From Leptospiraceae bacterium (lineage in GTDB: Bacteria > Spirochaetota > Leptospiria > Leptospirales > Leptospiraceae), in NCBI GenBank assembly GCA_015075105.1, contig JABTUZ010000001.1:1623001-1687000 (forward strand): a DNA stretch of 64,000 nt, read 5' to 3'. The number at the start of each line of letters is the position of its first letter. The first letter of the stretch is position 1. Of this stretch, positions 1 to 64,000 are shown one piece after another. The notes below the pieces were generated by a model. The model searched no databases. It worked only from the letters and a program-made list of their open reading frames with translations, and was not told the DNA's origin. The translations under genes were made by a program, and so were the position numbers.

Positions 1-1082
1 CCGACTATATAGGATTTATTTTCATCTATACTATTGTCATACAATACTATAAGCCCATCTTTTTCTTCGAGTCCGGGGCCAGTAAAACCCGCCTCGATAG
101 AAAGCTCCTTGCATTCATTCAGGCTCATTTGACGAACTGCGAGTAAAGAAAGATGATTGAGTAGTTTTACCTCGTTTAGCTCTCTGTCCCCTCGAATAAA
201 TACCACAATTTTTCTTCCGTCGTTTCCAACCAATAGAATGGCTTTTACTGTGTCTTTCGTTTCACAACTAAGGTAGCTTGCAACTTCCTGAATTGTTTTT
301 ATGTCTGGTGTAGAAACCTTTTCCACTGCTATCGGATTTTTTTGTATTTCTGACTTATCGGAAAATTTAACAGGAGTTTTTTCTACATTTCCAGAATACC
401 CGCAAGAATTGCACAAGGTCAAAGTTTCCTCTCCTATCGGAGAGACTACCATAAACTCTTCAGAACCCGAACCACCCATAGTGCCTGAGTCTGCTTGAAC
501 AGAAATTGTTTTTAACCCACACCTCTGAAAAATTTTACGGTAGGTCTTTCTCATAACTTCATAAGTTTCGTTCAAGGACTCAATGTCTAAATGAAAAGAG
601 TAAGCATCCTTCATAGTAAATTCTCTGGATCGAATCACTCCAAACCTTGGTCGAATCTCATCTCTGAATTTTGTGTGGATTTGATACACATTGATAGGAA
701 GGTCTTTGTACGATTTCAAAATAGGTTTTAATAAATTTGTAAACCCTTCTTCGTGAGTGGGTCCGAGACAATACTCTACCTCGTGACGATCTTTCAAACG
801 AAACATTTCCTTCCCCATTCTTTCCCAACGTCCACTAATCGACCAAATCTCTTCTGGGGTCAAAATAGGTAATTCAAATTCTAAAGCACCCGAATTGTCC
901 ATTTCTTCTCGAACAATTTTTTCTATTTTTTTAATCACCCTTAATCCCATGGGTAGATAATTGTACAAACCAGATGAAGCCTTTCTGACAAGACCGGCTC
1001 GAATCATAAGTTTATGAGACACGACTACTGCATCCGAAGGGTCTTCTTTTGTGGTTGGAATAAAATACTTACTTGCTCTCAT
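1..1082 (-). CDS. proS: Prolyl-tRNA synthetase, N-terminal part (3' end outside window)
   Basis: Charges tRNA-Pro with proline in the cytoplasm. The reading frame opens at the ATG at 1080-1082 (MRASKYFIPT) and runs off the left edge without a stop, so about 360 residues are visible. Class II synthetase motif 2 is clear (FRDEIRPRFGVIRSREF, then MKDAYSFH), as is the LGPTHEEGF segment that handles ATP and proline. Sequence continues past motif 2 as expected for the long bacterial ProRS with an inserted editing domain, though that domain is only partly in view. It starts three bases after the rseP stop codon, so it is the downstream gene of the rseP operon. Identification is firm; the C-terminus cannot be judged. 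Confidence 0.95.
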   Translation of the reverse strand, partial: MRASKYFIPTTKEDPSDAVVVSHKLMIRAGLVRKASSGLYNYLPMGLRVIKKIEKIVREEMDNSGALEFELPILTPEEIWSISGRWERMGKEMFRLKDRHEVEYCLGPTHEEGFTNLLKPILKSYKDLPINVYQIHTKFRDEIRPRFGVIRSREFTMKDAYSFHLDIESLNETYEVMRKTYRKIFQRCGLKTISVQADSGTMGGSGSEEFMVVSPIGEETLTLCNSCGYSGNVEKTPVKFSDKSEIQKNPIAVEKVSTPDIKTIQEVASYLSCETKDTVKAILLVGNDGRKIVVFIRGDRELNEVKLLNHLSLLAVRQMSLNECKELSIEAGFTGPGLEEKDGLIVLYDNSIDENKSYIV

Positions 1083-1085
1083 AAA

Positions 1086-2798
1086 TTAAAAAAACCTTGC
1101 TATATCATTAAAGGAAACAAATATTCCGACTGCGAGTAAAAAAAGAAAACCCAATCTGAAAATTATATCTATTGCCCGACTCGGTAATGGCCTCCCGGTG
1201 ATTGCCTCATACAAATACAAAACTAAGTGCCCGCCGTCTGCAACCGGAATCGGAAGCAAATTCATAATCATAAGCGCAATAGAAATCTTTGCCACAAAAT
1301 CTAAATACATCTCCCAACCGTATTCTAAACTAATTCCTGCAAACTGAACAATACCTATAGGGCCGGAAAGATTTTCTTTTGCTGAAATAAGTCCCGTAAA
1401 AAGCATCTTGATTCCCTGCAAAGTAGTGCCTATATACTGCACAACTTTGTCTATGGATTTCAAAAATGCCTCAACAATTCCAACTGACTTCTCATCTACT
1501 TCAGGAGTGAATTTTACAGACGGACGAAACCCAAGTAGCCCAACTTCCCTAAGTTCATAGTCAACTTTAAACTCATCTTCTCCGACTTGAATCAATAAAT
1601 CCTTTCCTTGAGAAACACCTAAATATTTTTTTAGATCAGAAAATTCAGTAAAGTGATGTCCTCGTATTTTTATATTGGAAAGTTTTGTTGAAATTTTTGG
1701 ATCAAAACTGGATAAAGAATAATTTTTAAATATGAAATCTTCAGTCTTAGAATCTCGAACATTTTTCAATTCTAAAATATCTGCCCCTAAAACTGGAATC
1801 TCTACGGTTAGGTTTTCGGTTGTCCAAGGATTTACAAGAGGATAAACTTTTCTATCCAAATTTACTTTAACCGTTTTGTTTTGAAATTTTCCTAGAGTCT
1901 TTTGTAAATCTGTAACTGTATAGACCTCGACTCCTTCCACAGTTTTAATCACATCCCCATCTTTCAAATAGGTGATTGCACGAGACCTTAGTTTTTTTTC
2001 TTTTTCAGACTCTCTACTCTTATTAAGAATTTCTGGATTACCTTCTTCTATATCTCGAATAATTGATTTTTCACGAAAAAATTTCTCACTTTTATTGTCC
2101 TTATCGATTACATTGGAAAGATAATGCTGAAGTTGTTCAGAATACGTAAAAGTAGCAACGACCCTTCTCTCTCCAAAAGGCTCAATACCAATCGTAGGTC
2201 TTCCGCCTGACGTATATACATCAGGAGAAATTTTCATATTGTGGATTTTCCCTTCTCTTTCTACTTCTACATTCAAATCATTTCCAACAGACAAACCCAC
2301 TCTTGTAAAAATATCTTCAAAATTCTCGATTTTCTTACCATTAATAGATACAATTCTGTCACTCGTCCTAAGCCCTGCAAAATATGCAGGAGAGCTTGAT
2401 TCAATAGATTCATCAATAAATATTTTATTGGAAGGTGACCTGTCTCCAAAAAGTGTTAAAAAAAATATAATAATAAACCCCATTAGTAGATTAAATAGTG
2501 GCCCACCGAGCACGGGAATCATCCTCTTGAATGGAGGGGTTGACAACAATTCACCTTTCTCGCCTTTTAGTCCTTCTCCGTATTCGTCTCCCTTAAATAA
2601 AACATACCCTCCGAGAGGAATTGCAGTTATTTGATATACAGTCTCTCCTATTTTCTTCTTCCAGATTCCTCTGCCATAGCCCATCGAAAACACTCTTGCC
2701 TTTACTCCAACAAGCATTCCGCAAAGTAAATGACCAAGCTCATGGATAAAAATCGAAACCGCAAGCATCAAAATAGACCCCAGTACCAGTATTAACAT
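1086..2798 (-). CDS. rseP: RseP-type site-2 zinc metalloprotease
   Basis: Intramembrane protease of the RseP/RIP family; in other bacteria it cuts anti-sigma factors or remnant signal peptides within the inner membrane. The zinc-binding HELGH lies at residues 19-23 in the first membrane segment. A PDZ domain follows at roughly 115-195 and a second at roughly 270-320. The C-terminal catalytic segment NLLPIPVADGGHL matches the family's conserved aspartate motif, with Ala where Leu is usual (LDGG). At 570 residues it is longer than E. coli RseP (about 450); the extra length lies between and after the PDZ domains and may include a third degenerate PDZ. It sits between dxr and proS in the same transcription direction. 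Confidence 0.93.
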   Translation of the reverse strand: MLILVLGSILMLAVSIFIHELGHLLCGMLVGVKARVFSMGYGRGIWKKKIGETVYQITAIPLGGYVLFKGDEYGEGLKGEKGELLSTPPFKRMIPVLGGPLFNLLMGFIIIFFLTLFGDRSPSNKIFIDESIESSSPAYFAGLRTSDRIVSINGKKIENFEDIFTRVGLSVGNDLNVEVEREGKIHNMKISPDVYTSGGRPTIGIEPFGERRVVATFTYSEQLQHYLSNVIDKDNKSEKFFREKSIIRDIEEGNPEILNKSRESEKEKKLRSRAITYLKDGDVIKTVEGVEVYTVTDLQKTLGKFQNKTVKVNLDRKVYPLVNPWTTENLTVEIPVLGADILELKNVRDSKTEDFIFKNYSLSSFDPKISTKLSNIKIRGHHFTEFSDLKKYLGVSQGKDLLIQVGEDEFKVDYELREVGLLGFRPSVKFTPEVDEKSVGIVEAFLKSIDKVVQYIGTTLQGIKMLFTGLISAKENLSGPIGIVQFAGISLEYGWEMYLDFVAKISIALMIMNLLPIPVADGGHLVLYLYEAITGRPLPSRAIDIIFRLGFLFLLAVGIFVSFNDIARFF

Positions 2799-2854
2799 AA
2801 AAAGCCCACCCGTAAAATTTTTCTAAAATAACTTCTATTCAGAATAACCATATA

Positions 2855-4009
2855 CTATTTTCCTTGTCCTATTCTTTTGCGAACTATCTCTCTTGAGTAC
2901 CTGTCAGAGTCCAAATACTCTTCCAATTCTAAAGTGTTCCGAACAGGGATCGCATTCAGGGCAAAATCAATCAGCTCAGGGATTTGAGTGAAACCTATTT
3001 TTCTATCCAAAAATCCGGATACCGCCTCTTCATTTGCCGCATTAAAAATACCGGGAGCTGTTCCGCCTATCTTCCCAACTTTATAAGCCATGTCAAGTGC
3101 AGGGTACCTTGATCTGTCCGGCTCGTGGAAATTCAAAACTCTCCAAGTGAAAGGCTTTCTTTCTTTCAATAATCTTGGAGTTTTTTTCGGATAAAAAAGA
3201 GAATGGGCTACCGGAAAAATCATATCCGGCTCCGAAGCATAGCCAAACACTGATCCGTCTATAGTCTCCATAAAACCGTGGATAATGCTTTCAGGATGAA
3301 TTACTACTTCAATATTTTCGTAAGGAAAACCAAATAAAAAATGCGCTTCAATCACTTCCAAGCCTTTATTGATTAGACCCGCAGAATCAACAGTAATCTT
3401 TGCACCCATTTTCCATGTAGGGTGATTTAATGTTTCTTCAACAGTTACACTTTTTAGTTTTTCTATAGGTAGATTTCTAAACGATCCTCCTGATGCAGTC
3501 AAGGTGATCGAGCGAATATTTTCTCTACTATGATTTTCCAATAATTGAAAAAGTGCGTTGTGTTCAGAGTCAACCGGAATTAGACTCGTATTGTATTTTT
3601 TTAATAACTCATTGATATACGGACCAAATGTCACAAGAGTTTCCTTGTTCGCTATTGCTATTTTTTTGCCTGACTTTATAGCTTCTACCGTAGGCAAAAT
3701 TCCACTCGCTCCAACAATTGCAGTAACTACTGTGTCCACTTCTTTTTGTTTTACGATTTCCGATAACCCTTCTTTCCCATAAAGAATTTCAGTGGATAAA
3801 TACTTTTCTTTTAAAATTTTTCTGTCTATTTTTTCGGAAGATACAACAGCGTATTTTGGTGAGAATTCTTGAATAATAGATTTTGCCCTTTCAATATTTT
3901 CGTTTACACTAAATGAAAAAAGGGAAAAGTCATTTTTAAAAATATTCAACACCTTGAGTGTAGATTCTCCTACTGATCCGGATGCACCCAAGAGGCAGAT
4001 ATTCTGCAT
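2855..4009 (-). CDS. dxr: 1-deoxy-D-xylulose 5-phosphate reductoisomerase
   Basis: Second step of the MEP isoprenoid pathway: rearranges and reduces DXP to MEP using NADPH. The N-terminus carries the nucleotide-binding GASGSVG (residues 8-14). The metal-binding PVDSEHNALFQ segment, TASGGSF, HPTWKMGAKITVDSAGLINKGLE and HPESIIHG are all present. The length of 384 residues is normal. It lies 4 bases after cdsA and upstream of rseP, with UppS and CdsA forming a membrane-precursor group in one operon, a common bacterial order. Confidence 0.97.
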   Translation of the reverse strand: MQNICLLGASGSVGESTLKVLNIFKNDFSLFSFSVNENIERAKSIIQEFSPKYAVVSSEKIDRKILKEKYLSTEILYGKEGLSEIVKQKEVDTVVTAIVGASGILPTVEAIKSGKKIAIANKETLVTFGPYINELLKKYNTSLIPVDSEHNALFQLLENHSRENIRSITLTASGGSFRNLPIEKLKSVTVEETLNHPTWKMGAKITVDSAGLINKGLEVIEAHFLFGFPYENIEVVIHPESIIHGFMETIDGSVFGYASEPDMIFPVAHSLFYPKKTPRLLKERKPFTWRVLNFHEPDRSRYPALDMAYKVGKIGGTAPGIFNAANEEAVSGFLDRKIGFTQIPELIDFALNAIPVRNTLELEEYLDSDRYSREIVRKRIGQGK

Positions 4010-4013
4010 TGTC

Positions 4014-4922
4014 TTACGAGAAAAAAACTTCTTTTATTTTAATAAAATAGTACATCGTAGGGAATGTAAGAAGAAGGGCATCGATCAAATCCAAGATCCC
4101 CCCGTGTCCCGGTATAAGTGAAGCAGAGTCTTTCAATTTAGCGTCTCTTTTCATTGCAGACTCAGATAGATCACCTAACACACTGATTAATGAAAATCCA
4201 AGTGCAATAAAAAAAGATTCGATCATTCCAAAGGCAGGCACTTCACCGGAAAATTTTTCCCAAAAGAAATTCAATAAGTATAAAAATACAATAGCGGTAA
4301 TCACACCTGAAACATACCCTTCCCATGTTTTTTTAGGAGAGATTTGCAAGCCGGCAGGATGGCGACCCAGTAGCCTTCCTCCAAAATATGCCCCGGTATC
4401 CGTAAATATTGTAATCCCAGAAACTGCCCAAATATAATACACTCCATGAGGAAAAGAAATGAGCAACATAAAATGTCCGAAAGGAACCGCAATATAAAGA
4501 ACACCGAGTATCGTAGTGGCTACAGAAAATATGGCTCCATCCAAAGGTCTTTTCATAATCTGCAAAGCGAAACTAACAAGAAACAGGAGGAAAAAGGCAG
4601 GAACTACAAGATCAAAGTCTGGACTCAAATATTTTGTAATCTCTTGCAAGAAATCTGGAATTGTAAAATTTTTTTGAATTTTTAAAAAATGAAAATAATA
4701 TAAAGAAGTTACCAAAAAAATAAAAAAATACCCTGTCCCTCTAAATGGACGGCCATCTTCTTGCCTGTCAGAAAAAATATAAAATTCTCTAATCGCTAGA
4801 AATGCAAAAAAATAAACAACCAAAATTAATTGAATATAATATACACCGCTATAGGTAAAAGCAAAAATATACATCGGAACAAGTACAGCCGCAGATAAAA
4901 TCCTCTTAGTAGTTTCACTCAT
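4014..4922 (-). CDS. cdsA: Phosphatidate cytidylyltransferase
   Basis: Makes CDP-diacylglycerol from phosphatidic acid and CTP in the inner membrane. About eight hydrophobic segments are visible over 302 residues. The C-terminal family signature is present (SPKKTWEGYVSG, then KDSASLIPGHGGILD). In the signature as I know it, HGG-x-x-D is followed by Arg; here it is Leu (GILDLID), confirmed in the DNA near 4090-4105. The start ATG at 4920-4922 overlaps the end of uppS by 8 bases, so the two are translationally linked. The product follows UppS in the envelope-lipid group. Confidence 0.95.
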   Translation of the reverse strand: MSETTKRILSAAVLVPMYIFAFTYSGVYYIQLILVVYFFAFLAIREFYIFSDRQEDGRPFRGTGYFFIFLVTSLYYFHFLKIQKNFTIPDFLQEITKYLSPDFDLVVPAFFLLFLVSFALQIMKRPLDGAIFSVATTILGVLYIAVPFGHFMLLISFPHGVYYIWAVSGITIFTDTGAYFGGRLLGRHPAGLQISPKKTWEGYVSGVITAIVFLYLLNFFWEKFSGEVPAFGMIESFFIALGFSLISVLGDLSESAMKRDAKLKDSASLIPGHGGILDLIDALLLTFPTMYYFIKIKEVFFS

Positions 4923-5649
4923 TTCCCTTTAACCCTCCGAAGTTTCTGACTCTTTTATCGTAAAAATCTAAAGCCTGAAAAAGCGTTTCTCTATAGAAAT
5001 CAGGCCATAGGATTTCCGTAAAATACAATTCTGAATACGCAGACTGCCAAAGTAAAAAATTTGAGAGTCTATATTCCCCTCCAGTGCGAATCAAAAGATC
5101 CACAGGAGGAAAAGATTTTGTATATAAATGGGCTTCAATATCTTTTGCTTTAATTTCTTTGTCTAAGCTTTTTTTTTCTCTCTTTCGTTCTGCAAGGATT
5201 TCATTTACAGAATGGACGATTTCATCTTTGGAACCGTAATTTAGACAAAAATTTAGATAAATACCGGTGTTTTTTCTGGTGACCTCGATAGCTTCGTTGA
5301 CTTTTTTTAAACTTTTAGAAGGGAGCTTTTTTGTAGAGCCTGAATGAAAAATACGAATATTATTTTTTTGTATTTTTTCTAACTTTTTATCTATAAACTC
5401 ATCCAATAAAGAAAAAATAGCTCGGATTTCAGTAACGGGCCTTTTCCAATTCTCTGTAGAAAAAGCATACACAGAAATATATTTTAACCCGGCTTCTTTG
5501 GCTGCATCCATCAATCTGTCGATTGCATCGCTTCCCTTTTTGTGACCCTCTGATCTGGAAAGCCCTCTGGAAGTTGCCCATCTTCCATTTCCATCCATGA
5601 TGACGGCTACGTGTTTGGGCAGATTTCTTTCTTTTTTCTTAAGTAGCAA
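4915..5649 (-). CDS. uppS: Undecaprenyl diphosphate synthase (cis-prenyltransferase)
   Basis: Extends farnesyl diphosphate to undecaprenyl diphosphate, the lipid carrier for peptidoglycan and O-antigen. The catalytic region VAVIMDGNGRWA is at about residues 15-26, followed by GHKKGSDA, YAFSTENWKRP, and the C-terminal DLLIRTGGEYRLSNFLLWQ and ELYFTEILWPDF motifs. It has 244 residues, normal for the family. The start is TTG at 5647-5649, directly after the frr stop; there is no nearer ATG before the catalytic motif and only weak Shine-Dalgarno sequence, so coupling to frr translation is likely. Confidence 0.96.
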   Translation of the reverse strand: MLLKKKERNLPKHVAVIMDGNGRWATSRGLSRSEGHKKGSDAIDRLMDAAKEAGLKYISVYAFSTENWKRPVTEIRAIFSLLDEFIDKKLEKIQKNNIRIFHSGSTKKLPSKSLKKVNEAIEVTRKNTGIYLNFCLNYGSKDEIVHSVNEILAERKREKKSLDKEIKAKDIEAHLYTKSFPPVDLLIRTGGEYRLSNFLLWQSAYSELYFTEILWPDFYRETLFQALDFYDKRVRNFGGLKGNE

Positions 5650-5650
5650 A

Positions 5651-6202
5651 TCAGACTGTGGTAATCTCTTTTTCTTTTTCCTCGGTTAATGAGGTGATCT
5701 TGGCAATGTATGAGTCGGTAGTTTTCTGAATTTCATCTTGAAAAGATTTTTGATCGTCCTGAGAAACATCGGCAGAAGATCTTTTTAAATCATCGTTTGC
5801 GTCTCTACGAATATTTCTTATGGCTACCTTTTTTTCTTCTGCTTTTTGCTTTACGAGTTTCACAAGCTCTTTTCTTCTTTCTCCGGTAAGCTCCGGTAAA
5901 GGAATTCTAATCACACTACCGTCATTACTTGGTGTAAACCCAAGCCCGGATGAAAGAATCGCTTTTTCTATATTCTTGATTGCAGACTTATCGTAAGGAT
6001 TGACCACGAGCAATCTTGGCTCTGGAGCACTTACACTTCCCATCTGATTCATAGGGGTCATAGCGCCATAGTATTCTACCTTAACATCCTCAATCATGGC
6101 AGGGTTTGCACGACCCGATCGAATTTGCATAAAATCTTTTTTTAAAGCGTCAATGGTTTTATCCATCTTGACTTTCGTATGACGAATAATATCACTTCCC
6201 AT
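5651..6202 (-). CDS. frr: Ribosome recycling factor
   Basis: Splits post-termination ribosomes together with EF-G. The 183-residue sequence is collinear with the family: [58 protein letters not shown] and a long C-terminal helix ([16 protein letters not shown]). I chose the ATG at 6200-6202. A GGAGG lies 12 bases upstream, while a TTG immediately before that ATG would be only 9 bases away, so either could be used. The gene overlaps the pyrH end by 11 bases. Confidence 0.96.
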
Positions 6203-6950
6203 CAAAAATAACTTCCTCCGAACTTGAAATTAATGTGCCGATTTCTTTTCCTAAAATCAACTCTTTAAGGTTTCCCTTTTTAAAAATGTCAAATACTATA
6301 ATTGGTACATTATTCTCTGAGCACATTGTAAGCGCTGTTTGATCCATTACTTGCAACTTTCTTTTCATTGACTCGTTAAAAGACACTTGAGTAAATCTTT
6401 TTGCTTCTTTCTCTTTTTTTGGATCAGCAGAATATACTCCGTCCACCTTAGTCGCTTTCAAAATCACTTCACAACCAACTTCTACCGCTCGAAGCGCAGC
6501 TGTAGAATCTGTAGTGAAATACGGGTTTCCTGTTCCGCCTGCAAAAATCACAATTCTCTTTTTTTCTAAATGACGAACAGCTCTTCTTCTGATATAAGGC
6601 TCTGCAATTGAGTGAATTTCTATGGCAGATTGAACTCTGGTAAAAAGTCCGACTTTCTCACAGGCAGACTGGAGTGCAAGTGCGTTGATGATCGTTGCAA
6701 GCATACCCATATAGTCCGCGGTGGCTCTTTCGATACCCTTTTCAGCACCTTTCATACCTCGAAAAATATTTCCTCCACCAACTACGATTGCAATTTCTAT
6801 TCCGAAACTGTGGATCTCACTTATTTCATTGGCTAAAGAAAAAACCCTCTCCGAGTCTATGCCATACTCACCCTCTCCGGCGAGCGCCTCACCAGAAAGT
6901 TTAATCAATATTCTTTTATAGCGATGTCTTGAATCGCTATCTAAATTCAT
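6192..6950 (-). CDS. pyrH: UMP kinase
   Basis: Phosphorylates UMP to UDP; bacterial hexameric form of the amino-acid kinase fold. Motifs in order: [64 protein letters not shown] and a C-terminal MDQTALTMC. The frame stays open upstream into tsf, but the extra 28 residues are not family-like. The ATG at 6948-6950 lies one base after the tsf stop and gives a normal 252-residue enzyme, so I use it. The end overlaps frr. Confidence 0.96.
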
Positions 6951-6951
6951 T

Positions 6952-7551
6952 TCAACCACCGATTTGGTAGCGTGTGAATCTACCGATTGTGATATTTTCA
7001 CCGAATTTTGCAATCGCCTCCTGCACAATTTCATTTACAGTTTTTTTATTGTCTTTAATATGCACTTGCTCTAACAAACATACCTCTGAAAAATAAGATT
7101 TCAACTTTCCGGGTATAATTTTTTCGATTTGTTCGTCCTTTTTACCTTCTTCTTTAAGCTGAGCCTTTAAAATTCTGGACTCATTTTCTATTTCAGATTG
7201 AGGAACGTCCTCTGATTTCAAATACAATGGTGTGGTAGCCGCAATTTGAAGGCAAAGCTCCTTCCCTAAATTTCCAAAATCTTCATTTTTAGCAACAAAG
7301 TCAGTCTCACAGTTCAATTCCAACAAAACTCCGATTTTACCGTTGGAGTGAACATAAGATACGATCTTTCCTTCCTTAGTTTCTCTATCTCCTCTTTTGG
7401 AGGCTTTTGCCATTCCTTTTTCCCGAAGAAAATCAATTGCTTTTTCAATATTTCCTGCATTATCAGTAAGCGCTTTTTTACAGTCGAGTAACCCTGCTCC
7501 AGTTCTCTCCCTAAGCTCTTTAATTAATTCGTTAGAAATTGTTACACTCAT
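6952..7551 (-). CDS. tsf: Elongation factor Ts
   Basis: Nucleotide exchange factor for EF-Tu. The N-terminal UBA-like domain ([20 protein letters not shown]) is at residues 8-27, followed by [19 protein letters not shown] and [16 protein letters not shown], the EF-Tu contact region. At 199 residues it is a short-form EF-Ts with a single dimerisation subdomain, like those of many bacteria outside the gamma-proteobacteria. It is placed between rpsB and pyrH, the classic order, with 2 bases after the rpsB stop. Confidence 0.97.
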
Positions 7552-7553
7552 TA

Positions 7554-8432
7554 CTACTCCTTTGAGGCAGTTTCGACTGTTGCCTCAGTTACAAAGCTCG
7601 GTGTTGCAGTAGCGCTGGAAGTCTTATCCGATGATAAATCCTCATCCATGATAAATCTGCCTTCTTCGTCATACTCACCACGGTAGTCCATACTATCCAT
7701 TGCTTCTGCATCAAAATCATCACTGAACTTAGGCTGAACCACTACACCACCTGTTCCTTCTATCACTGCATTTGACATGGTTTCCAAAAATAAACTAATA
7801 GCACGAATTGCATCGTCATTTCCAGGTATAGCATAATCAATTAAATCCGGGTCACAATTTGTATCAATTACCGCAAAAACTTTGAGTCCAAGAGTCTTGG
7901 CTTCCTTTACTGCGATCTCTTCTTTTTTAGGATCAATCACGAATAAAATTTCAGGGATAGTATTCATATCCTTTATCCCACCAAGGGTTTTCCTTAATTT
8001 TTCTAATTCTCTTTTTAATCCGAGGGTTTCTTTTTTCGTTCCGGCTTCTTGTGCAAACGTGTCTTGTTCTAACATTTGCTCTAATTTTTTAAGTCGGGCG
8101 ATACTTTTTTTAACAGTATTCCAATTTGTTAAAAGCCCGCCAAGCCATCTATTGGAGATATAATACATATTGCAGCGTTTAGCTTCTCTTTCTACCGCAC
8201 CTCTGGCTTGCTTTTTTGTTCCTACGAATAAAACCTTTTTACCTTCGCCTGTCATCCTTTTTAAGGCATCATAAGCCTCTTTGGCTTTTTGAACAGTTTT
8301 TTGAAGATCGATAATATGGATTCCGTTTCTTGCAGTAAATATATACTGATTCATTTTTGGATTCCATCTTCTGGTCTGGTGGCCGAAATGCACTCCCGCT
8401 TCAAGCAGGTTTTTCATTGAAATTACTGACAT
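7554..8432 (-). CDS. rpsB: Small ribosomal subunit protein S2
   Basis: Ribosomal protein S2. The N-terminus reads [22 protein letters not shown], followed by [43 protein letters not shown] and [20 protein letters not shown]. The family body ends near residue 235; the remaining ~55 residues are an acidic, Ser/Thr-rich tail ([15 protein letters not shown]), giving 292 residues against about 240 in E. coli. The start ATG has GGGGT seven bases upstream. It heads the translation block of the operon, downstream of a small membrane-protein gene. Confidence 0.97.
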
Positions 8433-8435
8433 AGT

Positions 8436-8672
8436 TTACCCCTTTTTTAGTACGAGGTATCCTGTGACTACAAGTCCCACAAGACTTGCAGGGGTTAGTT
8501 GAACCTCGACTTTAATTATGTAAAGTTCTAAAACGACAGGCTCTTTAAAAAGGTGCATCGAAAAAATCAAAGTTCCAAGCACCTTGTCGAGGATCGCACC
8601 GGCAACCGCGCCGATAAACAACCCGAGGACGAGAGCTATAACAAGATTCCCGATAGATACCTTGTTTATCAA
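8436..8672 (-). CDS. Small two-helix membrane protein, DUF4321-like
   Basis: A 78-residue hydrophobic protein with two predicted membrane segments (about residues 9-32, Gly/Ala-rich, and 62-75) joined by a short loop. The layout resembles DUF4321 small proteins from memory; no function is known to me. It lies 3 bases upstream of rpsB and may be the first gene of that operon. The start is unclear: the only canonical start in frame is TTG at 8670-8672, and an AAAGGAG abuts it with no spacing, so initiation may occur slightly downstream. A TTGACC at 8731-8736 on this strand could be a -35 box, but I see no good -10. Confidence 0.6.
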   Translation of the reverse strand: MINKVSIGNLVIALVLGLFIGAVAGAILDKVLGTLIFSMHLFKEPVVLELYIIKVEVQLTPASLVGLVVTGYLVLKKG

Positions 8673-8744
8673 CTCCTTTACACCATGAACATTTTAGACT
8701 ATTTTACCAAATATTTTTTTTAGACACTCAGGTCAAGAGAATGA

Positions 8745-9098
8745 CTAAATCATCTCACAATTTCCATCAAATACAACTCCGTCTGCAATCTGGAGTTTGG
8801 CAGTCTTTATATTTCCGTTTACTTTCCCTGTAGTGAGCATTTCTAAACGACTGAGTGCAGTTATATTTCCAGTAATCTCACCCCCCACAACCACAGTCTT
8901 TGCCTTAATATTTGCTTTTACCTTGGCTCCCTCACTTATATAAAGATAGCTCTCGGATTCTATCTCTCCTTCAAATTCCCCGGAAATTTGAAGTGGTTTT
9001 TTAAATGTAAGTATTCCATTAAACGATGTTTCTTTTCCAAGAACTGTAGAAATAGGTCCTTCTTCGGTTAAAATCGGTTGGGTTTGTTTTTTACTCAT
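8745..9098 (-). CDS. Bactofilin family cytoskeletal protein
   Basis: Small polymer-forming scaffold protein (DUF583/bactofilin), usually membrane-associated and involved in cell shape. The 117 residues show the family's beta-helical repeat rhythm of short strands with regularly spaced Gly: FNGILTFKKPLQISGEFEG, YISEGAKVKANIKAK, VVGGEITGNI, TTGKVNGNIKT and ADGVVFDGNCEM. The N-terminal 15 residues are polar and disordered. The neighbouring genes are c-di-AMP and envelope genes, consistent with a cell-envelope role. It ends 72 bases before the DUF4321-like gene, so the two could be in different transcripts. Confidence 0.9.
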   Translation of the reverse strand: MSKKQTQPILTEEGPISTVLGKETSFNGILTFKKPLQISGEFEGEIESESYLYISEGAKVKANIKAKTVVVGGEITGNITALSRLEMLTTGKVNGNIKTAKLQIADGVVFDGNCEMI

Positions 9099-9099
9099 A

Positions 9100-9321
9100 T
9101 TATTTGGTCTTCATCACATACACGCCATCCCAATCCGATGGAGGGGGACTTGAAATAAACTCTAAACACCTTTTTTCATACATTTTAGAAGGCCCATCGT
9201 CCGGGATCACCTGTAATGCTTCCCTAAAAAATTTTAAAGCATCTTCAAACTTTCTCTCTTTATAACACTGAAGTCCTAAATTGTAGTGCTTAACCACTTC
9301 TTCCATTTCTTTAGTTATCAT
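9100..9321 (-). CDS. Short TPR protein with adenylate-cyclase-type C-terminal tail
   Basis: A 73-residue protein with one clear TPR helix pair (GLQCYKERKFEDALKFFREAL, about residues 14-34) followed by DDGPSKMYEKRC and PPPSDWDGVY. That DD-PSK-Y-RC...PP-DWDGV pattern is one I know from the C-termini of TPR-bearing class III adenylate cyclases, but here there is no cyclase domain. It may be an adaptor or a detached regulatory tail. It sits between acpS and the bactofilin gene with gaps of 1-2 bases, so it is cotranscribed. Confidence 0.7.
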   Translation of the reverse strand: MITKEMEEVVKHYNLGLQCYKERKFEDALKFFREALQVIPDDGPSKMYEKRCLEFISSPPPSDWDGVYVMKTK

Positions 9322-9323
9322 AA

Positions 9324-9707
9324 CTACCCCCTATATAAAACTACAATAGCAGTTGAATATTCTTTTACATGACTGATAGATACAGAAATCGAGTCAAATC
9401 CCTTATTATGAAACATTTCTTTCGATCTACCGTGAATGACCAGCTTTTTTTTTCCGGAATCTCTCCCGAATAGCTCAATTTCTCTCAAATCCAAAACCTC
9501 GTGTTTATCCAATTGAATAGCCTTAATAAAGGCTTCCTTGCACGCAAATCTACCGCTAAGAAAAGGAACAGGATCTGCTTTTTGCATACAATATTCAATT
9601 TCAGACTCAGAAAAAATCCTATGTAAAAACCTGTCTCCAAACTTTTTTAAAAGAGTGCGAATCCTCGCATTATCCACTATATCGTTTCCTACAGAGATTT
9701 TTTCCAA
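9324..9707 (-). CDS. acpS: Holo-[acyl-carrier-protein] synthase
   Basis: Transfers phosphopantetheine from CoA to apo-ACP. The magnesium-binding Asp is in SVGNDIVDNARI near the N-terminus, and the second family motif is RFACKEAFIKAI. The frame opens upstream at 9782, but that start would overlap the YbbR gene by 65 bases and adds a basic non-family stretch. TTG at 9705-9707 (or TTG at 9711-9713) gives about 127 residues, the usual AcpS size, with TAGGA about 8 bases upstream of the first. The exact start is uncertain. It follows cdaA-ybbR where many bacteria have glmM. Confidence 0.9.
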   Translation of the reverse strand: MEKISVGNDIVDNARIRTLLKKFGDRFLHRIFSESEIEYCMQKADPVPFLSGRFACKEAFIKAIQLDKHEVLDLREIELFGRDSGKKKLVIHGRSKEMFHNKGFDSISVSISHVKEYSTAIVVLYRG

Positions 9708-9717
9708 GACCAATTTC

Positions 9718-10740
9718 CTATTCTTCGCTTTCTGGAGGCTCCGGCTTAGTCTCATCTTCAGTGTTTTCAGAGCTTTCATCATGATTCGATTTCACTTTGT
9801 AGGTGATTTTAATCCTTTCCGGCATCACGCTCAACACTTCAATATTTCTGATTTGTGAAGACTTTAAAATTCTAACCTTAGAAATAACAGGAGTACTGTT
9901 TGGTACAATCTTTTTCAAAGCTTTATCGTAAGTGTAATTGCAGGGAATAGACGCTGTAATTCCTCGAATCACATCAAGACTCTTCAATGGAACAGGAGAA
10001 TAAAACTTGATAGAAATTTCCTCGTCGCTTAACTCTGCCTCCAAAGAGTCGTCTAGCCCGGTGCATTTCACGGGAATTCCAGAAACAATTTGCTCCCCAA
10101 CTCCCGAGGATACCGCCGTAATATTGACTCGAACCTGAACTTCTTTCACAGAAGTATCCACCAATACATTTTTTCCTTGATCGGGAACTTTGAATGTTTT
10201 CGTGAATGACTCTTTTTTCTCTTTCAAAGAAATCACAGGAAGACTGATTTTGTTTAATTTTTCAAGAGAGCTTTGCAGCCCATTGACCGTGATTCTCGAA
10301 GGTTTAATCGTGTGAGAAACCTTGATATAGTTTTCTTTTGGCTCGTCTTCAAAGTGAACATCAAAGGGGACCGACTTGGAAATCTTTGATTCCAAAAATA
10401 CAATGATGTTATCGCTACTTTTTGTTACCTTGATTCCGTTTGGTACATTGGAAATTTTCTTGATTAAGGCAATATTTTTTCCGGATACAGGATCGGTTAC
10501 TTCCAAAATTGCCTTCATAAATTGAGAATGGTAATTCACCAAGTCTCTTACACCTTCCACCCTAACAGGAATCGCTTTTTCGTTATTTTTAGAGTACACT
10601 AAATTTTCCGACAGCTTAGGGTATTCCAAAGGTATATTGATTGTTCTTACTAAAATTTTTGAATTCTGTAGATTGATATAAAAAAGAACACTCAATACCA
10701 AAGAGCCTAACTTTACTTGCCAGTGATCCAAGAGTCTCAT
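9718..10740 (-). CDS. cdaR: YbbR-domain protein, probable CdaA regulator
   Basis: A 340-residue protein with one N-terminal membrane segment ([15 protein letters not shown], about residues 12-26) and an extracytoplasmic region of repeated beta-rich YbbR units ([15 protein letters not shown], the [10 protein letters not shown] type, and [21 protein letters not shown]). The C-terminal 25 residues are Glu/Pro-rich and disordered. The start ATG overlaps the cdaA stop in an ATGA, so translation is coupled. In Firmicutes the YbbR protein CdaR binds and tunes CdaA; the same pairing here makes that role likely. Confidence 0.88.
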
Positions 10741-11585
10741 CTTTCTTTACCCTTGTGTTTATCTGGGGACTCTTTTGATTTCTTCTCCTTCTCTTTTTCT
10801 TTTTCAGAATTTTTTTTCTTTCCACTTAAAAAATTCAATAGCTGGCTTTTCAATTCAAAAGGCTTGATCGGGTGAATCATCTCTCCGTCACAACATATAG
10901 AAATTTTCCCGGTTTCTTCAGAGGTCACTAAAATCACTGCATCTGTTTCCTCGGACAAACCAAGCGCCGATCTGTGTCTCGCTCCCCAAGTAGTGTTTTC
11001 GAGTCCTTTACTCATAGGTAGATACGATGATGCAGATACGATTCTATTTTGTTCGATGATTACTGCCCCATCGTGGAGTGGAGAATTCTTTTTGAAAATT
11101 GTCAAAAGCAAGCTGGAAGAAATAATTGCGTCTAATTGGACCGACCTCTCTACAATATCTTTCAGGCTAATCTCTCTTACAAAAACGATGATAGACCCTG
11201 TTTTAGTCGAAGCCATGGAGCTCGCTGCGTCAACGACTTCATCTAAATCATAAGAAGGCTTTAGTAGAAATATTTTAAATATTTTGAAATTGGCAAGCTC
11301 TCCTGTCATTCTTCTTAGCTCTGGTTGCAATAGTACGATAATCGCAAAAACTAAGGCAGGGCGAATATTGGTAACAAGCCAATCCAAAAGCTCTAACTCA
11401 AAATAACTCGCTAAGATTCCTGTGACCCAGATCAGTCCAACTACAAACAACAGTTGAATCCCTCGCGTTCTACGAAGCATCATATAAAACTTATAAATAA
11501 AGAAACTTACAATTAGAATATCGAGTATTATAAATACCGGATTCTGAAAAGGTTGGTTATCAAAAATATTTTTAATTACTTCCAA
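10737..11585 (-). CDS. cdaA: Diadenylate cyclase CdaA (c-di-AMP synthase)
   Basis: Condenses two ATP into cyclic di-AMP. Three hydrophobic segments occupy residues ~10-75, followed by the DAC domain with its two catalytic motifs, DGA (SPLHDGAVI) and RHR ([16 protein letters not shown]). The C-terminus is a lysine/glutamate-rich tail of about 35 residues ([13 protein letters not shown]), longer than usual and probably disordered. The start is TTG at 11583-11585, directly abutting the dapB stop with no spacer. The operon joins c-di-AMP synthesis to lysine/diaminopimelate synthesis, which fits the known link of c-di-AMP to wall homeostasis. Confidence 0.95.
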
Positions 11586-12392
11586 TTATTCAATTCCCAA
11601 AACATCATACATATCAAAAAAACCTGTACTTTTTCCGACTAAAAATTCAGCGGCTCTCACAGCGCCAACGGCAAATGTTTTTCTGTCTTTTGCGCTATGC
11701 TTGACCTCAATAATTTCCTCTGCACTAAAGAAACTCACGGTGTGATCCCCTACGACTTCTCCTGCACGCATGGAATGAATCCCGATTTCCTTTTTTTCTC
11801 TTTCTTCATAGATTCCTTCTCTTCCGTATATCACATTTTCTTCGGTTCGATTTAGAGTAGAGAGAAGGATTTCTTTTAATTTCTGGGCAGTGCCTGAGGG
11901 AGAATCTTTTTTGTGCCTGTGGTGAATATCCAAGATTTCTATATCGAACTCATCTTTTAAAACACCAGCAGCCAATTGAACAAGTTTGAATAATAGGTTG
12001 ACTCCGATAGACATATTTGGTGAGAAAAGTATAGGGATCGAGTTAGAAGCATTTTTTAATTCCAACTTCTGAGTCTCTGTTAGACCTGTCACCCCTACCA
12101 CTACAGGTTTCTTGAATTTCACACAAGAAGAAATCACTTGCTTTAGGTTGGCGCTTGCACTAAAGTCAATAACTGCATCAGAATTTTTAATCCCTTCTTC
12201 TATGTCTGATGTGTAAAGAACTCCATTCGATTGAATTCCCGAATACAACCCGCTATCCATTCCCAAAAATATTGCACTCTCACGATCAACCGCATATTTT
12301 AAAAATGCGTTATGCGAAACAGATAACCTTTCCGTGATCGCCCTTCCCATTCTGCCACCCGCACCGATTAAACAAACTCCCGACTTATTCAA
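11586..12392 (-). CDS. dapB: 4-hydroxy-tetrahydrodipicolinate reductase
   Basis: NAD(P)H-dependent reductase of the diaminopimelate/lysine pathway. The cofactor-binding [10 protein letters not shown] is at residues 10-19, the [14 protein letters not shown] motif is present, and the active-site [18 protein letters not shown] carries the catalytic His and Lys. The length of 268 residues is standard. The start is TTG at 12390-12392, with GAAGGA 8 bases upstream inside the dapA end; a stop lies five codons upstream, leaving no other start. It overlaps dapA by 8 bases, so the two consecutive enzymes are translationally coupled. Confidence 0.96.
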
Positions 12393-13269
12393 ATCCTTTG
12401 TCCTTCAACGAAAAAATACATTTTTTTAACTCTTCCGAATTCTTGCTATTGGAAAGAACGGTGAGTGGAAGACGAATCTCATCCGAAATAAGCCCTAACC
12501 AATTCAAACAAGCCTTTACCGGAATCGGATTTGTCTCACAAAAAGCGAAATGGAAAACCGGCAGAAGATCAAAATATATTTTTCGAGATTCACCGATTTT
12601 TCCCGACTGAAATAAACCCACCATTTGCTGGATAGACTTTGGAAATAAATTAGACACGACAGATACGACACCCACTCCACCGATTGCAAGAAGTGGAAGT
12701 GTCAAACTATCATCACCCGATAAGACTGTCATCTTGGGAGAAGCAACCTGAATCACCCTCGCCATCTGTGAAAGATCCCCGCTCGCTTCTTTAACAGAAA
12801 CTATATTTTTTTCCTTAGAAAGCCTTTCCAATGTTTCAGGAAGAAGGTTCACCGAAGTTCTACCGGGGATATTGTAGAGCATTACCGGTTTTTCGGAATT
12901 TTTGGCAATTTCTGAAAAATGACGAAACAACCCTTCTTGGGTAGGTTTATTATAGTATGGATTTACAGATAGCACTCCATCTACTCCATCTTCAACCGCT
13001 TTACGAGTGAGATGAATTGCCTCTGCCGTCGAATTAGAGCCTGTCCCTGCAATTACCTGAATTCTTTTATTGATAAACTCGACAGTTTTTTTGATTAGCT
13101 CGCTGTGCTCTTCATAATTCAGAGTAGGTGACTCACCCGTAGTCCCACAAGGCACAACCCCCGAAACCCCGGAATCAATCTGAATTTGCAAAAGACGAAA
13201 ATAAGAGTCATAATCTATTTTGTCATTTTTAAAAGGTGTAACAATTGCAGTAAATACTCCACTAAACAT
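12385..13269 (-). CDS. dapA: 4-hydroxy-tetrahydrodipicolinate synthase
   Basis: Condenses pyruvate with aspartate semialdehyde at the start of the lysine branch. It shows [10 protein letters not shown] near the N-terminus, [11 protein letters not shown], the catalytic Tyr in [12 protein letters not shown] and the Schiff-base Lys in VSVKEASGD. The frame extends to a GTG at 13335, but the added 22 residues (Lys-rich) are not family-like. The ATG at 13267-13269 gives 294 residues, the standard size. The gene is divergent from the WecA-like gene across about 120 bases, which must hold both promoters. Confidence 0.95.
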
Positions 13270-13389
13270 ACTAAGATATTTTTTTTTGGGAGTATATTTG
13301 CAATCAATTTTCCCTAATTCTAATATAAATTTCACTTTACGAATCTATAATGGTTTTAGTAATTATGGAAAAAGGATTCAGGCTTTCAT

Positions 13390-14467
<1,078 letters not shown>

Positions 14468-14537
14468 ATACATGTTATGATTTTTTTTTATCGTCCTATG
14501 TCAAGAATAGAAATCTTCTATTCTTAAAAACTAAAGC

Positions 14538-15758
14538 CTATTTCATCAGTTGCTTTATCAACTCTCGCAGAAAATCTACATCCGGTGTACCGCTAGGGAT
14601 GGGCTTATTATTCACAAAAAGGCTCGGAGTGCTTTCAATTTTAAGTTTACCCGCCTCTTCTACTTCTTTTAGAATTTGCTCTCTTGTATCATTTGAGCCC
14701 ATACATTTCTGAAATTGCCCCATGTTCAACCCAGAAGAGGAGGCTATTTGAGTCACAGAGCTTATAGTGTGCATAACCCCTTTTTCTGTATCAGAATAAA
14801 TCCCTGAATACACAGGCATAAATTTACCTTGCCTGTCCGCACAAATAGATGCAGAAGCCGCGACACAAGAGCTTGCATCGGGCATAAGCCTTTGCACAAA
14901 TCTATTGCAATTCCCGTCTAAAGGAAAATTTTTATAAACTACTTTTACAATCCCTGTGTATTCTGCCAAAATCATCTTTAAAATATGGCTTGTGTGCATG
15001 CAATGCCCGCAATTAAAATCAGCGTATTTAACAATTGTTATCGGAGCATTTTTATCACCGGCAAAAGGATAAGATTTGGTGTCTATGTCAACCTTGGGCG
15101 CATTACCGTACATTTTTAGATCATTTTCGATTTTCTTTTTTCTTTCTGATTCATCTGAAATCGAATGAGAATGAGAGGGCTTAACAGAATTCCCGAATAT
15201 ATGCCCTACAGCAAAAAATGCGCAAACAATCAAAAAGTAAGGTACTTTTTGTTTTGAAAATCCAGTAAATATTGAATCCATCTTTAACCCATCCTTTTGA
15301 ACTATGACAAATGTAATCCCAAATAAAGCAAATGTTACGAAATAGGTATATACACATAGAGTGCATACAGTTTTGATTAAGAACATAGAAACAATTAGTA
15401 AGCCTATGTCTGCCACTACACCCAAACCCAAAGTAAATAATAGAAAACTTAAATGGGTATTTTGTTCAGATTCCTCCGATCTGTATGCAAGTACAAACAC
15501 AGTGCCTGCAAAGCCGTAAAAAATAAATCCGAGTAGTGCAACAGGTATATCTCCAAGGAGTGGAATATCCCTAAACCCTGAATATGGGCTTACGGCAACC
15601 TTTGTGCAGGCGCTTATGTCGTTATTCGCAGAGCAGAGTGTCCCGCCGATTTTATTTCCAGGCTCAAAATACTCTAAAATTAGAATCCCTGATAAAATAC
15701 ACCCGATGACCGCCATTACCACGCCAACAACTAATAAAATTCTAATTTCTTTTTTCAT
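14538..15758 (-). CDS. VKOR fused to DsbA-like thioredoxin domain
   Basis: A disulfide-forming membrane enzyme combining the quinone-coupled oxidase and its thiol partner. The N-terminal ~190 residues hold about four or five membrane helices of the vitamin K epoxide reductase type, with the loop cysteine pair region (GTLCSANNDISACTKV), the conserved Ser in PYSGFRDIP, and the active CTLC. The C-terminal ~190 residues are a DsbA/DSBA-like thioredoxin domain with CGHC (NCGHCMHTSH) and the cis-Pro segment ESTPSLFVNNKPI. At 406 residues, both halves are complete. It should oxidise exported cysteines in the periplasm; several Cys-rich exported proteins occur in this window. Confidence 0.92.
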   Translation of the reverse strand: MKKEIRILLVVGVVMAVIGCILSGILILEYFEPGNKIGGTLCSANNDISACTKVAVSPYSGFRDIPLLGDIPVALLGFIFYGFAGTVFVLAYRSEESEQNTHLSFLLFTLGLGVVADIGLLIVSMFLIKTVCTLCVYTYFVTFALFGITFVIVQKDGLKMDSIFTGFSKQKVPYFLIVCAFFAVGHIFGNSVKPSHSHSISDESERKKKIENDLKMYGNAPKVDIDTKSYPFAGDKNAPITIVKYADFNCGHCMHTSHILKMILAEYTGIVKVVYKNFPLDGNCNRFVQRLMPDASSCVAASASICADRQGKFMPVYSGIYSDTEKGVMHTISSVTQIASSSGLNMGQFQKCMGSNDTREQILKEVEEAGKLKIESTPSLFVNNKPIPSGTPDVDFLRELIKQLMK

Positions 15759-15990
15759 AAATTCCCCTTAATCTTCAAACTCTACGCCCAAACAAAAAAC
15801 CCCTTTAGAAGCCCTTCCCTACATTCTATATTTTCCTGCACTAAAGGCAAAAATCGGGAATTTTCACAATGCTAAAAATTCTTCTATCAATATTCCAAGA
15901 GTATGGGAAATTAGACCAAGAAAGAAATCAATAAAAATATTCTATAAATGAAAAAACTAGCCGAAAATAAAATAGTAAGAGGAAAACCAA

Positions 15991-16662
15991 ATGTTCAAAA
16001 AAATCTCCGGATTCATAATTGTATTGCTGTTACAAAACCACCTATTTTCTGCGGATGTTGATCAATCGGGAAATTTCAAGATAAAACCATACAGTCAAAA
16101 ACAAGAATCTGACTTAACAATTTTATCCAAAGATATTGACGATTTTCATAAAAAGATTTCTGAGCTTTTACCTTTTATGGAAAAAGAAAAAAAGATCAAA
16201 GACGGAAAATACATCAAGCAACTATCAGCCTACAGAGACTCTTTTCCACTTCGCACCGCCGATCAATTTATGGTAAACGAACAATTCATGATTTCGCTTG
16301 GTGGAAGGACCGTTGACGGGAAAGGATTTGTTTTAGAAAATATTACTTTTTCAAGAAGGGTTTCTCGTCTCGGAAAATTAAAAGATGAACTTAAGTCACT
16401 ATACGAAATAGCAAACACAAGCGCAAGTAAATCAGGGTATGAGGGAATTGAGTTACGACTCACAAATACAAATGCAACCGGAACTGCTCCGGTAAAAATT
16501 TACAATTTAAAAAACATAGTTGACCCAAGAGAAAGAGTTAGGTTGGTCCGTCATTATAGAAATAATTTAGAATTGGCACTAAGACAAATGGACAAGGTGA
16601 TTCAAAATAATTTTCGATTTGAAGAGATTGAGACTGAAAGAACAATGCGTGAGTTGCACTAA
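15991..16662 (+). CDS. Exported helical protein of unknown function
   Basis: A 223-residue protein beginning with a signal peptide (basic MFKK, hydrophobic GFIIVLLLQ, likely cleavage after FSA near residue 21). The mature part is charged and mostly helical, with a heptad-like stretch near the N-terminus (DIDDFHKKISELL) and a C-terminal run of Arg/Glu-rich helices (DPRERVRLVRHYRNN). I do not recognise a domain. Spirochaete periplasmic flagellar sheath proteins of the Fcp type are exported and helical, but I cannot claim that identity. It is followed 18 bases later by the J-domain gene, so the two are probably cotranscribed. Confidence 0.7.
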   Translation: MFKKISGFIIVLLLQNHLFSADVDQSGNFKIKPYSQKQESDLTILSKDIDDFHKKISELLPFMEKEKKIKDGKYIKQLSAYRDSFPLRTADQFMVNEQFMISLGGRTVDGKGFVLENITFSRRVSRLGKLKDELKSLYEIANTSASKSGYEGIELRLTNTNATGTAPVKIYNLKNIVDPRERVRLVRHYRNNLELALRQMDKVIQNNFRFEEIETERTMRELH

Positions 16663-16680
16663 GCACGAAGTAATCATGTT

Positions 16681-17373
16681 TTGAATGACTTTTCAAAAGA
16701 AGAAAAGAATATCCCTGACTTTTATAAATCTTTACGTCTTCCTTTTGGTGCAAGTTCCGAGTTAGTTAAAAAGCAATATAAAAAATTAGCTAAGATTTTC
16801 CATCCTGACAATCAAGCAACCGGATCAGGGGAAAATTTTATTCAAATCTCCTACGCTTACAAAGTATTAATAAATGAGAAAAAAAGAAAAATCTATGACG
16901 AATACTACTTAAAAAAATTTTCTTTTCTTTACAAGGTTAATAAATCTCTCAATCAAACCAAAATTTTACTAAATGAAAAAAGAATCGTATTTCCCAATTC
17001 TATTTCTACTTTAGCAAAGCACGGATTGTTGAGAGTTGGACTAAGAACCAAAGACAGAAAAAAATATTCCGGTATCAACCACGATGTAGAAATCTTAATT
17101 GATAAAAAAGAAATTTATAGAGGAATAATAGCAAAAATTCCACTCACAGTCAGAATTTTATGTCCGGAGTGTCTCGGCTCTGATATTTATTGTGAATCTT
17201 GTAACGGAAAAGGAAACTACAAAGGGACAAGAACATTAATACTCGAACTTGAACCGGAAATGATTGCACACGGTAAAGTTTTTGAATTGGAACTCGGGAG
17301 ACTCAGACCGGATAAATTTGTGCACTTCAAGAAAAAAATATTGAAGGTAAAACTCGAAATTATTACAGAATAA
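16681..17373 (+). CDS. J-domain protein with short Cys-rich zinc motif
   Basis: A DnaJ-like cochaperone candidate of 230 residues. The J domain spans about residues 10-78 and keeps the HPD signature (KIFHPDNQ) that activates Hsp70 ATPase. A linker follows, and at about 160-180 the CPECLGSDIYCESCNGKG segment offers four cysteines in two CxxC pairs, about half of a normal DnaJ zinc domain. The C-terminal ~50 residues resemble a single beta-sandwich segment of the DnaJ substrate domain. The start is TTG at 16681-16683; an ATG five bases earlier is out of frame. It is shorter than true DnaJ (~370), so I infer a specialised cochaperone. Confidence 0.78.
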   Translation: MNDFSKEEKNIPDFYKSLRLPFGASSELVKKQYKKLAKIFHPDNQATGSGENFIQISYAYKVLINEKKRKIYDEYYLKKFSFLYKVNKSLNQTKILLNEKRIVFPNSISTLAKHGLLRVGLRTKDRKKYSGINHDVEILIDKKEIYRGIIAKIPLTVRILCPECLGSDIYCESCNGKGNYKGTRTLILELEPEMIAHGKVFELELGRLRPDKFVHFKKKILKVKLEIITE

Positions 17374-17375
17374 TT

Positions 17376-18356
17376 ATGCAAAATATTATCAAATTTCTAC
17401 CTATATACAAAGAAAAAATCTGGGGTGGAAGAAAACTTCACACACACCTAAGCAGAAATTTACCCGAAGGAAAAATTGGTGAGTCTTGGGAAATTTCAGA
17501 CTATGGAGATGATATTTCAATCATCTGTAATGGTGAGTTACAAGGAATGAATTTCAGAGAAGCGTATTTGAAATATCCAAAAGAAATCTTGGGAGAAAAT
17601 ATTTCTCTGAAAAAAGGATTTCCACTTCTCGTAAAAATTATTGATGCAAGCGAGAATTTATCGATTCAAGTACACCCCGACGACGAATACACATTAAAAT
17701 ACGACAAAAAAAACTCAGGAAAAAAAGAAGCCTGGTACATTCTACAAACCGACAAAGATTCATCTATTATTTGTGGGTTTTCGGTTGACACTACAAAGAC
17801 AGATTATCAAAAATTAGTCAAAGAAAACAAAGCAGAAAATATTCTACAAAAATTGTATCCTAAAAATGGAAGCTCATATTTAATCAACCCGGGAACCATC
17901 CATGGTATTGGGGGAGGAAACCTAATCTTGGAAATCCAACAATCTTCCGACTCCACTTACAGGGTCTATGATTACGGTAGATTAGATAACGGGAAACCCA
18001 GAGAATTGCATTTAGACAAAGCCTTAGACGTTTTGAATTTTTCAAAATCGAATGGGTTAGAAAATTTAACCCCGGTAAAAATAGACGAAGACAGAAGTTT
18101 ACTCACAGAAAACGATAAATTCAGATTAGAGTTATTTGAAACAGAAAAGAAAAAAGAAGTGCCTGCCATCAGTCTTAAAGATATTTTTCAAATACTCCAT
18201 GTAGTGGAAGGAGAATTAGAAATAGATTCGATCTCTTTTAAAAAAGGGGATACTTTTTTGATAACGGCAAAAGGGATGAGACAAAATATTTTCCTTTCTC
18301 CAAAAGAAAAATTAAAATTAGTAATCGCTTGTTCAAAGGAATACAGTAGCGACTAA
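17376..18356 (+). CDS. manA: Mannose-6-phosphate isomerase, class I
   Basis: Interconverts mannose 6-phosphate and fructose 6-phosphate, supplying GDP-mannose-type precursors for polysaccharide. Zinc and active-site motifs are present: EKIWGGRKL at the N-terminus, SIQVHPDDEYT, KKEAWYIL, NPGTIHGIGGGNLILEIQQ and TYRVYDYGR. The length of 326 residues matches the short bacterial form (Bacillus type) of the zinc-dependent enzyme. It begins 2 bases after the J-domain gene and its stop overlaps that of the convergent pbpC gene by 4 bases. Confidence 0.94.
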   Translation: MQNIIKFLPIYKEKIWGGRKLHTHLSRNLPEGKIGESWEISDYGDDISIICNGELQGMNFREAYLKYPKEILGENISLKKGFPLLVKIIDASENLSIQVHPDDEYTLKYDKKNSGKKEAWYILQTDKDSSIICGFSVDTTKTDYQKLVKENKAENILQKLYPKNGSSYLINPGTIHGIGGGNLILEIQQSSDSTYRVYDYGRLDNGKPRELHLDKALDVLNFSKSNGLENLTPVKIDEDRSLLTENDKFRLELFETEKKKEVPAISLKDIFQILHVVEGELEIDSISFKKGDTFLITAKGMRQNIFLSPKEKLKLVIACSKEYSSD

Positions 18357-20407
18357 CGCACTTCAAAATGCACAGTATCCAATATCCCTTTTTTTTTGTC
18401 TATTAGTTGAAGAGTATGCCTCCCTGTCTTTAGAGTCCAGATCGCCCTCTCGGTATTGTTTGTATTTATTGAATTCCCATTAAGACTCCAAATAATATTA
18501 TCAGAAATAATTTCAGATTCAAAAATTAGTTTCTGGTTCTCTTCTGGTATGTCAGGATCGGCTGCAAAAATAGCTCCATCTACCGGATACCGAATTCTAT
18601 TTTTATTTACAGAATATATAAAGTTTTCCTTGTGTTCATTTTCTTTCATGGTTTTATCTACAAAATATTTTTTAGTATCTTTAGAATACTTTTCTTCCAA
18701 CCAATCAATCAGCTCTTTCCAAATCGGCGCAGATCCCGTCACTCCACTTACATTCCACATAGGCTCACCAGAAAAATTTCCTACCCACACACCTACAGTA
18801 AACTTATCAGAAAATCCAATGCACCAGTTGTCTCGCATATCTTTACTCGTTCCGGTTTTTACTGAAGCAGAAAATCGAGACGATAAAGAATTTTCTAAAC
18901 CAAAAGTAAGACTTCTATATTCCCTATCCGCCAAAATCTCTTTTATCGTTAAAGATGAACCTTCACTAAAAATTCTTTTTCTATCTATTTTTTTACTCGT
19001 ATCCGATAAATGGATTTCAGAATACACTCCCCCGTTGGCAAGAGTTCTGTACGCATTCGTTAGATCCCAAAGAGTTACATCCAAAGATCCAAGTGCAAGA
19101 GAAGAGCCGTAAAAGGAAGGGTATTCCAAGTCTCTAAATTTTAAAAAAGATAAAATCTGAAAAAAAGAATCTACACCAACCAAATTTAAAACTCTGACAG
19201 CAGGAACGTTCAGTGAAGACGCAAGTGCATTACTTGCAGTAACCATACCGTGGTAGTCTTTCTCATAATTAGATGGTCTGTAAATCCCGGAATAAGTAGA
19301 AATATCAATAGGAGAATCTTCCAACAAAGTTTCAGAAGATATAATTTTTTTATCAAAAGCAAGGGCATATAAGAAAGGTTTTAAAGTTGAGCCTGCCTGC
19401 CTTTTAGAAAAAACTGCATCTACCTCAGGACTCGTGGAGAATCTTCCTGAGCTTCCAATATATGCCAGCACGTCTCCAGTTGAGTTTTCGACTACAAGGA
19501 TAGCTCCATCTTTTACATTTTTTGTTTGCAAAGAAATCAAGTGCCTCTGCAAAATCTCATTAGAAGTTTTTTGGATTAGAAAGTCCAAACTCGATTGAAG
19601 GTATTTACTATATACGTCATGCGACATCTCTTTTAATTTTCGAGTAACATGGAACGCATAGAGTGTTTCTTTTTCTATATTGTATTTTTTTGAAAAACTT
19701 ATTTTTACTTTTTCTGTAATTTCTTCACAGGAAATCTCAGGTGATACCTTTTCAGAAACAGAACAAGAACGTTTTATGATTTTTTCTATATTAGAATTTG
19801 GAGAACGAATTAAAACAGATAAAATAATAGACTCAATTTCGTTCAATCCGTGAGGATGCTTTCCAAAAAGCCCTTTAGAGGCAGCCGCAACTCCGACAAG
19901 CTCTCCTCGAAAGGAAATCAGATTCAAATAGGCTTCCAATATTTCATTTTTTGTCCAAGTTTCTTCTAACTCTTTTGCTAAATGAATTTGTTTGATTTTC
20001 TGAAAAATACTTTTCCTTTTGCCTTTCCACTCTATATCACTTTTTAAAATAGTTGCAAGCTGCATACTGATCGTGCTTGCACCTCTTTTCCCTCGAAATA
20101 TAAAAAAATCAAGACTAGCTTTTGACAATGCAGTCCAGTCAACACCATTGTGCGAAAAAAAATTTTTATCTTCAGACAATAAGACTGCTTTTATCAAAGC
20201 AATAGATATTTCACTTAAATTACACCATTCTAATTTTCTTTCTGTATCAGAGGCTCTAAACTCATGAAGTATCACCCCATTTCTGTCGAATAACACTCCT
20301 TCCGATGACCTAAAATTTTCTTTTACTTTTTGGAAGGATGGAATTTCCTTAGAGTGTAAGGAAGTAAATAAAAAGTATAGCAATAGAAAAAATAATTTTC
20401 TTACCAA
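18353..20407 (-). CDS. pbpC: Penicillin-binding protein 1C (glycosyltransferase/transpeptidase)
   Basis: Bifunctional peptidoglycan synthase. After an N-terminal signal/anchor (LFFLLLYFLFTSL), the GT51 domain shows SEDKNFFSHNGVDW with the catalytic Glu, RGASTISMQL, and TKNEILEAYLN. The transpeptidase domain has the acyl-serine motif GSTLKPF, the SLN motif (ASSLNVPAVR) and KTGTS followed by RDNWCIGFSDKFTVGVWVGN. A C-terminal beta-rich domain of the BiPBP_C type follows. The length of 684 is somewhat shorter than E. coli PBP1C (~770). Its start overlaps the end of the upstream TPM-protein gene by 7 bases, placing it in the lemA-TPM operon. Confidence 0.92.
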   Translation of the reverse strand: MVRKLFFLLLYFLFTSLHSKEIPSFQKVKENFRSSEGVLFDRNGVILHEFRASDTERKLEWCNLSEISIALIKAVLLSEDKNFFSHNGVDWTALSKASLDFFIFRGKRGASTISMQLATILKSDIEWKGKRKSIFQKIKQIHLAKELEETWTKNEILEAYLNLISFRGELVGVAAASKGLFGKHPHGLNEIESIILSVLIRSPNSNIEKIIKRSCSVSEKVSPEISCEEITEKVKISFSKKYNIEKETLYAFHVTRKLKEMSHDVYSKYLQSSLDFLIQKTSNEILQRHLISLQTKNVKDGAILVVENSTGDVLAYIGSSGRFSTSPEVDAVFSKRQAGSTLKPFLYALAFDKKIISSETLLEDSPIDISTYSGIYRPSNYEKDYHGMVTASNALASSLNVPAVRVLNLVGVDSFFQILSFLKFRDLEYPSFYGSSLALGSLDVTLWDLTNAYRTLANGGVYSEIHLSDTSKKIDRKRIFSEGSSLTIKEILADREYRSLTFGLENSLSSRFSASVKTGTSKDMRDNWCIGFSDKFTVGVWVGNFSGEPMWNVSGVTGSAPIWKELIDWLEEKYSKDTKKYFVDKTMKENEHKENFIYSVNKNRIRYPVDGAIFAADPDIPEENQKLIFESEIISDNIIWSLNGNSINTNNTERAIWTLKTGRHTLQLIDKKKGILDTVHFEVR

Positions 20408-21369
20408 CTTCCAGATGCCCCTCCCCCTCCAAAACTCCCGCCTCCACCACTGTATGAAGAAGATGAGCTACTCGAAGAAGAAGAATAGGACGAAGAAGAA
20501 GATGATGACCAAGAAGAGCCAGAAGAAGAACTTGAACTCCCGGATGAAGAGCCTTCAAGAGAGCCAAGCCATTTAAAAAATCCGAATAAAAGAATATAGC
20601 CCGCAGAGATAGCCAAGGAAATATAAAAAGATTGGAAAATTAGGCTAAATTTATTTAAGATTAAAAATACTATAAAGCTAATTAAAAATACAACTGCTCC
20701 GGTTTTTAGCACTCCAAGTAGAACCGTAAAAAAAATCAATAAAACAAACCCGATCAAAGGCAAAAATGGAATCCAAGAATCATAAGAAGATTTTTTGTTA
20801 GAACTAGAATTTGTTGGAGCTTGTGGAGTAGTGTTTGCCGGCAAAGGAAGCTCCTCACCATCAATCACTTTGATAATCGCATCGACTCCTTTTTTTATTC
20901 CAAAAAACATATTTCCTTTTTTGAATTCCGGCGTGATTACCTCGGCTATAATCCTTTTGGACATTGCATCTGTAAGCACACCCTCCAAGCCTCGACCCAC
21001 TTCAATTCTTAGCTTTCTGTCATTTTTAGCAATCAAAAGTAAAACTCCGTCGTCCACCTTTTTTCGACCGAGCTTCCACTCATCCACTACCCTGATAGAA
21101 AATTGCTCAATAGTCTCCTCTTCAGTACTAGGCACTATCAGCACAGCCACCTGACTCCCTTTTCTATTCTCAAAATCTTTCAGTGTTTTTTCTAATTCCT
21201 TTTCTTGAGTATGAGTGATTGTACCTGTCAAGTCTGTGACTCTTTTTTGTAATTTAGGGATAGAGGCTTCGGAATAAACCGGGTTAAATCCTGTTATAAA
21301 CATAAGAAAAATTATGGCATTCAAAAGAAATTGAAACCCTGAAAATTTTTTTATATCATATTTATTCAT
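20401..21369 (-). CDS. TPM-domain membrane protein with Ser/Gly-rich tail
   Basis: A YgcG-type protein of 322 residues. After a signal-like N-terminal hydrophobic stretch (residues ~15-33) the TPM domain reads VTDLTGTITHTQEKELEKTL, GSQVAVLIVPS, VDDGVLLLIAKNDRKLRIEVGRGLEG and SKRIIAEVITPEF. Two or three hydrophobic segments follow (about 205-275). The tail from ~280 is almost pure serine, ending in GGGGSFGGGGASGSW, the low-complexity end typical of this family. TPM proteins are often paired with LemA, as here. In this family the tail may aid membrane or wall association; the precise role is unknown. Confidence 0.87.
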   Translation of the reverse strand: MNKYDIKKFSGFQFLLNAIIFLMFITGFNPVYSEASIPKLQKRVTDLTGTITHTQEKELEKTLKDFENRKGSQVAVLIVPSTEEETIEQFSIRVVDEWKLGRKKVDDGVLLLIAKNDRKLRIEVGRGLEGVLTDAMSKRIIAEVITPEFKKGNMFFGIKKGVDAIIKVIDGEELPLPANTTPQAPTNSSSNKKSSYDSWIPFLPLIGFVLLIFFTVLLGVLKTGAVVFLISFIVFLILNKFSLIFQSFYISLAISAGYILLFGFFKWLGSLEGSSSGSSSSSSGSSWSSSSSSSYSSSSSSSSSSYSGGGGSFGGGGASGSW

Positions 21370-21376
21370 ATCTATC

Positions 21377-21877
21377 TCAAATCAAAATTGGTTTATCGGA
21401 AATTTCATTCTTATTTTTTCTCTTTCTTACCGGGTAATGCTTTGAAAGTAGCTTAGTCAAGGCTTGGATGCCGAGAATTACCCCTTCTTCAAATCTATTT
21501 TCTTTAAACTTAGATTCGATCATCGAGGTTATTTCTGCAAAACTTTTTTCTTTTGCGAGTTTAGCAATTCCCCTATCCGCAACAATTTCAATTTTCCTGT
21601 CTGCAAGTAAAATATAGAGTAAGATACCTGAGTTGAATTCTGTATCCCAAACCCTATTCTTAGAAAATATTTCTATTGCACGATTTCTGGAATTTACCCC
21701 TTCGAGTAATAAATTTAAACTAAATGAATTTTCTATAACAACACACAACTCGGATAAGTGGGATTTTTCGGAATTTTTCACTTCTTTTTCAATTTTCTCC
21801 AAACTAAGTTTTGGAAAAAATCTTTTCACGTCTCTTTTTAAGTTGGACCGAATATGATGTAAAATTCTTTTTATCAT
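21377..21877 (-). CDS. Second TPM-domain protein, without signal peptide
   Basis: A 166-residue protein consisting essentially of one TPM domain: LSLEKIEKEVKNSEKSHLSELCVVIE, VWDTEFNSGILLYILLADRKIEIVADRGIA, and FAEITSMIESKFKENRFEEGVILGIQAL. No N-terminal hydrophobic segment is visible, so it may act on the cytoplasmic side or by association with its neighbours. LemA plus two TPM proteins, one with a Ser/Gly tail and one short, is a recurrent bacterial cluster. Spacing is 7 bases to the next gene and 3 bases after lemA. Confidence 0.85.
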   Translation of the reverse strand: MIKRILHHIRSNLKRDVKRFFPKLSLEKIEKEVKNSEKSHLSELCVVIENSFSLNLLLEGVNSRNRAIEIFSKNRVWDTEFNSGILLYILLADRKIEIVADRGIAKLAKEKSFAEITSMIESKFKENRFEEGVILGIQALTKLLSKHYPVRKRKNKNEISDKPILI

Positions 21878-21880
21878 GGC

Positions 21881-22486
21881 TTACTCAAATTTTATTTCAG
21901 GTGGCTTGGAAATAGAATCCGGAAGGTCTGTAATCTCTTTCTCGTTTTCCACTTTAAATGAAGGCTTGGTTTTATACCCGAATATTTTTGCAGTGATTAG
22001 ATACGGAAACTTTCGTATAAAAGTATTATAGGCTTGAACAGACTTTATAAAACGAGTTCTTGCCACTGCGATCCGATTTTCAGTACCTTCTAATTGAGAC
22101 TGCAAATCTCTAAAATTATCATTTGCTTTCAGATCGGGGTATTTCTCTACAACTACGAGTAATCGTTGAAGAGCAGAGCCGAGAGAGTTTTGAGCATTCT
22201 GAAATTTAGAAAATAAAGCCGGGTCGTTCAAGGTTTCCGGGGTCGCCTGAATACTGCCTACATTTCCGCGTGCTTTGGTGACTTCTACTAGTACACTTTT
22301 TTCGTGCTTTGCGTAAGCCTCCACAACCTTCATAAGACTTGGAATTAAATCTGTTCTGCGTTTGTACTGGTTCAAAATTTCAGCCATTCCTGCATTTGCA
22401 TCCTCATCGAGTTCTTGGATTCGATTGTACCCGCAGTTGGTAAAAATTAAAAAACTTAAAAAATAAATTAGTATATTTTTTTTCAT
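21881..22486 (-). CDS. lemA: LemA family lipoprotein
   Basis: A LemA-fold helical protein of 201 residues. The N-terminus is a lipoprotein signal (KKNILIYFLSFLIFTNCGY) with lipobox Cys at residue 18. Family motifs: YNRIQELDEDANAGMAEILNQYKRR, DLIPSLMKVVEAYAKHEKSVL, VVEKYPDLKANDNFRDLQSQLEGTENRIAVAR and YNTFIRKFP. It is first in the lemA-TPM-TPM-pbpC operon; the 196 bases upstream, shared with the divergent lipoprotein gene, contain the promoter. Function in the family is unsettled, with links to envelope maintenance. Confidence 0.93.
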   Translation of the reverse strand: MKKNILIYFLSFLIFTNCGYNRIQELDEDANAGMAEILNQYKRRTDLIPSLMKVVEAYAKHEKSVLVEVTKARGNVGSIQATPETLNDPALFSKFQNAQNSLGSALQRLLVVVEKYPDLKANDNFRDLQSQLEGTENRIAVARTRFIKSVQAYNTFIRKFPYLITAKIFGYKTKPSFKVENEKEITDLPDSISKPPEIKFE

Positions 22487-22682
22487 CCCTATTCCTATAA
22501 GTTCACACCCGTAAAAAGTTTTCTACAATAAATATATTTCAGATTAATTCTAAACTAAAAATCAAAGTCAATACTTTTTTTAAAAAATTCAATTTATAAA
22601 AATCTAAAAAATTCACCAGATTACATTTTTTCGACTTGAGAAATTTGTTGACTACTCTTTTATAAACTAAATACTTTATTTA

Positions 22683-23072
22683 ATGATATACTCTATGTCT
22701 AAAAAAAATACGACTCGACTTATCTTTTTTTTCTCTATAGCTTTTTTTATTCATTGCGGGGAAGCTACAAAGACACTTAATAAGTGCGAAGAAAAATGTG
22801 GTATAGAGCTTTCACTCTGCGCAATCGTAATAGGCAACAATCAAACGAATTATATCACAGAATCTTCATCAGGAGCCGTAGAATCAAAAACAACAAACTC
22901 CATAAACCCGGTAGGGGTCTATCTATGTTACATTATGAACAACACATGCAAATCTAGTTGCTATAAATCTTCATCCAATTCAACTCCAAGAACTACTTCC
23001 TCTTCTCGAAGCAGTTCATCAAGCTCTTCCGGGGGAGGAGGGAGTGCATCGGGTGGAGGAGCAGGAAGCTAA
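22683..23072 (+). CDS. Small Cys-rich lipoprotein with Ser/Gly tail
   Basis: A 129-residue predicted lipoprotein: after a basic start and hydrophobic LIFFFSIAFF comes HCGE, a loose spirochaetal lipobox. The mature part has six further cysteines, in KCEEKCG, LCAI, LCYI, TCK and SCY, suggesting disulfides. The last ~35 residues are Ser-rich and end in GGGGSASGGGAGS, very like the tail of the TPM protein encoded nearby at 20401-21369. No family is recognised. The start may be ATG at 22683 or the in-frame ATG at 22695. It is followed by the aminotransferase gene after 9 bases. Confidence 0.65.
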   Translation: MIYSMSKKNTTRLIFFFSIAFFIHCGEATKTLNKCEEKCGIELSLCAIVIGNNQTNYITESSSGAVESKTTNSINPVGVYLCYIMNNTCKSSCYKSSSNSTPRTTSSSRSSSSSSSGGGGSASGGGAGS

Positions 23073-23081
23073 GAAGAGCCT

Positions 23082-24242
23082 TTGAACCTATCCAAAAAAT
23101 TCCAAAATATTTTAGACGAAAATCCTATTTCAAAAGAGCTGAGACTATTATCAAAAAATATAGAGATAGACTTGACTATTTCAAATCCTTTGCAATCAGG
23201 AATTTCATTTCCAAAAAAAGAAATTTTAAACTCTCTGAAAAAACCAGATATTTTCAAGTACTCTCCGAATCCTAAGGGTAGTGAATTTGCCAGAACAGAA
23301 ATTCAAAAATACTATTTTTCAAAAAATGAAAATACCAAAATAGAGAATATTTTTCTTACCACGGGGACATCAGAAGGGTTTTCTTATTTACTAAAACTTT
23401 TAACTGATCCGGGAGATGATGTGATTCTTCCTTCCCCCGGATACCCTCTCCACGAATATCTTTGTATGAATGAAAATGTGGCACCCAGAAAATACCCATT
23501 ACGACATTTAGGGTTAGACAATGCCGGGTTTTCAAAATGGGAAATTGATTTTCAGGAATTAAAGAAAAAAATCTCAAAAAAAACAAAAGCAATTGTACTC
23601 GTCTCTCCAAACAATCCTACAGGTTTTATTCCAACAAGATTTGAAATTGATACGTTATGCGATATTGCTAACCAAAATAAAATTCCTATAATCGTAGATG
23701 AGGTTTTTTCTGACTACATCCATGACCCTAATGAGAAAATCCACAGTTTCCCAGAGGCTACACCCGTATTTTATCTAAACGGTATATCAAAAACTCTTGG
23801 GCTTTCCGGATTAAAACTTTCCTGGATACGGTTAAATTCTTCTGCCTCAGATGCAAATACTCTGCAAGCCTTAGAGTTTATCTCAGACTCCTATCTTTCT
23901 GTAAATGCACAAGTTCAATACGCTCTCAAAGATTTATTTTCTCTAAAAGAGAAGATTCAATCCAAGATAAAAGAAAGGCTAAATCAAAATATCTCTATAG
24001 CAGAAAATAGGGAAGACTCTAAGTTTACATTTTATAAGCCAAAAGCCGGCTGGTATGGAATGATAAAGTTAGAAACTAAAAAATCCGACGAAGAAATTGT
24101 GATTCGTTTACTAGAAAAAAATATTCTTACACACCCCGGTTATTTATTTGATTTAGAGAGTGAAGTATTCCTAATCGTTAGTCTTTTAACCGAAGAAAGA
24201 AAATTTCGCAAAGGACTAAAAATTATTTCTTCTCAAAAATGA
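23082..24242 (+). CDS. Class I/II PLP-dependent aminotransferase
   Basis: A fold type I aminotransferase of 386 residues. It shows TTGTSEGFSYLLKLL, PSPGYPLHEYL, the SPNNPTGFIPT motif, IIVDEVFSDYI, the PLP-lysine segment NGISKTLGLSGLKLSW, and a C-terminal domain. It is closest in pattern to aspartate/alanine-type aminotransferases; the substrate cannot be fixed. The start is TTG at 23082-23084 with GAAGAG shortly upstream, and no earlier start exists after the previous gene's stop. The last 10 bases overlap the end of the convergent TonB-receptor gene. Confidence 0.85.
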   Translation: MNLSKKFQNILDENPISKELRLLSKNIEIDLTISNPLQSGISFPKKEILNSLKKPDIFKYSPNPKGSEFARTEIQKYYFSKNENTKIENIFLTTGTSEGFSYLLKLLTDPGDDVILPSPGYPLHEYLCMNENVAPRKYPLRHLGLDNAGFSKWEIDFQELKKKISKKTKAIVLVSPNNPTGFIPTRFEIDTLCDIANQNKIPIIVDEVFSDYIHDPNEKIHSFPEATPVFYLNGISKTLGLSGLKLSWIRLNSSASDANTLQALEFISDSYLSVNAQVQYALKDLFSLKEKIQSKIKERLNQNISIAENREDSKFTFYKPKAGWYGMIKLETKKSDEEIVIRLLEKNILTHPGYLFDLESEVFLIVSLLTEERKFRKGLKIISSQK

Positions 24243-27181
24243 TAGCCCGCCGAAAACCAAATATTTCTTCTTTCCATCGGGTGCATTGTGGGGTAGTATC
24301 CACCGTCAGCTGCACGAATACCCGGATCAAAAAACTGCTCATTAGTCAAGTTATTCACGTGAAATTGCAAGAACATACCTTTTTTCCAAACATCTTCCCA
24401 ACGAATATTTAGCCTAAAAAACTTATACCCCGGAACAGACTTTTCCGGATTAGATGAAATAGTCCTTCGCACATCTACCCAATTGATTCCAAGATATATG
24501 GAAAGATTTTTCATAATATAGTAAGTCACCCCTAAGTTTCCTTTATTTTTTGCAATACTCGGAATAGCCCCTTTAGAGGGAACAGTGGCTTTGGCACCTG
24601 TAAGCTCCTTATAACCCTGCAAATAAACGTCATAAGCCGGGTCGTCTCCTGCACGTCCTGCGGTAGAAGGAGACTTCTGTAAACTCTTTGGTAAATCGTA
24701 ATATATACCATCCATGTAAGTATAGTTTATAGATATATTCAAATTACTCAAAATATGTGCATTTGCATCTGCCTCTATACCGTGAATTCTTGCTTTACCC
24801 AAGTTGTTATTCTGATTCCAAGGTGCAGTTGGAGTTTTTCCGTTTATGGTTGAAGTGTCCGTAGTTGCTACTTCCAAAATCAAATTAGAAATCTCATTGG
24901 AAAATGCTTGAACTGAAGTGTAATAATTTTTCAAGAAACGATAAGCCGCTCCAAGCTCAATAGAATTTAGCTTTTCCGGTTTTAGATCCGGGTTAGGTTT
25001 TCTTTGCCCTGTTTGAGAAAAAAGCTCTTGACCCGACGGCTCTCTAAATGCAGTTCCATACAATAATTTAAAAGTCAAATCTTTGGTAGGAGTGAAAACA
25101 GCACTTAGCCTTGGAGTACTTGCATATCCATAAGTAGTTATATAGTCTCGTCTAAACCCACCAGTCAGAGCCAATTTTTCAATCGGCCTCCACATCTGTT
25201 GGATATACACTGCATAGTTATTATACACAAATTGCTCATAGCTTCCATAATTTTTGGCTACTTGAAATCTTTTTGCCATTACCCCGGCGATGGTAGAAAA
25301 ATTGGAAGAAGGATTCCAAGAAAGTCTCTCTTCACCAAAATACGCATTGTCTGGTCGGCTATAATTTCCATAAATATTCACATCTCCCGGTCTGTAATTT
25401 CCGCCAGGGCCGTATTGCTTCGGCTCTTCTTCGTGGCTCGTACTTAGTATTTCCGTATGACGCACTGTCGCCTCCGAGTCTAAACTCAAGGTATCTGTAA
25501 TCTTATGCAAGTAACCGATTAAAGCAGTGTTATTTCTAAAATTCCAACCGGATCCAGAAAACCCCTGAGTCCCGTAAGTAGTGGATGTAGTGCCGTCGTC
25601 TTTTGTTTCCGTATTAGTCAACATTCCACTCGCAATCCCATAGAGTCTTGCTAAATTTCTTTTATCAAACTTCCCTGTCTCAAGTCCTCTTTGTTTCGTG
25701 TCAAGCTGTTGAGTTCCATTTGCGAAAGTACCTTCTCCCTGAATGTATTGCCAATGGATTGTTTCAAATCGAAACCCGCCTTTTGAAAACTTTGCTGTGA
25801 TGTTGTAGGTCTCTTGATTGGAGTTGTTGTAGGCGGGTGACCAGTAATAACCAACTGACTTGCTATTTGGGTTACACATACTGTTCCCACACATTTTTTT
25901 AGAAGCAGAATACACCGGATCATATTTGTAGTTGTAATTTGGGTTGTCTGTAGTCGCTCCGTACTTTGGAGGGTTTAAATTTTGAATCCCACCCATATCC
26001 GGACCTATAGACTGGTAGTAGTAAGCCCCGACACTGTACTGGATAGGGTTGTCTCCACCTGAATTTCCCCTCGCAGACAAACTCACTGCTTGCCCGGGTC
26101 TCTTGTTTTTTGGCTCCCAATATCCGTAAGTAGTATCTACGTGGTTTCCGGGGTTGGTAATTCCGTCTTTTGTGATAATGTTTATAATACCATTGAATGC
26201 GTTAGCTCCATAGAGAGAAGAAGCCGGACCGGCTACGACCTCGATTCTTTCAACATTGGCAAGAGGAAATTTATAACTTCCTCCAAGCATTGCATTCTCA
26301 GATAGGTTGTTGTCTGGAATCCCGTCCACATACAAAAGAGTTCTTTGCATATTTCCGATTAAACCTCTCTGGTGAGCCAAGTTATAATAAAGACCATTCG
26401 TATGCTGGAAATCAAATCCGGGGATATCGTGGAACGCATCCTCAATCGTCTGATACCCTCTTTCTCTAATCTGTTGAGCGGTAACTACATAAACTGCAGC
26501 GGGGGCATCCTTTATCTTGGTCTTGGTTCTAGTTGCGGTTACCACTTCAATATCTTCTAAAAATTTAAAAGTACTTGCAGCGCTTGCACTAACGTCTTCT
26601 TTCCGAATAGGAAAGCTAATGTCTTTTCCTAGTTGAGAGTTTCCTAAGAATTCGTTTACGTTTTCTGTCCTTTCCTTTCTACCTGTATTAATTTTAACTA
26701 GGATTACGATTTTAGACACAAATTTTGAAATGACTAAATTGTCCGATTCCTTGGTTTCCTCTTCCGGCAATTTGATCCCTGTAAGCCCTGTCAATTCTTC
26801 CGAAACATTCAAAGCATCTATGACAAACCCTGTTTCGGGATTGTAGATTTGAGCAAAAATTTCCAAGTTTTGATCCTTGACTTTTTTATAATACCCGCTT
26901 AAAAATACAGCCCCCTCTTCCGATTTTATTCTTGCAAGTGCCTCTGAGATACTTGAATATTGACTCGCCTTTTGTGCGTTGATTCCTTTTGCTTTAAAAT
27001 TTTTTAAAGTCTCTTCAATAATTTTTTCGGAAATAGAGCTATCGGAGGGAGATTTGTAGGCTTGGAAATTCCCTATATAGACTTTCTTTTTTTCTTTTGT
27101 CTGGGGAAATAACAATCCAGGAAAAAAAAATATCAATACTACAGAAATCAATCTGTTTTTATTTTTCCAAAATACAATCAT
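24233..27181 (-). CDS. TonB-dependent outer-membrane receptor with N-terminal extra domain
   Basis: A 982-residue outer-membrane receptor. After a signal peptide (LISVVLIFFFPGLLFPQ) a ~165-residue domain (YIGNFQAYKSPSDSSISEKI to about ALNVSEEL) precedes the plug; it looks like the small alpha/beta FlgO/TolB-N or CsgG-type domains, by eye only. A TonB-box-like EDIEVVTATRTKTKIKD and the plug domain (PAAVYVVTAQQIRERG, IDGIPDNN-type YVDGIPDNN, VERIEVVAGPASSLYGANAFNGIINI) follow, then a long barrel ending in the typical terminal aromatic WFSAGYHF. The substrate is unknown. It is the last gene of a three-gene unit with an ABC-type binding protein and a PP2C phosphatase. Confidence 0.9.
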   Translation of the reverse strand: MIVFWKNKNRLISVVLIFFFPGLLFPQTKEKKKVYIGNFQAYKSPSDSSISEKIIEETLKNFKAKGINAQKASQYSSISEALARIKSEEGAVFLSGYYKKVKDQNLEIFAQIYNPETGFVIDALNVSEELTGLTGIKLPEEETKESDNLVISKFVSKIVILVKINTGRKERTENVNEFLGNSQLGKDISFPIRKEDVSASAASTFKFLEDIEVVTATRTKTKIKDAPAAVYVVTAQQIRERGYQTIEDAFHDIPGFDFQHTNGLYYNLAHQRGLIGNMQRTLLYVDGIPDNNLSENAMLGGSYKFPLANVERIEVVAGPASSLYGANAFNGIINIITKDGITNPGNHVDTTYGYWEPKNKRPGQAVSLSARGNSGGDNPIQYSVGAYYYQSIGPDMGGIQNLNPPKYGATTDNPNYNYKYDPVYSASKKMCGNSMCNPNSKSVGYYWSPAYNNSNQETYNITAKFSKGGFRFETIHWQYIQGEGTFANGTQQLDTKQRGLETGKFDKRNLARLYGIASGMLTNTETKDDGTTSTTYGTQGFSGSGWNFRNNTALIGYLHKITDTLSLDSEATVRHTEILSTSHEEEPKQYGPGGNYRPGDVNIYGNYSRPDNAYFGEERLSWNPSSNFSTIAGVMAKRFQVAKNYGSYEQFVYNNYAVYIQQMWRPIEKLALTGGFRRDYITTYGYASTPRLSAVFTPTKDLTFKLLYGTAFREPSGQELFSQTGQRKPNPDLKPEKLNSIELGAAYRFLKNYYTSVQAFSNEISNLILEVATTDTSTINGKTPTAPWNQNNNLGKARIHGIEADANAHILSNLNISINYTYMDGIYYDLPKSLQKSPSTAGRAGDDPAYDVYLQGYKELTGAKATVPSKGAIPSIAKNKGNLGVTYYIMKNLSIYLGINWVDVRRTISSNPEKSVPGYKFFRLNIRWEDVWKKGMFLQFHVNNLTNEQFFDPGIRAADGGYYPTMHPMERRNIWFSAGYHF

Positions 27182-27249
27182 TCTCTTTTCCTTCTTGACG
27201 ATATTATTTTTATTCTCATAAATTCAATTCTTAGGTTTAGTAAAACCTA

Positions 27250-28815
27250 CTATTTTTTTGTTTTATCTATTAGCACCTTAATGGCTTCCTGTTTCTTATA
27301 CGAAAGCCTTAAATATTCCGTAGCTTCCTTGTTTCCAGGATCTACCAATAAAACATCCTCAAAAATGGTGATAGAGTTTTCATAGTCTCTGTTGTTGTAA
27401 TTTTTAATCCCATCTTTGATATAATCCGGAACCTTAAAAATTTCTCTACTTCTTGTTTGCGAAAGATCCGAGCTTGCCTTCGTGTTGGAGGGGAGAGTGC
27501 GTAAAGAAGCAAGAAATAGTTTTATCGCCTCAAATACCTTCCCTGCTCTCAAAGCGTTATTACCAGAGGTACGCTCCTGCTCGCTTTGACCGAGTACTGA
27601 TTTTTGGTATCCTTCCTTTGCAGAAACTAAGTTGGGATTGATATTCAAAATTTTCTGGTACTCGGCTCTTGCTTGAGAAAACCTACCTGCTTGAAAGTGC
27701 TCATTTGCCAAAAGCATATATTTTTTAGTTTCCGTGCCTGTCATCTTCTCGATCACAAGCTCTCTATACGCAGAGGCTGCCACGTTTTTAGGATCTCTTT
27801 TTAAAATCTCATCAAATATTATCTTTGCAGATTTTAATTTTCCTTCATTCAATTTATTTACACCAGCAACAAATAACCCTGTAAATTTTGCTCTGTCCAC
27901 AATCGCTTCAGGGACTTTGATTCCAGACTTTTTCGCATATTCTTCGTTTAAGAAAAAAGAAGATTGGTCTGGAAGTTTTACCCTTTCTTTAGAGCAGGTA
28001 GATTCTTTGGAATAAATTCTTTCACCCAACTGGCCCGTGATTACTCCAATCTTACTATAATCAGGACTAATCCCAAAAGTAGCTCCGATTTTCACTAAGG
28101 CCGGAAAACTTGTCATCAGTATAATTTTATTTTTCCTGCAAAACTCCGACAATTTCTCAAAATTCTCTTTGTTGTATAAGGGATCATTCACCATGTAGAA
28201 TGCGTCGGCTTTTCCTTTGATTTCTTCTAAGGCAGAACGAAAATCATCTGAAGAAGAAAGTCTTTTTTTGTGAAAATAAAGATTGTATTTTAAATCTGTG
28301 TATTCTCCCTCTGAGGCAACAAACTCACCGTCTGTGGTAGAATAAAAAGAATACACTCCCTTACTGTCGGGTAGAATATCTTTCAAAGTTTGAAAAAATT
28401 CCGAAACTGAAATATCCATACTTACACCACAAATATCTCCCGATTCCAATCCCAGAAATTTAGGAGAATTCACCATAGAAAAAACCAAAGGAGTCTTTTT
28501 CAAATATTCTCTTGCGAGTTTGGCGGCTGGTGCACCAATTGCAATAAACATCGGTATTCCAGAGGCTTCCAGTTCTCTAAAATACACGCTTAGGTCAGGG
28601 TTTTCTGATTTTAATATATCAAGGTAATTTATTTTTAATTCCATTTTAACGACTGACTGAATACCATAAAGACCCTGCTCATAAATCATACTATCCGAAG
28701 ACATGAGCACTTCTACCGGTCTGGATTCTTTTGAAAATAGAGTAGTCGAATTCAGTAAAATAACGAATCCAAAAATCAATCTAACTGCACGAAAAAATAT
28801 TGAGTTCTTTTTCAT
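27250..28815 (-). CDS. ABC-type substrate-binding protein fused to TPR repeats
   Basis: A 521-residue exported protein with a signal peptide (LIFGFVILLNSTTLFS). Residues ~30-300 resemble the uncharacterised ABC substrate-binding family PF04392 (IPMFIAIGAPAAKLAREYL, PLVFSMVNSP, FFQTLKDILPDSKGVYSFYS, ADAFYMVNDPLY). From ~310 onward there are several TPR-like units (NEGKLKSAKIIFDEILKRDP, AGRFSQARAEYQKILNINP, DYENSITIFEDVLLVDP). No permease or ATPase gene lies nearby, so a sensing or adaptor role is more likely than import. The gene starts one base after the phosphatase stop and is 68 bases from the TonB-receptor gene. Confidence 0.82.
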   Translation of the reverse strand: MKKNSIFFRAVRLIFGFVILLNSTTLFSKESRPVEVLMSSDSMIYEQGLYGIQSVVKMELKINYLDILKSENPDLSVYFRELEASGIPMFIAIGAPAAKLAREYLKKTPLVFSMVNSPKFLGLESGDICGVSMDISVSEFFQTLKDILPDSKGVYSFYSTTDGEFVASEGEYTDLKYNLYFHKKRLSSSDDFRSALEEIKGKADAFYMVNDPLYNKENFEKLSEFCRKNKIILMTSFPALVKIGATFGISPDYSKIGVITGQLGERIYSKESTCSKERVKLPDQSSFFLNEEYAKKSGIKVPEAIVDRAKFTGLFVAGVNKLNEGKLKSAKIIFDEILKRDPKNVAASAYRELVIEKMTGTETKKYMLLANEHFQAGRFSQARAEYQKILNINPNLVSAKEGYQKSVLGQSEQERTSGNNALRAGKVFEAIKLFLASLRTLPSNTKASSDLSQTRSREIFKVPDYIKDGIKNYNNRDYENSITIFEDVLLVDPGNKEATEYLRLSYKKQEAIKVLIDKTKK

Positions 28816-28816
28816 A

Positions 28817-31381
28817 TTAGGCAGTTACCTTTGATTTTTCTTCCATGATCTTCTCTAAATGGCTCAAATTCAACTCTGCGGTTTTAAACCCGGGGCGTAG
28901 GTTGATCGCTCTTGTCCATTGCTCTTTTGCCTGCTCATATTTGCCTATTCGATAGTAGGTGCTGGCTAAATTATTTCTCGCATGGTGGTTGCCGGGTGCA
29001 AGAACGAGCGCTCTATTGTAATATTTGATTGCGTCTTCCAAATGCCCTGTCAAAGAAGAGCAATTGGCGACTCGGAATAGTACGTAGGAATTTTGCTCGT
29101 CTCCTCTCAATATCCTTTCGTACAAATTCTGAGCGTGCACATATCTCTTCGCTGCATAGTTTTGGTCTGCTTCTTTGATGAGTTTTTCTATTTCCTCTTT
29201 GGAAATAATAATCTCTTCGTCTTCCTTTTCTTCATCAGGGATATTCTTTTTAGCGCGGTCAATTGCAAACTTCAACTGAATAGCTACAGAATCGTCTGGA
29301 TTTTTATCCAAGGCTCTACTGATCATAGTTTCTGCGCGCTTATAAATTTTTAGTTCAAGGTAGGACGCACTCAAATTGACTAAGTTTAAAAAATTATTCG
29401 GGTCTCTAAGAAATAGCCTCTCACCCACATCCACTGCTTCATTATACCTACCAATTTGTCTGTAAGCGTTGGATAAAGCGTAAATGTATTCATTGTCACC
29501 AGGATTAATTCCAAGGTATTGTTCTAAACACTCAATGGACTTAGAAATTTCTCCCTTATTAAAATACAATCTTGCAAGTAGTTTCAGTAAATCAGGAAAC
29601 TTAGGATTGTCTTGGAATAGGTTTTCTACCTTTTCCAAAGCCTCAGTGTCCTTCCCTGCTTCAATTAAGCTATAGCCTTCGCTTACAGACGCTTGCACCT
29701 CATAAGGAATATCTTCCGGGCTTACCTCTTGCAAGTCTTCTTTAAAGCTCACTCTCAGTATAGAAAAATCATCTATCACCTTCCCTGTTTCGTGGACTCT
29801 TTTTGCTATTTTTTCTATGTTGCCCTCACCCTCTTCCACTCTGCGAAGAAACTCTGTCTCATCCTCATTCATGGACTCAAGCTCGCTTTCTTTGTCCTTT
29901 ATCATCAGGTCGTCTCTACCGTCAGATCCCGTGATGATCACATCTCCCGGCATGAGTTGAAACACCCTCACAAAAAATCTTTCTTCTTGCTCTGGGGTAC
30001 CGATTTTTCTGAGAGCCAACTCTTCTTCCAAGAAACTAGCTTTTCCGTCACGATACAGAACAGTCCAAGGGTGCTCTGCATTGATATAATACATCATGCC
30101 TGTTTCATTATCCACAAGTCCCAAACAAATAGAAATATACATACTCCCTTCAAAGGATAGAAAAACATTGTGCAGATCCAAGAATCTCTCTTTTAGCCAA
30201 ATTTCAGGAAATAGTTTTTGATTTCTTTGCAGTCTGGATCGAATAAGCCCTGCATTGAACACTACCCCAAGAACTAAGGCTCCCCCTGCTCCTTGAATGG
30301 ACTTTCCCATTGCATCTCCGTTTAGAAATGCTGTATAATCTCTATTGTTCAACCGAATCGTATCCGTAATACAAATATCCCCCCCAATCTCTGAATGCCA
30401 TTGTCGAAACTCAAACTTCTTTTTTTGCTCCATGAAAAACTCTGTTTTCACAAACTGGCTGTTGTTGTTATTTGGTTGAAGTGGCTTCAATAATAGGGAT
30501 GTCAAATAATAGTCACCGTCTTGCTGTACTTTTAAGGCGTGAACTTGTTGCAAAGTTTGGTTTAGCTCTTCTGTTCTTTGACGAACCTTGTCTTCCAAGT
30601 TTTGGGTAAAATCCTGAATCTGAGTGGTCATCTGGTTGAACTGGGCTGCAAGCTGTCCAAGCTCGTCTTGCCCGGTCAGTTTAATTCTATGGTTAAGATT
30701 TCCTCCTCCAATAATCCTTGCACCATCCGAAAGTTTATTAATAGGCTTTGTCATGTATATCGCCAATACAAGCGCAATCAACGCACCTATAATCAAGAGT
30801 ATCCCGCCTACCCCAAAAATTGTAGTCCGAATCTTGACAACAGGCTCATAAACCTTTTCTTTATCGAATTCAAAAACTGCTGTTCCGACCCTCATTTTCT
30901 CTTTTTTGTAATCTATGAAAATCGGGTAAGCAAAACGTAAAACAATCTTAGAGCTTCCTTTTTGTGCTACCTCTTTCATATCAAGGGAAGTTAGTGTAGA
31001 AAAATATTTTAGATCAGACGGGTCAGCCCTTCTTCCTAACTCTTTTTCGTTTAACTCAGCAACGTATTTTCCGTCTATATTGATCAGATAGGAATCGAGT
31101 AAGCCGGAAATGTTACTCTCTTTTAGTCTGGAAACAGAGGTTCTTGTAGAATCAAAAGTTTCGTTGATAAGCAATTCTTCGGTTGCAAGGTTGGCAATAT
31201 TGTTGGCTAAGTTTCTACATACTTCAAATGTCTTGTCTAATACTACCGCTTGGTTTCGATAAAGTACAATAGCCGATAAAGGAATGACACTGAATAACAC
31301 TACCCCTGTTACAAGAATAATCAATTTGATCCGAATTTTCACATTTAAAAAAATTCTAAAAAAATTTTTTATAAGTCTCAT
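28817..31381 (-). CDS. Membrane HAMP/PP2C (SpoIIE-type) phosphatase with TPRs
   Basis: An 854-residue signal protein. Membrane segment 1 (~18-40), an extracytoplasmic sensor domain (~40-180), membrane segment 2 (~185-212), HAMP (~205-260), a coiled coil, the SpoIIE/RsbU PP2C domain (~330-540) and at least six TPRs to the end. PP2C metal-site aspartates are visible in EIGGDICITD, NGDAMGKSIQGAGGA and TGSDGRDDL. It probably dephosphorylates an anti-anti-sigma or other Ser/Thr phosphoprotein in response to an envelope signal. The ATG is preceded by AAGGAT at 8 bases. It heads the operon with the binding protein and TonB receptor. Confidence 0.9.
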   Translation of the reverse strand: MRLIKNFFRIFLNVKIRIKLIILVTGVVLFSVIPLSAIVLYRNQAVVLDKTFEVCRNLANNIANLATEELLINETFDSTRTSVSRLKESNISGLLDSYLINIDGKYVAELNEKELGRRADPSDLKYFSTLTSLDMKEVAQKGSSKIVLRFAYPIFIDYKKEKMRVGTAVFEFDKEKVYEPVVKIRTTIFGVGGILLIIGALIALVLAIYMTKPINKLSDGARIIGGGNLNHRIKLTGQDELGQLAAQFNQMTTQIQDFTQNLEDKVRQRTEELNQTLQQVHALKVQQDGDYYLTSLLLKPLQPNNNNSQFVKTEFFMEQKKKFEFRQWHSEIGGDICITDTIRLNNRDYTAFLNGDAMGKSIQGAGGALVLGVVFNAGLIRSRLQRNQKLFPEIWLKERFLDLHNVFLSFEGSMYISICLGLVDNETGMMYYINAEHPWTVLYRDGKASFLEEELALRKIGTPEQEERFFVRVFQLMPGDVIITGSDGRDDLMIKDKESELESMNEDETEFLRRVEEGEGNIEKIAKRVHETGKVIDDFSILRVSFKEDLQEVSPEDIPYEVQASVSEGYSLIEAGKDTEALEKVENLFQDNPKFPDLLKLLARLYFNKGEISKSIECLEQYLGINPGDNEYIYALSNAYRQIGRYNEAVDVGERLFLRDPNNFLNLVNLSASYLELKIYKRAETMISRALDKNPDDSVAIQLKFAIDRAKKNIPDEEKEDEEIIISKEEIEKLIKEADQNYAAKRYVHAQNLYERILRGDEQNSYVLFRVANCSSLTGHLEDAIKYYNRALVLAPGNHHARNNLASTYYRIGKYEQAKEQWTRAINLRPGFKTAELNLSHLEKIMEEKSKVTA

Positions 31382-31764
31382 GCTTAAACATCCTTTTATT
31401 CAACAAATCTAAAATGGCGTTTTACAATAAAAAATGAAATCTCCTAAATAAGAAAGCCTGTCAAAACCCTATTTACCCAATTTCCAAATGAAAATAATTT
31501 AAATTCATCCCATTTTTTCTTTTTTTCTCTGCAAAAACTCTAAAATTTTCTTTATTCCGAAAAGTATGTCAAGTGTTTTTCAAAAAAAGTGTAAGAATCT
31601 TATTTTTAAGAAAAAACAATGTTCACTATGGTGAAAAAATAAGATATACAGAAAATCCAAGAAACAATTAACAAAATTTTCTGCGCAATTAAAGAGTATA
31701 AGACATATTTCATTTGATTTCAAGACCACGAAAAAAAGATTAGTTTTACCAGTCTTCAAATACA
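31382..31764. other. Intergenic region between divergent phosphatase and AraC-type genes
   Basis: 383 bases of very AT-rich DNA between two divergently read genes. It must hold promoters for both. On the minus strand a TTGACA lies at 31457-31462 upstream of the phosphatase gene, but I see no convincing -10 at proper spacing. A 61-codon frame on the minus strand (31580-31765) has no family features and a biased composition, so I do not call it a gene. No RNA gene, repeat or terminator was recognised. Confidence 0.5.
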
Positions 31765-32805
31765 ATGAATTTTATTTTTTACACTGCCATCTTTTTTAGT
31801 ATTTCTATTGGTTTTTATACTTTATTTCTGCATAAAAAACACTCCGGAATCATTTACTCATCTCTACTCTCTATCGTTAACGGAATTTGCCTCATCTTTG
31901 GCTCTTTGCACTTTTCTAAAGAAATCTACAATTACCCAAATCTACTCAGAGTAGAATTGATTTTTATCAGTCTTCTCGGAGGGTTCACCTACATTTCAAC
32001 GAGAGCAGCATTGGCTCAATCTAACCGACCCAAACCAAACGACCTGTATTTTTTCATTGTCCCAAATTCTGTATTTTTTTACCTCTTGCCTTTTTTGCTA
32101 TCAGACATAAGTGCGAAAGAATCTATATTGGGGATAAACACTGACTATTACGTGATTTTTGCAATTTGTGGAGTGAATCATTCTGTAGGAATATATTTTT
32201 CACATTTACTGTTTGTACAAAAATTAGACAAAAAAAAGAGTCTCTTACTAAAAATCTTTGCATCTATTGCAATTTTACTGAACCTATTTTCTTCATTGAA
32301 TACATTCCTTATATTATCGGGAGGGTTCTCCTTCATTTTTTCTTTACCATCATTGGCTATTTCAATTGCAATAATAGTTCATCGCTACTTAGCCACAAAG
32401 AAAAATTCATCTGTCTATACTCGAGAGGAAATAGACCCGGATTCAATAAATTCAAAACCAAACTCTAAGCCATCTATCAAAGAAGAAGTGTTGCACTACC
32501 TTGAAAAAGAAAAACCTTTCCTAAATCCTGACTTCCAATTAAAAAATCTTTCCAAAGAATTTCAAATTTCTAAGGAAGAAACTTTGAAAGTTTTTTCTGA
32601 AAATTTTGGAAAAACTTTTTACGAGCTAATAAACGAATTCAAAGTCCAAGAAGCAATTAAAAAACTTCAAGATAAAAAGAATACAAAGAAAAGTATAACA
32701 AAAATTAGTATAGAATCCGGGTTTCGATCTAACTCCAATTTTTTGGCAATTTTTAAAAAAGCTACAGGCAAATCACCTGCCGAATACAGAAAATTTCAAA
32801 GATAA
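31765..32805 (+). CDS. Membrane-bound AraC-family transcription regulator
   Basis: A 346-residue protein with about seven hydrophobic helices in residues 1-215 (FYTAIFFSISIGFYTLFL onward) and a C-terminal AraC-type double helix-turn-helix from ~245 (HYLEKEKPFL, LSKEFQISKEETLKVF, and the second HTH KISIESGFRSNSNFLAIFKKATGKSPAEYRKF). This layout is common in Leptospira and Bacteroidetes regulators that sense a membrane signal. It is divergent from the phosphatase operon, an obvious candidate target. Its stop is 12 bases from that of the convergent U32 gene. Confidence 0.88.
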   Translation: MNFIFYTAIFFSISIGFYTLFLHKKHSGIIYSSLLSIVNGICLIFGSLHFSKEIYNYPNLLRVELIFISLLGGFTYISTRAALAQSNRPKPNDLYFFIVPNSVFFYLLPFLLSDISAKESILGINTDYYVIFAICGVNHSVGIYFSHLLFVQKLDKKKSLLLKIFASIAILLNLFSSLNTFLILSGGFSFIFSLPSLAISIAIIVHRYLATKKNSSVYTREEIDPDSINSKPNSKPSIKEEVLHYLEKEKPFLNPDFQLKNLSKEFQISKEETLKVFSENFGKTFYELINEFKVQEAIKKLQDKKNTKKSITKISIESGFRSNSNFLAIFKKATGKSPAEYRKFQR

Positions 32806-32817
32806 AAGTTTGGACTC

Positions 32818-34143
32818 CTATTTTTCAATATTTGAGTTTTTTAAAATACTTAAAAAAGAATTTTCCGGTATTTCAAACGGAACCTTCAACCGAATTTCTC
32901 CCATACCTCCACTCAGCACGTCTTTCAAAACATTTTTATGGTAGATCTCAGATACTTGAAAAGTTTTTGTATTTCTCTCGCTCGGAAAAAAAACCTCTAC
33001 AGTATCTCCGATTTGCACCTTGTTCTTAATTTCAATTTGGATACTCTGTCCCTTTTTATCAAAAAATATCACCCGCCCCAAATACACTTGGTTTTGATTT
33101 CCACTCACCCCTTCTTCGTGATTCTGAAAATCCATCTCTTCCGAAGTTACTCTATCCTCCATTCCATAAGTCAGAAATCCTGAAAAATATTTTCTGGAGG
33201 CAACTTTTTCCAACTCCTTCAATAAGCCCCTGTCAAATGATTTTTCCTCTTTGATGTCGTCTAACGCATTTCTGTAAGACTTGGCTACTATTGCTACATA
33301 GTAATCGTTTTTGGTGCGTCCTTCCACTTTAATCGAATCTATTCCTGCCTCTGAAATTTCCTTCAAAAATTCAATCGCTCGAAGATCCTTGGAATTCATT
33401 AAATACGTTCCATTCTCATCTTCCTCGATTTCCATAAATTCATCGTTTTGTCTAAGATTTTTTACTACTACCTGATACTTATCCCTACAAGCGTTGTTGC
33501 ACGCTCCTTGGTTTGCGTCTCTTTTTGCAAAATAATTACTCATAAAGCACCTTCCACTATGAGCTATACAAATCGAGCCGTGAACAAATACTTCCAATTC
33601 CATAGAAGGCACTTCGTTTTTAATTTCTCCTGCCTCTCGAATACTGACCTCTCTAGATAAAATTACCCTTTTTGCACCTATCTTTTCCCAAAATTTTACG
33701 GCCGCATAATTCATCGTATTTGTCTGAACCGAAATATGTATATCTATTTCTGGTGTACGCTCACGGGCAACTAGTATTAACCCCGGGTCTGCCATAATAA
33801 ATGCGTCAGGCGACATTGCTGCCATTTCATCAAGATATTTTGGAAAATTCGGCAGTTTGGAATTTCTGGGGATTGCATTTATTGTAAAATATATTTTTTT
33901 GCCTAAACTTCGAGTAAAGGCGACCGCTTCCTTCAAAGACTCCAATCGAAATTCATTTTCTCTTGCACGAAGGGAATAGCGAGGAACCCCGCAATACACC
34001 GCATCCGCACCAAACAGAAATGCAGTCTTCATTTTCTCCGGACTTCCTGCGGGTAAAAGAAGCTCCGGAATTTTTATCCTTTTACTTTTTTCTTCTTCGG
34101 CTACTTTTTCTTTCAGAAGCCCCGCCTGCGCTATTGGATACAT
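32818..34143 (-). CDS. trhP: U32 family protein, probable tRNA hydroxylation protein TrhP
   Basis: Matches the E. coli YegQ/TrhP type closely by memory: [36 protein letters not shown] near the start (given in parts here), [32 protein letters not shown], the cysteine cluster [24 protein letters not shown] and [11 protein letters not shown]. In E. coli TrhP makes 5-hydroxyuridine at tRNA position 34. The ATG at 34143 overlaps secA by 62 bases and adds 24 residues with no family counterpart. An ATT at 34069-34071, just before PELL and 5 bases after AGGA, lies where E. coli TrhP begins, so the true start is uncertain. Confidence 0.88.
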
Positions 34144-36811
34144 CTGTATTGATTTTCCTCTTTGTAATGTTAGACTGAAAAGATTTTTCTCCCTGACCTC
34201 CTAACTGAAAATCAAGGGACTCTTCGCCAATTTTTTTGTATTCAGTTTTTTCCTCTTTCCACTCGGTTTTATCCGTGACTTCCACTCTAAACAAAAATAC
34301 GATAATTTCTCTTTTCAGATTGTCCACCATCTGATCAAAAAGTTTGAAACCTTGTAATTTGTATTCTACAAGTGGATTCTTTTCACCATAACCTACAGTC
34401 CAAATACCTTCTCTTAGGTGATCCATCGTATAGAGATGCTCTTTCCAGCGATGATCCAAAATATCGAGGAAAATACTTCTTTCCAAAGAAGACCATATAT
34501 CCTTTGTCACCCTCTCCATTTTTGCACTGTAAGCTTCTTTTGCTTTGGAGGAAATGTGCTCAAAAAGTAAAAGTTGAGCCTTCCCTTTCAAGAAATCCTC
34601 TGCTTGGATATTTAGTTCCAAATTAATAGAAACTAGCCACTCGTTTATCCCTGCCAAATCCCACGAATTCGGATTATTTCCATCACAATAAGTCAGGATC
34701 TGATTTTCCACAACTTCATCAATCCATGCATAGATCAATTCGGAAACGTCATTTTTATAGAGAACGTCGTTTCTAATTTTGTAAATAAACATTCTTTGTC
34801 TGTTCATTACATCGTCGTATTCCAATAAATGTTTTCTAATATCGAAGTTATGGCTCTCTACTCTTTTCTGAGATCTGGCGATTGCGTTCGTTACCATTTT
34901 GTGCTCAATCTCCTGACCTTCCTCCATTCCTAATTTCAGCATAATCGAAGAAATTCGATCCGATCCAAAAATTCTCATCAGGTCATCTTCCAAAGAAAGA
35001 TAAAACCTACTCGCTCCCGGATCCCCCTGCCGACCCGATCGTCCTCTCAACTGATTGTCTATTCTTCTTGCCTCGTGTCTTTCTGTTCCAAGAATAAATA
35101 GCCCTCCCTTTTCGAGAACTAAGTCGTGGCGCTCCTTCCAAAGAATAGCTTGCCCTAAAATATCTTCCGCTTTTTTTCTTTTTATCTGAGAAGATATACC
35201 GTTTACAAAATTCTTCGCATTTTCAAAATCTAATTTTTTAACGGCTTGCTTAAACTCAAGAATTGCAGACTCATCTTCTTGAAAAGAGTCTAACTGGTCT
35301 TTATACACTTGAATCCCACCGAGCACAATATCCGTTCCTCTTCCTGCCATATTGGTAGCTATGGTTATAGAAGAAGGTTTTCCGGCATTGGCAATAATCT
35401 CTGCTTCTTTTTCGTGGAATTTAGCGTTGAGTACATTATGTAGTAGCCCCAATCTCTTTAATTTATCGGAGAGAAGCTCCGATTTTTCTATGGAAATCGT
35501 TCCAACCAGTACCGGCTGCCCCTTCTTCTGCAATTCTTGAATTTCTTTAATAATTGCGTCAAATTTCTCTCTTTCAGTTCTGTAAACCTTGTCGGGATAA
35601 TCTTTTCGCACCATTGGGACGTTAGGCGGAATCACAATCACATCTAAATTATAAATCTTTTTAAATTCTTCGGCTTCTGTATCGGCAGTTCCCGTCATCC
35701 CTGCTAATTTTGTATATATCCTAAAATAATTCTGAAATGTAATCGAAGCAAGAGTTTGGGACTCTCTTGCAATCGTCACCCTCTCTTTTGCCTCCAAGGC
35801 TTGGTGCAGCCCGTCAGAATATCGTCTTCCCGGCATCATCCTTCCGGTAAATTCATCTACAATAACCACCTCTCCGTTCTGAACTACATAGTTTACATTC
35901 TTATGGAAAATCTTATGAGCCTTTAAAGCCTGATGGATATGATGAACCAGCTCTACATTTTCCGGTGAATACAAATTCTCTACGCCAAGAATTTTCTCTA
36001 CATTGCCAACACCCGCTTCTGTCAATAAGACGTTATGCGCCTTCTCATCGACTTCATAATCTGCTCCTTGGCTTAACTTTGGAATGATTCGATCAATTTT
36101 CACATATTTGTCGGTAGTCTCATCTGTGGATCCGGAAATAATTAAAGGCGTTCTTGCCTCATCTATGAGAATTGAGTCCACCTCGTCCACTATTGCAAAA
36201 AAATGCTCTCTTTGAACTTTGTGATCAGGAGAAGAGACCATATTGTCTCTCAAATAGTCAAAACCAAACTCATTGTTTGTTCCGTAAGTAATATCACATT
36301 GATAGGCTTCCTTTCTTTCGTCGTGCTCCATATCATGCTGAATGATACCGACAGTTACACCAAGAAACTCATAGATCGGTTTCATCCAATTTGCATCTCG
36401 TTTAGCGAGATAGTCGTTTACGGTAACTACGTGCACTCCTTTTCCAGCAAGAGAATTCAGGTATATGGCAAGAGTAGAAGTCAAGGTCTTTCCCTCTCCG
36501 GTTTTCATCTCTGCAATATTACCCTGATGGAGAGCGGTAGCCCCCATCATCTGTACATCGTAATGCCGAAGTCCAAGAGTTCTCTTGGCAGTTTCTCTAA
36601 CAGTAGCAAAGGCTTCGGGAAGTATATCGTCTAACGTATCACCCTTGGCGAGCATTTCTTTTAAAACATGAGTTTGGTTCTTTAATTCTAAATCAGAGAG
36701 GTTACTGATTTTTTCTTCTAATATATTAATTTTTTCGACAACCGGAATCAGTTTCTTCAAGTCTCTTTCGTACTTGCTTCCGAATATCAAATTTAATGTC
36801 TTTTGAATCAT
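34082..36811 (-). CDS. secA: Preprotein translocase ATPase SecA
   Basis: Motor of Sec-dependent export. Walker A is in [14 protein letters not shown], the DEAD-type box is [17 protein letters not shown], and [39 protein letters not shown] and the C-terminal helical scaffold ([33 protein letters not shown]) are present. The 909 residues end in a short basic tail (SRRRKK). The zinc-binding CxCxSGxxxxxCH motif found at the end of many SecA proteins is absent. It starts with ATG and is followed by the overlapping U32 gene. Confidence 0.97.
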
Positions 36812-36834
36812 TGATTTTTTCCGTTAAAATGAAT

Positions 36835-37533
36835 TTATTTTTTTTTTCGGATCATATTTTGAAAAATAATCTTTCCGGTTTCTTCTGTTTCTTTCTGCAT
36901 GTTTTCGTCCAAAAGAGGATATGCGTTAGACGACTTCCCAATAAAATCTTTGTGTACCACAGACCAATCTTTCACCATTTTCATCGTAGGCTCTAAATGG
37001 CACTGAATTCCAAACACTCTATCTTCATAAGAAAACATCTGATTTGGATAAACACCACCTGAAAGTAAGTGCTTGCCGCTTTTTGGAATTGTAAAAACAT
37101 TCTCATGTAAATGAAATGCAGTAATGGAATTTTGATTTATTCCGTTGAATACAAAATCAGACTTATCTTGAATCTGCACTTTTGAAAAACCTGTCTCGAT
37201 TCCTTTTTCACCCTTGGATACGTCTCCACCCAAAACCTTGGAGATTAGTTGCCCCCCAAGACAAACCCCGATAATTTTTTTACTTGGAATAGAAATCATA
37301 TTCTCTACTAATTCAAAATAAGGGTGAAAAAACTCTTTATTCGAGTTGTCTGCAAGAGAATAAGGTCCACCCATAAGAATCAACAAGTCAAAGAAGAGGT
37401 GAGAGTTTGGAACTAATTTTTCGTGCTTTTTGAAAGTATCGTGATAGGTTACGGAATAATTTTCTTTTCTTAAAATCTCTTCGATGATTCCCGGCCCCTC
37501 ACAGTTTATAAATCGAACAATCAAACTTCTCAT
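36835..37533 (-). CDS. Class I glutamine amidotransferase-like protein
   Basis: A 232-residue stand-alone GATase1 domain. The nucleophile elbow is GVCLGGQLISKVLGG and the catalytic His-Glu pair is in FGIQCHLEPTMKM. An early MGGPYSLAD resembles the oxyanion region of GMP-synthase-like amidotransferases. Stand-alone proteins of this type hydrolyse glutamine or gamma-glutamyl compounds, but the substrate is unknown. It is 3 bases downstream of the TlpA-like lipoprotein gene and upstream of secA on the same strand. Confidence 0.85.
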   Translation of the reverse strand: MRSLIVRFINCEGPGIIEEILRKENYSVTYHDTFKKHEKLVPNSHLFFDLLILMGGPYSLADNSNKEFFHPYFELVENMISIPSKKIIGVCLGGQLISKVLGGDVSKGEKGIETGFSKVQIQDKSDFVFNGINQNSITAFHLHENVFTIPKSGKHLLSGGVYPNQMFSYEDRVFGIQCHLEPTMKMVKDWSVVHKDFIGKSSNAYPLLDENMQKETEETGKIIFQNMIRKKK

Positions 37534-37536
37534 AAT

Positions 37537-38103
37537 TTAACCTCCTATCATTCGTAAAAAAAACCGAACCTTAGCATCCTTTTCTAAATTTATAACTTCA
37601 CCTATCTCTGAAATAGGACCTATAAAATTATAGTATAAAGTAAATGGTCTATTTTTAAATAGCAATGTTTCTGGAGTGCCGGTAATCAAGCCTCCTTCCG
37701 GGTTTACCTGAAACGGTTTTTTCATAAGGATTACCGGAAACTCAATTTTACGAGTTTTCACTTCCTTTTGCATAATTTCCTTAGCCTGTCGAAATACTTC
37801 TTCCAATTTTTTATTCTCGGAATTTTCTACGATAAAATATGGATCCACCACCATGAAAATTACCGACTTTTTTTTGTCTGGAATCATCGAATGTATATAG
37901 TTCAAAGCCGGAATTTCCTTAATGCAGGGAATACATGTAGGAGAATACACATTGAAAGCAATTCTTTCGTATTCTAACTCTGAGAACTTTATAGTCCTTT
38001 CGTCTAAGTAAACACCTTCATATTTATCTACCCCAAAATTAGATTCGACCTTCGGAGAGCAAAATAACAAAAAGTAAAGTAAAACAAATAGTAAAAATTT
38101 CAT
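37537..38103 (-). CDS. TlpA-like thioredoxin-fold lipoprotein
   Basis: A 188-residue predicted lipoprotein (MKFLLFVLLYFLLFCSPK, lipobox Cys about residue 15). The mature part has a thioredoxin-like fold with the active-site pair CIPC (YSPTCIPCIKEIPALN), VIFMVVDPYF and a cis-Pro-like GTPETLLF. The sequence suggests a periplasm-facing thiol reductase or resistance-type TlpA/ResA protein. I start at ATG 38101-38103 rather than the upstream TTG at 38112, which only adds three residues before the signal. It is first of a small operon with the amidotransferase. Confidence 0.8.
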   Translation of the reverse strand: MKFLLFVLLYFLLFCSPKVESNFGVDKYEGVYLDERTIKFSELEYERIAFNVYSPTCIPCIKEIPALNYIHSMIPDKKKSVIFMVVDPYFIVENSENKKLEEVFRQAKEIMQKEVKTRKIEFPVILMKKPFQVNPEGGLITGTPETLLFKNRPFTLYYNFIGPISEIGEVINLEKDAKVRFFLRMIGG

Positions 38104-38299
38104 AATTTGCAAAAAAAATTCGTCCTATTAAAACTAAAGATTATAGACTTATTCTGAGTATAGCAAAATTTTCTATTCTGACGGATATGTGAAAGAATAG
38201 ATCTGAGTTTTTGAAATTCATGTAAAATGAATGTTGACAAATACCCATATTTAGCAAATCTGGTAAAATCCTACAAATATTCTATAATAGGAAGGTGGT

Positions 38300-38752
38300 A
38301 TGAGCACATCTCAGGAATTTGATATTCTAAAATTAGTAGAATTAACTCGTGCAAATAAATATGAAATGACATCGGTTGGTTTTGCGGCTTTAGACAAAAT
38401 AGATAAAATCGAACTCCCTAAAAAAATGAGAACCAGAAAGTTTGCAGTTCAGGCTCTTCACGCACTTTCCGAAAAATTAGTTCAATACGGGTATTTTTCT
38501 ATCGAAGAAAGGAAAAAACTCTTAGCAGAGGCAAACCTATCCGACTCTCCTTACAAAAAAGATTTTGCTGGGTCTTCCAAGTCTTTAGCACCGGTTGTAG
38601 AAGAAGTTGCCGAAGAAGAAGATATTCCTGAAGAAGAATCCAAACCTGTTCGTGACTTTTCTTTGGACGACGAAGACAACGACAACGATGAAACTGTTTC
38701 AGAAGAAGATAGCTTTGAAGATGAGGATGAAGATTCCGAAGAGGATGAGTAA
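38300..38752 (+). CDS. Small protein with acidic tail, possibly RNA polymerase omega-like
   Basis: A 150-residue protein in two parts. Residues 1-75 are helical and basic; NKYEMTSVGFAALDKI followed by RTRKFAVQALHALSEKLVQYG recalls the omega/Rpb6 pattern (NRYELVxxAAKRA, then an Ala-rich helix), but the conserved RAR is not kept. Residues ~90-150 are very acidic (EEVAEEEDIPEEE, then a run of Asp/Glu). No other omega candidate is in the window. The start ATG has AGGAAGG eight or so bases upstream. It is followed, 12 bases after the stop, by the Maf-type gene, so the two form an operon. Confidence 0.55.
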   Translation: MSTSQEFDILKLVELTRANKYEMTSVGFAALDKIDKIELPKKMRTRKFAVQALHALSEKLVQYGYFSIEERKKLLAEANLSDSPYKKDFAGSSKSLAPVVEEVAEEEDIPEEESKPVRDFSLDDEDNDNDETVSEEDSFEDEDEDSEEDE

Positions 38753-38756
38753 GGAG
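38751..38756 (+). promoter_or_regulatory. Shine-Dalgarno AAGGAG overlapping stop codon, sets an ATT start
   Basis: AAGGAG begins inside the TAA stop of the upstream gene and lies 8 bases before ATT at 38765-38767. No ATG, GTG or TTG occurs in the downstream frame for the next ~230 bases although that frame is clearly coding, so this site is the best evidence for initiation at ATT. Confidence 0.65.
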
Positions 38757-38764
38757 ATTTAGAA

Positions 38765-40174
38765 ATTTCCGAACGCTTTCAACTCTCTTTCAATACAAAA
38801 GGAATTCAAACTCTATTCGATACACAATACAATCAATTTGTACATTCTAACTCTAATCCTATTATAGAAGCAGATAGATTTCTTGAAGTCCATTTTAAAA
38901 ACTCAGATCCAAAATCGACTCTATATATTTTTTTTGGGGTAGGTTTAGGATTTCATCTAAAACAAATCCCAAATATACAAAAAGAAAAAGTTTCCGTTTT
39001 GGCTTATGAGCCTTTTACAGAGCTTAAAGAAAATAAAAAAATTCAAACTATTCTAAAAGAAACTCAATCAGAATTGCAAAATCTTGGGCACTCTATTTCA
39101 TTTTTAGAATTGTCTGAGCTGAATACTTTTTTTTTAAAGAATAAAACGAATATCCAATTTATCGTCCTGCCTTTTTATAATAGAAATGTAAAAGAAGAGT
39201 TTGAAATTTTTTCCAATCTCATATTAAAGAGCCTAAAACCGGACACCAATAAAAATACTAAAGAATATTTTTCTAAAATATGGTTGAAAAACTATGCAAT
39301 AAATATTCAAGAATTGAAAACAAAAGAATATACTCTCCTCCACGCCAACCTATTCGATATAAAAGAAAAATTGGTATTATTTATCGGGGCATCTCCTGAG
39401 TTAGAAGACGATATACCTTGGATCTTGCAACATCAAAAAAATATATTTATAATCAGTAGCGACACCTCTTCTTATTATTTATACAAAAATAATATTTATC
39501 CCGACTTAGTAATAAGCATTGATTCAGGAAGAGGGACTGCACTTCATTTTAGAGAAGATTTTCCAAGCTCCATCCCTATCTTAACATGGATAGGGGGTAA
39601 TCCAGAAATATTCAAAAAAGAAAACCCTCTAATCTTGTATTTTTCTTCCTATCCTTTGGATCAAACGCTTGCAGAGATTTTAAATCTTTCTTCATGCGTT
39701 ATACGAAACCCTTCTTTAAATATTGCAGGGCTAGCCAAAGCACTATCTATATTTTGTGGAGCGAAAGCAATTGCGTATTCTGGAGTCTCCTTTCTTTCAA
39801 AAAGTTTCCAGTCGCACTGCAAAGGAACAGGATACGAAAATTTTTTCTTACCCCAAACAAATAGGAAACACACTTTGGAGTCTATATCTTCGAGAGTGTA
39901 CAATAACTCAATATCTAAAAAAAATACTATCGCACTAAATGAATTAAGAAAATCAGATCAGATAAAAACTTTTATGAATGTAGGAATCCAAATTGATAAA
40001 GATTTTTTTTCATCCACTGTTCGTGGTTTTGTATTAAAAGAGTCTGATACGCTTCCATTGGACAAATTCCTCAATTCTTTGAAAACCCCTGCAATCAAAA
40101 AAGAGTTGAAAAAAGAATTACACATCTCACAAAAAGAATGGAAAAAATTGCTATCTACAATTCATCCTTCCTGA
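38765..40174 (+). CDS. Maf/DUF115 motility-associated protein, probable ATT start
   Basis: A DUF115 (MptE-like, motility accessory factor) protein, a family linked to flagellin glycosylation. The DUF115 core is visible: LVLFIGASPELEDDIPWIL, FIISSDTSSYYLYKNNIYPDLVISID, then SIPILTWIGGNPE and LAKALSIFCGAKAIAYSGVSFLS. The first canonical start is a TTG at 38999, but the frame upstream back to 38753 is open and codes the usual Maf N-terminal segment (LYIFFGVGLGFHLKQI, VSVLAYEPFTEL). Starting at ATT 38765 gives 469 residues. No motility genes are adjacent. Function is confident at family level only. Confidence 0.8.
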   Translation: MSERFQLSFNTKGIQTLFDTQYNQFVHSNSNPIIEADRFLEVHFKNSDPKSTLYIFFGVGLGFHLKQIPNIQKEKVSVLAYEPFTELKENKKIQTILKETQSELQNLGHSISFLELSELNTFFLKNKTNIQFIVLPFYNRNVKEEFEIFSNLILKSLKPDTNKNTKEYFSKIWLKNYAINIQELKTKEYTLLHANLFDIKEKLVLFIGASPELEDDIPWILQHQKNIFIISSDTSSYYLYKNNIYPDLVISIDSGRGTALHFREDFPSSIPILTWIGGNPEIFKKENPLILYFSSYPLDQTLAEILNLSSCVIRNPSLNIAGLAKALSIFCGAKAIAYSGVSFLSKSFQSHCKGTGYENFFLPQTNRKHTLESISSRVYNNSISKKNTIALNELRKSDQIKTFMNVGIQIDKDFFSSTVRGFVLKESDTLPLDKFLNSLKTPAIKKELKKELHISQKEWKKLLSTIHPS

Positions 40175-40222
40175 ATTTTAGATTTTCCTTGACTAAAAAA
40201 TACAAATCAAAATTTTCTATCT

Positions 40223-41365
40223 ATGCTAAAAGAAGCAAGTGACTTAATTCGAGATGAAGATCTGACAATCGCTCCTTATGGAGTGAAAAGCTCATATTCA
40301 GGTGGAAGAATTTACCCAGAGAAAGAGCATATATACAGACTCCCATTTCAAAGAGACAAAGATAGAATCGTTCACTCCAGAGCATTCAAAAGACTTGAAT
40401 ACAAAACCCAAGTTTTTATTAATTCGGAAGGAGACAACTACAGAACAAGACTCACTCATACATTAGAAGTTGCAGGAATTTCAGGGACTATAGCAACGTC
40501 TCTCGGACTGAATATACACCTCAGCGAGTGCATTGCCTTGGCTCACGACTTAGGGCACACTCCATTTGGCCATGCAGGTCAAGATATTTTATCTGAATTG
40601 ATGAAACCTTATGGTGGATTTGAACACAATAAACAATCTCTAAGAATTGTTCAGAAATTAGAAAACCGATACCCAAACTTTCCGGGACTGAATCTTACAA
40701 TAAAAACCCTCCAAGGAATTATGAAACACGGCGGGGACTATGAACTCTCCGATGTCAACTTAGATCGCAATGAAGAAGGTCCAAGTCTTGAATCTTTGGT
40801 GACTGACTACGCTGATGAAATTGCTTACAATTCTCACGACATAGAAGACGGTATCGAAAAAAATCTTATTTCTCTCTCAAGTCTAAACTCTTTGGATATA
40901 TGGAAAAGAAATTTCTCCACAGCACAAAGCTCATCCAAATCAAAAGATGAGATTCTAATCGTAAGAGGATGCATCAGGCAAATCTTAAATGAAATGACTA
41001 CAGACTTATTATTGGAAACAGAAAAAAGGATTCAAAAATATAAAATTTTTTCTACGGCAGATTTAACGAGATCTTGGAAAGCAAAAGAAAAAATTGTTTC
41101 CTATTCCAAAAATATGCAATCGGATGTAATTGCATTAAAAAAGTTTCTACTCGAAAACCTATATAAACATGCTGAAGTTCTCAAAATGACAAGAAAGGGG
41201 CAAAATATCATTGAAAAACTTTTTTTCTATTATTCTAAATTCCCTGAAAAAATGCCAAAATCCTACCTCGATAAAATTTCAGAAGAAGGAACTCATAGAA
41301 TTGTCTCGGACTATATCGCCGGTATGACAGACCGTTATGCGGAATCTGTTTTTGATAACTTATAA
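40223..41365 (+). CDS. dgt: Deoxyguanosinetriphosphate triphosphohydrolase-like HD protein
   Basis: A dGTPase-family HD hydrolase that converts dNTPs to deoxynucleosides and triphosphate. The N-terminal RIVHSRAFKRLEYKTQVF, NYRTRLTHTLEVAGI, and the metal-binding LAHDLGHTPFGHAGQ are typical, followed by GFEHNKQSLRIVQKLE and DEIAYNSHDIEDGI. The length of 380 residues matches the shorter Dgt type 2 group rather than E. coli Dgt (~505). The start is an ATG with no strong Shine-Dalgarno sequence visible. It is probably cotranscribed with the Maf gene, 48 bases upstream. Confidence 0.93.
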   Translation: MLKEASDLIRDEDLTIAPYGVKSSYSGGRIYPEKEHIYRLPFQRDKDRIVHSRAFKRLEYKTQVFINSEGDNYRTRLTHTLEVAGISGTIATSLGLNIHLSECIALAHDLGHTPFGHAGQDILSELMKPYGGFEHNKQSLRIVQKLENRYPNFPGLNLTIKTLQGIMKHGGDYELSDVNLDRNEEGPSLESLVTDYADEIAYNSHDIEDGIEKNLISLSSLNSLDIWKRNFSTAQSSSKSKDEILIVRGCIRQILNEMTTDLLLETEKRIQKYKIFSTADLTRSWKAKEKIVSYSKNMQSDVIALKKFLLENLYKHAEVLKMTRKGQNIIEKLFFYYSKFPEKMPKSYLDKISEEGTHRIVSDYIAGMTDRYAESVFDNL

Positions 41366-41400
41366 TATCCATTCAAAAATCCCTATCACTTGCCTTTCGC

Positions 41401-41724
41401 ATTTAGTGTAGTTTTTGCACTTTTCGTGTTAAAATGTGGGATCTCCAATTCGGAGGACAAATAGACTGAGGTCTGAGGTCGGAAATAGTGGAGGTAGAAT
41501 CTTTGCATATAGGTTTATCTTTTAGGATGAGGTTTTGAGCTTACGCTTTTAGTGCAGATTTTACACTTTTCGTGCGAAAATGTGGGATCTCCACTCTTTT
41601 CAGTAAAGTGCATGTTTTATACCAATTGTGAACCTTTTATGCAAAAATATGGGAACTCCACTTTTTGGGGGGATTAAAAAAAATTACACCTTTAGTGCAA
41701 ATTTAGGACTTTTTATGTAAAAGC
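41401..41724 (+). repeat. Cluster of degenerate ~48-bp palindromic repeats
   Basis: This lies in a 457-base gene-free stretch (41366-41822). Four related units are seen: 41402-41447, 41547-41594, 41629-41662 and 41691-41722. The first two share CACTTTTCGTG (41418-41428, 41564-41574) and GTGGGATCTCCA (41436-41447, 41582-41593), exactly 146 bases apart. CACTTTTCGTG can fold (CAC/GTG), and GTGGGATCTCCAC is itself an inverted repeat; unit 3 has TGGGAACTCCA. Unit 4 keeps only TTTAGTGCAA and TTTTTATGTAAAAG. I recall similar short GTGGGAACTCC-type sequences as frequent in Leptospira intergenic DNA, from memory only. No other feature is evident here. Confidence 0.7.
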
Positions 41725-41822
41725 TAAAAAAATTTTCTAAAAAATGCAAAAATTTTTTTTCTAAAGCAAACTTTTTTTACCTTATAAAGGAGAGCAGAAA
41801 ATTTTACTTTAAGGAGAAATTT

Positions 41823-42287
41823 ATGAACCCACAAAAATTTACAGAAACCCAATCGAGCTTGCTTGTTCCAGCAAAATATATGGACGAGTTCAATAGAAGA
41901 ACGACGGGTTTTTCGAGACGAAAATATTTGCACGCATTGCTGAACAGATACAGAAATGTGATTCTTTGGGGGACTTTTGAGAAGATGGAGAGGGTAAAGA
42001 AAGCGTATCAAGAAGTCGGGCAAAATTTGCAGAAGAAGAATTTTACCCCAAATAACGAGGACTGGATTGAGCTTGGCATTCTTGCAGACTGGCTTGGCAC
42101 CACAAAGACAGCTCTTTTTACTCTTTTGTTAGTGCTTGACCTTGCCGAATGGGACATAATTCTCCCCAGTCGATTCTTCGAGAATGGAGTTCCCACCCCG
42201 GTGACCACGATTGCGGGGGGATCTTACCTCTCCAAGAGAAAAACAACCCGATACAACAGACTGATACGACATAAACTGAAAAAATAA
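41823..42287 (+). CDS. DUF1564 family protein (Leptospira-specific)
   Basis: A 154-residue protein of the DUF1564 family, known to me only from Leptospira. It keeps the family pattern: SSLLVPAKYMDEF, RRKYLHALLNRYRN, KKAYQEVGQNLQKKNF, NEDWIELGILADWLG and LLLVLDLAEWDI. No catalytic motif or signal peptide is visible; it is basic and probably cytoplasmic. Function is unknown. The ATG has AAGGAG 7 bases upstream. It follows the palindromic repeat cluster and stands alone, convergent with the sulP operon. The family is often present in many copies per genome, suggesting selfish or defence-related spread, which is inference. Confidence 0.85.
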   Translation: MNPQKFTETQSSLLVPAKYMDEFNRRTTGFSRRKYLHALLNRYRNVILWGTFEKMERVKKAYQEVGQNLQKKNFTPNNEDWIELGILADWLGTTKTALFTLLLVLDLAEWDIILPSRFFENGVPTPVTTIAGGSYLSKRKTTRYNRLIRHKLKK

Positions 42288-42347
42288 ACGAGTCAAAACA
42301 CCAAAAGAACAGACAAAAAAAAGCGATCCGTGCTGTGCATAAACTAT

Positions 42348-43961
42348 TTAGTGAACTTTAGCAGTACCAATTTCTTCTGACAATCTTTTTTGCCCTTTGA
42401 CATTTTTAATAATAATTCGATTAGCTTCATTCTCTTTTTGTATTCCAAGTTCGATTAGATTTTCCATTACAGTATGATCGATAAATTTTGAATTAGAAAA
42501 ATCCAAAATAATATTTTTGTCTTGTGGGATATTGGCAATAGCCCTCCTCAAAAGTATGTAATTAGAAAAAGTTGCAGCGCCTGTAATGGAAATTACATTC
42601 GTTCCATTCTTTTCAACTTTTTTGTCGTGCTTTAATACAAACATTTCAGAAGGTGAGACTCCTTGAATAAACTGAACTAATATTTTTGTAAGAATCCCCA
42701 TCCCTATGCCAACAAGCAAGTCCACCCATAGTGTAAAAAATATGGTGGACAGAAAAATCACCAATTGCTCATTTCCAACTTTATAAATTTCTTTAAATTG
42801 TCCGGGAGAAGAAAGTCTATAACCCACAATCATTAAAATTGCGGCAAGAGATGCTAAAGGAATTTTTTGTATTAACCCCGGCACCAATAATATAAAGAGA
42901 AGTAAGAATAGTCCATGAAAAAAATTGGACCATCTTGTCCTTGCACCATTGGTAATATTTGCAGAGCTTCTTACTACCTCTGCGATGATAGGAATACCTC
43001 CAATAAAACCTAGAAAAGTGTTTCCGATTCCTTTAGCGATAAGCTCTTGATTCATATTCGACCTTCTTTTAAAAGGGTCCAACTTATCAACTGCCGATGC
43101 AGTTAGCAAAGATTCAAGACTTGCCACAAGAGCAATTGCAATAATTGTTGAGATAGATTTTATAGAAAAAATTATAGAGAAATCCGGAAATACCATCCCA
43201 TTCAAAAGTACATTAGGAAGAGCTACTAAATCTTTAGGTCCAATTGAATAAGAATGATTAAAAAGTGTTACAGAATGTTCATGGCTTATATCAAATAAAT
43301 TACTTAGTATAACAGCAACAATAACTACGAGTAGTGGTGCAGGAATTCGTTTTATCCAGTCATTTTTTATCATCGGTAAAACTATCAATATACAGAGACT
43401 AACGCATCCAATTAAAGCCAACTCTGGATTCAGATGCGATATGCTTCTCGGAATTTCTAAAATCAAATCAAAGACTTCTTTAGATTCAGGTTTTACACCC
43501 AATGCAGTATGAAATTGTTTAGAAAAAATAATAATTCCAATTGATGCAAGCATTCCATGAATTACAGATGCGGGAAAAAGTGCAACGATTGAGCCTGATC
43601 GAAAAATTCCCATGATCACTTGTAAGATTCCAGCGCATACAATTGCAGCCAATGTATATTTAAACCCAATGGACGGGTCTCCCATTCCAAGATTATCAAT
43701 AGCATGAAGTACAATAACAATCAGCCCGGCAGCGGGACCATTTATAGTTACGTAAGATCCACTAAACAGAGACACAAAAATTCCGCCTACAATTCCTGCG
43801 AATATTCCAGAAACAGGAGGAGCTCCGGATGCAACTGCAATCCCAATACATAGTGGCAGTGCAATTAAAAATATTATAAACCCGGAAACAATGTCTGTCT
43901 TCCAATTTTCTTTTAAACCTTTTATGCCGTCTAAAGGCGATTGAATTGCCTTATCTTTCAT
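42348..43961 (-). CDS. SulP family anion transporter with STAS domain
   Basis: A secondary anion transporter of 537 residues. The N-terminal DIVSGFIIFLIALPLCIGIAVASGAPP and GPAAGLIVIV motifs mark the SulP family, with about 12-14 membrane segments, and a C-terminal STAS domain lies at ~455-537 (VISITGAATFSNYILL, IILDFSNSKFIDHTVMENL). SulP members carry sulfate, bicarbonate or other anions; no carbonic anhydrase domain is fused. Its start overlaps the end of the Fe-S/NuoB-like gene by 11 bases, so it belongs to the Ehr-complex operon and is its last gene. Confidence 0.9.
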   Translation of the reverse strand: MKDKAIQSPLDGIKGLKENWKTDIVSGFIIFLIALPLCIGIAVASGAPPVSGIFAGIVGGIFVSLFSGSYVTINGPAAGLIVIVLHAIDNLGMGDPSIGFKYTLAAIVCAGILQVIMGIFRSGSIVALFPASVIHGMLASIGIIIFSKQFHTALGVKPESKEVFDLILEIPRSISHLNPELALIGCVSLCILIVLPMIKNDWIKRIPAPLLVVIVAVILSNLFDISHEHSVTLFNHSYSIGPKDLVALPNVLLNGMVFPDFSIIFSIKSISTIIAIALVASLESLLTASAVDKLDPFKRRSNMNQELIAKGIGNTFLGFIGGIPIIAEVVRSSANITNGARTRWSNFFHGLFLLLFILLVPGLIQKIPLASLAAILMIVGYRLSSPGQFKEIYKVGNEQLVIFLSTIFFTLWVDLLVGIGMGILTKILVQFIQGVSPSEMFVLKHDKKVEKNGTNVISITGAATFSNYILLRRAIANIPQDKNIILDFSNSKFIDHTVMENLIELGIQKENEANRIIIKNVKGQKRLSEEIGTAKVH

Positions 43962-44784
43962 GTTTTCTCTCCTTTAATTCTTGAAATCTTTTATAAAATT
44001 TTATTTGAAATGAAAATTTGATTCTTCCCATCAGTAACCTATAAGCACTAACAGACACATCCGGTCTTGGAGGATCGCCGGCGATGAACAAATCCGGCTC
44101 ACAAGGTCTTTCGCCTAACGTAAAAACTCCTCCACTGATTGCTTCTGTCCCACAAGCAATTAACGCCTTTGGTTTTGGCATAACATTCCATGCTATAGAG
44201 AGAGGTTCTTTCATATTTTCACTAATAGGTCCGGTATATACAATCGCATCCGCGTGTTTAGGAGAAGCTACATTTTTTACTCCTTCACTCTCACTATCAA
44301 ATACATTATTAAAACTAGCACCTATCTCACATTCTCCACAGTTGTTTCCACCTGCTGCAATTTCTCGAAAATTAAATCCTTTTCTTTTTGTGAGTTTTCT
44401 GAAATTTTCTACGTTAGGCGAAATAGGATATTCTTTGGGTGTAAAATTTCCATTTTTATATCGGATAACAAATTCTTCTCTGTTCAATGCAAACACATTC
44501 ACAAAGCCTGAATTCTCCAATTTCTCTTTTTCGCAAATCTCTACACATAGACCGCATTGAGTACAAGCTCCGTAATCGAATTGAATTTCTGTTTCAGACA
44601 CGATCTGAATTGCCTTAGTCGGGCAATACCTTTCACAAGATTTACAAGCAAAACAATCTTCACTATTTCCAAGACCAATTGGGGCAGGAATTCCTTTAGA
44701 ACTTGGATTTGTGTCTGAAATTTTTCTGTAGTTTAAAGTTTTATATTTGCATAAAAGATTGAATAATTCATAAAAGAATATCAT
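43951..44784 (-). CDS. Fused NuoI-like ferredoxin and NuoB-like subunit of Ehr-type complex
   Basis: A 277-residue electron-transfer subunit. Residues ~40-90 carry two 4Fe-4S motifs (C44, C47, C50, C54 with Pro; C74, C77, C80, C84), as in NuoI/HycF. Residues ~140-265 are NuoB/HycG-like: GGNNCGECEIG (C149, C152), YTGPISENM, IACGTEAISGG (C211) and GDPPRPDVSVSAYRLL. In the family the last motif is GCPPRP with the fourth cluster cysteine; here that residue is Asp237, and the nearest Cys is C228. The fusion joins subunits that are usually separate. It overlaps the large-subunit gene by 4 bases and sulP by 11. Confidence 0.88.
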   Translation of the reverse strand: MIFFYELFNLLCKYKTLNYRKISDTNPSSKGIPAPIGLGNSEDCFACKSCERYCPTKAIQIVSETEIQFDYGACTQCGLCVEICEKEKLENSGFVNVFALNREEFVIRYKNGNFTPKEYPISPNVENFRKLTKRKGFNFREIAAGGNNCGECEIGASFNNVFDSESEGVKNVASPKHADAIVYTGPISENMKEPLSIAWNVMPKPKALIACGTEAISGGVFTLGERPCEPDLFIAGDPPRPDVSVSAYRLLMGRIKFSFQIKFYKRFQELKERKHER

Positions 44785-46226
44785 AGATCAACACCTACAT
44801 AACTTAAATTAAACGATTTGTTATTTAAAGGAAAATCCATAACCAATTCTCCTTGGATTGCAAGCTCCAAAGCTCGCCAATTTAGAACTGATGGATCGCG
44901 GATATAACTCGAAAGTATTTTCCCATGGGAGTCAATATCCAACGCCACAAGCACAGGTCCTCGCCAACCTTCTACCGAAGAAAAATATACGTCTGGTTTT
45001 GCCTGCTTGTATTTTTGAACGCTAAATTCTCCTGATGTTCTATCGCTCAACTGAATTTGCGGGATAGAGTTTCTCAACCATTCTACGCTATTTTTTAATT
45101 CGATATACCTGAGGTAAAACCTTGACCAAGCATCTCCTCTTAAATTTTTATCTTCTATTTCTATAGCAATTGGTTTAGAAAACATTCCGTAGATCGGGTT
45201 TGAAAATCTCATGTCCTGATTAGCTCCTGTACACCTTGCAGTCATTCCAACAAAGGAATTTCTATGTACTTGGATTTTTGAAACAACTCCACAACCTTGC
45301 AACCTTTCGCGAATAGTAGAGGAACGAGTCGCTCGAAGAAAATGCTTTTCTACCCGAATGAATACTTCTTGCAGTCTTTTCACAAGATCGCCTAACGCAT
45401 CTTTTGTTAAATTTCTTGCCAACCGAACTTCTCCCGGATACAACACTCCTCTGCCAAATCTGGATCCGGTGAGTCTTTCCATAACTCCAAGCGGGACTCC
45501 TCTATCTGTAGAACAAACTCCGAGAAGTGGATAATACCCTATGTCTCCGGCCATCGCACCAATATCACCAATGTGCATGGCAACTCTCTCAATTTCTAAA
45601 AGAATAGAACGAATTAGTTTTACATTATCCGCAACCTCAATACCTAACGCATTTTCATAAATTTCACAAAATGCAGTGGAGTAAGCAATTGTCGAATCTC
45701 CGGAAATTGCTTCACTAAATGGCATGACTTCAATCGGTTCTTTCCCTTTTATAAGCTCCGGGATGTTCCTTTTTTGAAAGCCGAGTCGAATGTTAAGAGA
45801 ATGTACAACACTGCCCTCAACAGAAAAACGAAAATGTCCCGGCTCTATAACTCCTGCATGAATAGGACCTACAGCGTGTGAATACCCCCTATCGCTAACC
45901 GGAACTTTTATTCCCCTATACACTAAATCACGAATTTGTCCACTCGGCAAAATGCAATTCTCTAACTCTTCTTCTCTTTCACTCTTTTGAGTTTTTCCGT
46001 GCAAGCTCCCTGTAAGGATTTCTTCCTTGCCGGGTATTCCGATGCTATGTCGAATCAACCAAATCGGAAATTTTATGTTATTCAAAATATTTGATAATGT
46101 GGTTTCTTCTGATTTTTCTAAAAAAATAGTTTTTTCGTTTTGATGAAAAATGTAATTTTTTTTATCCCTTGCATTTTGAAAAAATCCGGTGATACAGTTG
46201 TAATTTGTTTTATCAGGCATTTCCAA
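44781..46226 (-). CDS. Ehr-type large subunit (NuoCD/HycE-like) lacking nickel ligands
   Basis: A 481-residue protein with a short NuoC-like N-terminal part (~1-95) and a NuoD/HycE-like core (VGPIHAGVIEPGHFRFSVEG, AMHIGDIGAMAGDIGY, RGVPLGVMERLTGSRFGRG). [NiFe] hydrogenases have CGxC near the core start and DPCxxC at the end. Here the first site reads EAISGDSTIAYS (Ser at both cysteine positions, near residue 172) and the second DPSVLNW. All four ligands are missing, so no NiFe centre can form. This is the mark of energy-converting hydrogenase-related (Ehr) complexes. The catalytic partner is unknown; quinone or another redox carrier is possible. Confidence 0.88.
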   Translation of the reverse strand: MEMPDKTNYNCITGFFQNARDKKNYIFHQNEKTIFLEKSEETTLSNILNNIKFPIWLIRHSIGIPGKEEILTGSLHGKTQKSEREEELENCILPSGQIRDLVYRGIKVPVSDRGYSHAVGPIHAGVIEPGHFRFSVEGSVVHSLNIRLGFQKRNIPELIKGKEPIEVMPFSEAISGDSTIAYSTAFCEIYENALGIEVADNVKLIRSILLEIERVAMHIGDIGAMAGDIGYYPLLGVCSTDRGVPLGVMERLTGSRFGRGVLYPGEVRLARNLTKDALGDLVKRLQEVFIRVEKHFLRATRSSTIRERLQGCGVVSKIQVHRNSFVGMTARCTGANQDMRFSNPIYGMFSKPIAIEIEDKNLRGDAWSRFYLRYIELKNSVEWLRNSIPQIQLSDRTSGEFSVQKYKQAKPDVYFSSVEGWRGPVLVALDIDSHGKILSSYIRDPSVLNWRALELAIQGELVMDFPLNNKSFNLSYVGVDL

Positions 46227-47433
46227 ATCCCCCGTTCAAAAAAATATAAATTCCAAAAATTCCAAAACCAACAGTGATTAGAAAAAGTACGATTGAGAAA
46301 CTTACCCTGATTTTCAGCCGAGTGGAATCTGCTTCTAAAAATTCCCTTGCCGGAACATTCAACACAGGCAGAAATCGAAATAATCCGATAGCAAAAAAGA
46401 TAAGACTACAAAATGGAACCAAAATCCCCCAGTAATATCCTGAAACTAAAGACATTTTTATTATAATCAGATCCGAGACAAATACAGAAGATATGGGCAA
46501 GGCAAAAGCTATTGAAAATGAAGTCAGAAAGAGAACTACACTCATCCTATTGATTTTTTTCTGCAAAAGAATTTTTTCTAAAAATCTTGCCCCTGAGTCC
46601 ATTCTAAAAATTCCTAGAGTGAAAAATAAGAGTGACTTCACTACAACATTAGAAATTAATAAATAATAGAATACCTCATCTGTCGGATTGTACCAAAGAA
46701 ATATTCCGAGTGCACCACTGTGAAACAACGCGACCTGAGCCGTGATTCTTCTTATATCTTTTGTTTGATAGAGTGTCCAGAGGCTGTAGAGCATGGTTAG
46801 AATTGCCATGAATAAAAATGCGTTAGATACACTTAAAATACGAAAAGACAGCATTTGATCCATTTTAATCAAAGGACGAAGTGCGATGCACACGCTAACC
46901 GGAATGTATGAAGCTATAATTCCTGATACTTGACTTGGGCTTTCTGCATAAGTATCGCTCACCCAAAACAGATTTGGAAATAGACCGAGTTTAGCAGAAT
47001 ACCCGAATATGGTAAGCCAAAGACCAAACCTCACAAGAATTGTATCGTGTTCGGAAATTTTTTTAAGAATCAACTCAGAATCAAACGATACATTAGACTG
47101 CACTCCGAAGGCAAGAATGATAAGCCCAAGAAATGCTATACCAAGGCCAAAAGAATTAATGAGTAAAAATTTCCACGCTACTTCGATTGCTTTTTTAGAT
47201 CGAATCACTGAAACGAGTAATGCCCCAAAAAGTGTGCTTGCCTCAATCAGAACCCACTGCAAAGCCAAATCTGTTACAAACCAAGACACCGCTAACACTA
47301 GAAAAAATACGATCATTAGAAACGACCATAGCGGGATTTTTGTTTGGTTTTTTGTCGGGCTAAAAAGAAAACTCAATAGAATAATCAAAAAAACCAATAT
47401 TGAGATATAAGTTAAAACTTGTAAGTTGATCAT
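46213..47433 (-). CDS. NuoN/HyfF-like antiporter-type membrane subunit
   Basis: A 406-residue membrane protein with about 12 hydrophobic helices, similar to complex I/hydrogenase-4 ion-translocating subunits. The key glutamate of the family is kept in VLIEASTLFGALL, the following lysine in WKFLLINSFG, and FGYSAKLGLFPNLFWVSDTYAESPSQVSG matches the conserved TM7-8 loop. It is shorter than NuoL/M/N (~480-600). It overlaps the large-subunit gene by 14 bases and the HyfE-like gene by 4. Confidence 0.85.
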   Translation of the reverse strand: MINLQVLTYISILVFLIILLSFLFSPTKNQTKIPLWSFLMIVFFLVLAVSWFVTDLALQWVLIEASTLFGALLVSVIRSKKAIEVAWKFLLINSFGLGIAFLGLIILAFGVQSNVSFDSELILKKISEHDTILVRFGLWLTIFGYSAKLGLFPNLFWVSDTYAESPSQVSGIIASYIPVSVCIALRPLIKMDQMLSFRILSVSNAFLFMAILTMLYSLWTLYQTKDIRRITAQVALFHSGALGIFLWYNPTDEVFYYLLISNVVVKSLLFFTLGIFRMDSGARFLEKILLQKKINRMSVVLFLTSFSIAFALPISSVFVSDLIIIKMSLVSGYYWGILVPFCSLIFFAIGLFRFLPVLNVPAREFLEADSTRLKIRVSFSIVLFLITVGFGIFGIYIFLNGGFGNA

Positions 47434-48044
47434 ACCTTCACCTCAGAAATACCTTGTAAATTGGATCTCATCCTAAGTGCTGCGGCTGATACGATTACGA
47501 GTACAGCGTCCACAAACGCCCCCATCTCTACTCCCAATGGTAATTTTGCTTGCAAGAGCAGAGTCAAAGCAAATATTCCGTTTTCAAATACCACGAATCC
47601 TGTCACCAAAGGAATCCAGTGAGTTCTTACGATAAACGCAATGATTCCTGTATAGATAAGTAACATCACATAGCTAAACGCTAACTTATGAATATCAATA
47701 GGGAAATCTTCTATTAGTTTTATAATATGAATCGTGAAAATAAGCCCAACGAGTAAAAAAAACAACGTAGCAATGTATCCAAACCTTGGATGAGTATTTT
47801 CCAAAGCCCCACTTTTCCTTGCAGTCCAACTTAAAATCATAGGAGTCAAAAATGCTTTAAAAAATAAAATGAGCCCGACAAGTATCCATGCATGTATATC
47901 CTTCAACCCATGAAAATGAAAAACTGGAAAGATCAAAAGAAATCCTTGAATTCCAAGAAGTCGAATAATTCTCGATAGCCTGTTCTCCACCAAAATAACT
48001 ACCGCCGACAATAAAATTAATAAGTATATAAAATCAAAAAACAT
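47430..48044 (-). CDS. HyfE/NuoK-like membrane subunit
   Basis: A 204-residue hydrophobic protein with about six helices. Its C-terminal part (FVVFENGIFALTLLLQAKLPLGVEMGAFVDAVLVIV) resembles the NuoK-like region of HyfE, with the membrane glutamates (ENG, VEMG) of that family. HyfE itself is ~215 residues, so length agrees. It connects the HyfB/HyfF-type subunits in the membrane arm. It starts 9 bases after the NuoH-like gene and overlaps the next gene by 4 bases. Confidence 0.82.
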   Translation of the reverse strand: MFFDFIYLLILLSAVVILVENRLSRIIRLLGIQGFLLIFPVFHFHGLKDIHAWILVGLILFFKAFLTPMILSWTARKSGALENTHPRFGYIATLFFLLVGLIFTIHIIKLIEDFPIDIHKLAFSYVMLLIYTGIIAFIVRTHWIPLVTGFVVFENGIFALTLLLQAKLPLGVEMGAFVDAVLVIVSAAALRMRSNLQGISEVKV

Positions 48045-48053
48045 ACGCTCTCC

Positions 48054-48923
48054 TCATTTTAGTTTCACCAAAGTCCCCAGAAGAAGTATAAACAAAAAAG
48101 TAAGCCCCATAATTTCAGGAATCCAAACCCACTTCCGCCTAACGCTCACAGATTCCCACCACCCTATAACTCCTGCAAAAAAAATTGTTCCAACTGAAAC
48201 ATAAACCATCTCTACCCCTTCTATCATTTCTTGAGGTATCATAAACTTTGAATGCTTAATCCCAAGTTTCACAAGAAAGGCAAGTAAAGCGGCAATCTTA
48301 ACTTGATTCGCAGCTTCAAAGTAAGCCAAACTTTTTCCCGATGCTTCTAAAATCATAGCTTCGTGTACCATGGTTAATTCTAAGTGAGTTCTTGGGTCGT
48401 CAAAGGGAGGTTTTGTAAGCTCCACAAGAATCGCAATTCCCGAAACTACAAGAAATATTAATCCTGTAGCAATTATAGTAAAAGAAGGCTCAACTTGCAA
48501 GTGGGACTCTGCAACTAAAATCATCAGAAAAAGAATAGGCTCGGTAGTGATCGAAAGCAGAATTTCTCTTTTTGTTCCAAGCCCTCCAAAAGAAGTCCCG
48601 GTCTCCATTGCAAAAGCCATAACACAAAATCTCTGCAATAGCAAGAAAGAAGGGATGAGTATAAATGAACCCCACTCAAAGCAAACGAGAGACCATAAAA
48701 TTACAGCAGAAAAAAATGCAGTCACAGGTGCAATTTCAGAAAAAATTCCAGAACTAAAACCGTCTATCGGCTCTTTTCCAAAGGGTCTTAGTATGTCATA
48801 AAAATTTTGTAACACAGGAGGACCCTTTCTGCCTTGCGCTCGTGAACGAACTTTTCTAATAATCCCTCCAAGAAAAACAGGCAATAAACAAAATGAGATA
48901 ATTGATATAAAAATGTGAGCCAT
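48054..48923 (-). CDS. NuoH/HyfC-like membrane subunit
   Basis: A 289-residue NuoH-type subunit with about eight membrane helices, joining the peripheral and membrane arms. Family features include RAQGRKGPPVLQNFYDILRPFGKE near residue 25-45 and the conserved acidic loop LVELTKPPFDDPRTHLELTMVHEAM. The frame runs up to 49037 into the upstream gene, but ATG 48921-48923 gives the normal start (MAHIFISI) with AGGAGAGGGT directly upstream. It is 8 bases from the HyfB-like stop. Confidence 0.88.
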   Translation of the reverse strand: MAHIFISIISFCLLPVFLGGIIRKVRSRAQGRKGPPVLQNFYDILRPFGKEPIDGFSSGIFSEIAPVTAFFSAVILWSLVCFEWGSFILIPSFLLLQRFCVMAFAMETGTSFGGLGTKREILLSITTEPILFLMILVAESHLQVEPSFTIIATGLIFLVVSGIAILVELTKPPFDDPRTHLELTMVHEAMILEASGKSLAYFEAANQVKIAALLAFLVKLGIKHSKFMIPQEMIEGVEMVYVSVGTIFFAGVIGWWESVSVRRKWVWIPEIMGLTFLFILLLGTLVKLK

Positions 48924-48931
48924 ACCCTCTC

Positions 48932-50629
48932 CTAAAAATTTTTGAAAGTAAATAAAAGTGCTATGGATGCGAGAAGGCACAACGCAGAAAATGCGAGATA
49001 ATTTGACACAGCTCCCGACTCCACTCTGGAAATCCAAAATTTTCCGAGATCCAAAGTTTTGTGAATTACCATAAACAATTTGCCATCAACCTTTGATTCG
49101 CCTGAAAAATTATTGAAGTATCTTCCGATGGAATTGTGCAAGGGATCAGAAATTACAGAAGAATGAATAGACAATTCACTCCCATCGTATTTGTTTCCAC
49201 AATCCCAAGATTTTCTTTCTTTGACCTTATGCGACCACCGAAAAAGAACGAGACTCAAATAAAATAGGCTACTCGCAATAGAAACCAAGAAAAGGGTATC
49301 CAACCAAATTTTTAGATTTTGGGGAATCTGGAATAGCTCATGGTAATACTGGTACGCTAAATATAAAATGATTGGGGTAGAAAAAATCAAAATCCCTAAA
49401 AATTTTAGTGAATTTTTTATACTTTCCGGTGCAACTTTTTCAGGGATATTTTCATCAGGAATAGATAGTGCAATAGGAAAATACAATTTAAAATGAGTAG
49501 CTACACCGAGCACTATTCCAAATAAAATAAACAGAATTGCGGGTAAGACATAGACACTGCTTCCAAACGGAAGATCTATTATTTCAGAGCCTAAGAATAA
49601 AAAAGTAGATTCAGATAAAAAACCAATGCTGCCGGGAATTCCTCCAAAACTAAAAGTTCCAAACCCTAACACAATAGACGAGATTCCTGAAATTCTGCCG
49701 ATCCCCTTACAAGAATCTATATTCGTATCCCCTTTCAGTTTACAAAGATACCCCAAAGACAAAAATTGAAAAGATTTAGAAATACTGTGGTGAAAAAGAG
49801 TAATATAAAACAGAACAAGAAAACTCTTTCCGATCAAGTTCGTTGTTTCGTCGCTACTTTTTCCCCAATACCCAACTACAAAAATACAAAGCCATAAAAA
49901 GTTCAGCATCTCAATCGTACTATACGCCAAAGACCTCTTTACGTTGTTGTTAAAAAAAGCAGTCACTCCACCAAAAAAAACTCCAACCCCAGCAAAAAGA
50001 ATTAAAGCTATATCCCAGCCAATTAAATTCCAATCGGGTGTCACATAACGCACAAATAGTAGTAATGGAACATTCACCATTAGACCGGAAAAAGACGCTG
50101 ATCCGTGAGCAGGCGGTCCTGAATGTGCCTCAGGAAGCCAGAGGTGCATTCCGGAAAATCCTCCCTTGGCAAGCAGTCCAATGAGCAAGAACTGAATCCC
50201 TATTTTACTATGGGGAAGAAACACCCACATGGCGAGAAAAATAAGTGAAATCCCGCTTACTGCAAATAATGCGATTAAGCTACCATTCTCTTTATCTCCC
50301 AGAAAATGATTTCCAAAAATAAATATTGCACCAAAAGTAGAAGTTTCCCAAAAAATTAAAAGCCAGATTGTTTTTCCCGCAAGGAAAGAGCCACTAAGCC
50401 CAAGAAAAAATAAAAAGTAGCCGAAATAGATTTTAGGGAGAGGCTTTTTATCTTTTTCATACCCTCTTATATAAAAAAGTATTGCATTGCCGATCAAAAC
50501 TTGCAGTAAAAGCCCGACAAAAATCGGAAAATCTTCACCAAAGAAATTTTTTTCCAAGAAAATTCCGACAGGAATCGAGCCAATAAGTACAAGAAATGTA
50601 AGTAGATGAAGTAGATTAGCCAAAGCCAC
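48932..50629 (-). CDS. HyfB/NuoL-like antiporter-type membrane subunit
   Basis: A 565-residue Mrp/NuoL/M-type subunit with about 14 helices. It keeps WETSTFGAIFIFG (key Glu), LLAKGGFSGMHLWLPEAHSGPPAHGSASFSGLM (lysine and histidine relay), and NNVKRSLAYSTIEMLNFL. The C-terminus (KERKSWDCGNKYDGSE, YFNNFSG) matches HyfB/HycC ends. It is the first certain gene of the Ehr operon and, with the HyfF-like subunit, probably pumps protons or sodium ions. Confidence 0.88.
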   Translation of the reverse strand: MALANLLHLLTFLVLIGSIPVGIFLEKNFFGEDFPIFVGLLLQVLIGNAILFYIRGYEKDKKPLPKIYFGYFLFFLGLSGSFLAGKTIWLLIFWETSTFGAIFIFGNHFLGDKENGSLIALFAVSGISLIFLAMWVFLPHSKIGIQFLLIGLLAKGGFSGMHLWLPEAHSGPPAHGSASFSGLMVNVPLLLFVRYVTPDWNLIGWDIALILFAGVGVFFGGVTAFFNNNVKRSLAYSTIEMLNFLWLCIFVVGYWGKSSDETTNLIGKSFLVLFYITLFHHSISKSFQFLSLGYLCKLKGDTNIDSCKGIGRISGISSIVLGFGTFSFGGIPGSIGFLSESTFLFLGSEIIDLPFGSSVYVLPAILFILFGIVLGVATHFKLYFPIALSIPDENIPEKVAPESIKNSLKFLGILIFSTPIILYLAYQYYHELFQIPQNLKIWLDTLFLVSIASSLFYLSLVLFRWSHKVKERKSWDCGNKYDGSELSIHSSVISDPLHNSIGRYFNNFSGESKVDGKLFMVIHKTLDLGKFWISRVESGAVSNYLAFSALCLLASIALLFTFKNF

Positions 50630-50678
50630 CCTCCGAAAATAGATTATCTGAATGTAAAGATACTTCTGTTAAAGTAAA

Positions 50679-51008
50679 TTAAACAGATTGCGGAGGAGGA
50701 ATACTAAGCTCTTTGAAAGAGATCTCATTAAATACAAAAACTTGAGTTTTTCCAAAGACAGGTTCAAAAATGAGTGAATAGGTATTTAGAATAAAATGTA
50801 AATCGAAAGAAAAACAAATATTGTCTTCTTCGGGGGTTTGTTCAGGCTTTTCCGGGCTGCCCACTGAGCTGTAAAAAATGGAATTACCGAGATCGGAAGT
50901 CGTATTTTCAAGAGAGAAAAGACCTCGATAGAGCGAGTTAAAAGCAAATAAAACAAGGAAAAGTATCGTGTATTTTCTAAAATCTATATTTTGAATTATA
51001 GAAATCAT
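50679..51008 (-). CDS. Small hypothetical protein upstream of the Ehr operon
   Basis: A 109-residue protein with one N-terminal hydrophobic stretch (TILFLVLFAFNSLY, residues ~14-27), so exported or anchored. The rest is polar with EKPEQTPEEDN in the middle and ends in SIPPPQSV; about 25 residues of the C-terminal half (LHFILNTYSLIFEPVFG) look beta-rich. No family is recognised. It reads toward the Ehr operon, ending 49 bases before its first gene, and may be the first cistron. Confidence 0.5.
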   Translation of the reverse strand: MISIIQNIDFRKYTILFLVLFAFNSLYRGLFSLENTTSDLGNSIFYSSVGSPEKPEQTPEEDNICFSFDLHFILNTYSLIFEPVFGKTQVFVFNEISFKELSIPPPQSV

Positions 51009-51039
51009 TTTCTCTTAGTCTCTCAATATACAATTTTTT

Positions 51040-51064
51040 TTGATTCACAAAAAAAGTAAATCAA
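51040..51064. promoter_or_regulatory. 25-bp imperfect palindrome, candidate operator
   Basis: TTGATTCAC (51040-51048), seven A residues, then GTAAATCAA (51056-51064): eight of nine positions are complementary. It lies between the divergent small exported-protein gene (start 51008) and the histidine kinase gene (start 51225), upstream of the Ehr operon, a fitting place for a regulator site. The poly-A spacer is also bendable DNA. Function is inferred only from position and symmetry. Confidence 0.4.
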
Positions 51065-51224
51065 TATATTATTTTTTTTTAAAAGAAATAAAATTTTCGT
51101 CGTATAGAAAGTCATTAAAAAAATTTTGATATGATAAAAGAATTTTTAAAGAAAATATTGATTCTACTTTTTAGAAAAAATCCTTTCCCAAAAAACTCTA
51201 CAGAATTTACGGATTTAACGTATC

Positions 51225-52670
51225 TTGAAAAACATGAAAAATAAGCAAAGCGACTTCAACCAAGAGGCGAGAGAAAAATTAAGCGTACTATTTACTATCC
51301 TGCCGGTAGGAATCATCGTACTGGATGAGAACGAAAATATTGTAGAAACAAACCCGATGTTTGTAAAGACCTTTGATTTAAGTTGGGAAGAAATTTTAGA
51401 CGGTTCCCACTGGAAAAGAAATTATTATAAAAGCGATGGCTCCATATTTACAAAAGACGAGTTGCCAAGATTTATTGCCCACAGAGAAAGAAAAGCAGTT
51501 TCCAATGTAGAAGTCGGATTTAAAAAAGTAAATGGCGAATTTGTATGGGTACGAGTTAACGCAATTCCACTACCTTATAAAGATTTCTATACTGTGGTCA
51601 CCGCAATAGACATTACAGAGTTAAAAAAACAAGAAAATAAATTAAAAAAATTTTCTCGTGCTGTAGAGCAAAGCGCTGCCTCGGTTATTATGACAGACCC
51701 AAATGGAATTATAGAATACGTAAACCCAAAATTCCTTCAAACTACAGGATACACATTAGAAGAAACAATCGGTCAAAATCCAAAATTTCTAAAGTCGGGA
51801 GAACTGTCGCAAGACGACTATAAAGTTCTTTGGGATACAATCCTTTCCGGGAAAGAATGGAACGGGGAATTTCACAACAAGAAAAAAAATGGAGAGTTTT
51901 TTTGGGAGCTTGCCTCTATTTCGCCTATTATAAACGACAATCAAGAAATTATCGGCTTTCTTGCAGTAAAAGAAGACATCACTCAAAGAAAAATTACAAA
52001 TGAATTGTTAAAAACTTCTGTCCAAGAAAAAGAAATACTTCTTTCAGAAATTCACCACAGGGTAAAGAACAATTTGCAAATCGTATCTTCCATAATCAAT
52101 ATGGGTACCTCTGTTATCACTGACAAGCAAGTCTTAAAATTTCTAAACGATACTTCTTTGAGAGTGCAGGCAATGAGTACATTGCACAACAAGCTCTATT
52201 CATCTGAAAATTTTTCACGTATCAATATGTACGACTATATCGAAACTATTGTTCGACAAATTAAAAAAATTCATACCCTCCAAGAGAAAATCCAAATTCA
52301 TCTTAATATCCAAGATATAGAAATGAATATTGAGTCAGCCATGCCTTGCGGTTTAATTGTAAATGAAATTGTTACAAATTCTTTTAAACATGCGTTCCAT
52401 GAAAATCAATTAGGAGAAATTGGAATTGATTTCATTCTTGAAAATGAAAAATGCAAAATGAGAATATACGATAACGGCAAGGGATTTCCAAATGAAATTC
52501 AATGGAATAGCGCCTCCACCTTGGGGCTTAGAATGATTCAAATGCTAACAAGACAACTAAAGGCAGACGTAATCGTGGACAACTCAAAAGGTACTTGTTA
52601 TATAATTACATTTGCCCCTGTCTTGAAAAACAAAAAACACGAAATAAAAAAATCCTTGATTTTTGAATGA
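51225..52670 (+). CDS. PAS-PAS sensor histidine kinase (HisKA_2 type)
   Basis: A 481-residue soluble sensor kinase without membrane segments. A first PAS domain spans ~15-130, a second ~140-260 with its PAC part (NGEFFWELASISPI), then the HisKA_2 phosphoacceptor SEIHHRVKNNLQIVSSIINM and a HATPase domain (GLIVNEIVTNSFKHAF N-box, IYDNGKGFP G1 box, STLGLRMIQML). No receiver domain or partner regulator gene is adjacent. TTG at 51225 (GGAT 10 bases upstream) or ATG at 51234 could be the start. It is divergent from the Ehr operon. Confidence 0.9.
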   Translation: MKNMKNKQSDFNQEAREKLSVLFTILPVGIIVLDENENIVETNPMFVKTFDLSWEEILDGSHWKRNYYKSDGSIFTKDELPRFIAHRERKAVSNVEVGFKKVNGEFVWVRVNAIPLPYKDFYTVVTAIDITELKKQENKLKKFSRAVEQSAASVIMTDPNGIIEYVNPKFLQTTGYTLEETIGQNPKFLKSGELSQDDYKVLWDTILSGKEWNGEFHNKKKNGEFFWELASISPIINDNQEIIGFLAVKEDITQRKITNELLKTSVQEKEILLSEIHHRVKNNLQIVSSIINMGTSVITDKQVLKFLNDTSLRVQAMSTLHNKLYSSENFSRINMYDYIETIVRQIKKIHTLQEKIQIHLNIQDIEMNIESAMPCGLIVNEIVTNSFKHAFHENQLGEIGIDFILENEKCKMRIYDNGKGFPNEIQWNSASTLGLRMIQMLTRQLKADVIVDNSKGTCYIITFAPVLKNKKHEIKKSLIFE

Positions 52671-52703
52671 AGAATACTTCCCTTATTGAAAGGGAAGGTA
52701 TGT

Positions 52704-53756
52704 ATGAAAAAAATTCTATTCTTATGTCTATTTTTAAGTTTTTGCAATACGCACGATATTAAAAATAAAAATGATTTATCCAGTATATTGCTTTGGTTAA
52801 TAAAAGATCAGTTCAACCACGAATTATTTAAATACAACGAAGACCCATTGATGAGAACTACAAACTCTACGTGGCAATTTACTCCTGCAAGTACTTCCAA
52901 TAGCACCTCCAAGACAAAAGTAATCTTGATCCATGGCTGGGACTATACTGAAAGGTCAAGCGACTTGCCTTCTTCATTCGATAAGAAAATTGCCCAAATC
53001 ACTAGCACTTGGTCAAATGCACTAGATTATTACAATCGAGATATTTCCGGCTCACGCACAAGTTTTGATTTTTACACATTCACCTATCGTACTTCAGACT
53101 CTATCAGTAAAAATGGCACAAGGCTAGCAGAAAAACTAAACTCAGTATTTACCCAAAACGATAAGGTTATCGTCATCGCATCTTCTATGGGAGGTCTTGT
53201 AACTAGATATGCAATGTACGATCCAAAAAATACAGGCGATGTAATAGACTTTGTAGTTACTCTCGGAACACCACACTATGGCTCTCCTTTTGCTTCAAGT
53301 GCTTACCAAGTATCCAGCTCTACCCTTGCAGAGATTATTTCTTTTCTAACCAACACTGATGGGGGTAGAGGGTTGTCTCATACGAACAATGGTAACGGCC
53401 AAACTACGATACCCAATGCAGTGAATTCAGACTTGGATTCTTTGAATGCAAACACTTCGAGAGACTCCCGATTTTATCCTTACGTGGGAGATTTATCTTC
53501 CGATTGCAATGCAGCAAAAACCAGTGCAATTTTTGTAACAGGTTGCTCTGTTTTAAAAACTGGAAGTCCAGCCTTCCCTGCAACAGATGGAATCGTTCCA
53601 GTCAATAGCGCTAAAATGGCAGATAAAGTATCTGTTTCACAAATCACTACAAAGACCGGATTTGATCACCTGATGCTTACATTTAAAGTTCCAAATAACG
53701 CATCTTTATCTGAATCTTTTTTTACAGAGGTAATAACCAAAATCAAAACTTTTTAA
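52704..53756 (+). CDS. Lipase-like alpha/beta-hydrolase lipoprotein
   Basis: A 350-residue predicted lipoprotein (MKKILFLCLFLSFCNTHD, lipobox Cys about residue 14). The alpha/beta-hydrolase features are VILIHGWDYTE (oxyanion strand), nucleophile elbow VIVIASSMGGLVTRYAMYD (A-x-S-x-G, Ser where Gly is usual), VTLGTPHYGSPFA, an acid in PATDGIVPVNSAK and the His in GFDHLMLTF. This fits a triacylglycerol lipase/PGAP1-like esterase. The ATG at 52704 is preceded by GGGAAGG; an upstream TTG adds six non-signal residues. It follows the kinase by 33 bases. Confidence 0.8.
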   Translation: MKKILFLCLFLSFCNTHDIKNKNDLSSILLWLIKDQFNHELFKYNEDPLMRTTNSTWQFTPASTSNSTSKTKVILIHGWDYTERSSDLPSSFDKKIAQITSTWSNALDYYNRDISGSRTSFDFYTFTYRTSDSISKNGTRLAEKLNSVFTQNDKVIVIASSMGGLVTRYAMYDPKNTGDVIDFVVTLGTPHYGSPFASSAYQVSSSTLAEIISFLTNTDGGRGLSHTNNGNGQTTIPNAVNSDLDSLNANTSRDSRFYPYVGDLSSDCNAAKTSAIFVTGCSVLKTGSPAFPATDGIVPVNSAKMADKVSVSQITTKTGFDHLMLTFKVPNNASLSESFFTEVITKIKTF

Positions 53757-53780
53757 AAACCTTTTTGATCGAAAAATTCT

Positions 53781-54719
53781 ATGACTGAAACAAGAAAGTT
53801 GTCTGCAATTATGTTTAGCGATATACAAGGCTATTCCAGACTAATGCAAAAAGATGAAGCCTTGACTTTAAAGTTACTCGAAGAGCATAATGCGCTTTTG
53901 TTTCCGATTATAGAAGCCCACTCTGGAAAAATTATCAAAACTGTAGGAGATGCAATTCTATCTGTATTTGACTCCTGCATTTCTGCAATTCAAAGCGCGA
54001 TAGAAATTCAAAATGCTTTAGAAATAAAAGCAAACCATGAAAAAGAAAAAAAATACCTAAGAGTAAGAATCGGAGTTCACCTAGGAGAAACAGTTTATAA
54101 AAATAACGATATATTTGGGAATGGCGTAAATATTGCAGCAAGGCTCCAACCATTGGCTGATCCCGGTGGAATTTGCTTTTCTCAAGCAGTTTACGAGCAG
54201 CTCCAAAACCACTACTCTGAAAAAATTGTCCGAGTGGGTCCTGTGAATCTAAAAAATATTTCTGACCCCATAGTAATTTACAGAATGCAAATTGAAGGAG
54301 AAGTAGAAAGTCATCCTTCTTCCATCCCAATGGATACAGCCTATATAGAAACCCATTCACTTTCTAAAAAGCCCCAAGGACCCGACCACGAAAAAATTGA
54401 AGTTTTATTTGGCAGCTTTCAAAGAAATGGAGTCTGGGAAGTAAAAAAATCCATGTTTATAAAAAATGCGTTTGGAGCTATACTCATAGATTTCACTCAA
54501 ATAAAAGTTACCCATCCAGTCATTGAAATAGAAATATTGAATTATTGTGGAGCAGTCGGGATCGTAGTTCCAGAAAATTTTAACGTGGATATACACGGTA
54601 AAGCAATCCTTGGAGTCTTTGACGGTAAATCCAACTCTGGAAGAACAGGCCCCTTATTAAAAATTACCGGCAAGGTAGTTATGGGAGCAGTCGGGATAAA
54701 AACCAAACAATTTTCATAA
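53781..54719 (+). CDS. Class III adenylate cyclase fused to LiaF-like C-terminal domain
   Basis: A 312-residue soluble protein. Residues ~1-170 are a class III nucleotide cyclase: metal-binding Asp in MFSDIQGYSR and VGDAILSVF, Lys in IIKTVGDA and Asp in NNDIFGNGVNIAARL (ATP-selecting pair), and the Asn/Arg of NxxxR. After a linker, residues ~205-310 resemble the beta-helical C-terminal domain of LiaF/DUF2154 (EVLFGSFQRNG, KNAFGAILIDFTQIKV, YCGAVGIVVPENFNVDIHG). The combination suggests cAMP synthesis coupled to an envelope-stress sensing module. It lies 24 bases after the lipase gene. Confidence 0.85.
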   Translation: MTETRKLSAIMFSDIQGYSRLMQKDEALTLKLLEEHNALLFPIIEAHSGKIIKTVGDAILSVFDSCISAIQSAIEIQNALEIKANHEKEKKYLRVRIGVHLGETVYKNNDIFGNGVNIAARLQPLADPGGICFSQAVYEQLQNHYSEKIVRVGPVNLKNISDPIVIYRMQIEGEVESHPSSIPMDTAYIETHSLSKKPQGPDHEKIEVLFGSFQRNGVWEVKKSMFIKNAFGAILIDFTQIKVTHPVIEIEILNYCGAVGIVVPENFNVDIHGKAILGVFDGKSNSGRTGPLLKITGKVVMGAVGIKTKQFS

Positions 54720-54738
54720 AAAATAAAATACTCATCCC

Positions 54739-56016
54739 TCATAACTCCAATAAAATAATTTTCTCCAGACCTTCCACTGTGTTTAAATTTGGTTCTTCTA
54801 AAACTCGGTTTAAACAGTTTTGCAAAATCCCACCAATTTTAATTTTTTCGATTTCTGGAAATTTTTTTATAATAGAGTTTCCGTCAACTTTCAAGTCAGA
54901 TAGGACGAGAGGTGGGTTTGTTTTTAAAATTCCTTGGATAGACTCTCTGAAATTTATAACATCCTCTGTTGTATATTCAATTTTCAAAAATGAAAAAAAC
55001 GCATTCAGTAAAAACTGCATTTTTTCTCTTGGGTAGTGCTTTCTTACAAAAGATAAAAATTTTCTTATTTCGATTTCATTATAATTTTTTAGATTGGGGC
55101 AATTTTCCCTAAGTAAAAAATAAAAAATAGCACCCTTCGTATTCTCATTGGAGTATTTTAATTTTTTTAAATCCAATTCAGGTAGAGGCTCTGTTTTTAA
55201 AAAATCAAACAGAAAGAATAGCCGTAAAAAAAAAGGCTCAATATCTAAAAAATTAATTTTTTTTATATTTTCTATATTCTCAGGAATTTCAACTTCTCGA
55301 TTTAAAAAAAGGGAAAATATATCGTTTTTAAAAAGTTCATATACTCCAGAAAATGGGTCATCGGAGGTTAGAATTTTATTCAATTCATCGTGAAATCTTT
55401 CTACAGAAACTTTTTTTGTGACATGCCTTGTTTCTCGAATCGCTTTGTAAGTCTCATCTTCAATAGAAAAAGCCAAAGTGGACACAAATCGAATCGCCCG
55501 AACCGGTCTAAGTCCATCTTCCGAAAACCGAGACACAGAGTCTCCTATTGTTCGTATAATTCTATTTGAAATATCAGCAAGCCCGTCGTGCTCATCAACA
55601 AACTCATTTGAGAGTACGTTAAGCGCAATCGCATTCATCGTAAAATCTCTTCTTTTCAAGTCTTCAGAAAGACTAACACCAAATTCGATTTTTTCGGGTC
55701 GCCTCCCATCTACATAGTCAATATCTTTTCTGAAAGTAGTTATCTCGTAAGAGCCACCCTTCAATAGCACAGTAACCGTACCGTGCTTGATCCCGGTTTC
55801 TATTACCTTTGAAAAAAGGGATTTTACTTCTTCGGGTCTTGCAGACGTTGTGAGATCAAATTCTTTTGGAGTCTTACCTAAAATCAAATCTCGAACCCCA
55901 CCCCCGACTACATAACATTCATGACCGATAGACTCTATTTTTTTAGAAATAAAAGTCAGGTCATCTAAAAAGCCTTGAGGAATCTTTTCAGTGAGATTAT
56001 TATTTTTCTTTTGCAA
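54739..56016 (-). CDS. cca: CCA tRNA nucleotidyltransferase
   Basis: Adds or repairs the tRNA 3' CCA. It has the class II nucleotidyltransferase head: CYVVGGGVRDLILGKTPKEFDLTTSARPEEV, with GTVTVLL and the RRDFTMNAIALN motif, then GLRPVRAIRFVSTL. The length of 425 residues is usual. At the catalytic DxD position the sequence reads EFD, Glu replacing the first Asp. The start is TTG at 56014-56016 inside the end of the upstream gene, with no ATG nearby. It is essential here because tRNA-Cys and tmRNA in this window lack an encoded CCA. Confidence 0.93.
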   Translation of the reverse strand: MQKKNNNLTEKIPQGFLDDLTFISKKIESIGHECYVVGGGVRDLILGKTPKEFDLTTSARPEEVKSLFSKVIETGIKHGTVTVLLKGGSYEITTFRKDIDYVDGRRPEKIEFGVSLSEDLKRRDFTMNAIALNVLSNEFVDEHDGLADISNRIIRTIGDSVSRFSEDGLRPVRAIRFVSTLAFSIEDETYKAIRETRHVTKKVSVERFHDELNKILTSDDPFSGVYELFKNDIFSLFLNREVEIPENIENIKKINFLDIEPFFLRLFFLFDFLKTEPLPELDLKKLKYSNENTKGAIFYFLLRENCPNLKNYNEIEIRKFLSFVRKHYPREKMQFLLNAFFSFLKIEYTTEDVINFRESIQGILKTNPPLVLSDLKVDGNSIIKKFPEIEKIKIGGILQNCLNRVLEEPNLNTVEGLEKIILLEL

Positions 56017-56302
56017 ATTTATGGGAAAGCTCTTCTATTTTTTCATCTATACAGTCTTGAATTTTTTTGTCTTCGAGTCTCCCTGATAAAACAATTGAAT
56101 TTTTCTGTCTATACCGTGGAGGAAGAGAGTTTAAAATCGAGATATATAAATCTAAAAATATTTCTTCGTCCCAAGGAATAGTTTTAAAAGAAGGAATTTT
56201 TTCTTTTAAAAATTTTAATACTCTTTTTTCGTTTGAGTTGCGGATGCTTTTTGTCCATCCGGAAATATTAATAGGTATTTTTTTTACTGACAAAACTTGC
56301 AA
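56000..56302 (-). CDS. Small ComFB-like protein
   Basis: A 100-residue soluble protein. The stretch FLDLYISILNSLPPRYRQKNS, of which LNSLPPRY is the core, resembles the conserved segment of ComFB (late competence) proteins, which have LNxLPPKY and in cyanobacteria bind cyclic nucleotides; the Zn-cysteines of B. subtilis ComFB are absent. Identification is tentative. The start is a TTG at 56300-56302 within the fur end, or another TTG three codons later. It overlaps both fur (19 bases) and cca (17 bases). Confidence 0.5.
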   Translation of the reverse strand: MQVLSVKKIPINISGWTKSIRNSNEKRVLKFLKEKIPSFKTIPWDEEIFLDLYISILNSLPPRYRQKNSIVLSGRLEDKKIQDCIDEKIEELSHKFAKEK

Positions 56303-56700
56303 ATTCCCCTGAATATAATATCGATCGCACTAATACGAAATTGTTCAATTTTTTTTTCATGCGGCAATGGAATATTTTCCTCTATACATTTTATCGCTCC
56401 ACAACTTTCACAAACTAAATGGCTATGCCCATGCAAATCAGATTCAGAGTCCTTCAATTCAAAATAAGTAATTCTCTCATTTGAAGACACAGATCGCAAA
56501 ACTTTTTTTTCTTCTAACTCTGAAAGTATTCTGTACACTGTCACCCTATCCCAAGATTTGTTTTTTGGGAGTTTCTCCATAAGCTCGGTATGGGTGAGTG
56601 GATTAGAAGAATTTTGTAGCACAGAAATCACAGCTTCACGACTTCGAGTAACCTTTAAACCCAATTCCTGTAAAATATCTTTTGGATGAATCTTAAACAC
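56284..56700 (-). CDS. Fur family transcription regulator
   Basis: A 138-residue metal-dependent repressor of the Fur/PerR type. The winged helix reads GLKVTRSREAVISVLQ, THTELMEKLPKNKSWDRVTVYRILSELEEKKVLR, and the C-terminal domain has HGHSHLVCESCGAIKCIEE plus a final CKFCQ, giving two CxxC pairs for structural zinc. Whether it senses iron, zinc or peroxide cannot be told. The start is GTG at 56698-56700. It heads a short operon with the ComFB-like and cca genes and is divergent from the antiporter operon. Confidence 0.9.
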   Translation of the reverse strand: MFKIHPKDILQELGLKVTRSREAVISVLQNSSNPLTHTELMEKLPKNKSWDRVTVYRILSELEEKKVLRSVSSNERITYFELKDSESDLHGHSHLVCESCGAIKCIEENIPLPHEKKIEQFRISAIDIIFRGICKFCQ

Positions 56701-56879
56701 AATAACTCAAAATTACGAAAGGGTTTGCCTTTGTCCAATTTTATTTTATACTCTATAAATATTTTTCGTTCCCTTTTTGATAATTACTTGCAAATATTTA
56801 CAGGGATATTGGAATCAAATCAATAATTTAGCCAAAAACACTTTTGTTTAAGCAGATATTTATTTAGGATAATTTCACT

Positions 56880-59030
56880 ATGAACTTTTTTAACCATTTA
56901 GTGCGAGAATTTGAACTACCACTCACAAACCCTGTACTGATTTTTTCCTTAATTCTTCTAATCATTCTTCTATCCCCGATTGTACTTCGTAAACTAAATA
57001 TTCCCGGAATCATTGGACTGATTATTTCCGGTGTAGTGATTGGTCCACACGGACTCCACATACTTGCAAAAACATCTGCAATTACTCTCTTTTCAACTAT
57101 CGGGCTATTGTACATTATGTTCATTGCAGGTCTTGAATTGGACATGAATGAATTCAAAGCCAACAGAAATAAAAGCCTTGGATTTGGACTGTTTACTTTT
57201 TTCTTTCCTCTTGCAATAGGTTTTCCTGTTTGTCATTATCTGCTTGGTTACGATTTTAATTCCAGTTTTCTAACCGCAAGTATGTTTGCGACTCATACCT
57301 TAGTAGCCTACCCTATCGTAAGTAAACTTGGTATATCCAAAAATCAGGCTGTAGCCGTTACCGTTGGCGGAACAATTTTAACGGATACTGCGGTACTTAT
57401 TATTCTTGCAGTGATTTTAGGAAACTCAAAAGGAAACTTAAATCAAGAATTTTGGATTCGTTTAAGTGTATCGCTTGCCATATTTTCTGCAATCATGTTT
57501 TATATTGTTCCTAAAATTGCAAAATGGTTTTTTCAAAAATTAGAAAGTGAAAAACACTCTCACTATATTTTTGTTTTATCCATTGTGTTTTTTGCTGCCT
57601 TTTTAGCTGAGGTTGCAGGGGTTGAACCTATTATAGGTGCATTCGTTGCAGGTCTTGCTTTAAATAAACTGATTCCGAATTCTTCTGCACTTATGAATAG
57701 AATCGAGTTTATCGGGAACTCACTTTTTATTCCTTTTTTTTTAATCAGTGTAGGAATGCTTGTAGATATTCGGGTACTATTAAATGGCCCGACTGCACTC
57801 ATCGTAGCACTTACACTTTCGGTAGTCGCATTATTCGGAAAATGGATTGCAGCCTTTGTTACACAAATCGTATTCAAATATTCTAAAGCCCAAAGACAGC
57901 TCATATTTGGTCTAAGCGGTGCACACGCAGCAGCTACTCTTGCAATTATATTAGTAGGGTATGAAGCAAAAATCTTAGACGAAAATATTTTAAACGGCAC
58001 GATTATACTAATTTTAATTACCTGCATTGTCGCTTCATTTGCTACAGAAAAAGCAGCGAAACAAATCATTGTAGAATCTGAAAATGATACCTCCGATATT
58101 TCTAAAGACAAAAAGGACAATGAAGAGCATATTTTATTACCGATTGCAAACGTAGAAAACATGGATAAGCTCTTAGAGTTTGCAGTTTTTATAAAAGACA
58201 AAAAATCACCCAACCCATTGTCAATCCTATCTGTAGTATCCAATAACGATGAGGCAGAAATAAATATAATCAAAGCAAGAAACAAATTAGAAGAATTTGC
58301 GAAGCAGGCAATCGCATCAGAAACAAAAGTAAATATACTCACCACTATTGACCATAACGCTGCAAGTGGAATTTCTAGAATTTCCAGAGAGATAATGGCA
58401 GATATTATCGTGCTCGGCTGGCCAAAAAAAACAGGCTTTATAGACAAGCTAATTGGTGAAAAAGTTGATAGTATTCTAACCAATACAGATAAAAATACTT
58501 TTATTTGTCACCTAGTAAAACCATTGATACTGCACAAAAGAATTGTGATTGCCTCTCCACCTTTTTCTGAACGCGAAAAAGGATTTGAAAATTGGTTATT
58601 GAAAATAGCGAAACTAGCACAAGAGCTAAGTCTCCCGATCTCGCTCTATTGCAATGAGCTGACAGGAAAAGCATTTGAAGACAGATTCAAAAAGTTTAAA
58701 TTTGCCTCTGCGGTTTCGATTAATCAATTTAGTGAGTGGGAAGACTTTTTAGTCCTTGCAAGAAATATCCATGAAAATGATTTATTTGTATTGGTTTCAG
58801 CAAGAAAAAGCGCCCCCTCTTATATGTCTGTTTTAGAAAACTTGCCGATTAAAATAGAAAAACATTTTAAAGCAAATAGTAAACTACTTATTTATCCAGA
58901 GCAGTACAACCCTGATGGACTGCAACAAGGGTACGATATAGCTACAGAGCCTTTAAATATGGGAATCGAAACAATTCAAAAGATTACTAAAGGAATCGGA
59001 AATTTATTCAGGAGTAAAAAAAATGACTAA
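56880..59030 (+). CDS. CPA2 cation:proton antiporter with C-terminal USP-like region
   Basis: A 716-residue membrane transporter. About 12 membrane helices in residues 1-395 show the CPA2 pattern: GLIISGVVIGPHGLHIL, FIAGLELDMNEFK, SKNQAVAVTVGGTILTDTAVLII (the TD motif of the ion site), EPIIGAFVAGLALNKLIP and FGLSGAHAAATLAIILVG. The cytoplasmic ~300 residues look like two universal-stress-type (USP) domains (ILSVVSNNDEAE, SREIMADIIVLGWP) and lack the NAD-binding TrkA-N domain of Kef. Its stop overlaps the start of the OmpL47-type gene by 8 bases. Confidence 0.88.
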   Translation: MNFFNHLVREFELPLTNPVLIFSLILLIILLSPIVLRKLNIPGIIGLIISGVVIGPHGLHILAKTSAITLFSTIGLLYIMFIAGLELDMNEFKANRNKSLGFGLFTFFFPLAIGFPVCHYLLGYDFNSSFLTASMFATHTLVAYPIVSKLGISKNQAVAVTVGGTILTDTAVLIILAVILGNSKGNLNQEFWIRLSVSLAIFSAIMFYIVPKIAKWFFQKLESEKHSHYIFVLSIVFFAAFLAEVAGVEPIIGAFVAGLALNKLIPNSSALMNRIEFIGNSLFIPFFLISVGMLVDIRVLLNGPTALIVALTLSVVALFGKWIAAFVTQIVFKYSKAQRQLIFGLSGAHAAATLAIILVGYEAKILDENILNGTIILILITCIVASFATEKAAKQIIVESENDTSDISKDKKDNEEHILLPIANVENMDKLLEFAVFIKDKKSPNPLSILSVVSNNDEAEINIIKARNKLEEFAKQAIASETKVNILTTIDHNAASGISRISREIMADIIVLGWPKKTGFIDKLIGEKVDSILTNTDKNTFICHLVKPLILHKRIVIASPPFSEREKGFENWLLKIAKLAQELSLPISLYCNELTGKAFEDRFKKFKFASAVSINQFSEWEDFLVLARNIHENDLFVLVSARKSAPSYMSVLENLPIKIEKHFKANSKLLIYPEQYNPDGLQQGYDIATEPLNMGIETIQKITKGIGNLFRSKKND

Positions 59031-60093
59031 GAGAAAAGTTGCGGAGTATTTAGTCCTCAGTATATTCTTTTTTTTAAATTCGATAATTTACAGTGAAAAA
59101 GTTTTATACCAAAAAGAAGTACAAATTGCTCCTCGTAAAATTATCACGAACGAGGTCTCTGAAGAAAAAAAAATCGAAGAGAAAAAGAAAATTTCTCAAA
59201 AAAAAATTATGAGACAAATGGAGGCAAGAATCCACGACCCTAAAAAAGTTGGTAAAATTTATAAAGACGAGAAAGGAAGACTATTTAGCAATAGTTACAC
59301 CCAATTCAATCTCGAAACAAATTTTAAAAAATACAAGGAGTCCATTACCTACTACTCTATAAATGGAATTGAAAACAAAAAATACACTGAGCCGATAGCT
59401 ATTCAAGAAGAAGGAGAGAAAAGGATTGCATATTTTTCTGAAGATAATCTAGGAAATAAAGAAGAAACAAAAGACTTCTTTGTCATAATCGACAATACTC
59501 CTCCCAAAATAAGTGTTTTTGCAATCGACCCACCCACCAATCATAATGGAATTCTTTATATTAAACCCGGACAAAAATTTAAAATTTCTGCCATAGATTC
59601 AATTTCCGGATTAAAAAATATTTATGTAGATGAAGGAGAAGGATTCCAAATAGTGCAAGGAGAAGAGTACGAATTGAAAAGCGAAGGGAGTTTTTCTTTA
59701 TCATTTATTTCCGAAGATAATTTAGAAAACAAATCAGAGAAAGTTGTTTTCCAAGTAGTATCCGATTCTAAAAATCCTAAATTGGTTTACAATATCCAAC
59801 CCTTAGTAGAAAAAGAAGGCTATCCTTTCTGCACACCGAAGTCCATTGTAACTTTAGAAGGCAAAGACAATGAATCTGGATTAAAAAAAATACAATACCG
59901 AAAAAATGGAGAAGAAAAATGGACTGTATATCAAAAGCCGATTTCCATTATAGAAAAAGAAGAATTCAAACTTGAAGCCATGTCTATTGACTTAGCTGGA
60001 AACTCGTCTGATATTCTTTCTATTGAATGCAAGATAGACAATACTCCACCCGAAACAGAAATTATAATTCAAAAATCGGAGAACGAAAAATGA
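59023..60093 (+). CDS. OmpL47-type Ig-like repeat surface protein
   Basis: A 356-residue exported protein: a signal segment (EYLVLSIFFFLNSIIYS, ~6-22), a basic linker, and three Ig-like units with the OmpL47-type pattern (ITYYSINGIENKKYTEPI, SEDNLGNKEETKDFFVIIDNTPP; VDEGEGFQIVQG, SEDNLENKSEKV; IQYRKNGEEKWTVYQKPI, SIDLAGNSSDILSIECKIDNTPP). In Leptospira such proteins are exposed and some bind host matrix. It is coupled to the antiporter gene and overlaps the next lipoprotein gene in ATGA. Confidence 0.85.
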   Translation: MTKRKVAEYLVLSIFFFLNSIIYSEKVLYQKEVQIAPRKIITNEVSEEKKIEEKKKISQKKIMRQMEARIHDPKKVGKIYKDEKGRLFSNSYTQFNLETNFKKYKESITYYSINGIENKKYTEPIAIQEEGEKRIAYFSEDNLGNKEETKDFFVIIDNTPPKISVFAIDPPTNHNGILYIKPGQKFKISAIDSISGLKNIYVDEGEGFQIVQGEEYELKSEGSFSLSFISEDNLENKSEKVVFQVVSDSKNPKLVYNIQPLVEKEGYPFCTPKSIVTLEGKDNESGLKKIQYRKNGEEKWTVYQKPISIIEKEEFKLEAMSIDLAGNSSDILSIECKIDNTPPETEIIIQKSENEK

Positions 60094-62459
60094 AATTCAA
60101 TATTGGTTTAATATTACTGTTTATTTTGTTTTCTATGAATTGCAGTAGTTTACAAAAGGCAATTCAAAAAAAATACCCTGACTCTATTTTAATATTCGGA
60201 GAATCCGTCGATTCAAAGAATGATTATTCCAGTCTATTGAATTCATTAAATTCTTGGGAAAATGGAAATTGCAAAGAAGAAAGCGAGTCTCAATCGAATT
60301 ATTTAGTATGCGAAAAGCCCGTTGAAGAATTCCTGAAGAGTATTTCAGATATATCCAAGTCTATAGAAAAAAAAGATGAAAAACTTTGGAAGGTTGAGAA
60401 CAATAAAAAGATTTCTACTGTATCGATAGAATATAACAAATTAAAATCCTTTGAAAAAGAAGAGAAATGGAAAGAAGCATTAAAAATAATAAAATCCAAT
60501 TCTTTTTCAAAATCTGAAAAATTTAGAAAAATGCAGTCTGAGTTTGAAGAAAAATTGAACTCACCGGAATACATGATCAGTGAAGCGCTAAGTATTCTCG
60601 AAAACTTTCAATACGAAAAAGAGTTATTGGCGTTAGAAGATTTAAAAATTTCTCTATCCAAGAAGCCGGATCTAACTTCCAACGAAAAATTAAAAGCAAG
60701 AGTTCTGTCCCTAATAGAAAAAATACAATCTCAAATTAGTTGCAGTATCCACATTACAGAGCCATCCGGACCTGTGTATGCAAATACAGGATTTGACGAT
60801 TTGTTTAGCGGCTCTATTCGTTGCAATGGTTTAAAAGAAAACACAAAATACAAACTCATAATCAAAGGAAACAAAGACATTCGATTTAAAAATCCTCTCT
60901 ATGCAACCGAAGAAATATATTTATCTGAAAATTTAGAATTTTCATTTCCAGTTTCGTCACTCAATATGACAAAAACAGAGAATACGCTTACTTTTGAGTT
61001 AGCCACATTTTCAAATGATACACTGCAAACCTTAGAGCAATTCGGCTCTAAATCTCAATTTACTGCATCAGTAAATCCAAACGCTTACGAAATCCAAAAT
61101 GTACCCGCTTTTTTTAATTCGGGGTATTCTGATTTCTTTTCTAGATTTTTTCAAGAATTACCTATGTTGACAGTTCAGGGAAAAGAAATGGAAGCAAAAG
61201 TTTTGTCTAACGGGCAATTTTCAATGGGATCTAAAATTAATTCTACTCCGGTAGATACAATTTTTGGTCATCCAAATGGAGTGTATGCAGATGGAATTTG
61301 GTCGTCTTTTATCTCAGTTAAGGTCGGCGAAGATATTTATAAATTCCACAAACTAAATATTCTTAAATCAGAAATTTCAAAAGATAAGAAAGAGTCTTTG
61401 GTTCTTGCATCAATTCCTGAAAAGAATATCGAAGTCTATCTAAAAATAAAAGCTATAGAGTCCAATTATGACTCCATCCAAATTTCTCTTGGAGCAAAAA
61501 ATCTTTCCGGACGAAATACGAGTGTTGGCTTTAGGCTTTTACTCGATACATGGGCAGGAAACAATGATGGTGTCCCATTTACGATCCCGGGTGCAGTCGG
61601 AAAAGAAGAATACGTTTATATCAAAGAGTTAAAATTTAATCCGGCCACAAGTCCAGTTTGGGAAACCTTTGATGTGAATGACTCTGGAACTGTATATATC
61701 AGAAACAATTTAATCGGGATGGGATTAACTCCACCGGAAAAGATAGCGTTCATTAATTGGTGGAACGGATTCTCTACAGATTGGGAAATCGAGGTAAACG
61801 AGGATCGCTACTTAACTGGAGATTCTGCGGTTGCACTTTGGTGGGAACCTAGAAATATTTCCTCCAACCAAAGTATGGAAGTTACGACAGAGTTCGCAAA
61901 TATTCAAAAATTCAATAAGGTCAGTTTCGATTTAGTAGATGAGAAATCTGGATTCGGATATTTAGTATTACAAAAAAAAATAAATGAAAATGAAGCACAA
62001 GAAATAGAGTACGAAATCAGCTTAGACAAAGGAGAAGCACTTATCCCTGGAGGGAAAAATTTAAAATTTTCTATACCTGCCAATATGAATTTTTATAGAG
62101 TTCTGCCGGTAAGCATAGTATCCACTGGTCCTACCGTATTAAAAGTAAACGAAATCTATAAAAATAAAAAATATAGTTATAGCTTTGACATTTCAGCCAT
62201 TCCTTTACTTGAAACCGAAGGCTCAGGCAGAACAGTTGCATCTCTTGTTTGGAATGACCACAAATACCCTGTTTCTTATATTTCTAAAAAAGGGGACTTG
62301 AATATCTATGGCAAGCTAATCAGTAAATCTACAGGCTCTTTACTTGGTGAAGTGAAATTGATTCCTGAAAAAAAAGGAGAGAGTTTTATTTACAAAGGTG
62401 AAATACAAACTCCACATGACTTTCAAGGAAATGCAGATTTGTTTATCGTAGAAAAGTAA
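60090..62459 (+). CDS. Large lipoprotein of unknown function
   Basis: A 789-residue predicted lipoprotein starting at ATG 60090 (MKFNIGLILLFILFSMNCSS, lipobox Cys at residue 18). The frame opens earlier at 60027 but only inside the preceding gene. Residues ~25-230 are charged and helical with a coiled-coil character (KIIKSNSFSKSEKFRKMQSEFEEKL in part); the rest is beta-rich, with Gly/Asp patterns such as GYSDFFSRFFQ and LLDTWAGNNDGVPF. I recognise no domain. Coupling by an ATGA overlap to the OmpL47-type gene implies that the two work together at the surface. Confidence 0.75.
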   Translation: MKFNIGLILLFILFSMNCSSLQKAIQKKYPDSILIFGESVDSKNDYSSLLNSLNSWENGNCKEESESQSNYLVCEKPVEEFLKSISDISKSIEKKDEKLWKVENNKKISTVSIEYNKLKSFEKEEKWKEALKIIKSNSFSKSEKFRKMQSEFEEKLNSPEYMISEALSILENFQYEKELLALEDLKISLSKKPDLTSNEKLKARVLSLIEKIQSQISCSIHITEPSGPVYANTGFDDLFSGSIRCNGLKENTKYKLIIKGNKDIRFKNPLYATEEIYLSENLEFSFPVSSLNMTKTENTLTFELATFSNDTLQTLEQFGSKSQFTASVNPNAYEIQNVPAFFNSGYSDFFSRFFQELPMLTVQGKEMEAKVLSNGQFSMGSKINSTPVDTIFGHPNGVYADGIWSSFISVKVGEDIYKFHKLNILKSEISKDKKESLVLASIPEKNIEVYLKIKAIESNYDSIQISLGAKNLSGRNTSVGFRLLLDTWAGNNDGVPFTIPGAVGKEEYVYIKELKFNPATSPVWETFDVNDSGTVYIRNNLIGMGLTPPEKIAFINWWNGFSTDWEIEVNEDRYLTGDSAVALWWEPRNISSNQSMEVTTEFANIQKFNKVSFDLVDEKSGFGYLVLQKKINENEAQEIEYEISLDKGEALIPGGKNLKFSIPANMNFYRVLPVSIVSTGPTVLKVNEIYKNKKYSYSFDISAIPLLETEGSGRTVASLVWNDHKYPVSYISKKGDLNIYGKLISKSTGSLLGEVKLIPEKKGESFIYKGEIQTPHDFQGNADLFIVEK

Positions 62460-62577
62460 AAAATGTTACGCTCAAGATGAATCATCCTGAATACATTAAG
62501 AAGTATGTCTGTAAAGTTTTCAGTATATTCGTCAATACTATCGGATAAAAACTCTAATTATTTTTTAGAATTGTTAT

Positions 62578-62691
62578 AAATGGCGTACCTGCAAAAAGTC
62601 GTTTTTTGAAAAAGCAATTGTTCAAAAAGCCAATAAAATCGCCATTTTCTAGCGTTGTAAAAAGCCCTGAAGGGGGTTTTTGCAGTAGCGT
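62578..62691. repeat. Nested palindromic intergenic element
   Basis: In the 325-base gap 62460-62784 several inverted repeats are nested: AAATGGCG (62578-62585) with CGCCATTT (62640-62647); TTTTTGAA (62603-62610) with TTCAAAAA (62621-62628); CTGCAAAAA (62589-62597) with TTTTTGCAG (62677-62685), flanked by GCGTA/TAGCGT; and AAAAAGCCC with GGG(GG)TTTTT around TGAA (62659-62681). The layout suggests a REP/MITE-like element or a structured RNA. No coding potential is visible. The remaining gap (62460-62577, 62692-62784) shows nothing else beyond an AT-rich promoter area for the next gene. Confidence 0.6.
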
Positions 62692-62784
62692 CATAAATTT
62701 CAGGAAATAAAATTTTAAGAAAGATATTGACTATTCCTATGTAACTTTTACTATGTCGTTATATTTTTTTACATTGGAGGAAAT

Positions 62785-63030
62785 ATGAAAAAAATACTAT
62801 CATTTACCGGGGTGTTGTTTCTTTTAGTAACACTATTTTCAATCAGCCCAAGAGAGATTTCTGCCGGAGAGCTTTGCTTTCTTTGTTCTTCTGGAAGTTC
62901 CTGTCAACAGTGCAGATCCAATTCTGGAAAAGACACTCAAGCAGACAGAAAAACTTGTGAACAAAGAGGTTGTAAAGTATCTGGAACATCTTCTTGCTCT
63001 ACAGCAGCAAACGTAAAAGTGTGTAGATAG
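62785..63030 (+). CDS. Small exported Cys-rich protein
   Basis: An 81-residue protein with a clear signal peptide (MKKILSFTGVLFLLVTLFSI, cleavage about ISA at residue 27). The mature ~54 residues contain eight cysteines (ELCFLCSSGSSCQQCRS, TCEQRGC, SSCSTAANVKVC), enough for four disulfides. No family is recognised. The ATG has TTGGAGG 6 bases upstream. It faces tmRNA in a convergent arrangement, about 22 bases from its 3' end. Oxidation by the VKOR-DsbA fusion encoded at 14538-15758 is plausible. Confidence 0.75.
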   Translation: MKKILSFTGVLFLLVTLFSISPREISAGELCFLCSSGSSCQQCRSNSGKDTQADRKTCEQRGCKVSGTSSCSTAANVKVCR

Positions 63031-63052
63031 TTTTACGATTCAGTTCAAAAAA

Positions 63053-63401
63053 TGGAGACGGGGGGAATCGAACCCCCGTCCTATTAAGCTCTAATGTAGC
63101 CTCTACAAGTTTAGGTCTTCTATAAATCTCGAAGAGGTTTCACCGAAAACCAGGTAATCCACTTCCAGCTGATTTGTTTACAAAAATTTCCAAAAACCAG
63201 CCATCAGAAATTTCGCCTCTCGTTTAGTGACGATTTTAAAATCCACCGAGAGAATAAGACTCTAAAATCGAAACAGCTTAAATTAAGCTGCTAATGCTAA
63301 TTCGTTGTTAGCGTTTGTTTTTTTGAAGGTTTTTAAGAGGTCCCTCACCCCTACATGCCACTACATCGAAGACTGTAACAGTCGAAACCAGTGTCGTCCC
63401 C
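63053..63401 (-). ncRNA. ssrA: Transfer-messenger RNA (tmRNA)
   Basis: Rescues stalled ribosomes and tags the nascent protein. On the minus strand the 5' end GGGGACGACACTGGTTTCGAC and the 3' end CGTCTCCA give the acceptor pairing GGGGACG/CGTCTCC, and GGGGGTTCGATTCCCCCC forms the T arm. The tag frame runs from GCT at 63312 to TAA at 63283 and encodes ANNELALAA. The 3' CCA is not encoded. About 349 bases. The 5' end was set by pairing with the 3' end. Confidence 0.95.
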
Positions 63402-63413
63402 GTTACTTATATA
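63402..63413 (-). promoter_or_regulatory. Probable -10 element of the tmRNA gene
   Basis: On the minus strand TATATA (63408-63413) lies six bases before the inferred 5' end of tmRNA, the distance of a sigma-70-type -10 box. The sequence 17 bases further upstream (AACTTT) is a poor match to TTGACA, so the assignment rests on the -10 and its spacing. Confidence 0.45.
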
Positions 63414-63539
63414 GACGACAAAATCAAAAAAAAGTTTATTTTTTTTGAAAAAAAAATCTCCGATAGCCAAAAAATAATGCAGTGAAAAATAAAACCAACC
63501 GAAAGAATAATTAGCTAAATTGTGTGTGTTATTGGCTTT

Positions 63540-63567
63540 GGTCCTTTGTATTAAGGACCTTTTTTTT
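63540..63567 (+). terminator. Rho-independent terminator on the plus strand
   Basis: GGTCCTT (63540-63546), loop TGTATT, AAGGACC (63553-63559), then eight T residues. The perfect 7-bp stem followed by a T-run is a textbook intrinsic terminator for plus-strand transcription. No plus-strand gene ends just upstream: the nearest stops at 63030, and tmRNA and the next gene are on the minus strand. On the minus strand the stem lies just past the oxidoreductase stop, but the following bases are not T-rich. Confidence 0.75.
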
Positions 63568-63580
63568 CAGAGTAAGAAAA

Positions 63581-64000
63581 TCACAGCTGAGAAGCGAGGG
63601 TTGTCGCACCTAAGGCACACCTGCTAATTCTCGCTCCAAACACCCAATCACCAGCCAACCAAATTCCGTGCTTTCTTCCAAGCTCAATATATTTTAAAAA
63701 TAATTCACTACTAAGGTGTAAGTCTTCTTTTTTCCATAAAGATCTATCAGGGGCCGCATAACGCTTTTTAAAAGCAAACAACTCAAGTGGGGGCTGGTCT
63801 TTCAATTCTGAAAAGCCCTTGGATATAAAAAACTTTTGAAAAAAAGACTCACCCGTAATCTTAGCAAATCTAGTTGGAGAGTTGTTGCTCGTGACCCACC
63901 TTTCTAAATTTCTTGAACTAAAGGACTGACCAAATTGAATCATTACAATAAGTGAATCTTCAGACTCTTTGAATTTAGAACTCTCGATTGAAATATATTC
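63581..64000 (-). CDS. FAD-dependent oxidoreductase, C-terminal part (5' end outside window)
   Basis: The last ~139 codons of a gene entering from the right edge; the frame stays open from 64000 to the stop at 63581. The end reads HGIWLAGDWVFGARISRCALGATTLASQL in two conserved parts: LAGDW, and a final helix contacting FAD, as in amine-oxidase/renalase-like flavoproteins. RWVTSNNSPTRF and LWKKEDLHLS occur in the middle. The FAD-binding N-terminus is not in the window, so the subfamily is uncertain. Confidence 0.65.
   Translation of the reverse strand, partial: EYISIESSKFKESEDSLIVMIQFGQSFSSRNLERWVTSNNSPTRFAKITGESFFQKFFISKGFSELKDQPPLELFAFKKRYAAPDRSLWKKEDLHLSSELFLKYIELGRKHGIWLAGDWVFGARISRCALGATTLASQL

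Follow-up and report, generated by a model that had tools for sequence, protein, structure and literature searches.

A 64,000-nucleotide stretch of the genome of an uncultivated member of the Leptospiraceae (the window) carries three adjacent genes on its minus strand. They encode a Cache-HAMP-SpoIIE/PP2C-TPR sensor phosphatase of 854 amino acids (28817..31381), a secreted ABC_sub_bind binding protein of 521 amino acids with C-terminal TPRs (27250..28815), and a TonB-dependent receptor of 982 amino acids with an N-terminal extension (24233..27181). A single nucleotide lies between the phosphatase and binding protein genes and 68 nucleotides between the binding protein and receptor genes and, judged by spacing and orientation, the three are a predicted operon. 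Open reading frames and Pfam matches agree with a sequence-only reading that had placed a HAMP/PP2C/TPR phosphatase, a TPR-bearing binding protein and an N-extended TonB receptor in one operon; its remark that the operon lacks permease and ATPase genes is borne out, since the flanking 8 kb contain neither an ABC ATPase nor a typical permease. The same reading had pointed to a divergent membrane AraC regulator, and the gene is indeed present (31765..32805, plus strand), with six hydrophobic segments and an AraC-type HTH recognized by Pfam. AraC relatives are found nowhere near the modules of relatives, and we do not count this gene as a module part. Two further genes of the window, close to each other (20401..21369 and 22683..23072), encode secreted proteins with long Ser/Gly-rich tails.

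Domain architecture of the three proteins

The phosphatase, whose pairing with the binding protein recurs in relatives, possesses two hydrophobic segments (residues 18-36 and 188-206) that bound a periplasmic domain (about residues 37-187; 30821..31273). In an AlphaFold model of the sensor (pLDDT 71.7, rising to 80-90 within the Cache-like part) this domain resembles a single Cache; its best complete Foldseek match is the extracellular domain of WalK (target TM 0.74), and the matches include DctB and CitA with ligands. A HAMP domain follows (residues 206-257; 30611..30766; PF00672, 2.2e-14), so that a Cache-HAMP architecture is predicted. The cytoplasmic portion comprises a SpoIIE/PP2C phosphatase domain (residues 348-546; 29744..30340; PF07228, 5.4e-22), whose metal-binding acidic motifs are intact by motif alignment and whose activity is predicted, and a region matching Pfam TPR families (residues about 572-832; 28886..29668).

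The binding protein matches PF04392 (3.5e-19) and TPR_2 (5e-12), yet falls far under the cut-off of the TrpX model (64 vs 390 bits). Its solved relatives are 6hni, 3lkv and 3lft. Only two PF04392 genes are present in the whole genome, each inside a module of this type.

The receptor has clear plug and barrel domains (Pfam Plug, 1.2e-22; TonB barrel, 1.2e-43), and the approximately 200 residues ahead of the plug match no Pfam family, STN included. Signalling domains of TonB receptors sit ahead of the plug, as does this domain. The region (residues 1-205 with the signal peptide; 26567..27181) is conserved in the receptors of relatives, and its model (mean pLDDT 72.7, core about 90) matches HpaA, PelC, TolB, FlgT and LpoB in Foldseek (E 8.8e-6 to 1e-3) as well as CsgG, all of them envelope proteins. 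With target TM-scores no higher than 0.58, which is modest, these matches indicate a fold class and not family membership; the domain models as a TolB-N/PelC/LpoB-like fold and not as a FecA-type signalling domain. The TolB-N-like fold is known from periplasmic interaction proteins. A weak match to the domain elsewhere in the window (38954..39217) was set aside, the open reading frame listed there being MptE-like. Receptors bearing this N-terminal domain also stand alone, without a binding protein, in some relatives and in the source genome. Two such receptors lie in tandem without binding protein or sensor at L080:5938-11612 (about 889937-895611 of G000:C1, the source genome), and a STAS-like gene of the same strand (L080:4754-5086) is situated further downstream, separated from them by other genes.

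Co-occurrence, pairing and exchange of outputs

Conservation of the three parts was surveyed across 61 genomes of the phylum, with the binding protein counted by strong matches and presence thresholds set by eye at the gap in scores. Binding protein, receptor N-terminal domain and sensor half occur together in the same 22 genomes, spread over three families; the trio, whose conservation across Leptospiraceae the earlier reading had named as a check, is conserved. The binding protein is absent outside these 22 genomes, and the N-terminal domain occurs without the other two parts in one genome (G004, 75% complete). In Fisher tables, binding protein versus sensor gives 22/0/0/39 and binding protein versus N-terminal domain gives 22/0/1/38; the former becomes 22/0/2/37 once weaker sensor relatives in two genomes (G014 and G022) are counted. 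The p-values ignore kinship, yet genomes with and without the parts are interspersed within families and even within one genus (g6). The grouping of the three genes exceeds chance in this co-occurrence over 61 genomes.

In several relatives the receptor gene is divergent or about 15 kb off, and in one genome the sensor lies on another contig. The earlier reading had held that finding the genes apart in relatives would speak against a single chain; this holds in part, some receptors of this type in relatives lying away from the binding protein. A pattern scan of named genomes, whose patterns reach close relatives only, returned 10 loci, all from metagenome-assembled genomes named Leptospiraceae, Leptospirales or Spirochaetaceae bacterium, and returned no module from the genus Leptospira.

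At least two modules are present in each of four genomes, and paralogues were re-paired within genomes, so that species history was held fixed. The correlation of the true pairing was equalled or exceeded in 7 of 960 re-pairings for sensor and binding protein, in 2 of 960 for sensor and TPR part, in 8 of 960 for sensor and N-terminal domain, and in 13 of 960 for binding protein and N-terminal domain. Judged by this test, modules evolve as units; the signal alone does not establish contact, because co-inheritance of a cassette would yield the same result. The weaker sensor relatives of G014 and G022 (L099:8130-10614 and L100:5691-8267), which have a cyclase output, adjoin a TPR protein without a binding-protein domain, and the TPR part may therefore be the sensor contact.

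The second PF04392 gene of the genome (G000:C1:787865-789343) belongs to a second module with a TPR binding protein, a receptor bearing the same N-terminal domain, and the same sensor half, in which a class III nucleotide cyclase takes the place of the PP2C-TPR output. The sensor halves of the two modules are 47% identical. Across the modules of relatives the sensor half is likewise kept and joined to SpoIIE plus TPRs, an RsbU-like SpoIIE domain, a cyclase or a histidine kinase. A tree of the sensor halves, in which several branches are long and one kinase (L055) was scored as unknown, needs six output changes against a minimum of four. The cytoplasmic Ser/Thr phosphatase that the earlier reading put at the end of the chain is thus one among four or more exchangeable outputs. 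At two loci (L053:1745-8142 and L054:4730-11167) two sensors, one with an RsbU-like phosphatase and one with a PAS-cyclase as output, come after a single binding protein. A 1073-residue protein of these loci was considered as a fusion of binding protein and sensor and rejected; it is without PF04392 and consists of an unassigned N-terminal part, sensor, PAS and cyclase. At a further locus (L034), two receptors with the N-terminal domain follow one binding protein.

No anti-sigma or STAS gene adjoins the locus, and its annotated neighbours (22683..34143) include neither a FecR-type anti-sigma factor nor an ECF sigma factor. Beside RsbU-type modules in relatives, in contrast, lie a gene with a weak match to HATPase/DUF6272, one resembling SiaC and one for a further SpoIIE protein, the HATPase/DUF6272 and SiaC-like matches being below Pfam cut-offs. 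The anti-sigma partner that the earlier reading suggested looking for is not found beside the locus, although partner-switch-like genes accompany those modules. HATPase_c_2 has 12 matches elsewhere in the genome, and a remote partner is therefore possible.

More distant trios occur in the phylum. Six loci (L114, L119, L120, L122, L067 and L121; the genes of L122 and part of L120 were assigned by sequence likeness) combine a TPR-less PF04392-type protein with a HAMP-SpoIIE-type protein and a TonB-type receptor. A small phosphonate-type binding protein (PF12974) also adjoins the trio at L119 and L067, and at L068 a pair of PF04392-type and PF12974 proteins is found with a HAMP-SpoIIE protein. 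The TPR-less trios are without permease or ATPase and without the receptor N-terminal domain; TPRs and N-terminal domain are therefore not essential to the design. From these comparisons, an older design that already had no permease seems to have gained both of them later, in the class to which the window's module belongs.

A proposed trans-envelope sensing model and its alternatives

Taken with this comparative record, the three proteins of the operon probably make up a trans-envelope sensing module. What computation shows directly is the gene content, the domain assignments, the conservation and co-occurrence of the parts, the swapping of outputs and the absence of the permease family. The earlier suggestion of a trans-envelope chain rather than a simple importer survives in its main point, the trio being conserved, PF02653 absent and the output swapped, but not in every detail: the phosphatase is one of several outputs, the AraC gene is not conserved beside the modules of relatives, and no anti-sigma gene adjoins the locus.

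The contacts, their order, the ligand, and the direction and on/off sense of the signal form the inferred part. In the scheme we favour, the TonB receptor would bind an external ligand, as its family does, and probably take it in. Its TolB-N-like domain, in the modelled fold, probably docks the binding protein and may relay either the state of the receptor or the ligand itself. The permease-less ABC_sub_bind-TPR protein would act as a ligand-binding adaptor in the periplasm and report to the inner-membrane Cache-HAMP sensor, the step that pairing supports best. The sensor, from family knowledge, would set the activity of the enzyme on the cytoplasmic side, which in this operon is a TPR-bearing SpoIIE/PP2C Ser/Thr phosphatase and in sister modules an RsbU-like phosphatase, a cyclase or a histidine kinase. 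A number of receptors may converge on a single adaptor, as the two receptors of L034 and the orphan receptors would allow, and one adaptor may serve two outputs, as at L053 and L054.

An uptake system is unlikely; in it the receptor would import a ligand across the outer membrane, the binding protein would deliver this ligand to an ABC permease whose gene lies in another part of the genome, and the phosphatase would do no more than regulate uptake. PF04392 proteins and TonB receptors both belong to transport families, and a binding protein gene may sit apart from its permease gene. PF02653 is the relevant permease family, because a true importer of the same phylum (L116) has genes for a PF02653 permease and an ABC ATPase after its PF04392 gene. 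This family is present in 12 of 14 control genomes, yet is absent from the source genome, which is 99.97% complete. Nor do the 8 kb around any of 35 module binding proteins, shortened at some loci by contig ends, contain an ABC ATPase; the ATPase pattern used recovers known ATPases in other loci. Hence the cognate permease or ATPase that would have pointed to import was found neither in the genome (PF02653) nor near the modules (ATPase). The fusion of the binding protein to TPRs and the retention of the sensor half while the output is swapped also argue against uptake, and the comparative evidence favours a predicted signalling module over an importer. At four distant PF04392 loci (L113, L115, L117 and L118) no sensor, TonB receptor or ABC ATPase was recognized among the neighbours.

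Two other explanations dispense with the adaptor or with the chain altogether. The receptor might signal straight to the sensor, or the Cache domain of the sensor might bind the ligand, leaving the binding protein as a scavenger, buffer or assembly factor. Cache domains often bind small ligands themselves, as the matches to ligand-bearing DctB and CitA recall, and the sensor relative of G014 and G022 stands with a TPR protein that has no binding-protein domain; the inseparability of binding protein and sensor half over 22 genomes, and a pairing between them that is the tightest of all, make this reading improbable. That the neighbourhood is a regulatory convenience, with co-expression for one stress and no shared signalling path, would suit the differences in gene order and distance between relatives, but it is hard to reconcile with genes that are conserved across three families and duplicated together, and with exchange of the output behind a constant sensor half, and we consider it very unlikely.

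The sensing module that we prefer has partial counterparts among known systems. What is known of signalling by TonB receptors concerns chiefly anti-sigma factors. In the FecA-FecR-FecI and FoxA-FoxR-FoxI cell-surface signalling systems, an extra periplasmic N-terminal domain of the TonB receptor informs the inner membrane (PMC11637429). Like FecA and FoxA, the receptor described here has a periplasmic domain ahead of the plug, conserved in relatives; unlike them, it has no STN match and no FecR-type anti-sigma or ECF sigma gene for a neighbour, the place of these regulators being taken by a binding protein together with a Cache-HAMP sensor that has enzymes as its outputs. The module resembles cell-surface signalling in outline but fails its defining features and is therefore not classed there. 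With TrpXYZ-type ABC importers (PF04392, PF02653 and ATPase, as in L116) it shares the family of the binding protein, but it differs in lacking permease and ATPase, in the fused TPRs and in the presence of a sensor and a TonB receptor. LuxP-LuxQ and TorT-TorS are examples of binding-protein-assisted sensor kinases, in which the membrane sensor is believed to be informed by a soluble binding protein of the periplasm; here the binding protein is of another family, the set includes an outer-membrane receptor, and PP2C phosphatases or cyclases are frequent outputs. The phosphatase is also similar to SiaA of the SiaABC partner-switch pathway (PMC7647112), a membrane HAMP protein with PP2C output, and gives a partial NCBIfam match to it. 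That match is under the SiaA cut-off (66 vs 700 bits), the protein has C-terminal TPRs, and in place of SiaB or SiaC the locus holds a TonB receptor and a binding protein.

Every module part has a known analogue. Searches of part of the literature returned no published description of these parts combined with exchangeable outputs. We tentatively propose, at odds slightly short of even, a distinct class of trans-envelope signalling made up of a TolB-N-docking TonB receptor, a transport-free TPR adaptor and a Cache-HAMP sensor with exchangeable output. If correct, the model would give these spirochaetes a general means to read external ligands via phosphatases, cyclases or kinases, and would account for PF04392 binding proteins that occur without transporters. 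It also names a testable interface, formed by the receptor N-terminal domain, the TPR adaptor and the Cache sensor. The source genome as a whole (3.4 Mb) contains 28 places with a SpoIIE/PP2C domain and seems unusually rich in such phosphatases.
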